A stretch of DNA of 64,000 nucleotides from Strigamia acuminata (lineage: Eukaryota; Arthropoda; Chilopoda; Geophilomorpha; Linotaeniidae): the NCBI GenBank assembly GCA_949358305.1, contig CASHSZ010000048.1, forward strand, positions 103,001 through 167,000. Direction: 5' to 3'. The position numbers were made by a program, and so were the translations under genes. Shown piece by piece: positions 1 to 64,000 of this stretch. Position 1 is the first letter of the stretch, and every line of letters begins with the position of its first letter. A model generated the notes under the pieces. The model saw only the letters and a program-made list of their open reading frames with translations. It searched no databases and was not told the origin of the DNA.

Positions 1-3000
1 GGCTTCTACTAAGGTTTAAACACTATTTCTGAACATTCAGAGACATTGGTCTTGTGGTGTTTGTGCTAAGTCAACTGTGATGAGATCAAAAGTCTATTCT
101 CCCAAATCATCGGTTGGATGTTTCTAAAACTTACATTGGAGCCTTCTACTAAGGTTTAAACACTATTTCTGAACATTCAGAGACATTGGACTTGTGGTGT
201 TTGTGCTAAGTCAACTGCGATGTGAAATGAGCTCAAAATTTTTTTTTCAAAATTTATTGCTTGGGTGTTGCTAAAACTTATATTGAAGGCTTCTACTAAG
301 GTTTAAACACTATTTCTGAACATACAGAGACATTGGACTTGTGGTGTTTGTGCTAAGTAACTGTGATGAGATCAAAAGTCTATTCTCCCAAATCATTGCT
401 TGGATGTTGCTAAAACTTACATTGAAGGCTTCTACTAAGGTTTAAACACTATTTCTGAACATTCAGAGACATTGGTCTTGTGGTGTTTGTGCTAAGTCAA
501 CTGTGATGAGATCAAAAGTCTATTCTCCCAAATCATCGGTTGGATGTTTCTAAAACTTACATTGGAGCCTTCTACTAAGGTTTAAACACTATTTCTGAAC
601 ATTCAGAGACATTGGTCTTGTGGTGTTTGTGCTAAGTCAACTGTGATGAGATCAAAAGTCTATTCTCCCAAATCATCGGTTGAATGTTTCTAAAACTTAC
701 ATTGGAGCCTTCTACTAAGGTTTAAACACTATTTCTGAACATTCAGAGACATTGGTCTTGTGGTGTTTGTGCTAAGTCAACTGTGATGAGATCAAAAGTC
801 TATTCTCCCAAATCATTGGTTGGATGTTTCTAAAACTTACATTGGAGCCTTCTACTAAGGTTTAAACACTATTTCTGAACATTCAGAGACATTGGTCTTG
901 TGGTGTTTGTGCTAAGTCAACTGTGATGAGATCAAAAGTCTATTCTCCCAAATCATCGGTTAAATGTTTCTAAAACTTACATTGGAGCCTTCTACTAAGG
1001 TTTAAACACTATTTCTGAACATTCAGAGACATTGGTCTTGTGGTGTTTGTGCTAAGTCAACTGTGATGAGATCAAAAGTCTATTCTCCCAAATCATTGGT
1101 TGGATGTTTCTAAAACTTACATTGGAGCCTTCTACTAAGGTTTAAACACTATTTCTGAACATTCAGAGACATTGGTCTTGTGGTGTTTGTGCTAAGTCAA
1201 CTGTGATGAGATCAAAGTCTATTCTCTCAAATCATTGGTTGGATGTTTCTAAAACTTACATTGGAGCCTTCTACTAAGGTTTAAACACTATTTCTGAACA
1301 TTCAGAGACATTGGTCTTGTGGTGTTTGTGCTAAGTCAACTGTGATGAGATCAAAAGTCTATTCTCCCAAATCATCGGTTAAATGTTTCTAAAACTTACA
1401 TTGGAGCCTTCTACTAAGGTTTAAACACTATTTCTGAACATTCAGAGACATTGGTCTTGTGGTGTTTGTGCTAAGTCAACTGTGATGAGATCAAAAGTCT
1501 ATTCTCCCAAATCATCGGTTGGATGTTTCTAAAACTTACATTGGAGCCTTCTACTAAGGTTTAAACACTATTTCTGAACATTCAGAGACATTGGACTTGT
1601 GGTGTTTGTGCTAAGTCAACTGCGATGTGAAATGAGCTCAAAATTTTTTTTTCAAAATTTATTGCTTGGGTGTTGCTAAAACTTATATTGAAGGCTTCTA
1701 CTAAGGTTTAAACACTATTTCTGAACATACAGAGACATTGGACTTGTGGTGTTTGTGCTAAGTAACTGTGATGAGATCAAAAGTCTATTCTCCCAAATCA
1801 TTGCTTGGATGTTGCTAAAACTTACATTGAAGGCTTCTACTAAGGTTTAAACACTATTTCTGAACATTCAGAGACATTGGTCTTGTGGTGTTTGTGCTAA
1901 GTCAACTGTGATGAGATCAAAAGTCTATTCTCCCAAATCATCGGTTGGATGTTTCTAAAACTTACATTGGAGCCTTCTACTAAGGTTTAAACACTATTTC
2001 TGAACATTCAGAGACATTGGACTTGTGGTGTTTGTGCTAAGTCAACTGCGATGTGAAATGAGCTCAAAATTTTTTTTTCAAAATTTATTGCTTGGGTGTT
2101 GCTAAAACTTATATTGAAGGCTTCTACTAAGGTTTAAACACTATTTCTGAACATACAGAGACATTGGACTTGTGGTGTTTGTGCTAAGTAACTGTGATGA
2201 GATCAAAAGTCTATTCTCCCAAATCATTGCTTGGATGTTGCTAAAACTTACATTGAAGGCTTCTACTAAGGTTTAAACACTATTTCTGAACATTCAGAGA
2301 CATTGGTCTTGTGGTGTTTGTGCTAAGTCAACTGTGATGAGATCAAAAGTCTATTCTCCCAAATCATCGGTTGGATGTTTCTAAAACTTACATTGGAGCC
2401 TTCTACTAAGGTTTAAACACTATTTCTGAACATTCAGAGACATTGGTCTTATGGTGTTTGTGCTAAGTCAACTGTGATGAGATCAAAAGTCTATTCTCCC
2501 AAATCATCGGTTGGATGTTTCTAAAACTTACATTGGAGCCTTCTACTAAGGTTTAAACACTATTTCTGAACATTCAGAGACATTGGTCTTGTGGTGTTTG
2601 TGCTAAGTCAACTGTGATGAGATCAAAAGTCTATTCTCCCAAATCATTGCTTGGATGTTGCTAAAACTTACATTGAAGGCTTCTACTAAGGTTTAAACAC
2701 TATTTCTGAACATTCAGAGACATTGGTCTTGTGGTGTTTGTGCTAAGTCAACTGTGATGAGATCAAAGTCTATTCTCTCAAATCATTGGTTGGATGTTTC
2801 TAAAACTTACATTGAAGGCTTCTACTAAGGTTTAAACACTATTTCTGAACATTCAGAGACATTGGTCTTGTGGTGTTTGTGCTAAGTCAACTGTGATGAG
2901 ATCAAAGTCTATTCTCTCAAATCATTGGTTGGATGTTTCTAAAACTTACATTGGAGCCTTCTACTAAGGTTTAAACACTATTTCTGAACATTCAGAGACA

Positions 3001-6000
3001 TTGGTCTTGTGGTGTTTGTGCTAAGTCAACTGTGATGAGATCAAAAGTCTATTCTCCCAAATCATTGGTTGGATGTTTCTAAAACTTACATTGGAGCCTT
3101 CTACTAAGGTTTAAACACTATTTCTGAACATTCAGAGACATTGGTCTTGTGGTGTTTGTGCTAAGTCAACTGTGATGTGAAATAAGCTCAAAATTTTTTT
3201 TTCAAAATTTATTGCTTGGGTGTTGCTAAAACTTATATTGAAGGCTTCTACTAAGGTTTAAACACTATTTCTGAACATTCAGAGACATTGGTCTTGTGGT
3301 GTTTGTGCTAAGTCAACTGCGATGTGAAATGAGCTCAAAATTTTTTTTTCAAAATTTATTGCTTGGGTGTTGCTAAAACTTATATTGAAGGCTTCTACTA
3401 AGGTTTAAACACTATTTCTGAACATTCAGAGACATTGGTCTTGTGGTGTTTGTGCTAAGTCAACTGTGATGAGATCAAAAGTCTATTCTCCCAAATCATC
3501 GGTTGGATGTTTCTAAAACTTACATTGGAGCCTTCTACTAAGGTTTAAACACTATTTCTGAACATTCAGAGACATTGGACTTGTGGTGTTTGTGCTAAGT
3601 CAACTGCGATGTGAAATGAGCTCAAAATTTTTTTTTCAAAATTTATTGCTTGGGTGTTGCTAAAACTTATATTGAAGGCTTCTACTAAGGTTTAAACACT
3701 ATTTCTGAACATACAGAGACATTGGACTTGTGGTGTTTGTGCTAAGTAACTGTGATGAGATCAAAAGTCTATTCTCCCAAATCATTGCTTGGATGTTGCT
3801 AAAACTTACATTGAAGGCTTCTACTAAGGTTTAAACACTATTTCTGAACATTCAGAGACATTGGTCTTGTGGTGTTTGTGCTAAGTCAACTGTGATGAGA
3901 TCAAAAGTCTATTCTCCCAAATCATCGGTTGGATGTTTCTAAAACTTACATTGGAGCCTTCTACTAAGGTTTAAACACTATTTCTGAACATTCAGAGACA
4001 TTGGTCTTGTGGTGTTTGTGCTAAGTCAACTGTGATGAGATCAAAAGTCTATTCTCCCAAATCATCGGTTGAATGTTTCTAAAACTTACATTGGAGCCTT
4101 CTACTAAGGTTTAAACACTATTTCTGAACATTCAGAGACATTGGTCTTGTGGTGTTTGTGCTAAGTCAACTGTGATGAGATCAAAAGTCTATTCTCCCAA
4201 ATCATTGGTTGGATGTTTCTAAAACTTACATTGGAGCCTTCTACTAAGGTTTAAACACTATTTCTGAACATTCAGAGACATTGGTCTTGTGGTGTTTGTG
4301 CTAAGTCAACTGTGATGAGATCAAAAGTCTATTCTCCCAAATCATCGGTTAAATGTTTCTAAAACTTACATTGGAGCCTTCCTACTAAGGTTTAAACACT
4401 ATTTCTGAACATTCAGAGACATTGGTCTTGTGGTGTTTGTGCTAAGTCAACTGTGATGAGATCAAAAGTCTATTCTCCCAAATCATTGGTTGGATGTTTC
4501 TAAAACTTACATTGGAGCCTTCTACTAAGGTTTAAACACTATTTCTGAACATTCAGAGACATTGGTCTTGTGGTGTTTGTGCTAAGTCAACTGTGATGAG
4601 ATCAAAGTCTATTCTCTCAAATCATTGGTTGGATGTTTCTAAAACTTACATTGGAGCCTTCTACTAAGGTTTAAACACTATTTCTGAACATTCAGAGACA
4701 TTGGTCTTGTGGTGTTTGTGCTAAGTCAACTGTGATGAGATCAAAAGTCTATTCTCCCAAATCATCGGTTAAATGTTTCTAAAACTTACATTGGAGCCTT
4801 CTACTAAGGTTTAAACACTATTTCTGAACATTCAGAGACATTGGTCTTGTGGTGTTTGTGCTAAGTCAACTGTGATGAGATCAAAAGTCTATTCTCCCAA
4901 ATCATCGGTTGGATGTTTCTAAAACTTACATTGGAGCCTTCTACTAAGGTTTAAACACTATTTCTGAACATTCAGAGACATTGGACTTGTGGTGTTTGTG
5001 CTAAGTCAACTGCGATGTGAAATGAGCTCAAAATTTTTTTTTCAAAATTTATTGCTTGGGTGTTGCTAAAACTTATATTGAAGGCTTCTACTAAGGTTTA
5101 AACACTATTTCTGAACATACAGAGACATTGGACTTGTGGTGTTTGTGCTAAGTAACTGTGATGAGATCAAAAGTCTATTCTCCCAAATCATTGCTTGGAT
5201 GTTGCTAAAACTTACATTGAAGGCTTCTACTAAGGTTTAAACACTATTTCTGAACATTCAGAGACATTGGTCTTGTGGTGTTTGTGCTAAGTCAACTGTG
5301 ATGAGATCAAAAGTCTATTCTCCCAAATCATCGGTTGGATGTTTCTAAAACTTACATTGGAGCCTTCTACTAAGGTTTAAACACTATTTCTGAACATTCA
5401 GAGACATTGGTCTTATGGTGTTTGTGCTAAGTCAACTGTGATGAGATCAAAAGTCTATTCTCCCAAATCATCGGTTGGATGTTTCTAAAACTTACATTGG
5501 AGCCTTCTACTAAGGTTTAAACACTATTTCTGAACATTCAGAGACATTGGTCTTGTGGTGTTTGTGCTAAGTCAACTGTGATGAGATCAAAAGTCTATTC
5601 TCCCAAATCATTGCTTGGATGTTGCTAAAACTTACATTGAAGGCTTCTACTAAGGTTTAAACACTATTTCTGAACATTCAGAGACATTGGTCTTGTGGTG
5701 TTTGTGCTAAGTCAACTGTGATGAGATCAAAGTCTATTCTCTCAAATCATTGGTTGGATGTTTCTAAAACTTACATTGAAGGCTTCTACTAAGGTTTAAA
5801 CACTATTTCTGAACATTCAGAGACATTGGTCTTGTGGTGTTTGTGCTAAGTCAACTGTGATGAGATCAAAGTCTATTCTCTCAAATCATTGGTTGGATGT
5901 TTCTAAAACTTACATTGGAGCCTTCTACTAAGGTTTAAACACTATTTCTGAACATTCAGAGACATTGGTCTTGTGGTGTTTGTGCTAAGTCAACTGTGAT

Positions 6001-6190
6001 GAGATCAAAAGTCTATTCTCCCAAATCATTGGTTGGATGTTTCTAAAACTTACATTGGAGCCTTCTACTAAGGTTTAAACACTATTTCTGAACATTCAGA
6101 GACATTGGTCTTGTGGTGTTTGTGCTAAGTCAACTGTGATGTGAAATAAGCTCAAAATTTTTTTTTCAAAATTTATTGCTTGGGTGTTGC
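1..6190 (+). repeat. Pair of roughly 3 kb higher-order satellite blocks
   Basis: Private variants recur at fixed offsets. Positions 1-1,590 match 3,390-4,980 (offset 3,389, plus one extra C near 4,382). Positions 2,017 to about 3,225 match 4,981 to about 6,190 (offset 2,964); for example, the rare tcttatggtg variant lies near 2,450 and 5,414, and gtgatgtgaaataag near 3,177 and 6,141. The first copy carries 426 bp (three monomers, 1,591-2,016) that the second lacks. This is a duplicated block of about 21-24 monomers with a one-trimer length difference, typical of unequal exchange. Confidence 0.85.
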
Positions 6191-9100
6191 TAAAACTTAT
6201 ATTGAAGGCTTCTACTAAGGTTTAAACACTATTTCTGAACATTCAGAGACATTGGTCTTGTGGTGTTTGTGCTAAGTTAACTGTGATGAGATCAAAAGTC
6301 TATTCTCCCAAATCGTTGGTTAGATGTTTCTAAAACTTACATTGGAGCCTTCTACTAAGGTTTAAACACTATTTCTGAACATTCAGAGACATTGGTCTTG
6401 TGGTGTTTGTGCTAAGTCAACTGCGATGTGAAATGAGCTCAAAATTTTTTTTTCAAAATTTAATGCTTGGGTGTTGCTAAAACTTTTATTGAAGGCATCT
6501 ACTAAGGTTTAAACACTATTTCTGAACATTCAGAGACATTGGACTTGTGGTGTTTGTGCTAAGTCAACTGTGATGAGATCAAAAGTCTATTCTCCCAAAT
6601 CATTGGTTGGATGTTTCTAAAACTTACATTGGAGCCTTCTACTAAGGTTTAAACACTATTTCTGAACATTCAGAGACATTGGTCTTGTGGTGTTTGTGCT
6701 AAGTCAACTGTGATGAGATCAAAAGTCTATTCTCCCAAATCATCGGTTAAATGTTTCTAAAACTTACATTGGAGCCTTCTACTAAGGTTTAAACACTATT
6801 TCTGAACATTCAGAGACATTGGTCTTGTGGTGTTTGTGCTAAGTCAACTGTGATGAGATCAAAAGTCTATTCTCCCAAATCATCGGTTGGATGTTTCTAA
6901 AACTTACATTGGAGCCTTCTACTAAGGTTTAAACACTATTTCTGAACATTCAGAGACATTGGACTTGTGGTGTTTGTGCTAAGTCAACTGTGATGAGATC
7001 AAAGTCTATTCTCTCAAATCATTGGTTGGATGTTGCTAAAACTTACATTGAAGGCTTCTACTAAGGTTTAAACACTATTTCTGAACATTCAGAGACATTG
7101 GTCTTGTGGTGTTTGTGCTAAGTCAACTGTGATGAGATCAAAGTCTATTCTCTCAAATCATTGGTTGGATGTTTCTAAAACTTACATTGGAGCCTTCTAC
7201 TAAGGTTTAAACACTATTTCTGAACATTCAGAGACATTGGTCTTGTGGTGTTTGTGCTAAGTCAACTGTGATGAGATCAAAAGTCTATTCTCCCAAATCA
7301 TCGGTTGGATGTTTCTAAAACTTACATTGGAGCCTTCTACTAAGGTTTAAACACTATTTCTGAACATTCAGAGACATTGGACTTGTGGTGTTTGTGCTAA
7401 GTCAACTGTGATGAGATCAAAGTCTATTCTCTCAAATCATTGGTTGGATGTTTCTAAAACTTACATTGGAGCCTTCTACTAAGGTTTAAACACTATTTCT
7501 GAACATTCAGAGACATTGGTCTTGTGGTGTTTGTGCTAAGTCAACTGTGATGAGATCAAAGTCTATTCTCTCAAATCATTGGTTGGATGTTTCTAAAACT
7601 TACATTGGAGCCTTCTACTAAGGTTTAAACACTATTTCTGAACATTCAGAGACATTGGTCTTGTGGTGTTTGTGCTAAGTCAACTGTGATGAGATCAAAA
7701 GTCTATTCTCCCAAATCATTGCTTGGATGTTGCTAAAACTTACATTGGAGCCTTCTACTAAGGTTTAAACACTATTTCTGAACATTCAGAGACATTGGTC
7801 TTGTGGTGTTTGTGCTAAGTCAACTGTGATGAGATCAAAGTCTATTCTCTCAAATCATTGGTTGGATGTTTCTAAAACTTACATTGGAGCCTTCTACTAA
7901 GGTTTAAACACTATTTCTGAACATTCAGAGACATTGGACTTGTGGTGTTTGTGCTAAGTCAACTGTGATGAGATCAAAAGTCTATTCAACCAAATCATCG
8001 GTTGGATGTTTCTAAAACTTACATTGGAGCCTTCTACTAAGGTTTAAACACTATTTCTGAACATTCAGAGACATTGGTCTTGTGGTGTTTGTGCTAAGTC
8101 AACTGTGATGAGATCAAAAGTCTATTCTCCCAAATCATTGGTTGGATGTTTCTAAAACTTACATTGGAGCCTTCTACTAAGGTTTAAACACTATTTCTGA
8201 ACATTCAGAGACATTGGTCTTGTGATGTTTGTGCTAAGTCAACTGTGATGAGATCAAAAGTCTATTCTCCCAAATCATCGGTTGGATGTTTCTAAAACTT
8301 ACATTGGAGCCTTCTACTAAGGTTTAAACACTATTTCTGAACATTCAGAGACATTGGACTTGTGGTGTTTGTGCTAAGTCAACTGCGATGTGAAATGAGC
8401 TCAAAATTTTTTTTTCAAAATTTATTGCTTGGGTGTTGCTAAAACTTATATTGAAGGCTTCTACTAAGGTTTAAACACTATTTCTGAACATACAGAGACA
8501 TTGGACTTGTGGTGTTTGTGCTAAGTAACTGTGATGAGATCAAAAGTCTATTCTCCCAAATCATTGCTTGGATGTTGCTAAAACTTACATTGGAGCCTTC
8601 TACTAAGGTTTAAACACTATTTCTGAACATTCAGAGACATTGGTCTTGTGGTGTTTGTGCTAAGTCAACTGTGATGAGATCAAAAGTCTATTCTCCCAAA
8701 TCATCGGTTGAATGTTTCTAAAACTTACATTGGAGCCTTCTACTAAGGTTTAAACACTATTTCTGAACATTCAGAGACATTGGTCTTGTGGTGTTTGTGC
8801 TAAGTCAACTGTGATGAGATCAAAAGTCTATTCTCCCAAATCATTGGTTGGATGTTTCTAAAACTTACATTGGAGCCTTCTACTAAGGTTTAAACACTAT
8901 TTCTGAACATTCAGAGACATTGGTCTTGTGGTGTTTGTGCTAAGTCAACTGTGATGAGATCAAAAGTCTATTCTCCCAAATCATCGGTTGAATGTTTCTA
9001 AAACTTACATTGGAGCCTTCTACTAAGGTTTAAACACTATTTCTGAACATTCAGAGACATTGGTCTTGTGGTGTTTGTGCTAAGTCAACTGTGATGAGAT

Positions 9101-12100
9101 CAAAAGTCTATTCTTCCAAATCATTGCTTGGATGTTGCTAAAACTTACATTGAAGGCTTCTACTAAGGTTTAAACACTATTTCTGAACATTCAGAGACAT
9201 TGGTCTTGTGGTGTTTGTGCTAAGTCAACTGTGATGAGATCAAAGTCTATTCTCTCAAATCATTGGTTGGATGTTTCTAAAACTTACATTGGAGCCTTCT
9301 ACTAAGGTTTAAACACTATTTCTGAACATTCAGAGACATTGGTCTTGTGGTGTTTGTGCTAAGTCAACTGTGATGAGATCAAAAGTCTATTCTCCCAAAT
9401 CATTGCTTGGATGTTGCTAAAACTTACATTGGAGCCTTCTACTAAGGTTTAAACACTATTTCTGAACATTCAGAGACATTGGTCTTGTGGTGTTTGTGCT
9501 AAGTCAACTGTGATGAGATCAAAAGTCTATTCTCCCAAATCATCGGTTGAATGTTTCTAAAACTTACATTGGAGCCTTCTACTAAGGTTTAAACACTATT
9601 TCTGAACATTCAGAGACATTGGTCTTGTGGTGTTTGTGCTAAGTCAACTGTGATGAGATCAAAAGTCTATTCTTCCAAATCATTGCTTGGATGTTGCTAA
9701 AACTTACATTGAAGGCTTCTACTAAGGTTTAAACACTATTTCTGAACATTCAGAGACATTGGTCTTGTGGTGTTTGTGCTAAGTCAACTGTGATGAGATC
9801 AAAGTCTATTCTCTCAAATCATTGGTTGGATGTTTCTAAAACTTACATTGGAGCCTTCTACTAAGGTTTAAACACTATTTCTGAACATTCAGAGACATTG
9901 GTCTTGTGGTGTTTGTGCTAAGTCAACTGTGATGAGATCAAAAGTCTATTCTCCCAAATCATTGCTTGGATGTTGCTAAAACTTACATTGGAGCCTTCTA
10001 CTAAGGTTTAAACACTATTTCTGAACATTCAGAGACATTGGTCTTGTGGTGTTTGTGCTAAGTCAACTGTGATGAGATCAAAGTCTATTCTCTCAAATCA
10101 TTGGTTGGATGTTTCTAAAACTTACATTGGAGCCTTCTACTAAGGTTTAAACACTATTTCTGAACATTCAGAGACATTGGACTTGTGGTGTTTGTGCTAA
10201 GTCAACTGTGATGAGATCAAAAGTCTATTCAACCAAATCATCGGTTGGATGTTTCTAAAACTTACATTGGAGCCTTCTACTAAGGTTTAAACACTATTTC
10301 TGAACATTCAGAGACATTGGTCTTGTGGTGTTTGTGCTAAGTCAACTGTGATGAGATCAAAAGTCTATTCTCCCAAATCATTGGTTGGATGTTTCTAAAA
10401 CTTACATTGGAGCCTTCTACTAAGGTTTAAACACTATTTCTGAACATTCAGAGACATTGGTCTTGTGGTGTTTGTGCTAAGTCAACTGTGATGAGATCAA
10501 AAGTCTATTCTCCCAAATCATTGCTTGGATGTTGCTAAAACTTACATTGAAGGCTTCTACTAAGGTTTAAACACTATTTCTGAACATTCAGAGACATTGG
10601 TCTTGTGGTGTTTGTGCTAAGTCAACTGTGATGAGATCAAAGTCTATTCTCTCAAATCATTGGTTGGATGTTTCTAAAACTTACATTGAAGGCTTCTACT
10701 AAGGTTTAAACACTATTTCTGAACATTCAGAGACATTGGTCTTGTGGTGTTTGTGCTAAGTCAACTGTGATGAGATCAAAGTCTATTCTCTCAAATCATT
10801 GGTTGGATGTTTCTAAAACTTACATTGGAGCCTTCTACTAAGGTTTAAACACTATTTCTGAACATTCAGAGACATTGGTCTTGTGGTGTTTGTGCTAAGT
10901 CAACTGTGATGAGATCAAAAGTCTATTCTCCCAAATCATCGGTTGAATGTTTCTAAAACTTACATTGGAGCCTTCTACTAAGGTTTAAACACTATTTCTG
11001 AACATTCAGAGACATTGGTCTTGTGGTGTTTGTGCTAAGTCAACTGTGATGAGATCAAAAGTCTATTCTTCCAAATCATTGCTTGGATGTTGCTAAAACT
11101 TACATTGAAGGCTTCTACTAAGGTTTAAACACTATTTCTGAACATTCAGAGACATTGGTCTTGTGGTGTTTGTGCTAAGTCAACTGTGATGAGATCAAAG
11201 TCTATTCTCTCAAATCATTGGTTGGATGTTTCTAAAACTTACATTGGAGCCTTCTACTAAGGTTTAAACACTATTTCTGAACATTCAGAGACATTGGTCT
11301 TGTGGTGTTTGTGCTAAGTCAACTGTGATGAGATCAAAAGTCTATTCTCCCAAATCATTGCTTGGATGTTGCTAAAACTTACATTGGAGCCTTCTACTAA
11401 GGTTTAAACACTATTTCTGAACATTCAGAGACATTGGTCTTGTGGTGTTTGTGCTAAGTCAACTGTGATGAGATCAAAGTCTATTCTCTCAAATCATTGG
11501 TTGGATGTTTCTAAAACTTACATTGGAGCCTTCTACTAAGGTTTAAACACTATTTCTGAACATTCAGAGACATTGGACTTGTGGTGTTTGTGCTAAGTCA
11601 ACTGTGATGAGATCAAAAGTCTATTCAACCAAATCATCGGTTGGATGTTTCTAAAACTTACATTGGAGCCTTCTACTAAGGTTTAAACACTATTTCTGAA
11701 CATTCAGAGACATTGGTCTTGTGGTGTTTGTGCTAAGTCAACTGTGATGAGATCAAAAGTCTATTCTCCCAAATCATTGGTTGGATGTTTCTAAAACTTA
11801 CATTGGAGCCTTCTACTAAGGTTTAAACACTATTTCTGAACATTCAGAGACATTGGTCTTGTGGTGTTTGTGCTAAGTCAACTGTGATGAGATCAAAAGT
11901 CTATTCTCCCAAATCATTGCTTGGATGTTGCTAAAACTTACATTGAAGGCTTCTACTAAGGTTTAAACACTATTTCTGAACATTCAGAGACATTGGTCTT
12001 GTGGTGTTTGTGCTAAGTCAACTGTGATGAGATCAAAGTCTATTCTCTCAAATCATTGGTTGGATGTTTCTAAAACTTACATTGAAGGCTTCTACTAAGG

Positions 12101-12446
12101 TTTAAACACTATTTCTGAACATTCAGAGACATTGGTCTTGTGGTGTTTGTGCTAAGTCAACTGTGATGAGATCAAAGTCTATTCTCTCAAATCATTGGTT
12201 GGATGTTTCTAAAACTTACATTGGAGCCTTCTACTAAGGTTTAAACACTATTTCTGAACATTCAGAGACATTGGTCTTGTGGTGTTTGTGCTAAGTCAAC
12301 TGTGATGAGATCAAAAGTCTATTCTCCCAAATCATTGGTTGGATGTTTCTAAAACTTACATTGGAGCCTTCTACTAAGGTTTAAACACTATTTCTGAACA
12401 TTCAGAGACATTGGTCTTGTGGTGTTTGTGCTAAGTCAACTGTGAT

Positions 12447-15006
12447 GTGAAATAAGCTCAAAATTTTTTTTTCAAAATTTATTGCTTGGGTGTTGCTAAA
12501 ACTTATATTGAAGGCTTCTACTAAGGTTTAAACACTATTTCTGAACATTCAGAGACATTGGTCTTGTGGTGTTTGTGCTAAGTTAACTGTGATGAGATCA
12601 AAAGTCTATTCTCCCAAATCGTTGGTTAGATGTTTCTAAAACTTACATTGGAGCCTTCTACTAAGGTTTAAACACTATTTCTGAACATTCAGAGACATTG
12701 GTCTTGTGGTGTTTGTGCTAAGTCAACTGCGATGTGAAATGAGCTCAAAATTTTTTTTTCAAAATTTAATGCTTGGGTGTTGCTAAAACTTTTATTGAAG
12801 GCATCTACTAAGGTTTAAACACTATTTCTGAACATTCAGAGACATTGGACTTGTGGTGTTTGTGCTAAGTCAACTGTGATGAGATCAAAAGTCTATTCTC
12901 CCAAATCATTGCTTGGATGTTGCTAAAACTTACATTGAAGGCTTCTACTAAGGTTTAAACACTATTTCTGAACATTCAGAGACATTGGTCTTGTGGTGTT
13001 TGTGCTAAGTCAACTGTGATGAGATCAAAAGTCTATTCTCCCAAATCATTGCTTGGATGTTGCTAAAACTTACATTGAAGGCTTCTACTAAGGTTTAAAC
13101 ACTATTTCTGAACATTCAGAGACATTGGTCTTGTGGTGTTTGTGCTAAGTCAACTGTGATGAGATCAAAAGTCTATTCTCCCAAATCATCGGTTGAATGT
13201 TTCTAAAACTTACATTGGAGCCTTCTACTAAGGTTTAAACACTATTTCTGAACATTCAGAGACATTGGTCTTGTGGTGTTTGTGCTAAGTCAACTGTGAT
13301 GAGATCAAAGTCTATTCTCTCAAATCATTGGTTGGATGTTTCTAAAACTTACATTGGAGCCTTCTACTAAGGTTTAAACACTATTTCTGAACATTCAGAG
13401 ACATTGGTCTTGTGGTGTTTGTGCTAAGTCAACTGCGATGTGAAATAAGCTCAAAATTTTTTTTTCAAAATTTATTGCTTGGGTGTTTCTAAAACTTACA
13501 TTGGAGCCTTCTACTAAGGTTTAAACACTATTTCTGAACATTCAGAGACATTGGGCTTGTGGTGTTTGTGCTAAGTCAACTGTGATGAGATCAAAAGTCT
13601 ATTCTCCCAAATCATCGGTTGAATGTTTCTAAAACTTACATTGGAGCCTTCTACTAAGGTTTAAACACTATTTCTGAACATTCAGAGACATTGGTCTTGT
13701 GGTGTTTGTGCTAAGTCAACTGTGATGTGAAATAAGCTCAAAATTTTTTTTTCAAAATTTATTGCTTGGGTGTTGCTAAAACTTATATTGAAGGCTTCTA
13801 CTAAGGTTTAAACACTATTTCTGAACATTCAGAGACATTGGTCTTGTGGTGTTTGTGCTAAGTTAACTGTGATGAGATCAAAAGTCTATTCTCCCAAATC
13901 GTTGGTTAGATGTTTCTAAAACTTACATTGGAGCCTTCTACTAAGGTTTAAACACTATTTCTGAACATTCAGAGACATTGGTCTTGTGGTGTTTGTGCTA
14001 AGTCAACTGCGATGTGAAATGAGCTCAAAATTTTTTTTTCAAAATTTAATGCTTGGGTGTTGCTAAAACTTTTATTGAAGGCATCTACTAAGGTTTAAAC
14101 ACTATTTCTGAACATTCAGAGACATTGGACTTGTGGTGTTTGTGCTAAGTCAACTGTGATGAGATCAAAAGTCTATTCTCCCAAATCATTGCTTGGATGT
14201 TGCTAAAACTTACATTGAAGGCTTCTACTAAGGTTTAAACACTATTTCTGAACATTCAGAGACATTGGTCTTGTGGTGTTTGTGCTAAGTCAACTGTGAT
14301 GAGATCAAAAGTCTATTCTCCCAAATCATTGCTTGGATGTTGCTAAAACTTACATTGAAGGCTTCTACTAAGGTTTAAACACTATTTCTGAACATTCAGA
14401 GACATTGGTCTTGTGGTGTTTGTGCTAAGTCAACTGTGATGAGATCAAAAGTCTATTCTCCCAAATCATCGGTTGAATGTTTCTAAAACTTACATTGGAG
14501 CCTTCTACTAAGGTTTAAACACTATTTCTGAACATTCAGAGACATTGGTCTTGTGGTGTTTGTGCTAAGTCAACTGTGATGAGATCAAAGTCTATTCTCT
14601 CAAATCATTGGTTGGATGTTTCTAAAACTTACATTGGAGCCTTCTACTAAGGTTTAAACACTATTTCTGAACATTCAGAGACATTGGTCTTGTGGTGTTT
14701 GTGCTAAGTCAACTGCGATGTGAAATAAGCTCAAAATTTTTTTTTCAAAATTTATTGCTTGGGTGTTTCTAAAACTTACATTGGAGCCTTCTACTAAGGT
14801 TTAAACACTATTTCTGAACATTCAGAGACATTGGGCTTGTGGTGTTTGTGCTAAGTCAACTGTGATGAGATCAAAAGTCTATTCTCCCAAATCATCGGTT
14901 GAATGTTTCTAAAACTTACATTGGAGCCTTCTACTAAGGTTTAAACACTATTTCTGAACATTCAGAGACATTGGTCTTGTGGTGTTTGTGCTAAGTCAAC
15001 TGTGAT
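12447..15006 (+). repeat. Tandem pair of 1,280 bp higher-order units (nine monomers each)
   Basis: Positions 12,447-13,726 and 13,727-15,006 appear to be near-exact copies, 1,280 bp apart. Shared private markers are gtgaaataag (12,447 and 13,727), aaatcgttggttagatg (12,618 and 13,898), aacttttattgaaggcatc (about 12,787 and 14,067) and ttgggcttg (13,551 and 14,831). The first marker is absent at 15,007, which bounds the second copy. Two of these markers also occur once at 6,141-6,500, so the unit arose from older material in the same array. Confidence 0.85.
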
Positions 15007-18000
15007 GAGATCAAAAGTCTATTCTCCCAAATCATTGGTTGGATGTTTCTAAAACTTACATTGGAGCCTTCTACTAAGGTTTAAACACTATTTCTGAACA
15101 TTCAGAGACATTGGTCTTGTGGTGTTTGTGCTAAGTCAACTGTGATGAGATCAAAAGTCTATTCTCCCAAATCATCGGTTAAATGTTTCTAAAACTTACA
15201 TTGGAGCCTTCTACTAAGGTTTAAACACTATTTCTGAACATTCAGAGACATTGGTCTTGTGGTGTTTGTGCTAAGTCAACTGTGATGAGATCAAAAGTCT
15301 ATTCTCCCAAATCATCGGTTGGATGTTTCTAAAACTTACATTGGAGCCTTCTACTAAGGTTTAAACACTATTTCTGAACATTCAGAGACATTGGACTTGT
15401 GGTGTTTGTGCTAAGTCAACTGTGATGAGATCAAAGTCTATTCTCTCAAATCATTGGTTGGATGTTTCTAAAACTTACATTGGAGCCTTCTACTAAGGTT
15501 TAAACACTATTTCTGAACATTCAGAGACATTGGTCTTGTGGTGTTTGTGCTAAGTCAACTGTGATGAGATCAAAGTCTATTCTCTCAAATCATTGGTTGG
15601 ATGTTTCTAAAACTTACATTGGAGCCTTCTACTAAGGTTTAAACACTATTTCTGAACATTCAGAGACATTGGTCTTGTGGTGTTTGTGCTAAGTCAACTG
15701 TGATGAGATCAAAAGTCTATTCTCCCAAATCATCGGTTGGATGTTTCTAAAACTTACATTGGAGCCTTCTACTAAGGTTTAAACACTATTTCTGAACATT
15801 CAGAGACATTGGACTTGTGGTGTTTGTGCTAAGTCAACTGCGAGTGAAATGAGCTCAAAATTTTTTTTTCAAAATTTATTGCTTGGGTGTTGCTAAAACT
15901 TATATTGAAGGCTTCTACTAAGGTTTAAACACTATTTCTGAACATACAGAGACATTGGACTTGTGGTGTTTGTGCTAAGTAACTGTGATGAGATCAAAAG
16001 TCTATTCTCCCAAATCATTGCTTGGATGTTGCTAAAACTTACATTGGAGCCTTCTACTAAGGTTTAAACACTATTTCTGAACATTCAGAGACATTGGTCT
16101 TGTGGTGTTTGTGCTAAGTCAACTGTGATGAGATCAAAAGTCTATTCTCCCAAATCATCGGTTGAATGTTTCTAAAACTTACATTGGAGCCTTCTACTAA
16201 GGTTTAAACACTATTTCTGAACATTCAGAGACATTGGTCTTGTGGTGTTTGTGCTAAGTCAACTGTGATGAGATCAAAAGTCTATTCTCCCAAATCATTG
16301 GTTGGATGTTTCTAAAACTTACATTGGAGCCTTCTACTAAGGTTTAAACACTATTTCTGAACATTCAGAGACATTGGTCTTGTGGTGTTTGTGCTAAGTC
16401 AACTGTGATGAGATCAAAAGTCTATTCTCCCAAATCATCGGTTGAATGTTTCTAAAACTTACATTGGAGCCTTCTACTAAGGTTTAAACACTATTTCTGA
16501 ACATTCAGAGACATTGGGCTTGTGGTGTTTGTGCTAAGTCAACTGTGATGAGATCAAAAGTCTATTCTCCCAAATCATCGGTTGAATGTTTCTAAAACTT
16601 ACATTGGAGCCTTCTACTAAGGTTTAAACACTATTTCTGAACATTCAGAGACATTGGTCTTGTGGTGTTTGTGCTAAGTCAACTGTGATGAGATCAAAAG
16701 TCTATTCTCCCAAATCATTGGTTGGATGTTTCTAAAACTTACATTGGAGCCTTCTACTAAGGTTTAAACACTATTTCTGAACATTCAGAGACATTGGTCT
16801 TGTGGTGTTTGTGCTAAGTCAACTGTGATGAGATCAAAAGTCTATTCTCCCAAATCATCGGTTAAATGTTTCTAAAACTTACATTGGAGCCTTCTACTAA
16901 GGTTTAAACACTATTTCTGAACATTCAGAGACATTGGTCTTGTGGTGTTTGTGCTAAGTCAACTGTGATGAGATCAAAAGTCTATTCTCCCAAATCATCG
17001 GTTGGATGTTTCTAAAACTTACATTGGAGCCTTCTACTAAGGTTTAAACACTATTTCTGAACATTCAGAGACATTGGACTTGTGGTGTTTGTGCTAAGTC
17101 AACTGTGATGAGATCAAAGTCTATTCTCTCAAATCATTGGTTGGATGTTTCTAAAACTTACATTGGAGCCTTCTACTAAGGTTTAAACACTATTTCTGAA
17201 CATTCAGAGACATTGGTCTTGTGGTGTTTGTGCTAAGTCAACTGTGATGAGATCAAAGTCTATTCTCTCAAATCATTGGTTGGATGTTTCTAAAACTTAC
17301 ATTGGAGCCTTCTACTAAGGTTTAAACACTATTTCTGAACATTCAGAGACATTGGTCTTGTGGTGTTTGTGCTAAGTCAACTGTGATGAGATCAAAAGTC
17401 TATTCTCCCAAATCATTGCTTGGATGTTGCTAAAACTTACATTGGAGCCTTCTACTAAGGTTTAAACACTATTTCTGAACATTCAGAGACATTGGTCTTG
17501 TGGTGTTTGTGCTAAGTCAACTGTGATGAGATCAAAGTCTATTCTCTCAAATCAGTGGTTGGATGTTTCTAAAACTTACATTGGAGCCTTCTACTAAGGT
17601 TTAAACACTATTTCTGAACATTCAGAGACATTGGACTTGTGGTGTTTGTGCTAAGTCAACTGTGATGAGATCAAAAGTCTATTCAACCAAATCATCGGTT
17701 GGATGTTTCTAAAACTTACATTGGAGCCTTCTACTAAGGTTTAAACACTATTTCTGAACATTCAGAGACATTGGTCTTGTGGTGTTTGTGCTAAGTCAAC
17801 TGTGATGAGATCAAAAGTCTATTCTCCCAAATCATTGGTTGGATGTTTCTAAAACTTACATTGGAGCCTTCTACTAAGGTTTAAACACTATTTCTGAACA
17901 TTCAGAGACATTGGTCTTGTGATGTTTGTGCTAAGTCAACTGTGATGAGATCAAAAGTCTATTCTCCCAAATCATCGGTTGGATGTTTCTAAAACTTACA

Positions 18001-21000
18001 TTGGAGCCTTCTACTAAGGTTTAAACACTATTTCTGAACATTCAGAGACATTGGACTTGTGGTGTTTGTGCTAAGTCAACTGCGAGTGAAATGAGCTCAA
18101 AATTTTTTTTTCAAAATTTATTGCTTGGGTGTTGCTAAAACTTATATTGAAGGCTTCTACTAAGGTTTAAACACTATTTCTGAACATACAGAGACATTGG
18201 ACTTGTGGTGTTTGTGCTAAGTAACTGTGATGAGATCAAAAGTCTATTCTCCCAAATCATTGCTTGGATGTTGCTAAAACTTACATTGGAGCCTTCTACT
18301 AAGGTTTAAACACTATTTCTGAACATTCAGAGACATTGGTCTTGTGGTGTTTGTGCTAAGTCAACTGTGATGAGATCAAAAGTCTATTCTCCCAAATCAT
18401 CGGTTGAATGTTTCTAAAACTTACATTGGAGCCTTCTACTAAGGTTTAAACACTATTTCTGAACATTCAGAGACATTGGTCTTGTGGTGTTTGTGCTAAG
18501 TCAACTGTGATGAGATCAAAAGTCTATTCTCCCAAATCATTGGTTGGATGTTTCTAAAACTTACATTGGAGCCTTCTACTAAGGTTTAAACACTATTTCT
18601 GAACATTCAGAGACATTGGTCTTGTGGTGTTTGTGCTAAGTCAACTGTGATGAGATCAAAAGTCTATTCTCCCAAATCATCGGTTGAATGTTTCTAAAAC
18701 TTACATTGGAGCCTTCTACTAAGGTTTAAACACTATTTCTGAACATTCAGAGACATTGGTCTTGTGGTGTTTGTGCTAAGTCAACTGTGATGAGATCAAA
18801 AGTCTATTCTTCCAAATCATTGCTTGGATGTTGCTAAAACTTACATTGAAGGCTTCTACTAAGGTTTAAACACTATTTCTGAACATTCAGAGACATTGGT
18901 CTTGTGGTGTTTGTGCTAAGTCAACTGTGATGAGATCAAAGTCTATTCTCTCAAATCATTGGTTGGATGTTTCTAAAACTTACATTGGAGCCTTCTACTA
19001 AGGTTTAAACACTATTTCTGAACATTCAGAGACATTGGTCTTGTGGTGTTTGTGCTAAGTCAACTGTGATGAGATCAAAAGTCTATTCTCCCAAATCATC
19101 GGTTGGATGTTTCTAAAACTTACATTGGAGCCTTCTACTAAGGTTTAAACACTATTTCTGAACATTCAGAGACATTGGACTTGTGGTGTTTGTGCTAAGT
19201 CAACTGTGATGAGATCAAAGTCTATTCTCTCAAATCATTGGTTGGATGTTTCTAAAACTTACATTGGAGCCTTCTACTAAGGTTTAAACACTATTTCTGA
19301 ACATTCAGAGACATTGGTCTTGTGGTGTTTGTGCTAAGTCAACTGTGATGAGATCAAAGTCTATTCTCTCAAATCATTGGTTGGATGTTTCTAAAACTTA
19401 CATTGGAGCCTTCTACTAAGGTTTAAACACTATTTCTGAACATTCAGAGACATTGGTCTTGTGGTGTTTGTGCTAAGTCAACTGTGATGAGATCAAAAGT
19501 CTATTCTTCCAAATCATTGCTTGGATGTTGCTAAAACTTACATTGAAGGCTTCTACTAAGGTTTAAACACTATTTCTGAACATTCAGAGACATTGGTCTT
19601 GTGGTGTTTGTGCTAAGTCAACTGTGATGAGATCAAAGTCTATTCTCTCAAATCATTGGTTGGATGTTTCTAAAACTTACATTGGAGCCTTCTACTAAGG
19701 TTTAAACACTATTTCTGAACATTCAGAGACATTGGTCTTGTAGTGTTTGTGCTAAGTCAACTGTGATGAGATCAAAAGTCTATTCTCCCAAATCATCGGT
19801 TGGATGTTTCTAAAACTTACATTGGAGCCTTCTACTAAGGTTTAAACACTATTTCTGAACATTCAGAGACATTGGACTTGTGGTGTTTGTGCTAAGTCAA
19901 CTGTGATGAGATCAAAGTCTATTCTCTCAAATCATTGGTTGGATGTTTCTAAAACTTACATTGGAGCCTTCTACTAAGGTTTAAACACTATTTCTGAACA
20001 TTCAGAGACATTGGTCTTGTGGTGTTTGTGCTAAGTCAACTGTGATGAGATCAAAGTCTATTCTCTCAAATCATTGGTTGGATGTTTCTAAAACTTACAT
20101 TGGAGCCTTCTACTAAGGTTTAAACACTATTTCTGAACATTCAGAGACATTGGTCTTGTGGTGTTTGTGCTAAGTCAACTGTGATGAGATCAAAAGTCTA
20201 TTCTCCCAAATCATTGCTTGGATGTTGCTAAAACTTACATTGGAGCCTTCTACTAAGGTTTAAACACTATTTCTGAACATTCAGAGACATTGGTCTTGTG
20301 GTGTTTGTGCTAAGTCAACTGTGATGAGATCAAAGTCTATTCTCTCAAATCATTGGTTGGATGTTTCTAAAACTTACATTGGAGCCTTCTACTAAGGTTT
20401 AAACACTATTTCTGAACATTCAGAGACATTGGACTTGTGGTGTTTGTGCTAAGTCAACTGTGATGAGATCAAAAGTCTATTCAACCAAATCATCGGTTGG
20501 ATGTTTCTAAAACTTACATTGGAGCCTTCTACTAAGGTTTAAACACTATTTCTGAACATTCAGAGACATTGGTCTTGTGGTGTTTGTGCTAAGTCAACTG
20601 TGATGAGATCAAAAGTCTATTCTCCCAAATCATTGGTTGGATGTTTCTAAAACTTACATTGGAGCCTTCTACTAAGGTTTAAACACTATTTCTGAACATT
20701 CAGAGACATTGGTCTTGTGATGTTTGTGCTAAGTCAACTGTGATGAGATCAAAAGTCTATTCTCCCAAATCATCGGTTGGATGTTTCTAAAACTTACATT
20801 GGAGCCTTCTACTAAGGTTTAAACACTATTTCTGAACATTCAGAGACATTGGACTTGTGGTGTTTGTGCTAAGTCAACTGCGATGTGAAATGAGCTCAAA
20901 ATTTTTTTTTCAAAATTTAATGCTTGGGTGTTGCTAAAACTTATATTGAAGGCTTCTACTAAGGTTTAAACACTATTTCTGAACATACAGAGACATTGGA

Positions 21001-24000
21001 CTTGTGGTGTTTGTGCTAAGTAACTGTGATGAGATCAAAAGTCTATTCTCCCAAATCATTGCTTGGATGTTGCTAAAACTTACATTGAAGGCTTCTACTA
21101 AGGTTTAAACACTATTTCTGAACATTCAGAGACATTGGTCTTGTGGTGTTTGTGCTAAGTCAACTGTGATGAGATCAAAAGTCTATTCTCCCAAATCATT
21201 GCTTGGATGTTGCTAAAACTTACATTGAAGGCTTCTACTAAGGTTTAAACACTATTTCTGAACATTCAGAGACATTGGTCTTGTGGTGTTTGTGCTAAGT
21301 CAACTGTGATGAGATCAAAAGTCTATTCTCCCAAATCATCGGTTGAATGTTTCTAAAACTTACATTGGAGCCTTCTACTAAGGTTTAAACACTATTTCTG
21401 AACATTCAGAGACATTGGTCTTGTGGTGTTTGTGCTAAGTCAACTGTGATGAGATCAAAGTCTATTCTCTCAAATCATTGGTTGGATGTTTCTAAAACTT
21501 ACATTGGAGCCTTCTACTAAGGTTTAAACACTATTTCTAAGCATTCAGAGACATTGGTTTTGTGGTGTTTGTGCTAAGTCAACTGTGATGAGATCAAAAG
21601 TCTATTCTCCCAAATCATCGGTTGAATGTTTCTAAAACTTACATTGGAGCCTTCTACTAAGGTTTAAACACTATTTCTGAACATTCAGAGACATTGGTCT
21701 TGTGGTGTTTGTGCTAAGTCAACTGTGATGAGATCAAAAGTCTATTCTCCCAAATCATTGGTTGGATGTTTCTAAAACTTACATTGGAGCCTTCTACTAA
21801 GGTTTAAACACTATTTCTGAACATTCAGAGACATTGGTCTTGTGGTGTTTGTGCTAAGTCAACTGTGATGAGATCAAAAGTCTATTCTCCCAAATCATCG
21901 GTTAAATGTTTCTAAAACTTACATTGGAGCCTTCTACTAAGGTTTAAACACTATTTCTGAACATTTAGAGACATTGGTCTTGTGGTGTTTGTGCTAAGTC
22001 AACTGTGATGAGATCAAAAGTCTATTCTCCCAAATCATCGGTTGGATGTTTCTAAAACTTACATTGGAGCCTTCTACTAAGGTTTAAACACTATTTCTGA
22101 ACATTCAGAGACATTGGACTTGTGGTGTTTGTGCTAAGTCAACTGCGATGTGAAATGAGCTCAAAATTTTTTTTTCAAAATTTATTGCTTGGGTGTTGCT
22201 AAAACTTATATTGAAGGCTTCTACTAAGGTTTAAACACTATTTCTGAACATACAGAGACATTGGACTTGTGGTGTTTGTGCTAAGTAACTGTGATGAGAT
22301 CAAAAGTCTATTCTCCCAAATCATTGCTTGGATGTTGCTAAAACTTACATTGAAGGCTTCTACTAAGGTTTAAACACTATTTCTGAACATTCAGAGACAT
22401 TGGTCTTGTGGTGTTTGTGCTAAGTCAACTGTGATGAGATCAAAAGTCTATTCTCCCAAATCATCGGTTGGATGTTTCTAAAACTTACATTGGAGCCTTC
22501 TACTAAGGTTTAAACACTATTTCTGAACATTCAGAGACATTGGTCTTATGGTGTTTGTGCTAAGTCAACTGTGATGAGATCAAAAGTCTATTCTCCCAAA
22601 TCATCGGTTGGATGTTTCTAAAACTTACATTGGAGCCTTCTACTAAGGTTTAAACACTATTTCTGAACATTCAGAGACATTGGTCTTGTGGTGTTTGTGC
22701 TAAGTCAACTGTGATGAGATCAAAAGTCTATTCTCCCAAATCATTGGTTGGATGTTTCTAAAACTTACATTGGAGCCTTCTACTAAGGTTTAAACACTAT
22801 TTCTGAACATTCAGAGACATTGGTCTTGTGGTGTTTGTGCTAAGTCAACTGTGATGTGAAATAAGCTCAAAATTTTTTTTTCAAAATTTATTGCTTGGGT
22901 GTTGCTAAAACTTATATTGAAGGCTTCTACTAAGGTTTAAACACTATTTCTGAACATTCAGAGACATTGGTCTTGTGGTGTTTGTGCTAAGTCAACTGCG
23001 ATGTGAAATGAGCTCAAAATTTTTTTTTCAAAATTTAATGCTTGGGTGTTGCTAAAACTTATATTGAAGGCTTCTACTAAGGTTTAAACACTATTTCTGA
23101 ACATTCAGAGACATTGGACTTGTGGTGTTTGTGCTAAGTCAACTGTGATCAGATCAAAAGTCTATTCTCCCAAATCATTGCTTGGATGTTGCTAAAACTT
23201 ACATTGAAGGCTTCTACTAAGGTTTAAACACTATTTCTGAACATTCAGAGACATTGGTCTTGTGGTGTTTGTGCTAAGTCAACTGTGATGAGATCAAAAG
23301 TCTATTCTCCCAAATTATCGGTTGGATGTTTCTAAAACTTACATTGAAGGCTTCTACTAAGGTTTAAACACTATTTCTGAACATTCAGAGACATTGGTCT
23401 TATGGTGTTTGTGCTAAGTCAACTGTGATGAGATCAAAAGTCTATTCTCCCAAATCATCGGTTAAATGTTTCTAAAACTTACATTGGAGCCTTCTACTAA
23501 GGTTTAAACACTATTTCTGAACATTCAGAGACATTGGTCTTGTGGTGTTTGTGCTAAGTCAACTGTGATGAGATCAAAAGTCTATTCTCCCAAATCATCG
23601 GTTGGATGTTTCTAAAACTTACATTGGAGCCTTCTACTAAGGTTTAAACACTATTTCTGAACATTCAGAGACATTGGTCTTGTGGTGTTTGTGCTAAGTC
23701 AACTGTGATGAGATCAAAAGTCTATTCTCCCAAATCATCGGTTGAATGTTTCTAAAACTTACATTGGAGCCTTCTACTAAGGTTTAAACACTATTTCTGA
23801 ACATTCAGAGACATTGGTCTTGTGGTGTTTGTGCTAAGTCAACTGTGATGAGATCAAAAGTCTATTCTCCCAAATCATCGGTTAAATGTTTCTAAAACTT
23901 ACATTGGAGCCTTCTACTAAGGTTTAAACACTATTTCTGAACATTCAGAGACATTGGTCTTGTGGTGTTTGTGCTAAGTCAACTGTGATGAGATCAAAAG

Positions 24001-24243
24001 TCTATTCTCCCAAATCATCGGTTGGATGTTTCTAAAACTTACATTGGAGCCTTCTACTAAGGTTTAAACACTATTTCTGAACATTCAGAGACATTGGACT
24101 TGTGGTGTTTGTGCTAAGTCAACTGTGATGAGATCAAAGTCTATTCTCTCAAATCATTGGTTGGATGTTTCTAAAACTTACATTGGAGCCTTCTACTAAG
24201 GTTTAAACACTATTTCTGAACATTCAGAGACATTGGTCTTGTG

Positions 24244-24248
24244 GTGTT
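24244..24248. repeat. Target-site duplication, left copy (gtgtt)
   Basis: The five bases gtgtt immediately before the left LTR recur at 31,255-31,259 immediately after the right LTR. Removing the element and one copy restores an uninterrupted satellite monomer (ggtgtttgtgctaag), so the insertion site and both element ends are exact. Confidence 0.95.
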
Positions 24249-24771
24249 TGTTGGAAATAAGTTTCTTTTGTAGGCAAATAAGTTGCATGTCCGAGTATGT
24301 TCACCTTACCAAGCGTGTTAATTGCGCGATGATATCTGGCGCGAGTTTATGGTTTATCGCGCCATTAGTACAACGTGCCTTTAATTGTTCAGTGTATTTG
24401 TATTACCTGCCCTGAGTTGCGAATTTGTATAATACGCAGGAATACTGTACGTGCATTTAAGTGACATTGTTGTTAAATACATTTGTGTATTTATATGCGT
24501 TAAGTTTATGTATATTATCTGGCATTTGTAAGATTATAAATGCCATGCCAAATGTATTTCCGTATTGTTTGCATTTTACATGATTTGTTCTATGTTCAAC
24601 ATTTATGTGATCATAAGTCACCTGATCAATGATTCTATGTAACTCATAAATGATTTGTTCTGTATGCACTCTTGAGTTGAAAACCATGATTAAACATGGC
24701 CACCGCCTGTGCGGATTTTTGGCAAAGCCAAATATGCTGTTTTGGACTTACACCATCATTTATTTTCCACA
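24249..24771 (+). repeat. 5' LTR of copia element 1
   Basis: Begins tgttggaaataag and ends ttattttccaca; the same 523 bp recur at 30,732-31,254 (offset 6,483) with no difference seen by eye. Candidate core promoter motifs are tataat at 24,428 and tataaa at 24,535, and an attaaa at 24,689 could serve polyadenylation; none can be chosen from sequence alone. The short reading frames inside (for example 24,457-24,687 on the - strand) are duplicated exactly in the other LTR and are not taken as genes. Confidence 0.95.
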
Positions 24772-24772
24772 T

Positions 24773-24790
24773 TGGTAGCAGAGGGTGGTT
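24773..24790 (+). promoter_or_regulatory. Primer-binding site for initiator Met tRNA
   Basis: One base after the 5' LTR lies an 18-base sequence starting tggtagcagag. It pairs with the 3' end of the animal initiator methionine tRNA (…CCTCTGCTACCA) at 17 of 18 positions, with one G for A. This is where minus-strand DNA synthesis would be primed from an intact tRNA 3' end, rather than the internal half-tRNA site used by Drosophila copia. Confidence 0.9.
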
Positions 24791-26026
24791 CTCTGTAAGT
24801 CCAGCGTGAGTTTCGTGGCCAAATTCGAACTCAGCGCGAAATTCTGACCAGGAACGCATATTTTCGGCAACCACGGACATCGCGCACGACCCGGGCGGAC
24901 CGTAGAGACAGAAACCAGGCATCGACGAACGTCTGAAGTGCGTCGTTTAGCAGCGAAGCCAAGTTCGGGGCGGCAACGACGGAATTACTCGTTTTTGGAC
25001 GGGTTTCAAGCGTTTTTCGACGCTGGAACCACAGCGTTTTTGCCGACAGCGGTGAATATAATATATATTAACATTCTTTTTGATTATTTAACAGTTGGAA
25101 ACTGTTAAACCATGCTGGACTGTGCATTTTCACCGAGACCGTCTTTTCCAAAATCCAAGATGGCGGCGCCCGTCTTATAAGTGTTTGCGCAGTATCAACA
25201 CACATTTATCGTGGTTTTTGGATTGATTTGGACATTCAGCGGTGAGGATTACTTTATTTAATGAACATATTTATTGTTTGGATCGTTTTCGCGCTGGTTT
25301 TCAACGGAATTCGACCAGATTTTCGTCATTTCAAGCGCACGGAGATCGTCGGCAATTTAGCGGCGATTCAACGACGTACGACGTACGTTTCTTCGCGCAC
25401 ACGTTTCGACAACGTGCTTGGAAGCTCCGTGGACACTCCCAGGAGCATTTACGAACGTGAAACGTTCATATCATCCACTGGAAAAGCCGCAATTTGCACA
25501 ACGGCAATTGCGAAGTCGCGAACGATCGCGATTGTGTGCGAGGAAGGAAATTCCGCACACACACGAGCCTGTACCCCGGCGTACTATCGTGCTACGAGGG
25601 AGCGACCAGCTGCCAGCTTGGGGATCGTTTTGCGACGCACAGTCCCGCAAATACACGAATCATCTCAACTTTGCCAACTTCACATCGATTTAAGTGCATT
25701 TAGGGGTTCGAAATTACTTGTCATTAGTTATTTAAGGTTTTGGTTGGGCCCTTTAGTGTGTTTGGCACCCTCTAGTCAGTCGACTAGTGCCATCCTATTT
25801 CTGCACAGGCTTTCCCTGGCCACCGAGTGTCCCGCGGTCCTAGGAGTCCGGTCGGAACTCGGGGGATACTGTGTAGAGTTTTGCATCTCACTTAGTGAGA
25901 TTTGTCCTAGGGTGGATTGTGATATTTCGCCTAATTTTTGGGGGAATTTACTGTGTCTTCAGATTATTTTCGTGAAAGTGTTTGTGCAAAGTGAATTGTG
26001 CTACGGTATTATTTTGAAATTTGATC
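24791..26026 (+). other. Untranslated leader of copia element 1
   Basis: 1.2 kb between primer-binding site and Gag-Pol start, long for a copia leader. It contains a YY1-like site (25,157), a 15 bp odd-centred palindrome at 25,374-25,388 (arms acgtacg / cgtacgt), and a 263-codon open frame (25,261-26,052) that overlaps the Gag start in another frame. Packaging and dimerisation signals are expected in this part of an LTR element, but none can be assigned. No domain was recognised in the upstream frame. Confidence 0.75.
25157..25167 (+). promoter_or_regulatory. YY1-like site in the leader
   Basis: The 11 bases aagatggcggc match the known consensus for the zinc-finger factor YY1 (AANATGGCGGC). 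YY1 sites near the start of other retroelements, such as mammalian L1, help position transcription starts. Here the site lies about 390 bp downstream of the LTR, so a similar role is only a possibility. A chance match is also plausible. Confidence 0.35.
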
Positions 26027-29000
26027 ATGGCAGCCGGCGATTGGAAATTTGAGGACTTTTCAAAGCCATTCGCCCCTAATATACGTAAACTTGATGGGAC
26101 GAATTATGAATCGTGGGCAACCAACATGCAGCTAATTCTAGAGCAGCAAGGCACGTGGAATCACGTGGTGGGCGATGAGCCAGCGTTAACGGCTGCGGCC
26201 ACACCACGCGAGATACGTGACTTTAAGACACGTGAACATAAAGCACGTTCCTCGATTTGTTTAGCTTGCGCAGAAGCGCAAAAGGTTGTTGCTGTTGCTC
26301 ATGCGACTTCTAAAAAGGCATGGGACGCATTGAAGGAAGCCTACCAACCCACGACCATGGCTAGACAAGCAAGGCTTAGGAGAGAATTTCTACAAATGAA
26401 ATTGGCACCCGATGAGGAAATGGTCGTGTTTACGGCACGTGTAGATAGAAAGGCGGCAGAACTTAAAGACGTTGAAATTGTTTTGGAAGACAAATTTATT
26501 GCATTTCAATATTTGGATTTCTTGGGTCCAGAATGGGAAGGACTCAAGCAACAAATATACCACTGGGACAAAGCCGATTTCACGACGGCAAAAGTGCGTG
26601 AAAGGCTTTTAGCGGAGTACAACCGCACCCACGCGGGATCTTCTGATAGTTCTGCAGTGCCGTCGACAGGAGCTTTTGCTAGTGGACAGCCACAACAACA
26701 AGGAAAAGGACTTATTTGTTTTAATTGTGGCGGGAGGGGCCATTTCTCGCGAGATTGTCCCACCCCGAAGCAACAAGGCTCTGCACCGATGCAGAAAGTG
26801 AGCTCGAATGTCGCACAGTCGCGCGGCCGTGGTCGTGGACGCGGTCGATCACGTGGCAAGAAGGCTAATCTCAGCGCATCTGAAGAATTGGTGAACTTTT
26901 ACACGTCGCTTCATCAAACTGTCGGACAATCTTCGATGCCAGTTGCCTCATTTGTTTCTTCGGGCCACAAAGACATGTCGTGGTACATAGATACCGCCGC
27001 GACCGACCACTTTACATTTTGTAAACACGGGTTTATCGATTTCAAACCGCTTACCAATTATACTGTTCGCCTTGGAGAAGGATCCTCCAAGATTGAGGGT
27101 GTAGGCAGTATTAGACTGGAATCAGCTACTAAGGCTGATGGCCACCCATTTGTATTGCGCAACGTTTTCTATGCGCCAAATTTTTGTAAAAATTTAATCT
27201 CGTTGGGGCGAACAGACGAAGCTGGTTTCATCACCCGTGTTGCAAATGGGAAATTGGTCGTGTTTAAAGAGAAGATCACCGAGCCAGTACTGACTGCGTG
27301 GCGGCAATCAGATAGAATGTATAAAAGTTCATGTCAGATACCGGCTCTTACTGTAAACACAACGGCAATTTCGACGCCCTCGAATGCAGTTGTTGTAGGT
27401 GATCAATTGACTAACACACTTAATATTGTTGAAAATGCTAATGTTGTTAACCAGAGTGCACTAATTTCTCCAGCGAGTGTGAGCGAAACGCAGCAAGCGA
27501 GTGATAGTGCGAAGCCAGCGTATAGTGAGGTGCTTAAAGCACCGCCGCAAGCGAAAGGGGCAGCGGGTACCGACACGGTCGCGAATTCCACTAACGACTT
27601 GGGGCTTTTGCAAGCAAACACAACGGGGAATGCACTCCAGCAGGAGAAAGCATTAGATATCTCTTACTGGCATGGCCGGATGGGTCATTTTCATACAGCG
27701 GGCATTTTGGAAATGCAGAAGTCCACAGACATTTTTGGTGTTAAATTGACAGATGGGAAATTGAACCAATGCGACGCATGTATGCGCGCTAAGAAGACTA
27801 GGGCCTCTTTTCCCCCTATTGGAGTTATTGCCACAAAAGACATCTTAGAACTAGTCCATATGGACGTTTGGGGCGCATCTAAAACCAGATCCCTTGGAGG
27901 GGGCACTTTTTATTTAATAATTATAGATGATTTTTCGCGCTATATGTGGATTAGAATTCTTAAGAAGAAAAGTGATGTTCTGGATGTTTTCAAGACGTGG
28001 CAACGTGAGATTGAGAGGCGAACCTCGAGGAAGGTTAAGACAATTAGAACCGACAATGGGGGTGAATTTGTCTCCAGGGCCTGGGATGATTACGCGGGTC
28101 AGGAGGGGATAAAGTGCGAGCGCACTAATGCGTACACCCCCGAGATGAACTCCATTGCCGAGCGTGCAAACCGGACAATTTTAGAGGGGGCACGTGCAAT
28201 GATGTTTGAAAGTGACTTCCCTAAACGATTATGGGGGGAAATGGTGGTCACGATTGTCTACCTTAAGAATCTCCTGCCGCATCCTAAATTGGGCAATAAA
28301 TCACCATATAATGTATTACATAATAAGAAGGTATCTGTTCGACATCTGCGCTGTATCGGGTCAAAGTGCTACGTGCACATCCCTAGCCAACAAAGAAAGA
28401 GCAAGCTAGAGGAGAGGTCTTGGTGTGGGGCCCTAGTGGGTTACAGTACAGAAACTCAGGGTTATAGAGTTTGGGACCCCATTCGCAATAGTGTACATTC
28501 GTCAAAACACGTGACTATCAATGAGGAACAGTTTTGGTATGAGAAGAGTACCAATGGGGCTCCTATTCCACACATGAGTAATAATGAGGATTTAGTCCCT
28601 GACCTAATGGGAGATGATTCCGATGAAGAGATTCTAACCACGGGTCCCCCAGTACCTCAAGAAGAAATCCCAGCCAAACGGCCCATAAGCCCACATAATG
28701 AGATATTTAATCTGATACCGGATAATTTGGTTTTACCAATAGTGGCGCCACCACTACCAGATACCCCAAAACCTTTGAAGGGACCCCAACTTAAGCCAAA
28801 GCTGATTGAATTTGAGCCTAGATTCGATTATGTAGATGAATATGAGGACGAAGAGTTGTTTCAAGAAGCACTGTTGGCTTCTCCTAATGTAAGAGGGGGT
28901 CAACAACAAGTTGCTGCGGGAGGGGTACCTTTATTGAAACTAGACATGAGTTTATGGCAAGTGAAAGGATACGTGCGCTTGACAGGCAGGGATGCCGGTG

Positions 29001-30709
29001 TGAAATATGCTCACTACATCGCACCCGATAAAACACGTATCAGAAGCCGAGTAGAAGCATTGCGCTGGTGTGAGAACACCGGACACGAGTATGATCCGGA
29101 ACTTTTTGACTTCACGGGCAAGTCCCTCGACCAAGAAGTTCCCAATCCCTTTGCAATGTTTTGCGCATTAGAACCAGACACCTATGAAGAGGCCATACAG
29201 GGTCAATACAAAGAGGATTGGAAAAGCGCAATGCAAGAGGAGGTTGACATTTTTCAAGAGAGAAAAGTTTATGAAGAAGTCGATTGTCAAGCCAACCAAC
29301 CTCTGTTAGGGAGCAAGTGGATATACAAGCTCAAAAGGGACGATACAGGGACAATTCAACATCACCGAGCTAGGCTCGTGGCCCAGGGCTTCAAACAGCG
29401 TCCTGGGATTGATTACAACGAGGTTTTCTCCCCCGTTGTAAATTTTGTGTTAGTCCTTGTATTCTTTTGTATGCTCGTGATCCTCATGGGTTGGCGGGAC
29501 GTACATATCGACATCAAAGCGGCCTATCTCTACGGAGATTTGGACGAGCCCCAACTAATGTCCATCCCAAAGGGTTTCCAAACAGCTGAGAACGCTGGAA
29601 AGTGTTGGCGACTGCTGAAGGCATTATATGGGCTTCACCAGTCGGGAAGAATGTGGTTTGAAAAGCTACATGAAAAGCTTTTGGAAATAGGGTTCCGACC
29701 GGTTCCTGGTTTCAATTGTGTTTACACAATGGACCGGGATGTGGTTTTAATAGTATACGTGGACGATATCGTTGTATTTTCTCGAAATGAGTTTATTGAA
29801 ACTGACGTACTTTCTTGTATTGCTAAGTATTTCGAACTGGTAAACCTTGGACCGGTCACCCTACTTTTGGGAATCCAATTTGACAGGTCGAACGGCAAGA
29901 TTGTTATCCATCAACAGAACTATATTCAAAAGCTTTGCAAGCAATTCGGAGTTGATGGTTCCAATCGTGTTCGTTTGCCGGGAGCAGTGGGAACTGAGAT
30001 TGTTGGAGTTAAGAAAGATGAAATACCTGAGGTTAAATTCCCGTACCGATCACTGATTGGTAGTTTGTTATTTCTGGCATCGAGAACAAGACCAGACATT
30101 CTGTTCTCCACAATTGTACTTTCACAGTACAACGAGGCCCATTCCCAAAGGCATGTGAACATGCTTATGCAAGTACTCAGGTACTTGAAGACAACAGAGC
30201 ACTATGGCATCAATTTGTCCAGATGCAAAAGTGCATTCTTATCAGTCTTTACAGATGCGTCTTACGCAACTGATGTTGAACAGCGGAAGAGTTTCGGGGG
30301 CCACATCGTGTTTTTAGGCGGCATTCCAATTTCTTGGTCATGCCGCAAACAGAAAATGACAACTTTGTCAGTTATGGAGTCAGAGTTTGTTGCCATCGTT
30401 GATGGTGTACGAGAACTAGTTTGGCTCCGACGTTTTTTCGCTATGCCCATTATGCGCGACTATTTTGGCGATCTAAGACCGTGCGTAATGGCGGACAGCA
30501 CTGCCGCCATTCAATATAGTAAGAATCGCGTAGAGAATAAGTCAAACAAGCACATCGAGGTGCGCTTTCATTTTCTGCGCGATCTTTACGAGGCGAAAGT
30601 GTTTGATATCAAACACGTAATGGGCAAGCTTAATACAGCTGACTTACTGACGAAGTGGTTAGCAAGCCCGAGGCTTACACAATTATGCGACAACATTTTC
30701 GACATGTAA
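26027..30709 (+). CDS. Gag-Pol polyprotein of copia element 1 (1,560 aa), with an MBD-like insert
   Basis: Single frame for all element proteins. The start is taken at the ATG at 26,027 (context atcATGG); the frame can be extended only two codons to a TTG, not a likely start in an animal. In order: UBN2/DUF4219-like Gag (about 15-195); zinc knuckle CX2CX4HX4C (C231, C234, H239, C244); RGRGRGRG basic patch (about 266-279); aspartic protease D322-T-A-A-T; integrase zinc finger (H549, H554, C582, C585) and D613-D676-E712 with D-35-E spacing; MBD-like segment (about 969-1032); reverse transcriptase with D1162 and YVDD (D1246, D1247); RNase H (D1410, ESEF, D1490, D1539). Length and order are normal for copia. 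Oddities: Ala replaces Gly in the protease D-[ST]-G signature; the Arg normally found in PVV…IR before motif A of reverse transcriptase is Leu; and VYM after YGDL is changed to QLM. All listed catalytic acidic residues are present. Processing would be by its own protease in virus-like particles (family knowledge). Confidence 0.95.
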   Translation: MAAGDWKFEDFSKPFAPNIRKLDGTNYESWATNMQLILEQQGTWNHVVGDEPALTAAATPREIRDFKTREHKARSSICLACAEAQKVVAVAHATSKKAWDALKEAYQPTTMARQARLRREFLQMKLAPDEEMVVFTARVDRKAAELKDVEIVLEDKFIAFQYLDFLGPEWEGLKQQIYHWDKADFTTAKVRERLLAEYNRTHAGSSDSSAVPSTGAFASGQPQQQGKGLICFNCGGRGHFSRDCPTPKQQGSAPMQKVSSNVAQSRGRGRGRGRSRGKKANLSASEELVNFYTSLHQTVGQSSMPVASFVSSGHKDMSWYIDTAATDHFTFCKHGFIDFKPLTNYTVRLGEGSSKIEGVGSIRLESATKADGHPFVLRNVFYAPNFCKNLISLGRTDEAGFITRVANGKLVVFKEKITEPVLTAWRQSDRMYKSSCQIPALTVNTTAISTPSNAVVVGDQLTNTLNIVENANVVNQSALISPASVSETQQASDSAKPAYSEVLKAPPQAKGAAGTDTVANSTNDLGLLQANTTGNALQQEKALDISYWHGRMGHFHTAGILEMQKSTDIFGVKLTDGKLNQCDACMRAKKTRASFPPIGVIATKDILELVHMDVWGASKTRSLGGGTFYLIIIDDFSRYMWIRILKKKSDVLDVFKTWQREIERRTSRKVKTIRTDNGGEFVSRAWDDYAGQEGIKCERTNAYTPEMNSIAERANRTILEGARAMMFESDFPKRLWGEMVVTIVYLKNLLPHPKLGNKSPYNVLHNKKVSVRHLRCIGSKCYVHIPSQQRKSKLEERSWCGALVGYSTETQGYRVWDPIRNSVHSSKHVTINEEQFWYEKSTNGAPIPHMSNNEDLVPDLMGDDSDEEILTTGPPVPQEEIPAKRPISPHNEIFNLIPDNLVLPIVAPPLPDTPKPLKGPQLKPKLIEFEPRFDYVDEYEDEELFQEALLASPNVRGGQQQVAAGGVPLLKLDMSLWQVKGYVRLTGRDAGVKYAHYIAPDKTRIRSRVEALRWCENTGHEYDPELFDFTGKSLDQEVPNPFAMFCALEPDTYEEAIQGQYKEDWKSAMQEEVDIFQERKVYEEVDCQANQPLLGSKWIYKLKRDDTGTIQHHRARLVAQGFKQRPGIDYNEVFSPVVNFVLVLVFFCMLVILMGWRDVHIDIKAAYLYGDLDEPQLMSIPKGFQTAENAGKCWRLLKALYGLHQSGRMWFEKLHEKLLEIGFRPVPGFNCVYTMDRDVVLIVYVDDIVVFSRNEFIETDVLSCIAKYFELVNLGPVTLLLGIQFDRSNGKIVIHQQNYIQKLCKQFGVDGSNRVRLPGAVGTEIVGVKKDEIPEVKFPYRSLIGSLLFLASRTRPDILFSTIVLSQYNEAHSQRHVNMLMQVLRYLKTTEHYGINLSRCKSAFLSVFTDASYATDVEQRKSFGGHIVFLGGIPISWSCRKQKMTTLSVMESEFVAIVDGVRELVWLRRFFAMPIMRDYFGDLRPCVMADSTAAIQYSKNRVENKSNKHIEVRFHFLRDLYEAKVFDIKHVMGKLNTADLLTKWLASPRLTQLCDNIFDM
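28931..29122 (+). other. MBD-like domain within Gag-Pol of copia element 1
   Basis: Residues about 969-1032 lie in the linker between integrase and reverse transcriptase and follow the methyl-CpG-binding domain pattern. There is a Trp start, then R-x-x-G-R-x-A-G, K-Y-x-x-Y, a short turn, I-R-S-R-V-E (the R-S pair equivalent to MeCP2 R133-S134), and a C-terminal D-P-E-L-F-D-F (compare D-P-x-D-F-D-F of MeCP2). The aspartate equivalent to MeCP2 D121 is Ala (KYAHY instead of KYDVY), so methyl-CpG selectivity may be weakened. Alignment was made from memory of the family, without a search. Confidence 0.75.
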
Positions 30710-30720
30710 GCTTGTTTGCT

Positions 30721-30729
30721 AAGAGGGGG
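30721..30729 (+). promoter_or_regulatory. Polypurine tract of copia element 1
   Basis: The run aagaggggg lies two bases before the 3' LTR and 11 bases after the Gag-Pol stop codon. It is where an RNase H-resistant primer would start plus-strand DNA synthesis. Confidence 0.9.
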
Positions 30730-30731
30730 TA

Positions 30732-31254
30732 TGTTGGAAATAAGTTTCTTTTGTAGGCAAATAAGTTGCATGTCCGAGTATGTTCACCTTACCAAGCGTG
30801 TTAATTGCGCGATGATATCTGGCGCGAGTTTATGGTTTATCGCGCCATTAGTACAACGTGCCTTTAATTGTTCAGTGTATTTGTATTACCTGCCCTGAGT
30901 TGCGAATTTGTATAATACGCAGGAATACTGTACGTGCATTTAAGTGACATTGTTGTTAAATACATTTGTGTATTTATATGCGTTAAGTTTATGTATATTA
31001 TCTGGCATTTGTAAGATTATAAATGCCATGCCAAATGTATTTCCGTATTGTTTGCATTTTACATGATTTGTTCTATGTTCAACATTTATGTGATCATAAG
31101 TCACCTGATCAATGATTCTATGTAACTCATAAATGATTTGTTCTGTATGCACTCTTGAGTTGAAAACCATGATTAAACATGGCCACCGCCTGTGCGGATT
31201 TTTGGCAAAGCCAAATATGCTGTTTTGGACTTACACCATCATTTATTTTCCACA
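30732..31254 (+). repeat. 3' LTR of copia element 1
   Basis: Copy of the 5' LTR at offset 6,483, same 523 bp length, no difference seen by eye. It ends …ttccaca directly before the right target duplication. Confidence 0.95.
31172..31177 (+). promoter_or_regulatory. Candidate polyadenylation signal in the 3' LTR
   Basis: attaaa, the common variant of AATAAA, followed about 40-50 bases later by a T/G-rich stretch (tgctgttttgg). The canonical AATAAA was not seen on the + strand of this LTR, so this is the best candidate for 3' end formation of the element RNA. Confidence 0.35.
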
Positions 31255-31259
31255 GTGTT
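31255..31259. repeat. Target-site duplication, right copy (gtgtt)
   Basis: Matches 24,244-24,248 and is followed directly by tgtgctaagtcaac, the continuation of the interrupted satellite monomer. Confidence 0.95.
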
Positions 31260-34200
31260 TGTGCTAAGTCAACTGTGATGAGATCAAAGTCTATTCTCTC
31301 AAATCATTGGTTGGATGTTTCTAAAACTTACATTGGAGCCTTCTACTAAGGTTTAAACACTATTTCTGAACATTCAGAGACATTGGTCTTGTGGTGTTTG
31401 TGCTAAGTCAACTGTGATGAGATCAAAAGTCTATTCTCCCAAATCATTGCTTGGATGTTGCTAAAACTTACATTGGAGCCTTCTACTAAGGTTTAAACAC
31501 TATTTCTGAACATTCAGAGACATTGGTCTTGTGGTGTTTGTGCTAAGTCAACTGTGATGAGATCAAAGTCTATTCTCTCAAATCATTGGTTGGATGTTTC
31601 TAAAACTTACATTGGAGCCTTCTACTAAGGTTTAAACACTATTTCTGAACATTCAGAGACATTGGACTTGTGGTGTTTGTGCTAAGTCAACTGTGATGAG
31701 ATCAAAAGTCTATTCAACCAAATCATCGGTTGGATGTTTCTAAAACTTACATTGGAGCCTTCTACTAAGGTTTAAACACTATTTCTGAACATTCAGAGAC
31801 ATTGGTCTTGTGGTGTTTGTGCTAAGTCAACTGTGATGAGATCAAAAGTCTATTCTCCCAAATCATTGGTTGGATGTTTCTAAAACTTACATTGGAGCCT
31901 TCTACTAAGGTTTAAACACTATTTCTGAACATTCAGAGACATTGGTCTTGTGGTGTTTGTGCTAAGTCAACTGTGATGAGATCAAAAGTCTATTCTCCCA
32001 AATCATCGGTTAAATGTTTCTAAAACTTACATTGGAGCCTTCTACTAAGGTTTAAACACTATTTCTGAACATTCAGAGACATTGGTCTTGTGATGTTTGT
32101 GCTAAGTCAACTGTGATGAGATCAAAAGTCTATTCTCCCAAATCATCGGTTGGATGTTTCTAAAACTTACATTGGAGCCTTCTACTAAGGTTTAAACACT
32201 ATTTCTGAACATTCAGAGACATTGGTCTTGTGGTGTTTGTGCTAAGTCAACTGTGATGAGATCAAAAGTCTATTCTCCCAAATCATCGGTTGAATGTTTC
32301 TAAAACTTACATTGGAGCCTTCTACTAAGGTTTAAACACTATTTCTGAACATTCAGAGACATTGGTCTTGTGGTGTTTGTGCTAAGTCAACTGTGATGAG
32401 ATCAAAAGTCTATTCTCCCAAATCATTGGTTGGATGTTTCTAAAACTTACATTGGAGCCTTCTACTAAGGTTTAAACACTATTTCTGAACATTCAGAGAC
32501 ATTGGTCTTGTGGTGTTTGTGCTAAGTCAACTGTGATGAGATCAAAAGTCTATTCTCCCAAATCATCGGTTAAATGTTTCTAAAACTTACATTGGAGCCT
32601 TCTACTAAGGTTTAAACACTATTTCTGAACATTCAGAGACATTGGTCTTGTGGTGTTTGTGCTAAGTCAACTGTGATGAGATCAAAAGTCTATTCTCCCA
32701 AATCATCGGTTGGATGTTTCTAAAACTTACATTGGAGCCTTCTACTAAGGTTTAAACACTATTTCTGAACATTCAGAGACATTGGACTTGTGGTGTTTGT
32801 GCTAAGTCAACTGTGATGAGATCAAAGTCTATTCTCTCAAATCATTGGTTGGATGTTTCTAAAACTTACATTGGAGCCTTCTACTAAGGTTTAAACACTA
32901 TTTCTGAACATTCAGAGACATTGGTCTTGTGGTGTTTGTGCTAAGTCAACTGTGATGAGATCAAAGTCTATTCTCTCAAATCATTGGTTGGATGTTTCTA
33001 AAACTTACATTGGAGCCTTCTACTAAGGTTTAAACACTATTTCTGAACATTCAGAGACATTGGTCTTGTGGTGTTTGTGCTAAGTCAACTGTGATGAGAT
33101 CAAAAGTCTATTCTCCCAAATCATTGCTTGGATGTTGCTAAAACTTACATTGGAGCCTTCTACTAAGGTTTAAACACTATTTCTGAACATTCAGAGACAT
33201 TGGTCTTGTGGTGTTTGTGCTAAGTCAACTGTGATGAGATCAAAGTCTATTCTCTCAAATCATTGGTTGGATGTTTCTAAAACTTACATTGGAGCCTTCT
33301 ACTAAGGTTTAAACACTATTTCTGAACATTCAGAGACATTGGACTTGTGGTGTTTGTGCTAAGTCAACTGCGATGTGAAATGAGCTCAAAATTTTTTTTT
33401 CAAAATTTATTGCTTGGGTGTTGCTAAAACTTATATTGAAGGCTTCTACTAAGGTTTAAACACTATTTCTGAACATACAGAGACATTGGACTTGTGGTGT
33501 TTGTGCTAAGTAACTGTGATGAGATCAAAAGTCTATTCTCCCAAATCATTGCTTGGATGTTGCTAAAACTTACATTGGAGCCTTCTACTAAGGTTTAAAC
33601 ACTATTTCTGAACATTCAGAGACATTGGTCTTGTGGTGTTTGTGCTAAGTCAACTGTGATGAGATCAAAAGTCTATTCTCCCAAATCATCGGTTGAATGT
33701 TTCTAAAACTTACATTGGAGCCTTCTACTAAGGTTTAAACACTATTTCTGAACATTCAGAGACATTGGTCTTGTGGTGTTTGTGCTAAGTCAACTGTGAT
33801 GAGATCAAAAGTCTATTCTCCCAAATCATTGGTTGGATGTTTCTAAAACTTACATTGGAGCCTTCTACTAAGGTTTAAACACTATTTCTGAACATTCAGA
33901 GACATTGGTCTTGTGGTGTTTGTGCTAAGTCAACTGTGATGAGATCAAAAGTCTATTCTCCCAAATCATCGGTTGAATGTTTCTAAAACTTACATTGGAG
34001 CCTTCTACTAAGGTTTAAACACTATTTCTGAACATTCAGAGACATTGGTCTTGTGGTGTTTGTGCTAAGTCAACTGTGATGAGATCAAAAGTCTATTCTT
34101 CCAAATCATTGCTTGGATGTTGCTAAAACTTACATTGAAGGCTTCTACTAAGGTTTAAACACTATTTCTGAACATTCAGAGACATTGGTCTTGTGGTGTT

Positions 34201-35439
34201 TGTGCTAAGTCAACTGTGATGAGATCAAAGTCTATTCTCTCAAATCATTGGTTGGATGTTTCTAAAACTTACATTGGAGCCTTCTACTAAGGTTTAAACA
34301 CTATTTCTGAACATTCAGAGACATTGGTCTTGTGGTGTTTGTGCTAAGTCAACTGTGATGAGATCAAAGTCTATTCTCTCAAATCATTGGTTGGATGTTT
34401 CTAAAACTTACATTGGAGCCTTCTACTAAGGTTTAAACACTATTTCTGAACATTCAGAGACATTGGTCTTGTGGTGTTTGTGCTAAGTCAACTGTGATGA
34501 GATCAAAAGTCTATTCTCCCAAATCATTGCTTGGATGTTGCTAAAACTTACATTGGAGCCTTCTACTAAGGTTTAAACACTATTTCTGAACATTCAGAGA
34601 CATTGGTCTTGTGGTGTTTGTGCTAAGTCAACTGTGATGAGATCAAAAGTCTATTCTTCCAAATCATTGCTTGGATGTTGCTAAAACTTACATTGAAGGC
34701 TTCTACTAAGGTTTAAACACTATTTCTGAACATTCAGAGACATTGGTCTTGTGGTGTTTGTGCTAAGTCAACTGTGATGAGATCAAAGTCTATTCTCTCA
34801 AATCATTGGTTGGATGTTTCTAAAACTTACATTGGAGCCTTCTACTAAGGTTTAAACACTATTTCTGAACATTCAGAGACATTGGTCTTGTGGTGTTTGT
34901 GCTAAGTCAACTGTGATGAGATCAAAGTCTATTCTCTCAAATCATTGGTTGGATGTTTCTAAAACTTACATTGGAGCCTTCTACTAAGGTTTAAACACTA
35001 TTTCTGAACATTCAGAGACATTGGTCTTGTGGTGTTTGTGCTAAGTCAACTGTGATGAGATCAAAAGTCTATTCTCCCAAATCATTGCTTGGATGTTGCT
35101 AAAACTTACATTGGAGCCTTCTACTAAGGTTTAAACACTATTTCTGAACATTCAGAGACATTGGTCTTGTGGTGTTTGTGCTAAGTCAACTGTGATGAGA
35201 TCAAAGTCTATTCTCTCAAATCATTGGTTGGATGTTTCTAAAACTTACATTGGAGCCTTCTACTAAGGTTTAAACACTATTTCTGAACATTCAGAGACAT
35301 TGGACTTGTGGTGTTTGTGCTAAGTCAACTGTGATGAGATCAAAAGTCTATTCAACCAAATCATCGGTTGGATGTTTCTAAAACTTACATTGGAGCCTTC
35401 TACTAAGGTTTAAACACTATTTCTGAACATTCAGAGACA
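31255..35439 (+). repeat. Satellite array, segment 2
   Basis: Same monomer family, phase and orientation as segment 1; about 30 monomers including the 139, 140 and 147 bp classes (a 147 bp monomer with nine T near 33,390). The first monomers continue the order seen left of the copia element. The rare tattcaacc variant appears at about 31,713 and 35,351. No gene is seen. It ends inside a monomer at gagaca where the inverted-repeat element begins. Confidence 0.96.
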
Positions 35440-35500
35440 ATAGTGAGTTTGCGGTTGCCAATTATTCCTTATAATTATGAGTTACAAGCTCATAATTATA
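35440..35500 (+). repeat. Left terminal inverted repeat of the MITE-like element
   Basis: 61 bases that are the exact reverse complement of 35,928-35,988. The inner half contains the stem ttataattatgag / ctcataattataa around the loop ttacaag. Confidence 0.93.
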
Positions 35501-35927
35501 AAAATGGACTTATAACATAACGTAACTCCTCAACTTTTACACTATTTTGTAAAATAAGGGAGCCAATCAGATCGCTTAACACTATTTGAAGCTCCTCCCA
35601 CTATTGCAAATGGCGCCGATGGTGCTGATGGAAATTCAAAATGGCTGCCTGACTGTTTCAACATTCAGCCTCAATCACAATTTCTTTCTGCCATCAAAGG
35701 ATAGAAACAACTAAAATCATTCCAGGTAAGCAATTAAACAAACTGGAAGACAATTTTATGTCTGAAAAATGTCAAATTAGTAAAAATACAGATTTTTATT
35801 TATTTTGCATATGGATTTGTTCTACCATTACATGCAAGGAATTTGTACTGTTCACATGGTATTTATAAGTATAATTTATAAAATATTTGTTGTACCGCAA
35901 GCGCCTATTCCAAGAAGGAATTATAAT

Positions 35928-35988
35928 TATAATTATGAGCTTGTAACTCATAATTATAAGGAATAATTGGCAACCGCAAACTCACTAT
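35928..35988 (-). repeat. Right terminal inverted repeat of the MITE-like element
   Basis: Exact reverse complement of the left repeat over 61 bases; the match stops where the inner flanks differ (attataattcc against aaaatggactt on the comparable strand). Perfect identity suggests a young copy. Confidence 0.93.
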
Positions 35989-38900
35989 TGGTCTTGTGGT
36001 GTTTGTGCTAAGTCAACTGTGATGAGATCAAAAGTCTATTCTCCCAAATCATTGGTTGGATGTTTCTAAAACTTACATTGGAGCCTTCTACTAAGGTTTA
36101 AACACTATTTCTGAACATTCAGAGACATTGGTCTTGTGGTGTTTGTGCTAAGTCAACTGTGATGAGATCAAAAGTCTATTCTCCCAAATCATTGCTTGGA
36201 TGTTGCTAAAACTTACATTGAAGGCTTCTACTAAGGTTTAAACACTATTTCTGAACATTCAGAGACATTGGTCTTGTGGTGTTTGTGCTAAGTCAACTGT
36301 GATGAGATCAAAGTCTATTCTCTCAAATCATTGGTTGGATGTTTCTAAAACTTACATTGGAGCCTTCTACTAAGGTTTAAACACTATTTCTGAACATTCA
36401 GAGACATTGGTCTTGTGGTGTTTGTGCTAAGTCAACTGTGATGAGATCAAAAGTCTATTCTCCCAAATCATTGGTTGGATGTTTCTAAAACTTACATTGG
36501 AGCCTTCTACTAAGGTTTAAACACTATTTCTGAACATTCAGAGACATTGGTCTTGTGGTGTTTGTGCTAAGTCAACTGTGATGAGATCAAAAGTCTATTC
36601 TCCCAAATCATTGGTTGGATGTTTCTAAAACTTACATTGGAGCCTTCTACTAAGGTTTAAACACTATTTCTGAACATTCAGAGACATTGGTCTTGTGGTG
36701 TTTGTGCTAAGTCAACTGCGATGTGAAATGAGCTCAAAATTTTTTTTTCAAAATTTAATGCTTGGGTGTTGCTAAAACTTATATTGAAGGCTTCTACTAA
36801 GGTTTAAACACTATTTCTGAACATTCAGAGACATTGGACTTGTGGTGTTTGTGCTAAGTCAACTGTGATGAGATCAAAAGTCTATTCTCCCAAATCATTG
36901 CTTGGATGTTGCTAAAACTTACATTGAAGGCTTCTACTAAGGTTTAAACACTATTTCTGAACATTCAGAGACATTGGTCTTGTGGTGTTTGTGCTAAGTC
37001 AACTGTGATGAGATCAAAAGTCTATTCTCCCAAATCATCGGTTGGATGTTTCTAAAACTTACATTGGAGCCTTCTACTAAGGTTTAAACACTATTTCTGA
37101 ACATTCAGAGACATTGGTCTTATGGTGTTTGTGCTAAGTCAACTGTGATGAGATCAAAAGTCTATTCTCCCAAATCATTGGTTGGATGTTTCTAAAACTT
37201 ACATTGGAGCCTTCTACTAAGGTTTAAACACTATTTCTGAACATTCAGAGACATTGGTCTTGTGGTGTTTGTGCTAAGTCAACTGTGATGAGATCAAAAG
37301 TCTATTCTCCCAAATCATCGGTTAAATGTTTCTAAAACTTACATTGGAGCCTTCTACTAAGGTTTAAACACTATTTCTGAACATTCAGAGACATTGGACT
37401 TGTGGTGTTTGTGCTAAGTCAACTGTGATGAGATCAAAGTCTATTCTCTCAAATCATTGGTTGGATGTTTCTAAAACTTACATTGGAGCCTTCTACTAAG
37501 GTTTAAACACTATTTCTGAACATTCAGAGACATTGGTCTTGTGGTGTTTGTGCTAAGTCAACTGTGATGAGATCAAAGTCTATTCTCTCAAATCATTGGT
37601 TGGATGTTTCTAAAACTTACATTGGAGCCTTCTACTAAGGTTTAAACACTATTTCTGAACATTCAGAGACATTGGTCTTGTGGTGTTTGTGCTAAGTCAA
37701 CTGTGATGAGATCAAAAGTCTATTCTCCCAAATCATTGCTTGGATGTTGCTAAAACTTACATTGGAGCCTTCTACTAAGGTTTAAACACTATTTCTGAAC
37801 ATTCAGAGACATTGGTCTTGTGGTGTTTGTGCTAAGTCAACTGTGATGAGATCAAAGTCTATTCTCTCAAATCATTGGTTGGATGTTTCTAAAACTTACA
37901 TTGGAGCCTTCTACTAAGGTTTAAACACTATTTCTGAACATTCAGAGACATTGGACTTGTGGTGTTTGTGCTAAGTCAACTGTGATGAGATCAAAAGTCT
38001 ATTCAACCAAATCATCGGTTGGATGTTTCTAAAACTTACATTGGAGCCTTCTACTAAGGTTTAAACACTATTTCTGAACATTCAGAGACATTGGTCTTGT
38101 GGTGTTTGTGCTAAGTCAACTGTGATGAGATCAAAAGTCTATTCTCCCAAATCATTGGTTGGATGTTTCTAAAACTTACATTGGAGCTTTCTACTAAGGT
38201 TTAAACACTATTTCTGAACATTCAGAGACATTGGTCTTGTGGTGTTTGTGCTAAGTCAACTGTGATGAGATCAAAAGTCTATTCTCCCAAATCATCGGTT
38301 AAATGTTTCTAAAACCTTACATTGGAGCCTTCTACTAAGGTTTAAACACTATTTCTGAACATTCAGAGACATTGGTCTTGTGGTGTTTGTGCTAAGTCAA
38401 CTGTGATGAGATCAAAAGTCTATTCTCCCAAATCATCGGTTAGATGTTTCTAAAACTTACATTGGAGCCTTCTACTAAGGTTTAAACACTATTTCTGAAC
38501 ATTCAGAGACATTGGTCTTGTGGTGTTTGTGCTAAGTCAACTGTGATGAGATCAAAGTCTATTCTCTCAAATCATTGGTTGGATGTTTCTAAAACTTACA
38601 TTGGAGCCTTCTACTAAGGTTTAAACACTATTTCTGAACATTCAGAGACATTGGACTTGTGGTGTTTGTGCTAAGTCAACTGTGATGAGATCAAAAGTCT
38701 ATTCAACCAAATCATCGGTTGGATGTTTCTAAAACTTACATTGGAGCCTTCTACTAAGGTTTAAACACTATTTCTGAACATTCAGAGACATTGGTCTTGT
38801 GGTGTTTGTGCTAAGTCAACTGTGATGAGATCAAAAGTCTATTCTCCCAAATCATTGGTTGGATGTTTCTAAAACTTACATTGGAGCCTTCTACTAAGGT

Positions 38901-41900
38901 TTAAACACTATTTCTGAACATTCAGAGACATTGGTCTTGTGGTGTTTGTGCTAAGTCAACTGTGATGAGATCAAAAGTCTATTCTCCCAAATCATCGGTT
39001 AAATGTTTCTAAAACCTTACATTGGAGCCTTCTACTAAGGTTTAAACACTATTTCTGAACATTCAGAGACATTGGTCTTGTGGTGTTTGTGCTAAGTCAA
39101 CTGTGATGAGATCAAAAGTCTATTCTCCCAAATCATCGGTTAGATGTTTCTAAAACTTACATTGGAGCCTTCTACTAAGGTTTAAACACTATTTCTGAAC
39201 ATTCAGAGACATTGGACTTGTGGTGTTTGTGCTAAGTCAACTGCGATGTGAAATGAGCTCAAAATTTTTTTTTCAAAATTTATTGCTTGGGTGTTGCTAA
39301 AACTTATATTGAAGGCTTCTACTAAGGTTTAAACACTATTTCTGAACATACAGAGACATTGGACTTGTGGTGTTTGTGCTAAGTCAACTGTGATGAGATC
39401 AAAAGTCTATTCTCCCAAATCATTGCTTGGATGTTGCTAAAACTTACATTGAAGGCTTCTACTAAGGTTTAAACACTATTTCTGAACATTCAGAGACATT
39501 GGTCTTGTGGTGTTTGTGCTAAGTCAACTGTGATGAGATCAAAAGTCTATTCTCCCAAATCATCGGTTGGATGTTTCTAAAACTTACATTGGAGCCTTCT
39601 ACTAAGGTTTAAACACTATTTCTGAACATTCAGAGACATTGGTCTTGTGGTGTTTGTGCTAAGTCAACTGTGATGAGATCAAAAGTCTATACTCCCAAAT
39701 CATTGGTTGGATGTTTCTAAAACTTACATTGGAGCCTTCTACTAAGGTTTAAACACTATTTCTGAACATTCAGAGACATTGGTCTTGTGGTGTTTGTGCT
39801 AAGTCAACTGTGATGAGATCAAAAGTCTATTCTCCCAAATCATCGGTTGAATGTTTCTAAAACTTACATTGGAGCCTTCTACTAAGGTTTAAACACTATT
39901 TCTGAACATTCAGAGACATTGGTCTTGTGGTGTTTGTGCTAAGTCAACTGTGATGAGATCAAAAGTCTATTCTCCCAAATCATCGGTTGGATGTTTCTAA
40001 AACTTACATTGGAGCCTTCTACTAAGGTTTAAACACTATTTCTGAACATTCAGAGACATTGGTCTTGTGGTGTTTGTGCTAAGTCAACTGCGATGTGAAA
40101 TAAGCTCAAAATTTTTTTTTCAAAATTTATTGCTTGGGTGTTGCTAAAACTTACATTGAAGGCTTCTACTAAGGTTTAAACACTATTTCTAAACATTCAG
40201 AGACATTGGTCTTGTGGTGTTTGTGCTAAGTCAACTGTGATGAGATCAAAAGTCTATTCTCCCAAATCATTGGTTGGATGTTTCTAAAACTTACATTGGA
40301 GCCTTCTACTAAGGTTTAAATACTATTTCTGAACATTCAGAGACATTGGACTTGTGGTGTTTATGCTAAGTCAAGTGCGATGTGAAATAAGCTCAAAATT
40401 TTTTTTTCAAAATTTATTGCTTGGGTGTTGCTAAAACTTATATTGAAGGCTTCTACTAAGGTTTAAACACTATTTCTGAACATTCAGAGACATTGGTCTT
40501 GTGGTGTTTGTGCTAAGTCAACTGTGATGAGATCAAAAGTCTATTCTCCCAAATCATTGGTTGGATGTTTCTAAAACTTACATTGGAGCCTTCTACTAAG
40601 GTTTAAACAGTATTTCTGAACATTCAGAGACATTGGTCTTGTGGTGTTTGTGCTAAGTCAACTGTGATGAGATCAAAAGTCTATTCTCCCAAATCATTGG
40701 TTGGATGTTTCTAAAACTTACATTGGAGCCTTCTACTAAGGTTTAAACACTATTTCTGAACATTCAGAGACATTGGTCTTGTGGTGTTTGTGCTAAGTCA
40801 ACTGCGATGTGAAATAAACTCAAAATTTTTTTTTCAAAATTTATTGCTTGGGTGTTGCTAAAACTTATATTGAAGGCTTCTACTAAGGTTTAAACACTAT
40901 TTCTGAACATTCAGAGACATTGGACTTGTGGTGTTTGTGCTAAGTCAACTGTGATGAGATCAAAAGTCTATTCTCCCAAATCATTGGTTGGATGTTTCTA
41001 AAACTTACATTGGAGCCTTCTACTAAGGTTTAAACACTATTTCTGAACATTCAGAGACATTGGTCTTGTGGTGTTTGTGCTAAGTCAACTGCGATGTGAA
41101 ATAAGCTCAAAAATTTTTTTTTTAAATTTATTGCTTGGGTGTTGCTAAAACTTATATTGAAGGCTTCTACTAAGGTTTAAACACTATTTCTGAACATTCA
41201 GAAACATTGGTCTTGTGGTGTCTGTGCTAAGTCAACTGCAATGTGCTCAAAATTTTTTTTTTAAATTTATTGTTTGGGTGTTGCTAAAATTTATATTGAA
41301 GGCTTCTACTAAGGTTTAAACACTATTTCTGAACATTCAGAAACATTGGTCTTGTGGTGTCTGTGCTAAGTCAACTGTGATGAGATCAAAAGTCTATTCT
41401 CCCAAATCATCGGTTGGATGTTTCTAAAACTTACATTAGAGCCTTCTACTAAGGTTTAAACACTATTTCTGAACATTCAGAGACATTGGACTTGTGGTGT
41501 TTGTGCTAAGTCAACTGCGATGTGAAATGAGCTCAAAATTTTTTTTTCAAAATTTATTGCTTGGGTGTTGCTAAAACTTATATTGAAGGCTTCTACTAAG
41601 GTTTAAACAATATTTCTGAACATACAGAGACATTGGACTTGTGGTGTTTGTGCTAAGTAACTGTGATGAGATCAAAAGTCTATTCTCCCAAATCATTGCT
41701 TGGATGTTGCTAAAACTTACATTGAAGGCTTCTACTAAGGTTTAAACACTATTTCTGAACATTCAGAGACATTGGTCTTGTGGTGTTTGTGCTAAGTCAA
41801 CTGTGATGAGATCAAAAGTCTATTCTCCCAAATCATCGGTTGGATGTTTCTAAAACTTACATTGGAGCCTTCTACTAAGGTTTAAACACTATTTCTGAAC

Positions 41901-42859
41901 ATTCAGAGACATTGGTCTTGTGGTGTTTGTGCTAAGTCAACTGTGATGAGATCAAAAGTCTATACTCCCAAATCATTGGTTGGATGTTTCTAAAACTTAC
42001 ATTGGAGCCTTCTACTAAGGTTTAAACACTATTTCTGAACATTCAGAGACATTGGTCTTGTGGTGTTTGTGCTAAGTCAACTGTGATGAGATCAAAAGTC
42101 TATTCTCCCAAATCATCGGTTGAATGTTTCTAAAACTTACATTGGAGCCTTCTACTAAGGTTTAAACACTATTTCTGAACATTCAGAGACATTGGTCTTG
42201 TGGTGTTTGTGCTAAGTCAACTGTGATGAGATCAAAAGTCTATTCTCCCAAATCATCGGTTGGATGTTTCTAAAACTTACATTGGAGCCTTCTACTAAGG
42301 TTTAAACACTATTTCTGAACATTCAGAGACATTGGTCTTGTGGTGTTTGTGCTAAGTCAACTGCGATGTGAAATAAGCTCAAAATTTTTTTTTCAAAATT
42401 TATTGCTTGGGTGTTGCTAAAACTTACATTGAAGGCTTCTACTAAGGTTTAAACACTATTTCTAAACATTCAGAGACATTGGTCTTGTGGTGTTTGTGCT
42501 AAGTCAACTGTGATGAGATCAAAAGTCTATTCTCCCAAATCATTGGTTGGATGTTTCTAAAACTTACATTGGAGCCTTCTACTAAGGTTTAAATACTATT
42601 TCTGAACATTCAGAGACATTGGACTTGTGGTGTTTATGCTAAGTCAAGTGCGATGTGAAATAAGCTCAAAATTTTTTTTTCAAAATTTATTGCTTGGGTG
42701 TTGCTAAAACTTATATTGAAGGCTTCTACTAAGGTTTAAACACTATTTCTGAACATTCAGAGACATTGGTCTTGTGGTGTTTGTGCTAAGTCAACTGTGA
42801 TGAGATCAAAAGTCTATTCTCCCAAATCATTGGTTGGATGTTTCTAAAACTTACATTGG

Positions 42860-45800
42860 AGCCTTCTACTAAGGTTTAAACACTATTTCTGAACATTCAG
42901 AGACATTGGTCTTGTGGTGTTTGTGCTAAGTCAACTGCGATGTGAAATAAACTCAAAATTTTTTTTTCAAAATTTATTGCTTGGGTGTTGCTAAAACTTA
43001 TATTGAAGGCTTCTACTAAGGTTTAAACACTATTTCTGAACATTCAGAGACATTGGACTTGTGGTGTTTGTGCTAAGTCAACTGTGATGAGATCAAAAGT
43101 CTATTCTCCCAAATCATTGGTTGGATGTTTCTAAAACTTACATTGGAGCCTTCTACTAAGGTTTAAACACTATTTCTGAACATTCAGAGACATTGGTCTT
43201 GTGGTGTTTATGCTAAGTCAAGTGCGATGTGAAATAAGCTCAAAATTTTTTTTTCAAAATTTATTGCTTGGGTGTTGCTAAAACTTATATTGAAGGCTTC
43301 TACTAAGGTTTAAACACTATTTCTGAACATTCAGAGACATTGGTCTTGTGGTGTTTGTGCTAAGTCAACTGTGATGAGATCAAAAGTCTATTCTCCCAAA
43401 TCATTGGTTGGATGTTTCTAAAACTTACATTGGAGCCTTCTACTAAGGTTTAAACAGTATTTCTGAACATTCAGAGACATTGGTCTTGTGGTGTTTGTGC
43501 TAAGTCAACTGTGATGAGATCAAAAGTCTATTCTCCCAAATCATTGGTTGGATGTTTCTAAAACTTACATTGGAGCCTTCTACTAAGGTTTAAACACTAT
43601 TTCTGAACATTCAGAGACATTGGTCTTGTGGTGTTTGTGCTAAGTCAACTGCGATGTGAAATAAACTCAAAATTTTTTTTTCAAAATTTATTGCTTGGGT
43701 GTTGCTAAAACTTATATTGAAGGCTTCTACTAAGGTTTAAACACTATTTCTGAACATTCAGAGACATTGGACTTGTGGTGTTTGTGCTAAGTCAACTGTG
43801 ATGAGATCAAAAGTCTATTCTCCCAAATCATTGGTTGGATGTTTCTAAAACTTACATTGGAGCCTTCTACTAAGGTTTAAACACTATTTCTGAACATTCA
43901 GAGACATTGGTCTTGTGGTGTTTGTGCTAAGTCAACTGCGATGTGAAATAAGCTCAAAAATTTTTTTTTTTAAATTTATTGCTTGGGTGTTGCTAAAACT
44001 TATATTGAAGGCTTCTACTAAGGTTTAAACACTATTTCTGAACATTCAGAAACATTGGTCTTGTGGTGTCTGTGCTAAGTCAACTGCAATGTGCTCAAAA
44101 TTTTTTTTTTAAATTTATTGTTTGGGTGTTGCTAAAATTTATATTGAAGGCTTCTACTAAGGTTTAAACACTATTTCTGAACATTCAGAAACATTGGTCT
44201 TGTGGTGTCTGTGCTAAGTCAACTGTGATGAGATCAAAAGTCTATTCTCCCAAATCATCGGTTGGATGTTTCTAAAACTTACATTAGAGCCTTCTACTAA
44301 GGTTTAAACACTATTTCTGAACATTCAGAGACATTGGACTTGTGGTGTTTGTGCTAAGTCAACTGCGATGTGAAATGAGCTCAAAATTTTTTTTTCAAAA
44401 TTTATTGCTTGGGTGTTGCTAAAACTTATATTGAAGGCTTCTACTAAGGTTTAAACAATATTTCTGAACATACAGAGACATTGGACTTGTGGTGTTTGTG
44501 CTAAGTAACTGTGATGAGATCAAAAGTCTATTCTCCCAAATCATTGCTTGGATGTTGCTAAAACTTACATTGAAGGCTTCTACTAAGGTTTAAACACTAT
44601 TTCTGAACATTCAGAGACATTGGTCTTGTGGTGTTTGTGCTAAGTCAACTGTGATGAGATCAAAAGTCTATTCTCCCAAATCATCGGTTGGATGTTTCTA
44701 AAACTTACATTGGAGCCTTCTACTAAGGTTTAAACACTATTTCTGAACATTCAGAGACATTGGTCTTGTGGTGTTTGTGCTAAGTCAACTGTGATGAGAT
44801 CAAAAGTCTATACTCCCAAATCATTGGTTGGATGTTTCTAAAACTTACATTGGAGCCTTCTACTAAGGTTTAAACACTATTTCTGAACATTCAGAGACAT
44901 TGGTCTTGTGGTGTTTGTGCTAAGTCAACTGTGATGAGATCAAAAGTCTATTCTCCCAAATCATCGGTTGGATGTTTCTAAAACTTACATTGGAGCCTTC
45001 TACTAAGGTTTAAACACTATTTCTGAACATTCAGAGACATTGGTCTTGTGGTGTTTGTGCTAAGTCAACTGCGATGTGAAATAAGCTCAAAATTTTTTTT
45101 TCAAAATTTATTGCTTGGGTGTTGCTAAAACTTACATTGAAGGCTTCTACTAAGGTTTAAACACTATTTCTAAACATTCAGAGACATTGGTCTTGTGGTG
45201 TTTGTGCTAAGTCAACTGTGATGAGATCAAAAGTCTATTCTCCCAAATCATTGGTTGGATGTTTCTAAAACTTACATTGGAGCCTTCTACTAAGGTTTAA
45301 ATACTATTTCTGAACATTCAGAGACATTGGACTTGTGGTGTTTATGCTAAGTCAAGTGCGATGTGAAATAAGCTCAAAATTTTTTTTTCAAAATTTATTG
45401 CTTGGGTGTTGCTAAAACTTATATTGAAGGCTTCTACTAAGGTTTAAACACTATTTCTGAACATTCAGAGACATTGGTCTTGTGGTGTTTGTGCTAAGTC
45501 AACTGTGATGAGATCAAAAGTCTATTCTCCCAAATCATTGGTTGGATGTTTCTAAAACTTACATTGGAGCCTTCTACTAAGGTTTAAACAGTATTTCTGA
45601 ACATTCAGAGACATTGGTCTTGTGGTGTTTGTGCTAAGTCAACTGTGATGAGATCAAAAGTCTATTCTCCCAAATCATTGCTTGGATGTTTCTAAAACTT
45701 ACATTGGAGCCTTCTACTAAGGTTTAAATACTATTTCTGAACATTCAGAGACATTGGACTTGTGGTGTTTATGCTAAGTCAAGTGCGATGTGAAATAAGC

Positions 45801-48800
45801 TCAAAATTTTTTTTTCAAAATTTATTGCTTGGGTGTTGCTAAAACTTATATTGAAGGCTTCTACTAAGGTTTAAACACTATTTCTGAACATTCAGAGACA
45901 TTGGTCTTGTGGTGTTTGTGCTAAGTCAACTGTGATGAGATCAAAAGTCTATTCTCCCAAATCATTGGTTGGATGTTTCTAAAACTTACATTGGAGCCTT
46001 CTACTAAGGTTTAAACAGTATTTCTGAACATTCAGAGACATTGGTCTTGTGGTGTTTGTGCTAAGTCAACTGTGATGAGATTAAAAGTCTATTCTCCCAA
46101 ATCATTGCTTGGATGTTGCTAAAACTTACATTGAAGGCTTCTACTAAGGTTTAAACACTATTTCTGAACATTCAGAGACATTGGTCTTGTGGTGTTTGTG
46201 CTAAGTCAACTGTGATGAGATCAAAGTCTATTCTCTCAAATCATTGGTTGGATGTTTCTAAAACTTACATTGGAGCCTTCTACTAAGGTTTAAACACTAT
46301 TTCTGAACATTCAGAGACATTGGTCTTGTGGTGTTTGTGCTAAGTCAACTGTGATGAGATCAAAGTCTATTCTCTCAAATCATTGGTTGGATGTTTCTAA
46401 AACTTACATTGGAGCCTTCTACTAAGGTTTAAACACTATTTCTGAACATTCAGAGACATTGGTCTTGTGGTGTTTGTGCTAAGTCAACTGTGATGAGATC
46501 AAAAGTCTATTCTCCCAAATCATTGCTTGGATGTTGCTAAAACTTACATTGGAGCCTTCTACTAAGGTTTAAACACTATTTCTGAACATTCAGAGACATT
46601 GGTCTTGTGGTGTTTGTGCTAAGTCAACTGTGATGAGATCAAAAGTCTATTCAACCAAATCATCGGTTGGATGTTTCTAAAACTTACATTGGAGCCTTCT
46701 ACTAAGGTTTAAACACTATTTCTGAACATTCAGAGACATTGGTCTTGTGGTGTTTGTGCTAAGTCAACTGTGATGAGATCAAAAGTCTATTCTCCCAAAT
46801 CATTGGTTGGATGTTTCTAAAACTTACATTGGAGCCTTCTACTAAGGTTTAAACACTATTTCTGAACATTCAGAGACATTGGTCTTGTGGTGTTTGTGCT
46901 AAGTCAACTGTGATGAGATCAAAAGTCTATTCTCCCAAATCATCGGTTGGATGTTTCTAAAACTTACATTGGAGCCTTCTACTAAGGTTTAAACACTATT
47001 TCTGAACATTCAGAGACATTGGACTTGTGGTGTTTGTGCTAAGTCAACTGCGATGTGAAATGAGCTCAAAATTTTTTTTTCAAAATTTATTGCTTGGGTG
47101 TTGCTAAAACTTATATTGAAGGCTTCTACTAAGGTTTAAACACTATTTCTGAACATACAGAGACATTGGACTTGTGGTGTTTGTGCTAAGTAACTGTGAT
47201 GAGATCAAAAGTCTATTCTCCCAAATCATTGCTTGGATGTTGCTAAAACTTACATTGGAGCCTTCTACTAAGGTTTAAACACTATTTCTGAACATTCAGA
47301 GACATTGGTCTTGTGGTGTTTGTGCTAAGTCAACTGTGATGAGATCAAAAGTCTATTCTCCCAAATCATTGGTTGGATGTTTCTAAAACTTACATTGGAG
47401 CCTTCTACTAAGGTTTAAACACTATTTCTGAACATTCAGAGACATTGGTCTTGTGGTGTTTGTGCTAAGTCAACTGTGATGAGATCAAAAGTCTATTCTC
47501 CCAAATCATCGGTTGGATGTTTCTAAAACTTACATTGGAGCCTTCTACTAAGGTTTAAACACTATTTCTGAACATTCAGAGACATTGGACTTGTGGTGTT
47601 TGTGCTAAGTCAACTGCGATGTGAAATAAGCTCAAAATTTTTTTTTCAAAATTTATTGCTTGGGTGTTGCTAAAACTTATATTGAAGGCTTCTACTAAGG
47701 TTTAAACACTATTTCTGAACATACAGAGACATTGGACTTGTGGTGTTTGTGCTAAGTAACTGTGATGAGATCAAAAGTCTATTCTCCCAAATCATTGGTT
47801 GGATGTTGCTAAAACTTACATTGGAGCCTTCTACTAAGGTTTAAACACTATTTCTGAACATTCAGAGACATTGGTCTTGTGGTGTTTGTGCTAAGTCAAC
47901 TGTGATGAGATCAAAAGTCTATTCTCCCAAATCATCGGTTGAATGTTTCTAAAACTTACATTGGAGCCTTCTACTAAGGTTTAAACACTATTTCTGAACA
48001 TTCAGAGACATTGGACTTGTGGTGTTTGTGCTAAGTCAACTGCAATGTGAAATGAGCTCAAAATTTTTTTTTCAAAATTTATTGCTTGGGTGTTGCTAAA
48101 ACTTATATTGAAGGCTTCTACTAAGGTTTAAACACTATTTCTGAACATACAGAGACATTGGACTTGTGGTGTTTGTGCTAAGTAACTGTGATGAGATCAA
48201 AAGTCTATTCTCCCAAATCATCGGTTGGATGTTTCTAAAACTTACATTGGAGCCTTCTACTAAGGTTTAAACACTATTTCTGAACATTCAGAGACATTGG
48301 ACTTGTGGTGTTTGTGCTAAGTCAACTGCGATGTGAAATGAGCTCAAAATTTTTTTTTCAAAATTTATTGCTTGGGTGTTGCTAAAACTTATATTGAAGG
48401 CTTCTACTAAGGTTTAAACACTATTTCTGAACATACAGAGACATTGGACTTGTGGTGTTTGTGCTAAGTAACTGTGATGAGATCAAAAGTCTATTCTCCC
48501 AAATCATTGCTTGGATGTTGCTAAAACTTACATTGGAGCCTTCTACTAAGGTTTAAACACTATTTCTGAACATTCAGAGACATTGGTCTTGTGGTGTTTG
48601 TGCTAAGTCAACTGTGATGAGATCAAAAGTCTATTCTCCCAAATCATTGGTTGGATGTTTCTAAAACTTACATTGGAGCCTTCTACTAAGGTTTAAACAC
48701 TATTTCTGAACATTCAGAGACATTGGTCTTGTGGTGTTTGTGCTAAGTCAACTGTGATGAGATCAAAAGTCTATTCTCCCAAATCATCGGTTGGATGTTT

Positions 48801-51800
48801 CTAAAACTTACATTGGAGCCTTCTACTAAGGTTTAAACACTATTTCTGAACATTCAGAGACATTGGACTTGTGGTGTTTGTGCTAAGTCAACTGCGATGT
48901 GAAATAAGCTCAAAATTTTTTTTTCAAAATTTATTGCTTGGGTGTTGCTAAAACTTATATTGAAGGCTTCTACTAAGGTTTAAACACTATTTCTGAACAT
49001 ACAGAGACATTGGACTTGTGGTGTTTGTGCTAAGTAACTGTGATGAGATCAAAAGTCTATTCTCCCAAATCATTGGTTGGATGTTGCTAAAACTTACATT
49101 GGAGCCTTCTACTAAGGTTTAAACACTATTTCTGAACATTCAGAGACATTGGTCTTGTGGTGTTTGTGCTAAGTCAACTGTGATGAGATCAAAAGTCTAT
49201 TCTCCCAAATCATCGGTTGAATGTTTCTAAAACTTACATTGGAGCCTTCTACTAAGGTTTAAACACTATTTCTGAACATTCAGAGACATTGGACTTGTGG
49301 TGTTTGTGCTAAGTCAACTGCAATGTGAAATGAGCTCAAAATTTTTTTTTCAAAATTTATTGCTTGGGTGTTGCTAAAACTTATATTGAAGGCTTCTACT
49401 AAGGTTTAAACACTATTTCTGAACATACAGAGACATTGGACTTGTGGTGTTTGTGCTAAGTAACTGTGATGAGATCAAAAGTCTATTCTCCCAAATCATT
49501 GCTTGGATGTTGCTAAAACTTACATTGGAGGCTTCTACTAAGGTTTAAACACTATTTCTGAACATTCAGAGACATTGGTCTTGTGGTGTTTGTGCTAAGT
49601 CAACTGTGATGAGATCAAAAGTCTATTCTCCCAAATCATCGGTTGGATGTTTCTAAAACTTACATTGGAGCCTTCTACTAAGGTTTAAACACTATTTCTG
49701 AACATTCAGAGACATTGGTCTTGTGGTGTTTATGCTAAGTCAACTGCGATGTGAAATAAACTCAAAATTTTTTTTTCAAAATTTATTGCTTGGGTGTTGC
49801 TAAAACTTATATTGAAGGCTTCTACTAAGGTTTAAACACTATTTCTGAACATTCAGAGACATTGGACTTGTGGTGTTTGTGCTAAGTCAACTGTGATGAG
49901 ATCAAAAGTCTATTCTCCCAAATCATTGGTTGGATGTTTCTAAAACTTACATTGGAGCCTTCTACTAAGGTTTAAACACTATTTCTGAACATTCAGAGAC
50001 ATTGGTCTTGTGGTGTTTATGCTAAGTCAAGTGCGATGTGAAATAAGCTCAAAATTTTTTTTTCAAAATTTATTGCTTGGGTGTTGCTAAAACTTATATT
50101 GAAGGCTTCTACTAAGGTTTAAACACTATTTCTGAACATTCAGAGACATTGGTCTTGTGGTGTTTGTGCTAAGTCAACTGTGATGAGATCAAAAGTCTAT
50201 TCTCCCAAATCATTGGTTGGATGTTTCTAAAACTTACATTGGAGCCTTCTACTAAGGTTTAAACAGTATTTCTGAACATTCAGAGACATTGGTCTTGTGG
50301 TGTTTGTGCTAAGTCAACTGTGATGAGATCAAAAGTCTATTCTCCCAAATCATTGGTTGGATGTTTCTAAAACTTACATTGGAGCCTTCTACTAAGGTTT
50401 AAACACTATTTCTGAACATTCAGAGACATTGGTCTTGTGGTGTTTGTGCTAAGTCAACTGCGATGTGAAATAAACTCAAAATTTTTTTTTCAAAATTTAT
50501 TGCTTGGGTGTTGCTAAAACTTATATTGAAGGCTTCTACTAAGGTTTAAACACTATTTCTGAACATTCAGAGACATTGGACTTGTGGTGTTTGTGCTAAG
50601 TCAACTGTGATGAGATCAAAAGTCTATTCTCCCAAATCATTGGTTGGATGTTTCTAAAACTTACATTGGAGCCTTCTACTAAGGTTTAAACACTATTTCT
50701 GAACATTCAGAGACATTGGTCTTGTGGTGTTTGTGCTAAGTCAACTGCGATGTGAAATAAGCTCAAAAATTTTTTTTTTTAAATTTATTGCTTGGGTGTT
50801 GCTAAAACTTATATTGAAGGCTTCTACTAAGGTTTAAACACTATTTCTGAACATTCAGAAACATTGGTCTTGTGGTGTCTGTGCTAAGTCAACTGCAATG
50901 TGCTCAAAATTTTTTTTTTAAATTTATTGTTTGGGTGTTGCTAAAATTTATATTGAAGGCTTCTACTAAGGTTTAAACAATATTTCTGAACATACAGAGA
51001 CATTGGACTTGTGGTGTTTGTGCTAAGTAACTGTGATGAGATCAAAAGTCTATTCTCCCAAATCATCGGTTGGATGTTTCTAAAACTTACATTAGAGCCT
51101 TCTACTAAGGTTTAAACACTATTTCTGAACATTCAGAGACATTGGACTTGTGGTGTTTGTGCTAAGTCAACTGCGATGTGAAATGAGCTCAAAATTTTTT
51201 TTTCAAAATTTATTGCTTGGGTGTTGCTAAAACTTATATTGAAGGCTTCTACTAAGGTTTAAACAATATTTCTGAACATACAGAGACATTGGACTTGTGG
51301 TGTTTGTGCTAAGTAACTGTGATGAGATCAAAAGTCTATTCTCCCAAATCATTGCTTGGATGTTGCTAAAACTTACATTGAAGGCTTCTACTAAGGTTTA
51401 AACACTATTTCTGAACATTCAGAGACATTGGTCTTGTGGTGTTTGTGCTAAGTCAACTGTGATGAGATCAAAAGTCTATTCTCCCAAATCATCGGTTGGA
51501 TGTTTCTAAAACTTACATTGGAGCCTTCTACTAAGGTTTAAACACTATTTCTGAACATTCAGAGACATTGGTCTTGTGGTGTTTGTGCTAAGTCAACTGT
51601 GATGAGATCAAAAGTCTATACTCCCAAATCATTGGTTGGATGTTTCTAAAACTTACATTGGAGCCTTCTACTAAGGTTTAAACACTATTTCTGAACATTC
51701 AGAGACATTGGTCTTGTGGTGTTTGTGCTAAGTCAACTGTGATGAGATCAAAAGTCTATTCTCCCAAATCATCGGTTGGATGTTTCTAAAACTTACATTG

Positions 51801-54800
51801 GAGCCTTCTACTAAGGTTTAAACACTATTTCTGAACATTCAGAGACATTGGTCTTGTGGTGTTTGTGCTAAGTCAACTGCGATGTGAAATAAGCTCAAAA
51901 TTTTTTTTTCAAAATTTATTGCTTGGGTGTTGCTAAAACTTACATTGAAGGCTTCTACTAAGGTTTAAACACTATTTCTAAACATTCAGAGACATTGGTC
52001 TTGTGGTGTTTGTGCTAAGTCAACTGTGATGAGATCAAAAGTCTATTCTCCCAAATCATTGGTTGGATGTTTCTAAAACTTACATTGGAGCCTTCTACTA
52101 AGGTTTAAATACTATTTCTGAACATTCAGAGACATTGGACTTGTGGTGTTTATGCTAAGTCAAGTGCGATGTGAAATAAGCTCAAAATTTTTTTTTCAAA
52201 ATTTATTGCTTGGGTGTTGCTAAAACTTATATTGAAGGCTTCTACTAAGGTTTAAACACTATTTCTGAACATTCAGAGACATTGGTCTTGTGGTGTTTGT
52301 GCTAAGTCAACTGTGATGAGATCAAAAGTCTATTCTCCCAAATCATTGGTTGGATGTTTCTAAAACTTACATTGGAGCCTTCTACTAAGGTTTAAACAGT
52401 ATTTCTGAACATTCAGAGACATTGGTCTTGTGGTGTTTGTGCTAAGTCAACTGTGATGAGATCAAAAGTCTATTCTCCCAAATCATTGCTTGGATGTTTC
52501 TAAAACTTACATTGGAGCCTTCTACTAAGGTTTAAATACTATTTCTGAACATTCAGAGACATTGGACTTGTGGTGTTTATGCTAAGTCAAGTGCGATGTG
52601 AAATAAGCTCAAAATTTTTTTTTCAAAATTTATTGCTTGGGTGTTGCTAAAACTTATATTGAAGGCTTCTACTAAGGTTTAAACACTATTTCTGAACATT
52701 CAGAGACATTGGTCTTGTGGTGTTTGTGCTAAGTCAACTGTGATGAGATCAAAAGTCTATTCTCCCAAATCATTGGTTGGATGTTTCTAAAACTTACATT
52801 GGAGCCTTCTACTAAGGTTTAAACAGTATTTCTGAACATTCAGAGACATTGGTCTTGTGGTGTTTGTGCTAAGTCAACTGTGATGAGATTAAAAGTCTAT
52901 TCTCCCAAATCATTGCTTGGATGTTGCTAAAACTTACATTGAAGGCTTCTACTAAGGTTTAAACACTATTTCTGAACATTCAGAGACATTGGTCTTGTGG
53001 TGTTTGTGCTAAGTCAACTGTGATGAGATCAAAGTCTATTCTCTCAAATCATTGGTTGGATGTTTCTAAAACTTACATTGGAGCCTTCTACTAAGGTTTA
53101 AACACTATTTCTGAACATTCAGAGACATTGGTCTTGTGGTGTTTGTGCTAAGTCAACTGTGATGAGATCAAAGTCTATTCTCTCAAATCATTGGTTGGAT
53201 GTTTCTAAAACTTACATTGGAGCCTTCTACTAAGGTTTAAACACTATTTCTGAACATTCAGAGACATTGGTCTTGTGGTGTTTGTGCTAAGTCAACTGTG
53301 ATGAGATCAAAAGTCTATTCTCCCAAATCATTGCTTGGATGTTGCTAAAACTTACATTGGAGCCTTCTACTAAGGTTTAAACACTATTTCTGAACATTCA
53401 GAGACATTGGTCTTGTGGTGTTTGTGCTAAGTCAACTGTGATGAGATCAAAAGTCTATTCAACCAAATCATCGGTTGGATGTTTCTAAAACTTACATTGG
53501 AGCCTTCTACTAAGGTTTAAACACTATTTCTGAACATTCAGAGACATTGGTCTTGTGGTGTTTGTGCTAAGTCAACTGTGATGAGATCAAAAGTCTATTC
53601 TCCCAAATCATTGGTTGGATGTTTCTAAAACTTACATTGGAGCCTTCTACTAAGGTTTAAACACTATTTCTGAACATTCAGAGACATTGGTCTTGTGGTG
53701 TTTGTGCTAAGTCAACTGTGATGAGATCAAAAGTCTATTCTCCCAAATCATCGGTTGGATGTTTCTAAAACTTACATTGGAGCCTTCTACTAAGGTTTAA
53801 ACACTATTTCTGAACATTCAGAGACATTGGACTTGTGGTGTTTGTGCTAAGTCAACTGCGATGTGAAATGAGCTCAAAATTTTTTTTTCAAAATTTATTG
53901 CTTGGGTGTTGCTAAAACTTATATTGAAGGCTTCTACTAAGGTTTAAACACTATTTCTGAACATACAGAGACATTGGACTTGTGGTGTTTGTGCTAAGTA
54001 ACTGTGATGAGATCAAAAGTCTATTCTCCCAAATCATTGCTTGGATGTTGCTAAAACTTACATTGGAGCCTTCTACTAAGGTTTAAACACTATTTCTGAA
54101 CATTCAGAGACATTGGTCTTGTGGTGTTTGTGCTAAGTCAACTGTGATGAGATCAAAAGTCTATTCTCCCAAATCATTGGTTGGATGTTTCTAAAACTTA
54201 CATTGGAGCCTTCTACTAAGGTTTAAACACTATTTCTGAACATTCAGAGACATTGGTCTTGTGGTGTTTGTGCTAAGTCAACTGTGATGAGATCAAAAGT
54301 CTATTCTCCCAAATCATCGGTTGGATGTTTCTAAAACTTACATTGGAGCCTTCTACTAAGGTTTAAACACTATTTCTGAACATTCAGAGACATTGGACTT
54401 GTGGTGTTTGTGCTAAGTCAACTGCGATGTGAAATGAGCTCAAAATTTTTTTTTCAAAATTTATTGCTTGGGTGTTGCTAAAACTTATATTGAAGGCTTC
54501 TACTAAGGTTTAAACACTATTTCTGAACATACAGAGACATTGGACTTGTGGTGTTTGTGCTAAGTAACTGTGATGAGATCAAAAGTCTATTCTCCCAAAT
54601 CATTGGTTGGATGTTGCTAAAACTTACATTGGAGCCTTCTACTAAGGTTTAAACACTATTTCTGAACATTCAGAGACATTGGTCTTGTGGTGTTTGTGCT
54701 AAGTCAACTGTGATGAGATCAAAAGTCTATTCTCCCAAATCATCGGTTGAATGTTTCTAAAACTTACATTGGAGCCTTCTACTAAGGTTTAAACACTATT

Positions 54801-54990
54801 TCTGAACATTCAGAGACATTGGACTTGTGGTGTTTGTGCTAAGTCAACTGCAATGTGAAATGAGCTCAAAATTTTTTTTTCAAAATTTATTGCTTGGGTG
54901 TTGCTAAAACTTATATTGAAGGCTTCTACTAAGGTTTAAACACTATTTCTGAACATACAGAGACATTGGACTTGTGGTGTTTGTGCTAAG
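42860..54990 (+). repeat. 5.3 kb satellite segment present twice, 6.8 kb apart
   Basis: About 42,860-48,180 corresponds to 49,669-54,990. The offset is 6,809 at markers 42,937/49,746, 43,208/50,017, 43,453/50,262, 43,651/50,460 and 44,069/50,878. It is 6,808 at 44,453/51,261, 44,809/51,617, 46,082/52,890, 46,651/53,459 and 48,042/54,850. The change of one base falls in a monomer near 50,960-51,050 that looks converted. Beyond about 48,200 and 55,000 the copies diverge. Confidence 0.85.
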
Positions 54991-55774
54991 TAACTGTGAT
55001 GAGATCAAAAGTCTATTCTCCCAAATCATTGCTTGGATGTTGCTAAAACTTACATTGGAGGCTTCTACTAAGGTTTAAACACTATTTCTGAACATTCAGA
55101 GACATTGGTCTTGTGGTGTTTGTGCTAAGTCAACTGTGATGAGATCAAAAGTCTATTCTCCCAAATCATCGGTTGGATGTTTCTAAAACTTACATTGGAG
55201 CCTTCTACTAAGGTTTAAACACTATTTCTGAACATTCAGAGACATTGGACTTGTGGTGTTTGTGCTAAGTCAACTGCAATGTGAAATGAGCTCAAAATTT
55301 TTTTTTCAAAATTTATTGCTTGGGTGTTGCTAAAACTTATATTGAAGGCTTCTACTAAGGTTTAAACACTATTTCTGAACATACAGAGACATTGGACTTG
55401 TGGTGTTTGTGCTAAGTAACTGTGATGAGATCAAAAGTCTATTCTCCCAAATCATTGCTTGGATGTTGCTAAAACTTACATTGGAGGCTTCTACTAAGGT
55501 TTAAACACTATTTCTGAACATTCAGAGACATTGGTCTTGTGGTGTTTGTGCTAAGTCAACTGTGATGAGATCAAAAGTCTATTCTCCCAAATCATCGGTT
55601 GGATGTTTCTAAAACTTACATTGGAGCCTTCTACTAAGGTTTAAACACTATTTCTGAACATTCAGAGACATTGGACTTGTGGTGTTTGTGCTAAGTCAAC
55701 TGCAATGTGAAATGAGCTCAAAATTTTTTTTTCAAAATTTATTGCTTGGGTGTTGCTAAAACTTATATTGAAGT
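54350..55774 (+). repeat. 426 bp trimeric higher-order repeat at the array edge
   Basis: Monomer starts at 54,350, 54,497, 54,636, 54,776, 54,923, 55,062, 55,202, 55,349, 55,488, 55,628 and 55,775 give the repeating lengths 147-139-140. The variant gcaatgtg recurs at 54,850, 55,276 and 55,702, exactly 426 bp apart. The same 147-139-140 order is found singly elsewhere (for example the 426 bp extra block at 1,591-2,016), so this is the basic multimer of the array. Confidence 0.9.
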
Positions 55775-55790
55775 CTTCTACTAAGGTTTA

Positions 55791-56150
55791 ACCTTTTCGC
55801 GGATTGGCTTCCGTGAAATCCGCATTTCGGGGGCGACTATTCTGGGGATTCCGGGTGGACCAAACTCTTCCGGAAAACGTCCGGGGTGGTGTTGGGAGTG
55901 TCAATAGACTGTTTTGTGTCAAGGTTGTCAATTTTCATGTGAGTATTGGAAGGTTCATTTCTGCACATTCTCATGTATTTTTTTTCACAGGAGCGACAAG
56001 GAGCGATGAAGCGGGATCGAGCGAGAGTGGGTAAAATAAACTGGTTTACGTCTCCAATGCGCGTTCAAGATGGAATACGAACTCGGAATCGACTCCAACA
56101 CGCGTTCGCGTGACATACGGACGCATTCAAGACCCAGATCAAAAAATGAT
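55791..56150. other. Non-satellite junction sequence between the two tandem repeats
   Basis: About 360 bases with no match to the 140 bp satellite. A short open frame (55,804-56,034) has no recognisable domain. A donor-like gtgagtatt at 55,939 and an acceptor-like T-rich tract ending cacag at 55,990 could bound a 52-base intron, but nothing else supports a gene. From about 56,085 it contains scattered tcg/acg motifs (acgcgttcgcgt, cggaatcgactcc) that grade into the 56 bp repeat, so it may be a degenerate edge of that array. Confidence 0.5.
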
Positions 56151-56534
56151 CTCGTATTCGACTCGTTTTCGAGTCGAATGCAAATTTTGCCCTTCTTCAA
56201 CGCGAAATCGTATTCGACTTGTTTTCGAGTCGAATGCAAATTTTGCCCTTCTTCAACGCGAAATCGTATTCGACTCGTTTTCGAGTCGAATACGAGTTTT
56301 GCCCTTCTTCAACGCGAAATCGTATTCGACTCGTTTTCGAGTCGAATGCGAATTTTGCCCTTCTTCAACGCGAAATCGTATCCGACTCGTTTTCGAGTCG
56401 AATACGAGTTTTGCCCTTCTTCAACGCGAAATCGTATTCGACTCGTTTTCGAGTCGAATGCGAATTTTGCCCTTCTTCAACGCGAAATCGTATTCGACTC
56501 GTTTTCGAGTCGAATGCGAATTTTGCCCTTCTTC
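56151..56534 (+). repeat. 56 bp CpG-rich tandem repeat, left part
   Basis: Seven units with the core gttttcgag at 56,165, 56,221, 56,277, 56,333, 56,389, 56,445 and 56,501, exactly 56 bp apart. Each unit contains the hairpin attcgactcg-tttt-cgagtcgaat (10 bp arms) and about eight CpG dinucleotides. Since 56 is not a multiple of three, long frames in several registers arise here automatically and are not genes. The array is split by copia element 2 and resumes at 63,351. Confidence 0.95.
56530..56534. repeat. Target-site duplication, left copy (tcttc)
   Basis: tcttc precedes the + strand left LTR and recurs at 63,346-63,350. Removing the 6,811 bp element plus one copy puts the next 56 bp unit core exactly in phase (56,501 + 56 corresponds to 63,373). 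Confidence 0.95.
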
Positions 56535-57006
56535 TGTAGCAGAGGAGTGCGCTCACAGTATAAAATACTGTGTGTGGAAGCGAGTTTAAATGCCGAAACA
56601 CGGCTAATATGAGCGCGATGACGTGCGCGCACCTCCAGCGCTTGAAAATGGTGGAAAATAAAGTCACTGCACTCTAAAGTGCTCATGAGTGACAAACACA
56701 ATGTAAAAATAAACTAAATGTTTAATAAAAACGAAAATGCTTACATAATGTGGTCCATTTAGATGGAGAAAATACATGAGTGCTTGCTGGCATGCAAGCG
56801 GCCATTGTGATTGTGAAAAACATACATGCACACCATCTGGTGTTAATAATAAGTAATACAAAAGTAAACAGTATAGAGGCAGCATTATGCCCAATGTTAA
56901 ATAATGAAAAGAAGTCTAAATAAATACACTAGGCTGCATAATGCAGTAATACATTAAGAAATGCGCAAAACAAGTACGGAGGACTGTTTGGCATCGATAA
57001 ACAACA
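56535..57006 (-). repeat. 3' LTR of copia element 2
   Basis: 472 bp, ends TG…CA in element orientation (tgttgtttatcg … ctctgctaca). Matches 62,874-63,345 at offset 6,339 with a single substitution at 56,750. Near its downstream end is a hairpin cacagtat-aaa-atactgtg (8 bp arms). Frames inside (for example 56,664-56,894) are duplicated in the other LTR and not considered genes. Confidence 0.95.
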
Positions 57007-57017
57007 ATTTCCCCCTT
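57007..57017 (-). promoter_or_regulatory. Polypurine tract of copia element 2
   Basis: aagggggaaat on the - strand, directly next to the 3' LTR. It is the expected plus-strand primer site. Confidence 0.9.
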
Positions 57018-57216
57018 CGATGGCAAATAGCCGCAAAAATAAAGAATAAGTTAAGGGAAAAACTTTAAATGTAACTTTACATAGAATAATAATAATGGAA
57101 ATAATAATTCGGAACATCGAGCCGGGTACTGTTATATTAATCACTACGGAAGCCCGAAAATTCCCACTGGAACTCGATGATCCTCAAAATTCGGGAAAAA
57201 AACAAAATTAAGAATG

Positions 57217-60200
57217 TCACGATAGGTTGAAATTGAAAATCCGGGAAATCAGGAGACGCAGTTGAGATGATCCCAACCATTTGGTAAAAATGTCTGCCAC
57301 GTTCATTGATCCGGGGACTTTGCGCAATTGGAATGCACCTGCTGTGTACCATTCCCGAATCCAATGAAATTTCACTCGGATATGTTTTGTTTTACTGTTC
57401 TCCACGTCATTTGATGTGAATTGGATGGAAGAAAGCGCATCGGAGAACACTAAAGGTGGTGAAGATCTATTCAGCATCGGGACGGAACTGTAGACGTAAT
57501 CCAGCCAATAAAGCTCACGGACGCACTCAACGAGTGCGACAAATTCCGCCTCCATCGTTGAGCACGCCACGCTGGTTTGTTTTCTACAACTCCATCCGAT
57601 GGGGACGTTTCCAATATAAGCTATATACCCGCCGAAACTCAAAGAAGTGCTGACTTCGGTGGCCCAGGACGCGTCAGTATATCCCCATAGTTGTCCATTG
57701 GAACAATTTGACAGTTCAATTGCATAATCCAAAGTATTACCTACATAGCGCACAACCTGCATGAGCGCCTTGATGTGAGTGTGGTTGTAGCAATTGTTGA
57801 ATTGTGACAACATTATCACTGAGAATAATATATCAGGTCGTGTCCTCGATGCGAGGAAGAGAAGAGAGCCAATTAACGAACGATAAGGAAATTCTGGCAA
57901 GTCCTCTTTCGACCCTTTGACGAGCGTCGTTCCTGGTGTTACTGGGACCTTGATGAGTTTATCGGCGACAATTGCAAATTTCTTGAGAATCTTCTGTATG
58001 TATGCACGTTGGATGATGAAGATTCCCTTGGGAGTACGAATGAACTCTACACCTAAAAGTTTTGTAATTGGTCCTAAATTCACGACATCGAATTTGGTGC
58101 TGATGAGCGCAATTAATTGTGTAAGGACGTTATCCGTCGCGTAAAATAGAACTATATCATCGACGTATATTAGCATCACGGCGGAAGTTCCGTATATGTA
58201 TACACAGTTGCATCCTGGTAATCTGCGAAATCCTAAATCGCGCAATGTTTGATCTAATTTCTCAAACCATTGGCGCCCGGACTGGTGGAGACCATAGAGC
58301 GACTTTATCAGGAGCCATACATGATTTGGATTTGAACATGTTGCGCCAGCTGGAATGCGCATATATACTTTGTGCGCAAGATCGCCGTATAGGTACGCGC
58401 ACTTCACATCTAAATGCGCATCCTTCCACCCTTTGAGGACTACTAATAGGCAGAAGAATAGGCGTATGAGAACAAAGTTGACAACAGGGCTAAAGACTTC
58501 ATCGTAGTCTACACCTAAAGTTTGGCGAAAGCCCTGTGCTACTAATCTGGCGCGATATCTGGCTGGTTTGCCTAGAGCATCTTCCTTCAGTTTGAAGAGC
58601 CACTTGCACCCTAATATGGTTGTATTTTCCGGTTTAGGGACCTCTTCATAGACGCCTCTTTCTGCAAAAGTGTCTAACTCTTCATTAATGGCTTCCTGCC
58701 ATTTGGTTGCATCCGGAAATCTTACAGCCTCTGCGTAACTTGTGGGATCACGACGACAAAGGTGTACTCTGGGAAGTGGTGGCGGAAGATTCTCTAATTC
58801 ATATTCCATGTTGCCAAAATAAAATAGTTCAGGATCATAAGGAATGTTGTTCATGTGACAGAATTCCTCAACGTCACCTCTAGAACGTAATCGGAGTCCT
58901 GCTTCTGGGAAATAATAAACATCGACTTTGAGTTTTCCAGGTTCCTGTACTTTGCGCAAATGTTCCTCCCTTTTCCAGTGTCTACACTCAGTATCTCCAC
59001 CAATGTAACGCCATTTATATGCAGTTGCAGCTCCAGTTGGAGGTGGACCATGGTGGGCTGCTTGATGAGCTTGTGGCGCATTTCCACGAGAGCCTCGACG
59101 AGCATTTACAAAACTCGGAGGTGAACCAGGTGGTGTATGACTTGGTGTATTGCCGGGAGTAATAACTGGACTCGGCACTGGTGTTATTACTGGAGTAATC
59201 AAAGGGGCTCGAATAGGAGATCCCGGAGTTGGAGTGGCTGGTGGAGTCCGGAATTGAGCACCCGCTGGGGTCGAATCGTCAGAGTCATAGTCCGTATCAC
59301 ATTCATCCTCTGAATCCGGAAATTTGGGCCAATCAGTATATTCCAGTCCGTCGTCAAACCTCACATGCGGTTGTGAAATGCGCAATGGTTGATAAGTTTG
59401 CGATGTTTGATGCGATTGGTCCTCATCTGGTCCCATCCACGGTTGCTGCGGACCTCGATAATGGTTGGAACGTTTGTAGGATTGCCGTTCGTCAATTTGG
59501 ACGTGAATGGATTCGATGACTTTGTTATCTGTTGGATTCCAGACGCGATAACCTCGCGTTGTCGTGGCGTATCCAACCAAATAGCCCTCCCAAGCTCGTG
59601 GATCCAATTTGTCCCTGCCAGGAGCCGTGTGATGTACCCAGCATTTGGAGCCTAACTTCCGGAGGTGTCGGAGCGAAAGGGCACGTCGTCGCCACAAAAT
59701 ATAGGGCACCTCATTTTTGAGACGAGAATGAGGGCACCGGTTCTTTATATAAGAGAAAGTTACTGCGAATTCCGCCCAAAGTTCATTCGGAAGTCCGGTT
59801 TCGTCTAGGATGGCACGCGTGTAATCCGCCATGGTGCGGTTTATTCTTTCCGCTGTGCCATTCATAGCGGGACTATGTGGATTGGTCCGTTGGGCTTGAA
59901 TCCCAGTTTCCTTTAAGTAGCGGTCGAATTCGTTTGATAAGAACTCCCCTCCTCGGTCAGTTCGGATGGCCTTCACTCGTTTGCCCGTCACTCGTTCGAT
60001 TCGTGTGACGTAGTCTTTGAACAATCCAAATACTTGGGATTTTTGAGCCATCGGAAATATCCAGGCATAGCGCGTGGCGTCGTCGATAATCGTTAGCACA
60101 TAACGCGCGCCTCCGTAGGAAGTCGTTCTTGATGCTCCCCACACGTCCATGTGTAGGAGATCTAAAGCCTTTGTAGAAATAGGATGTTCATCAGGTTTAT

Positions 60201-62022
60201 GGGAAATGCGCGTTGATTTCGCAATTCGACAATGATTACACGAAAGTTCCTTGTTCACTTCTGCCGGTGTCACTCCATAAACTTGGTTATTTCCGGCCAA
60301 AAGTTTCATTGCATTGGTGTGAAGATGACCCAATCTGCTGTGCCATATCCCAGTCGCATCCTTTTTAACCGTAGGCGCTGCAACTTTCTTTTGATTCGCC
60401 GACTTTAGATTCGGTTTGGAAGTTGGAGGAATTGCCTTTAATGTGTCGGCAAAGGATGGGACTTGAGGTAATGGATTGGTAGGAACAGGTACAGGAGGTG
60501 TCTTGGACTGGGTTACTTTGATTGGTGCAGGTGGAGGAATTTCATTTGGCAAAGGAGGGAATTCGAGCCGAAAATCAGTAAAAAGTTCAGGATTTTTCGA
60601 CTTTTTCTTTGCTCTTGGATACTGGATGAAATCCTCTTCTGTCGTGACTAATGTTCGGGTCGGAGCGATTGACTGCGCAATAGGTACATCCACTGTTGAC
60701 ATCAGTGTTGAAGGTGGGCACAAGCCATCGACATAATAAAGGCCGCCCTTTTCTTTGGCCCGAAGCATTGGATGCTTAATGTCGGATTTGTAGACATAGA
60801 CGTCTCCATTCCAAATATGGATGTGATGTTTAGTTTTGTCCATTTTTGACACTGAAATCAAATTCGCCTCGAATTTTGGCGCATACAACACATCTTGGAG
60901 ATTTACGACACATTCTACGTTGTTGATCATGGAGATAATCTGGACTTTGCCCTTTCCTAGAACTTCGGAATGTCCTTGACCTAATGCTATGTTAAAGGGC
61001 ACAACTTTAACAAAGTCCTGAAACCAAGCCTGGACGTGGCACACATGATCTGTTGCCCCACAATCCACGATCCATTCATGTGATTGCATGAAGTGAATTG
61101 TGGGCAACTGTTGCGGAGCACTTGCGAAAAAGTTTGTTTCTCGTTTTGCGCTGGAATTCCCCCTTGGTCTAGAATCATCTCGGTTTGAGTTCTTATTGCG
61201 TTTATGGCTTGAACTCCTCGGCTTCCTTTGAAGTGAAGCTGCCGGTTGATTCTTGTCATCTCGGCGCGATGGCAAAGGACATTTATTTGCGTAATGGCCA
61301 AATTCCTGGCAATTAAAACACTGCACCGAAGATAACGGTCGAGAGGGACGAGAACGATTTCTCCCACGTTGCTGTTTTTCACCAGCATATGCACGAGAAT
61401 GTTTTGAATTGTCCACGTCGCGTGAATCCATAGCTTTGAGTCGCATATGTTCCGCGAGTAACTGTTCGGACACTTTCTTTGGTGTGAATTCACCTTTGGG
61501 CAAGTGATATGTTGTGAATGAAATCTGTGAATATTCACGAGGCAATAAGTCCAAGTATTGGTAAGCGTGGTGATCAGGCGAAGTTATCTCTCCGATATCC
61601 TTCATTTGGCGGACATGATAGTCAACGCGTCCTAAGAAGTCGGCCATATCTTCGCCCTGCTCTAGGCGCAAATTCAAAAATTCGCGGCGCATGGCTGCCT
61701 GTCGCGCACGAGATGATGGCGCATAAATGTTGGCTAAGATGTCCCATGCTTCCTTCGGGGTTTTACAATCATCCAGCGCAGACTTCTTCGCCTCGCTTAC
61801 AGAACAGTATATTAAGCCTAATGCCTTGGCTTTACGACGCTTGTACTTCTTTTTCTCTTTGTCCCCAGCCGTTTTAAGGAAATCTTCCTCCTCTTCTTCC
61901 GTTACGTGTTCCCACAATTCCTCGCTTCGGAGTACCATGCGCATTGAGCGCTGCCAAAGTTCGTAGTTTCCTACGCTAAGGATGGGAAGACGTCCTGGAT
62001 TTCCGTCTGCGGACTTTGACAT
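57217..62022 (-). CDS. Gag-Pol polyprotein of copia element 2 (1,601 aa), with an MBD-like insert
   Basis: One open frame from the ATG at 62,022 (gtcATGTC) to TGA at 57,217. In order: UBN2-like Gag (about 10-195); zinc knuckle C235, C238, H243, C248 followed by a basic Ser/Arg-rich tail; protease D320-C-G-A-T; a Pro-rich stretch; integrase zinc finger (H561, H566, C595, C598) and D626-D689-E725 with D-35-E spacing; a Thr/Pro-rich linker (about 925-970); MBD-like segment (about 1003-1071); reverse transcriptase with D1205 and YVDD (D1288, D1289); RNase H (D1450, EAEF, D1528, D1577). All listed catalytic acidic residues are present, and the IR and VYM motifs of reverse transcriptase altered in element 1 are intact here. 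Cys replaces the usual Ser/Thr in the protease D-[ST]-G signature. It would copy element RNA into DNA and integrate it, in virus-like particles (family knowledge). Of the two copies this one looks more likely to be functional. Confidence 0.95.
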   Translation of the reverse strand: MSKSADGNPGRLPILSVGNYELWQRSMRMVLRSEELWEHVTEEEEEDFLKTAGDKEKKKYKRRKAKALGLIYCSVSEAKKSALDDCKTPKEAWDILANIYAPSSRARQAAMRREFLNLRLEQGEDMADFLGRVDYHVRQMKDIGEITSPDHHAYQYLDLLPREYSQISFTTYHLPKGEFTPKKVSEQLLAEHMRLKAMDSRDVDNSKHSRAYAGEKQQRGRNRSRPSRPLSSVQCFNCQEFGHYANKCPLPSRRDDKNQPAASLQRKPRSSSHKRNKNSNRDDSRPRGNSSAKRETNFFASAPQQLPTIHFMQSHEWIVDCGATDHVCHVQAWFQDFVKVVPFNIALGQGHSEVLGKGKVQIISMINNVECVVNLQDVLYAPKFEANLISVSKMDKTKHHIHIWNGDVYVYKSDIKHPMLRAKEKGGLYYVDGLCPPSTLMSTVDVPIAQSIAPTRTLVTTEEDFIQYPRAKKKSKNPELFTDFRLEFPPLPNEIPPPAPIKVTQSKTPPVPVPTNPLPQVPSFADTLKAIPPTSKPNLKSANQKKVAAPTVKKDATGIWHSRLGHLHTNAMKLLAGNNQVYGVTPAEVNKELSCNHCRIAKSTRISHKPDEHPISTKALDLLHMDVWGASRTTSYGGARYVLTIIDDATRYAWIFPMAQKSQVFGLFKDYVTRIERVTGKRVKAIRTDRGGEFLSNEFDRYLKETGIQAQRTNPHSPAMNGTAERINRTMADYTRAILDETGLPNELWAEFAVTFSYIKNRCPHSRLKNEVPYILWRRRALSLRHLRKLGSKCWVHHTAPGRDKLDPRAWEGYLVGYATTTRGYRVWNPTDNKVIESIHVQIDERQSYKRSNHYRGPQQPWMGPDEDQSHQTSQTYQPLRISQPHVRFDDGLEYTDWPKFPDSEDECDTDYDSDDSTPAGAQFRTPPATPTPGSPIRAPLITPVITPVPSPVITPGNTPSHTPPGSPPSFVNARRGSRGNAPQAHQAAHHGPPPTGAATAYKWRYIGGDTECRHWKREEHLRKVQEPGKLKVDVYYFPEAGLRLRSRGDVEEFCHMNNIPYDPELFYFGNMEYELENLPPPLPRVHLCRRDPTSYAEAVRFPDATKWQEAINEELDTFAERGVYEEVPKPENTTILGCKWLFKLKEDALGKPARYRARLVAQGFRQTLGVDYDEVFSPVVNFVLIRLFFCLLVVLKGWKDAHLDVKCAYLYGDLAHKVYMRIPAGATCSNPNHVWLLIKSLYGLHQSGRQWFEKLDQTLRDLGFRRLPGCNCVYIYGTSAVMLIYVDDIVLFYATDNVLTQLIALISTKFDVVNLGPITKLLGVEFIRTPKGIFIIQRAYIQKILKKFAIVADKLIKVPVTPGTTLVKGSKEDLPEFPYRSLIGSLLFLASRTRPDILFSVIMLSQFNNCYNHTHIKALMQVVRYVGNTLDYAIELSNCSNGQLWGYTDASWATEVSTSLSFGGYIAYIGNVPIGWSCRKQTSVACSTMEAEFVALVECVRELYWLDYVYSSVPMLNRSSPPLVFSDALSSIQFTSNDVENSKTKHIRVKFHWIREWYTAGAFQLRKVPGSMNVADIFTKWLGSSQLRLLISRIFNFNLS
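58810..59016 (-). other. MBD-like domain within Gag-Pol of copia element 2
   Basis: Residues about 1003-1071, between the Thr/Pro-rich linker after integrase and the reverse transcriptase. The core D1034-V-Y1036 … G1042 … R1046-S1047 aligns without gaps to D121-V-Y123 … G129 … R133-S134 of MeCP2, and an Arg-Lys pair sits near the R111 position. The segment ends D-P-E-L-F-Y-F, as in the family C-terminus. Unlike element 1, the aspartate is kept, so base contacts could be preserved. Recognised by eye; no profile search was possible. Confidence 0.78.
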
Positions 62023-62853
62023 GACGTGGAGTTACGAAACAATCCGTAGCAAAACACACTGGATGGAGAATGGTACAATTGGAGCACTTGACGGTCTCGG
62101 TGCACAATATCGCGTGGCACTACACAAATACGGCGCACTGATCGAAGCACTGTCAAAGCGGATATCAATCGAATTGGGCGACCACTTCTGAAGTGGTCAG
62201 ATAACCCTAGCCAGCCAACACACAGGGGTCCGTTCGCCTGCCTGGAGGCGCGGGAGTACCTGTTGGCCACGGTAAGCACTGGCTAGGAATGAGTTAATGC
62301 GGTAGTTCCGACTGGAACAGAAGAGCAAAAACTATTCTAAAGGGCCCCCAAAACCTTAAATATATCTTAAAATTAACAAGCTTATTACGACTACTGAAAA
62401 GGAATTTTTAATCAGTATGATGAGACGTTGCTCCAATCTAGAGATGAAAATGGCGTAGTTGCGCATTTAAAATGCGAAAATCGTCGAAAAATCGTCGATA
62501 CAACGACCGTACACGGTGTACTAAGTCGGGAATTAGTCCAAATCGTCGTTCACGCTGTGTAAAGCGGGTTTCCAACGTTGATTCTCGTTGGAAAATGGCG
62601 AAAATCTGGAAATAAATTGAAATTCGTCTCGAAAATTGCGAAACCCGCAGAAATCCGGACGAAATTAAATGAAAAATCGTAGAGCTGGTCGTGCAGACTA
62701 CGTGAGAACGTCGGCGTGTCGTCTCGAACGTTCTAGAGACGAAAATCGTCGCGGAAATCGGCGCAATCTGCAAATAGAAAATTTATCGCAAATTCGCGAA
62801 TTTCGCGAAAATGGCGATAAAAATTAGCGGTTTCGGCGTGCTGCAAGGATAGC
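62023..62853 (-). other. Untranslated leader of copia element 2
   Basis: 830 bp between primer-binding site and Gag-Pol start. It contains a 19 bp palindrome at 62,180-62,198. The part from about 62,450 to 62,820 is rich in cg and gaaaa/cgaaaa motifs. A 102-codon frame (62,279 to 61,971) overlaps the Gag start but has no recognised domain. Packaging signals are expected somewhere in this region but cannot be assigned. Confidence 0.75.
62180..62198. repeat. 19 bp palindrome in the leader of element 2
   Basis: gaccacttc-t-gaagtggtc, perfect 9-base arms around one central base. In RNA the central base is too small a loop for a hairpin, so intermolecular pairing is one possibility; function unknown. 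Confidence 0.6.
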
Positions 62854-62871
62854 AACCATCCTCTGCTACCA
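62854..62871 (-). promoter_or_regulatory. Primer-binding site for initiator Met tRNA (element 2)
   Basis: On the - strand, two bases after the 5' LTR, tggtagcagaggatggtt matches the complement of the animal initiator Met tRNA 3' end at all 18 positions. It is the same primer choice as element 1, here without its one mismatch. Confidence 0.92.
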
Positions 62872-62873
62872 CT

Positions 62874-63345
62874 TGTAGCAGAGGAGTGCGCTCACAGTAT
62901 AAAATACTGTGTGTGGAAGCGAGTTTAAATGCCGAAACACGGCTAATATGAGCGCGATGACGTGCGCGCACCTCCAGCGCTTGAAAATGGTGGAAAATAA
63001 AGTCACTGCACTCTAAAGTGCTCATGAGTGACAAACACAATGTAAAAATAAACTAAATGTTTAATAAAAACGAAAATGCTTACATAATTTGGTCCATTTA
63101 GATGGAGAAAATACATGAGTGCTTGCTGGCATGCAAGCGGCCATTGTGATTGTGAAAAACATACATGCACACCATCTGGTGTTAATAATAAGTAATACAA
63201 AAGTAAACAGTATAGAGGCAGCATTATGCCCAATGTTAAATAATGAAAAGAAGTCTAAATAAATACACTAGGCTGCATAATGCAGTAATACATTAAGAAA
63301 TGCGCAAAACAAGTACGGAGGACTGTTTGGCATCGATAAACAACA
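62874..63345 (-). repeat. 5' LTR of copia element 2
   Basis: 472 bp, 471 identical to the 3' LTR at 56,535-57,006. It would carry the promoter for the element RNA, running towards lower coordinates. No TATA box can be chosen with confidence. Confidence 0.95.
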
Positions 63346-63350
63346 TCTTC
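63346..63350. repeat. Target-site duplication, right copy (tcttc)
   Basis: Matches 56,530-56,534 and is followed by aacgcgaaatcg, the continuation of the interrupted 56 bp unit. Confidence 0.95.
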
Positions 63351-63618
63351 AACGCGAAATCGTATCCGACTCGTTTTCGAGTCGAATACGAGTTTTGCCC
63401 TTCTTCAACGCGAAATCGTATTCGACTCGTTTTCGAGTCGAATGCGAGTTTTGCCCTTCTTCAACGCGAAATCGTATTCGACTCGTTTTCGAGTCGAATG
63501 CGAATTTTGCCCTTCTTCAACGCGAAATCGTATCCGACTCGTTTTCGAGTCGAATGCGAGTTTTGCCCTTCTTCAACGCGAAATCGTATTCGACTCGTTT
63601 TCGAGTCGAATACGAGAT
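63351..63618 (+). repeat. 56 bp CpG-rich tandem repeat, right part
   Basis: Five more units with cores at 63,373, 63,429, 63,485, 63,541 and 63,597, in phase with the left part once the element is removed, giving twelve units in all. Unit differences are mostly at CpG or one base from it (tgcgag/tacgag, tattcgac/tatccgac). Confidence 0.95.
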
Positions 63619-63769
63619 AGTCGATGCCCGTTCCCGGACTTTGACTCGTACGACTCGTATTCGAGATGTATTCGAGATGTATTCGAATCGTATTCGAGTC
63701 GCATTCGAGATGGTCGATGATTTCCACTCGCTCGTATACGCGTTGTATACGAGCTCGTATTTTGATCGT
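63619..63769. repeat. Degenerate tcg-rich repeat between 56 bp array and inverted repeat
   Basis: Short reiterations of cgtattcgag, tattcgagatg and cgtatacg without a fixed period (for example two copies of gagatgtattc near 63,663-63,685). It shares vocabulary with the hairpin of the 56 bp unit and with the following inverted repeat. The apparent frames across it are by-products of the simple sequence. Confidence 0.7.
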
Positions 63770-64000
63770 AATCGTAAACGAATCGTTTACAAGTCGTATA
63801 CAAGTTGTATACGACGTGTATACACCTCGTATACGAACGAAGTTTGGAAAATCCACCGGATACTTACTACGACATGAAAACACATAGTAGTCACATACGT
63901 CTTATTTGGAAATTGTGTTTTCACAAACTTCGTTCGTATACGAGGTGTATACACGTCGTATACAACTCGTATACGACTTGTAAACGATTCGTTTACGATT
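63770..64000. repeat. Large inverted repeat (foldback) running off the window
   Basis: The 76 bases at 63,770-63,845 (starting aatcgtaaacgaatcg) are the reverse complement of 63,925-64,000 with one mismatch, around a 79-base centre. Within the arms, short palindromes (gtatac, cgtttac/gtaaacg) recur about every 10-15 bases. The right arm reaches the last base, so the true repeat is probably longer. It could be the core of a foldback transposon or a palindromic satellite unit; no coding sequence is visible. Confidence 0.9.

Follow-up and report, generated by a model that had tools for sequence, protein, structure and literature searches.

Two young copia retrotransposons in one 64-kb window with a predicted methyl-CpG-binding domain between integrase and reverse transcriptase

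Chromodomain retrotransposons have been described (Gao et al. 2008 Genome Res, cited here for its general subject). Among these, the chromoviruses (Ty3/gypsy) share with the elements considered here a chromatin reader near the integrase, which in their case directs insertion to heterochromatin, but they belong to another superfamily, and their integrase chromodomain has another fold and reads histone methylation, whereas a reader of DNA methylation is predicted here. Retrotransposons with captured cytosine methyltransferases, as far as the main text of their description goes, have likewise taken up a host epigenetic part, but theirs is an enzyme that writes methylation, not one that would read it, and that main text has no occurrence of MBD or methyl-CpG (de Mendoza et al. 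2018, Nat Commun 9:1341). The closest system is an arthropod retrotransposon family which, by the title of the paper, has captured a functionally active methyl-CpG-binding domain, or MBD (de Mendoza, Pflueger, Lister 2019, Genome Res 29:1277-1286). Copia elements of other arthropods are preferentially methylated and accumulate in CpG-dense regions, according to a passage on arthropod copia that cites the 2019 paper and another and leaves the MBD unmentioned (PMC11721087). A literature search pairing PF01429 with RVT_2 found no paper. The family of 2019 is reportedly a Copia family, named CopiaMBD, from the centipede Strigamia and from spiders; its host-derived MBD is said to bind CpG-dense methylated DNA, and its young copies are said to lie in CpG-dense regions in a centipede, with a different bias in a spider.

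The window, that is the whole 64-kb stretch of DNA analysed, consists mostly of a tandem array of a 140-bp unit (3-55791). One copia element (element 1) lies within this array and a second (element 2) shortly past its end. At the end of the window there is also an inverted repeat (63770-63851 / 63919-64000) with 82-nt arms, 96% complementary and 67 nt apart, perhaps a foldback or MITE-like element. The features of element 2, delimited by comparison of LTRs and flanks and by profile matches, are the following:

56535..63345, minus strand: whole copia LTR retrotransposon, 6811 bp
56530-56534 and 63346-63350: target-site duplication TCTTC, 5 bp, from flank comparison
62874..63345, minus strand: 5' LTR, 472 bp
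56535..57006, minus strand: 3' LTR, 472 bp
62856..62871, minus strand: primer-binding site TGGTAGCAGAGGATGG, separated from the 5' LTR by 2 nt
57007..57018, minus strand: purine-rich tract adjoining the 3' LTR
57217..62022, minus strand: Gag-Pol, 1601 aa, open throughout
59869..60171, minus strand: integrase core (rve), residues 618-718
59476..59685, minus strand: integrase SH3-like domain, residues 780-849
58816..58977, minus strand: MBD, Pfam PF01429, residues 1016-1069, profile match
57940..58653, minus strand: reverse transcriptase (RVT_2) with YVDD, residues 1124-1361
56152..56534, no strand: CpG-dense 56-bp tandem repeat, left of the element
63346..63616, no strand: CpG-dense 56-bp tandem repeat, right of the element, the same repeat split by the insertion

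The corresponding features of element 1 are:

24249..31254, plus strand: second copia element, 7006 bp, in the 140-bp satellite
24249..24771, plus strand: 5' LTR, 523 bp
30732..31254, plus strand: 3' LTR, 523 bp
26021..30709, plus strand: Gag-Pol, 1562 aa as listed from a TTG; first ATG at 26027
28955..29125, plus strand: MBD, residues 979-1035, profile match

In both elements, the integrase precedes RVT_2 in a single polyprotein, and paired LTRs with TG..CA ends are flanked by short target-site duplications (GTGTT, 5 bp, in element 1), as in Ty1/copia. The Pfam order obtained with hmmscan is the same in the two: gag_2, CCHC, BBD, pre-integrase, rve, SH3, MBD, RVT_2. The catalytic motifs of Ty1/copia elements comprise D, D-x35-E in the integrase, YVDD in the reverse transcriptase and D, E, D in RNase H, and all of them are kept in columns common to both polyproteins, which are 37% identical overall. 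Both primer-binding sites start with TGGTAGCAGAGG, which we take to be the complement of the 3' end of animal initiator tRNA-Met. The LTRs are identical in element 1 (523/523) and differ by one mismatch in element 2 (471/472); with these LTRs and 5-bp duplications, both elements are young insertions. The protease region, where the usual motif is D-S/T-G, reads W-I-V-D-C-G in element 2 (61045-61074) and W-Y-I-D-T-A in element 1 (26981-27010). Element 1 also has a 263-aa open frame between its 5' LTR and its Gag (25261-26052, plus strand), which has no Pfam match and is possibly due to chance.

The first-pass annotation had pointed to an MBD at residues 1003-1071 of the element 2 Gag-Pol (58810-59016, minus strand), between integrase and reverse transcriptase, and the profile searches agree with it in both identity and place. 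Against Pfam PF01429, whose curated cut-off is 21 bits, the full protein scored 22.8 bits (E 7.1e-5), a 113-aa piece 27.0 bits and the 69-aa piece made up of residues 1003-1071 28.3 bits (E 1.4e-6), and hmmscan set the match after SH3 and before RVT_2. The same polyprotein position is occupied by an MBD in element 1, whose full protein fell just below the cut-off with 20.6 bits, while a 100-aa piece exceeded it with 25.3 bits (E 1.2e-5). None of eight shuffled versions of the element 2 69-aa piece matched MBD; two of the eight weakly matched other families, the better one at E 0.017. In NCBIfam, no family was matched by the MBD piece of either element.

When the pieces were compared with single sequences of solved structures in the PDB, the element 2 piece had its best match in MBD2 (E 0.028), and all nine matches listed were MBD2 or MBD4. 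The element 1 piece matched MeCP2 at E 0.0024, and 26 of its 29 listed matches were named MBD or MeCP2; the others were one 'attachment region binding protein', which is presumably chicken MeCP2, and two L3MBTL3 chains (E about 1). A profile built from the two elements reached MeCP2 at E 1.1e-4, with 26 of the 27 listed sequences named MBD or MeCP2 and the same 'attachment region binding protein' as the remaining one. Structure prediction gave models of low confidence, one with long flanks (AlphaFold, mean pLDDT 46.9), which was left out of the fold search, and a second with a mean pLDDT of 55.1. With this low-confidence second model, Foldseek returned 79 matches in the PDB at E <= 10, none of them at E <= 0.001 among the best 50 of the 79; AtMBD5 stood first at E 1.6, and MBDs were mixed with unrelated chains among the matches listed. 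The copia domains resemble host MeCP2, MBD2 and MBD4 at the level of profile and residues, but differ from them in being embedded in a Gag-Pol polyprotein.

Between the two elements, identity was 22.7% in the linker before the MBD (30/132 aligned residues), 34.8% in the MBD core, residues 1023-1069 (16/46), or 33.3% over the Pfam range (16/48), 21.7% right after the MBD (5/23) and 51.7% in the reverse transcriptase (123/238). The rise within the MBD is modest and drawn from small numbers, and much of it comes from six consecutive residues, Y-D-P-E-L-F, that the two elements share. A stronger argument for a conserved domain is that two elements so distantly related match one Pfam family at one and the same position. 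Taking profile, position and the second element together, we regard the predicted MBD of element 2 as a real domain. Since it is common to both elements at the same place, it would be a trait of the lineage and not a one-off, and the simplest reading is a single MBD capture before the lineages of elements 1 and 2 split. No confirmed relative was obtained from IMG/VR, either with the MBD piece or with the MBD-to-RT alignment, nor from one scan of prokaryote genome contigs; this is as expected for a eukaryotic element and uninformative about its spread.

Methyl-CpG is contacted in MBDs by two Arg, a Lys, an Asp, a Tyr and a Ser. Element 2 has all six of these residues (R1023, K1032, D1034, Y1036, R1046 and S1047), and the motifs D-V-Y, G, R-S and D-P-x-L-F-x-F to which attention had been drawn are all found in its sequence. 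In the HMMER alignment with MBD2, K-V-D-V-Y-Y-F stands opposite K-S-D-V-Y-Y-F and L-R-S opposite F-R-S. The alignment to the MeCP2 core is not gap-free as had been claimed: one residue is inserted before D-V-Y, both in element 2 against MBD2 and in the two-element profile against MeCP2, and the latter alignment also lacks one residue before D-P. Element 1 keeps R986, R1008 and S1009, but reads K-Y-A-H-Y where element 2 has K-V-D-V-Y. The Asp of D-V-Y is replaced by A in the MAFFT alignment and by Y in the HMMER alignment with MeCP2, which is ungapped there, so that under either alignment element 1 has lost it.

The landing sites of the two insertions also differ. Element 2 lies in the 56-bp repeat, a near-palindromic unit with a CpG observed/expected ratio of 2.8, and the CpG density of its flanks is 14.5, 14.25 and 13.62 per 100 bp when 100, 200 and 400 bp to either side are counted, respectively. 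Around element 1, the corresponding densities are 0, 0 and 0.25 per 100 bp. The 140-bp satellite that surrounds it has a CpG observed/expected ratio of 0.10-0.11 and an excess of TpG and CpA. In 339 satellite monomers, cut by an anchor word and excluding those without the word or outside a length of 130-150, CG was kept in 49 and 104 monomers at two positions where the consensus is TG. This CG/TG variation is as expected if methylated CpGs had decayed, but is weak evidence of host methylation, because the satellite is one repeated sequence.

We consider it very probable that element 2 is a young, complete copia element of the published arthropod kind, with a host-type MBD that is lineage-wide and that would bias integration. 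The MBD would remain attached to the integrase after processing of the polyprotein and bind methylated CpG of the host chromatin, and the integrase-linked domain could thereby tether the pre-integration complex to methylated CpG, biasing integration to methylated, often CpG-dense DNA as the chromodomain does for chromoviruses. By this analogy, a targeting role is a reasonable inference. Opposed to this explanation are the two low-confidence models, the fold search without a match at E <= 0.001 among the best 50, and the full-protein score of element 1 below the Pfam cut-off. The insertion of element 2 fits CpG targeting and that of element 1 does not; its CpG-free 200 bp on either side speak against a simple CpG-targeting role, and the reader of element 1 may be weakened.

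A possible though doubtful alternative is that an MBD-like fold has been kept while the reading of methyl-CpG was lost, at least in element 1, so that the domain would now simply bind DNA or protein as part of the integrase. The missing Asp and the CpG-free 200 bp that flank the insertion on either side would agree with such a loss in element 1, but both arginines are present there, and the complete contact set of element 2 speaks for a reader that is still intact in that element. It is rather unlikely that the domain is a real MBD that does not steer integration and keeps either the pre-integration complex or the polyprotein attached to methylated DNA of the host for other purposes, such as masking the methylated copies of the element itself or displacing host MBD repressors. 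Its place between integrase and reverse transcriptase would allow it to follow either product after processing, and element 1 landed in CpG-free DNA; but young copies of the 2019 family reportedly lie in CpG-dense DNA, and the passage on copia in other arthropods reports accumulation in CpG-dense regions (PMC11721087). We attach only a small chance to the further idea that a mutation of the reader retunes the target, so that, within one genome, a lineage with the intact contact set enters CpG-dense repeats and one lacking the Asp enters a CpG-free satellite, two insertions being consistent with such retuning and far from proof. That an unconserved linker resembles the MBD profile by chance is hardly tenable, and this reading was ruled out. 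It is true that single solved sequences match the element 2 piece no better than E 0.028, that the AlphaFold models are of low quality and that the identity rise is modest. However, the pieces of two elements only 37% identical match at one position with E 1.4e-6 and 1.2e-5, the two-element profile finds MeCP2 and none of the eight shuffles matches MBD.

The best reading is that both elements are members of the published MBD-bearing arthropod kind of retrotransposon. They share with it, going by the title of its description, an MBD within a retrotransposon polyprotein and reportedly also the copia superfamily and, for element 2, the CpG-dense location; they differ from the family, as described, in the altered D-V-Y and the CpG-free insertion site of element 1. 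They could be the very elements published in 2019, and calling them new members is a judgement. Of the interpretation in the first-pass annotation, the identity of the domain stood, borne out by the profile, the PDB sequences and the second, diverged element, while the implied novelty of a methyl-DNA reader in a copia element fell, since an arthropod retrotransposon with a captured MBD has, by the title of that paper, been in print since 2019. Prior description of such an architecture was among the outcomes that the annotation itself had named as refuting, and it applies here to the novelty.

The new lead is the contrast between the two elements in their domains and landing sites, and it is only a lead, with two elements and one insertion of each. 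Retrotransposons that read methylation would show a genomic parasite using the marks of its host to pick a landing site. To this the window adds, within 64 kb, two young MBD-bearing copia elements whose coding frames are uninterrupted, whose readers differ and whose surroundings are opposite in CpG content, and they form a natural pair for testing if the residues of the reader set the target.
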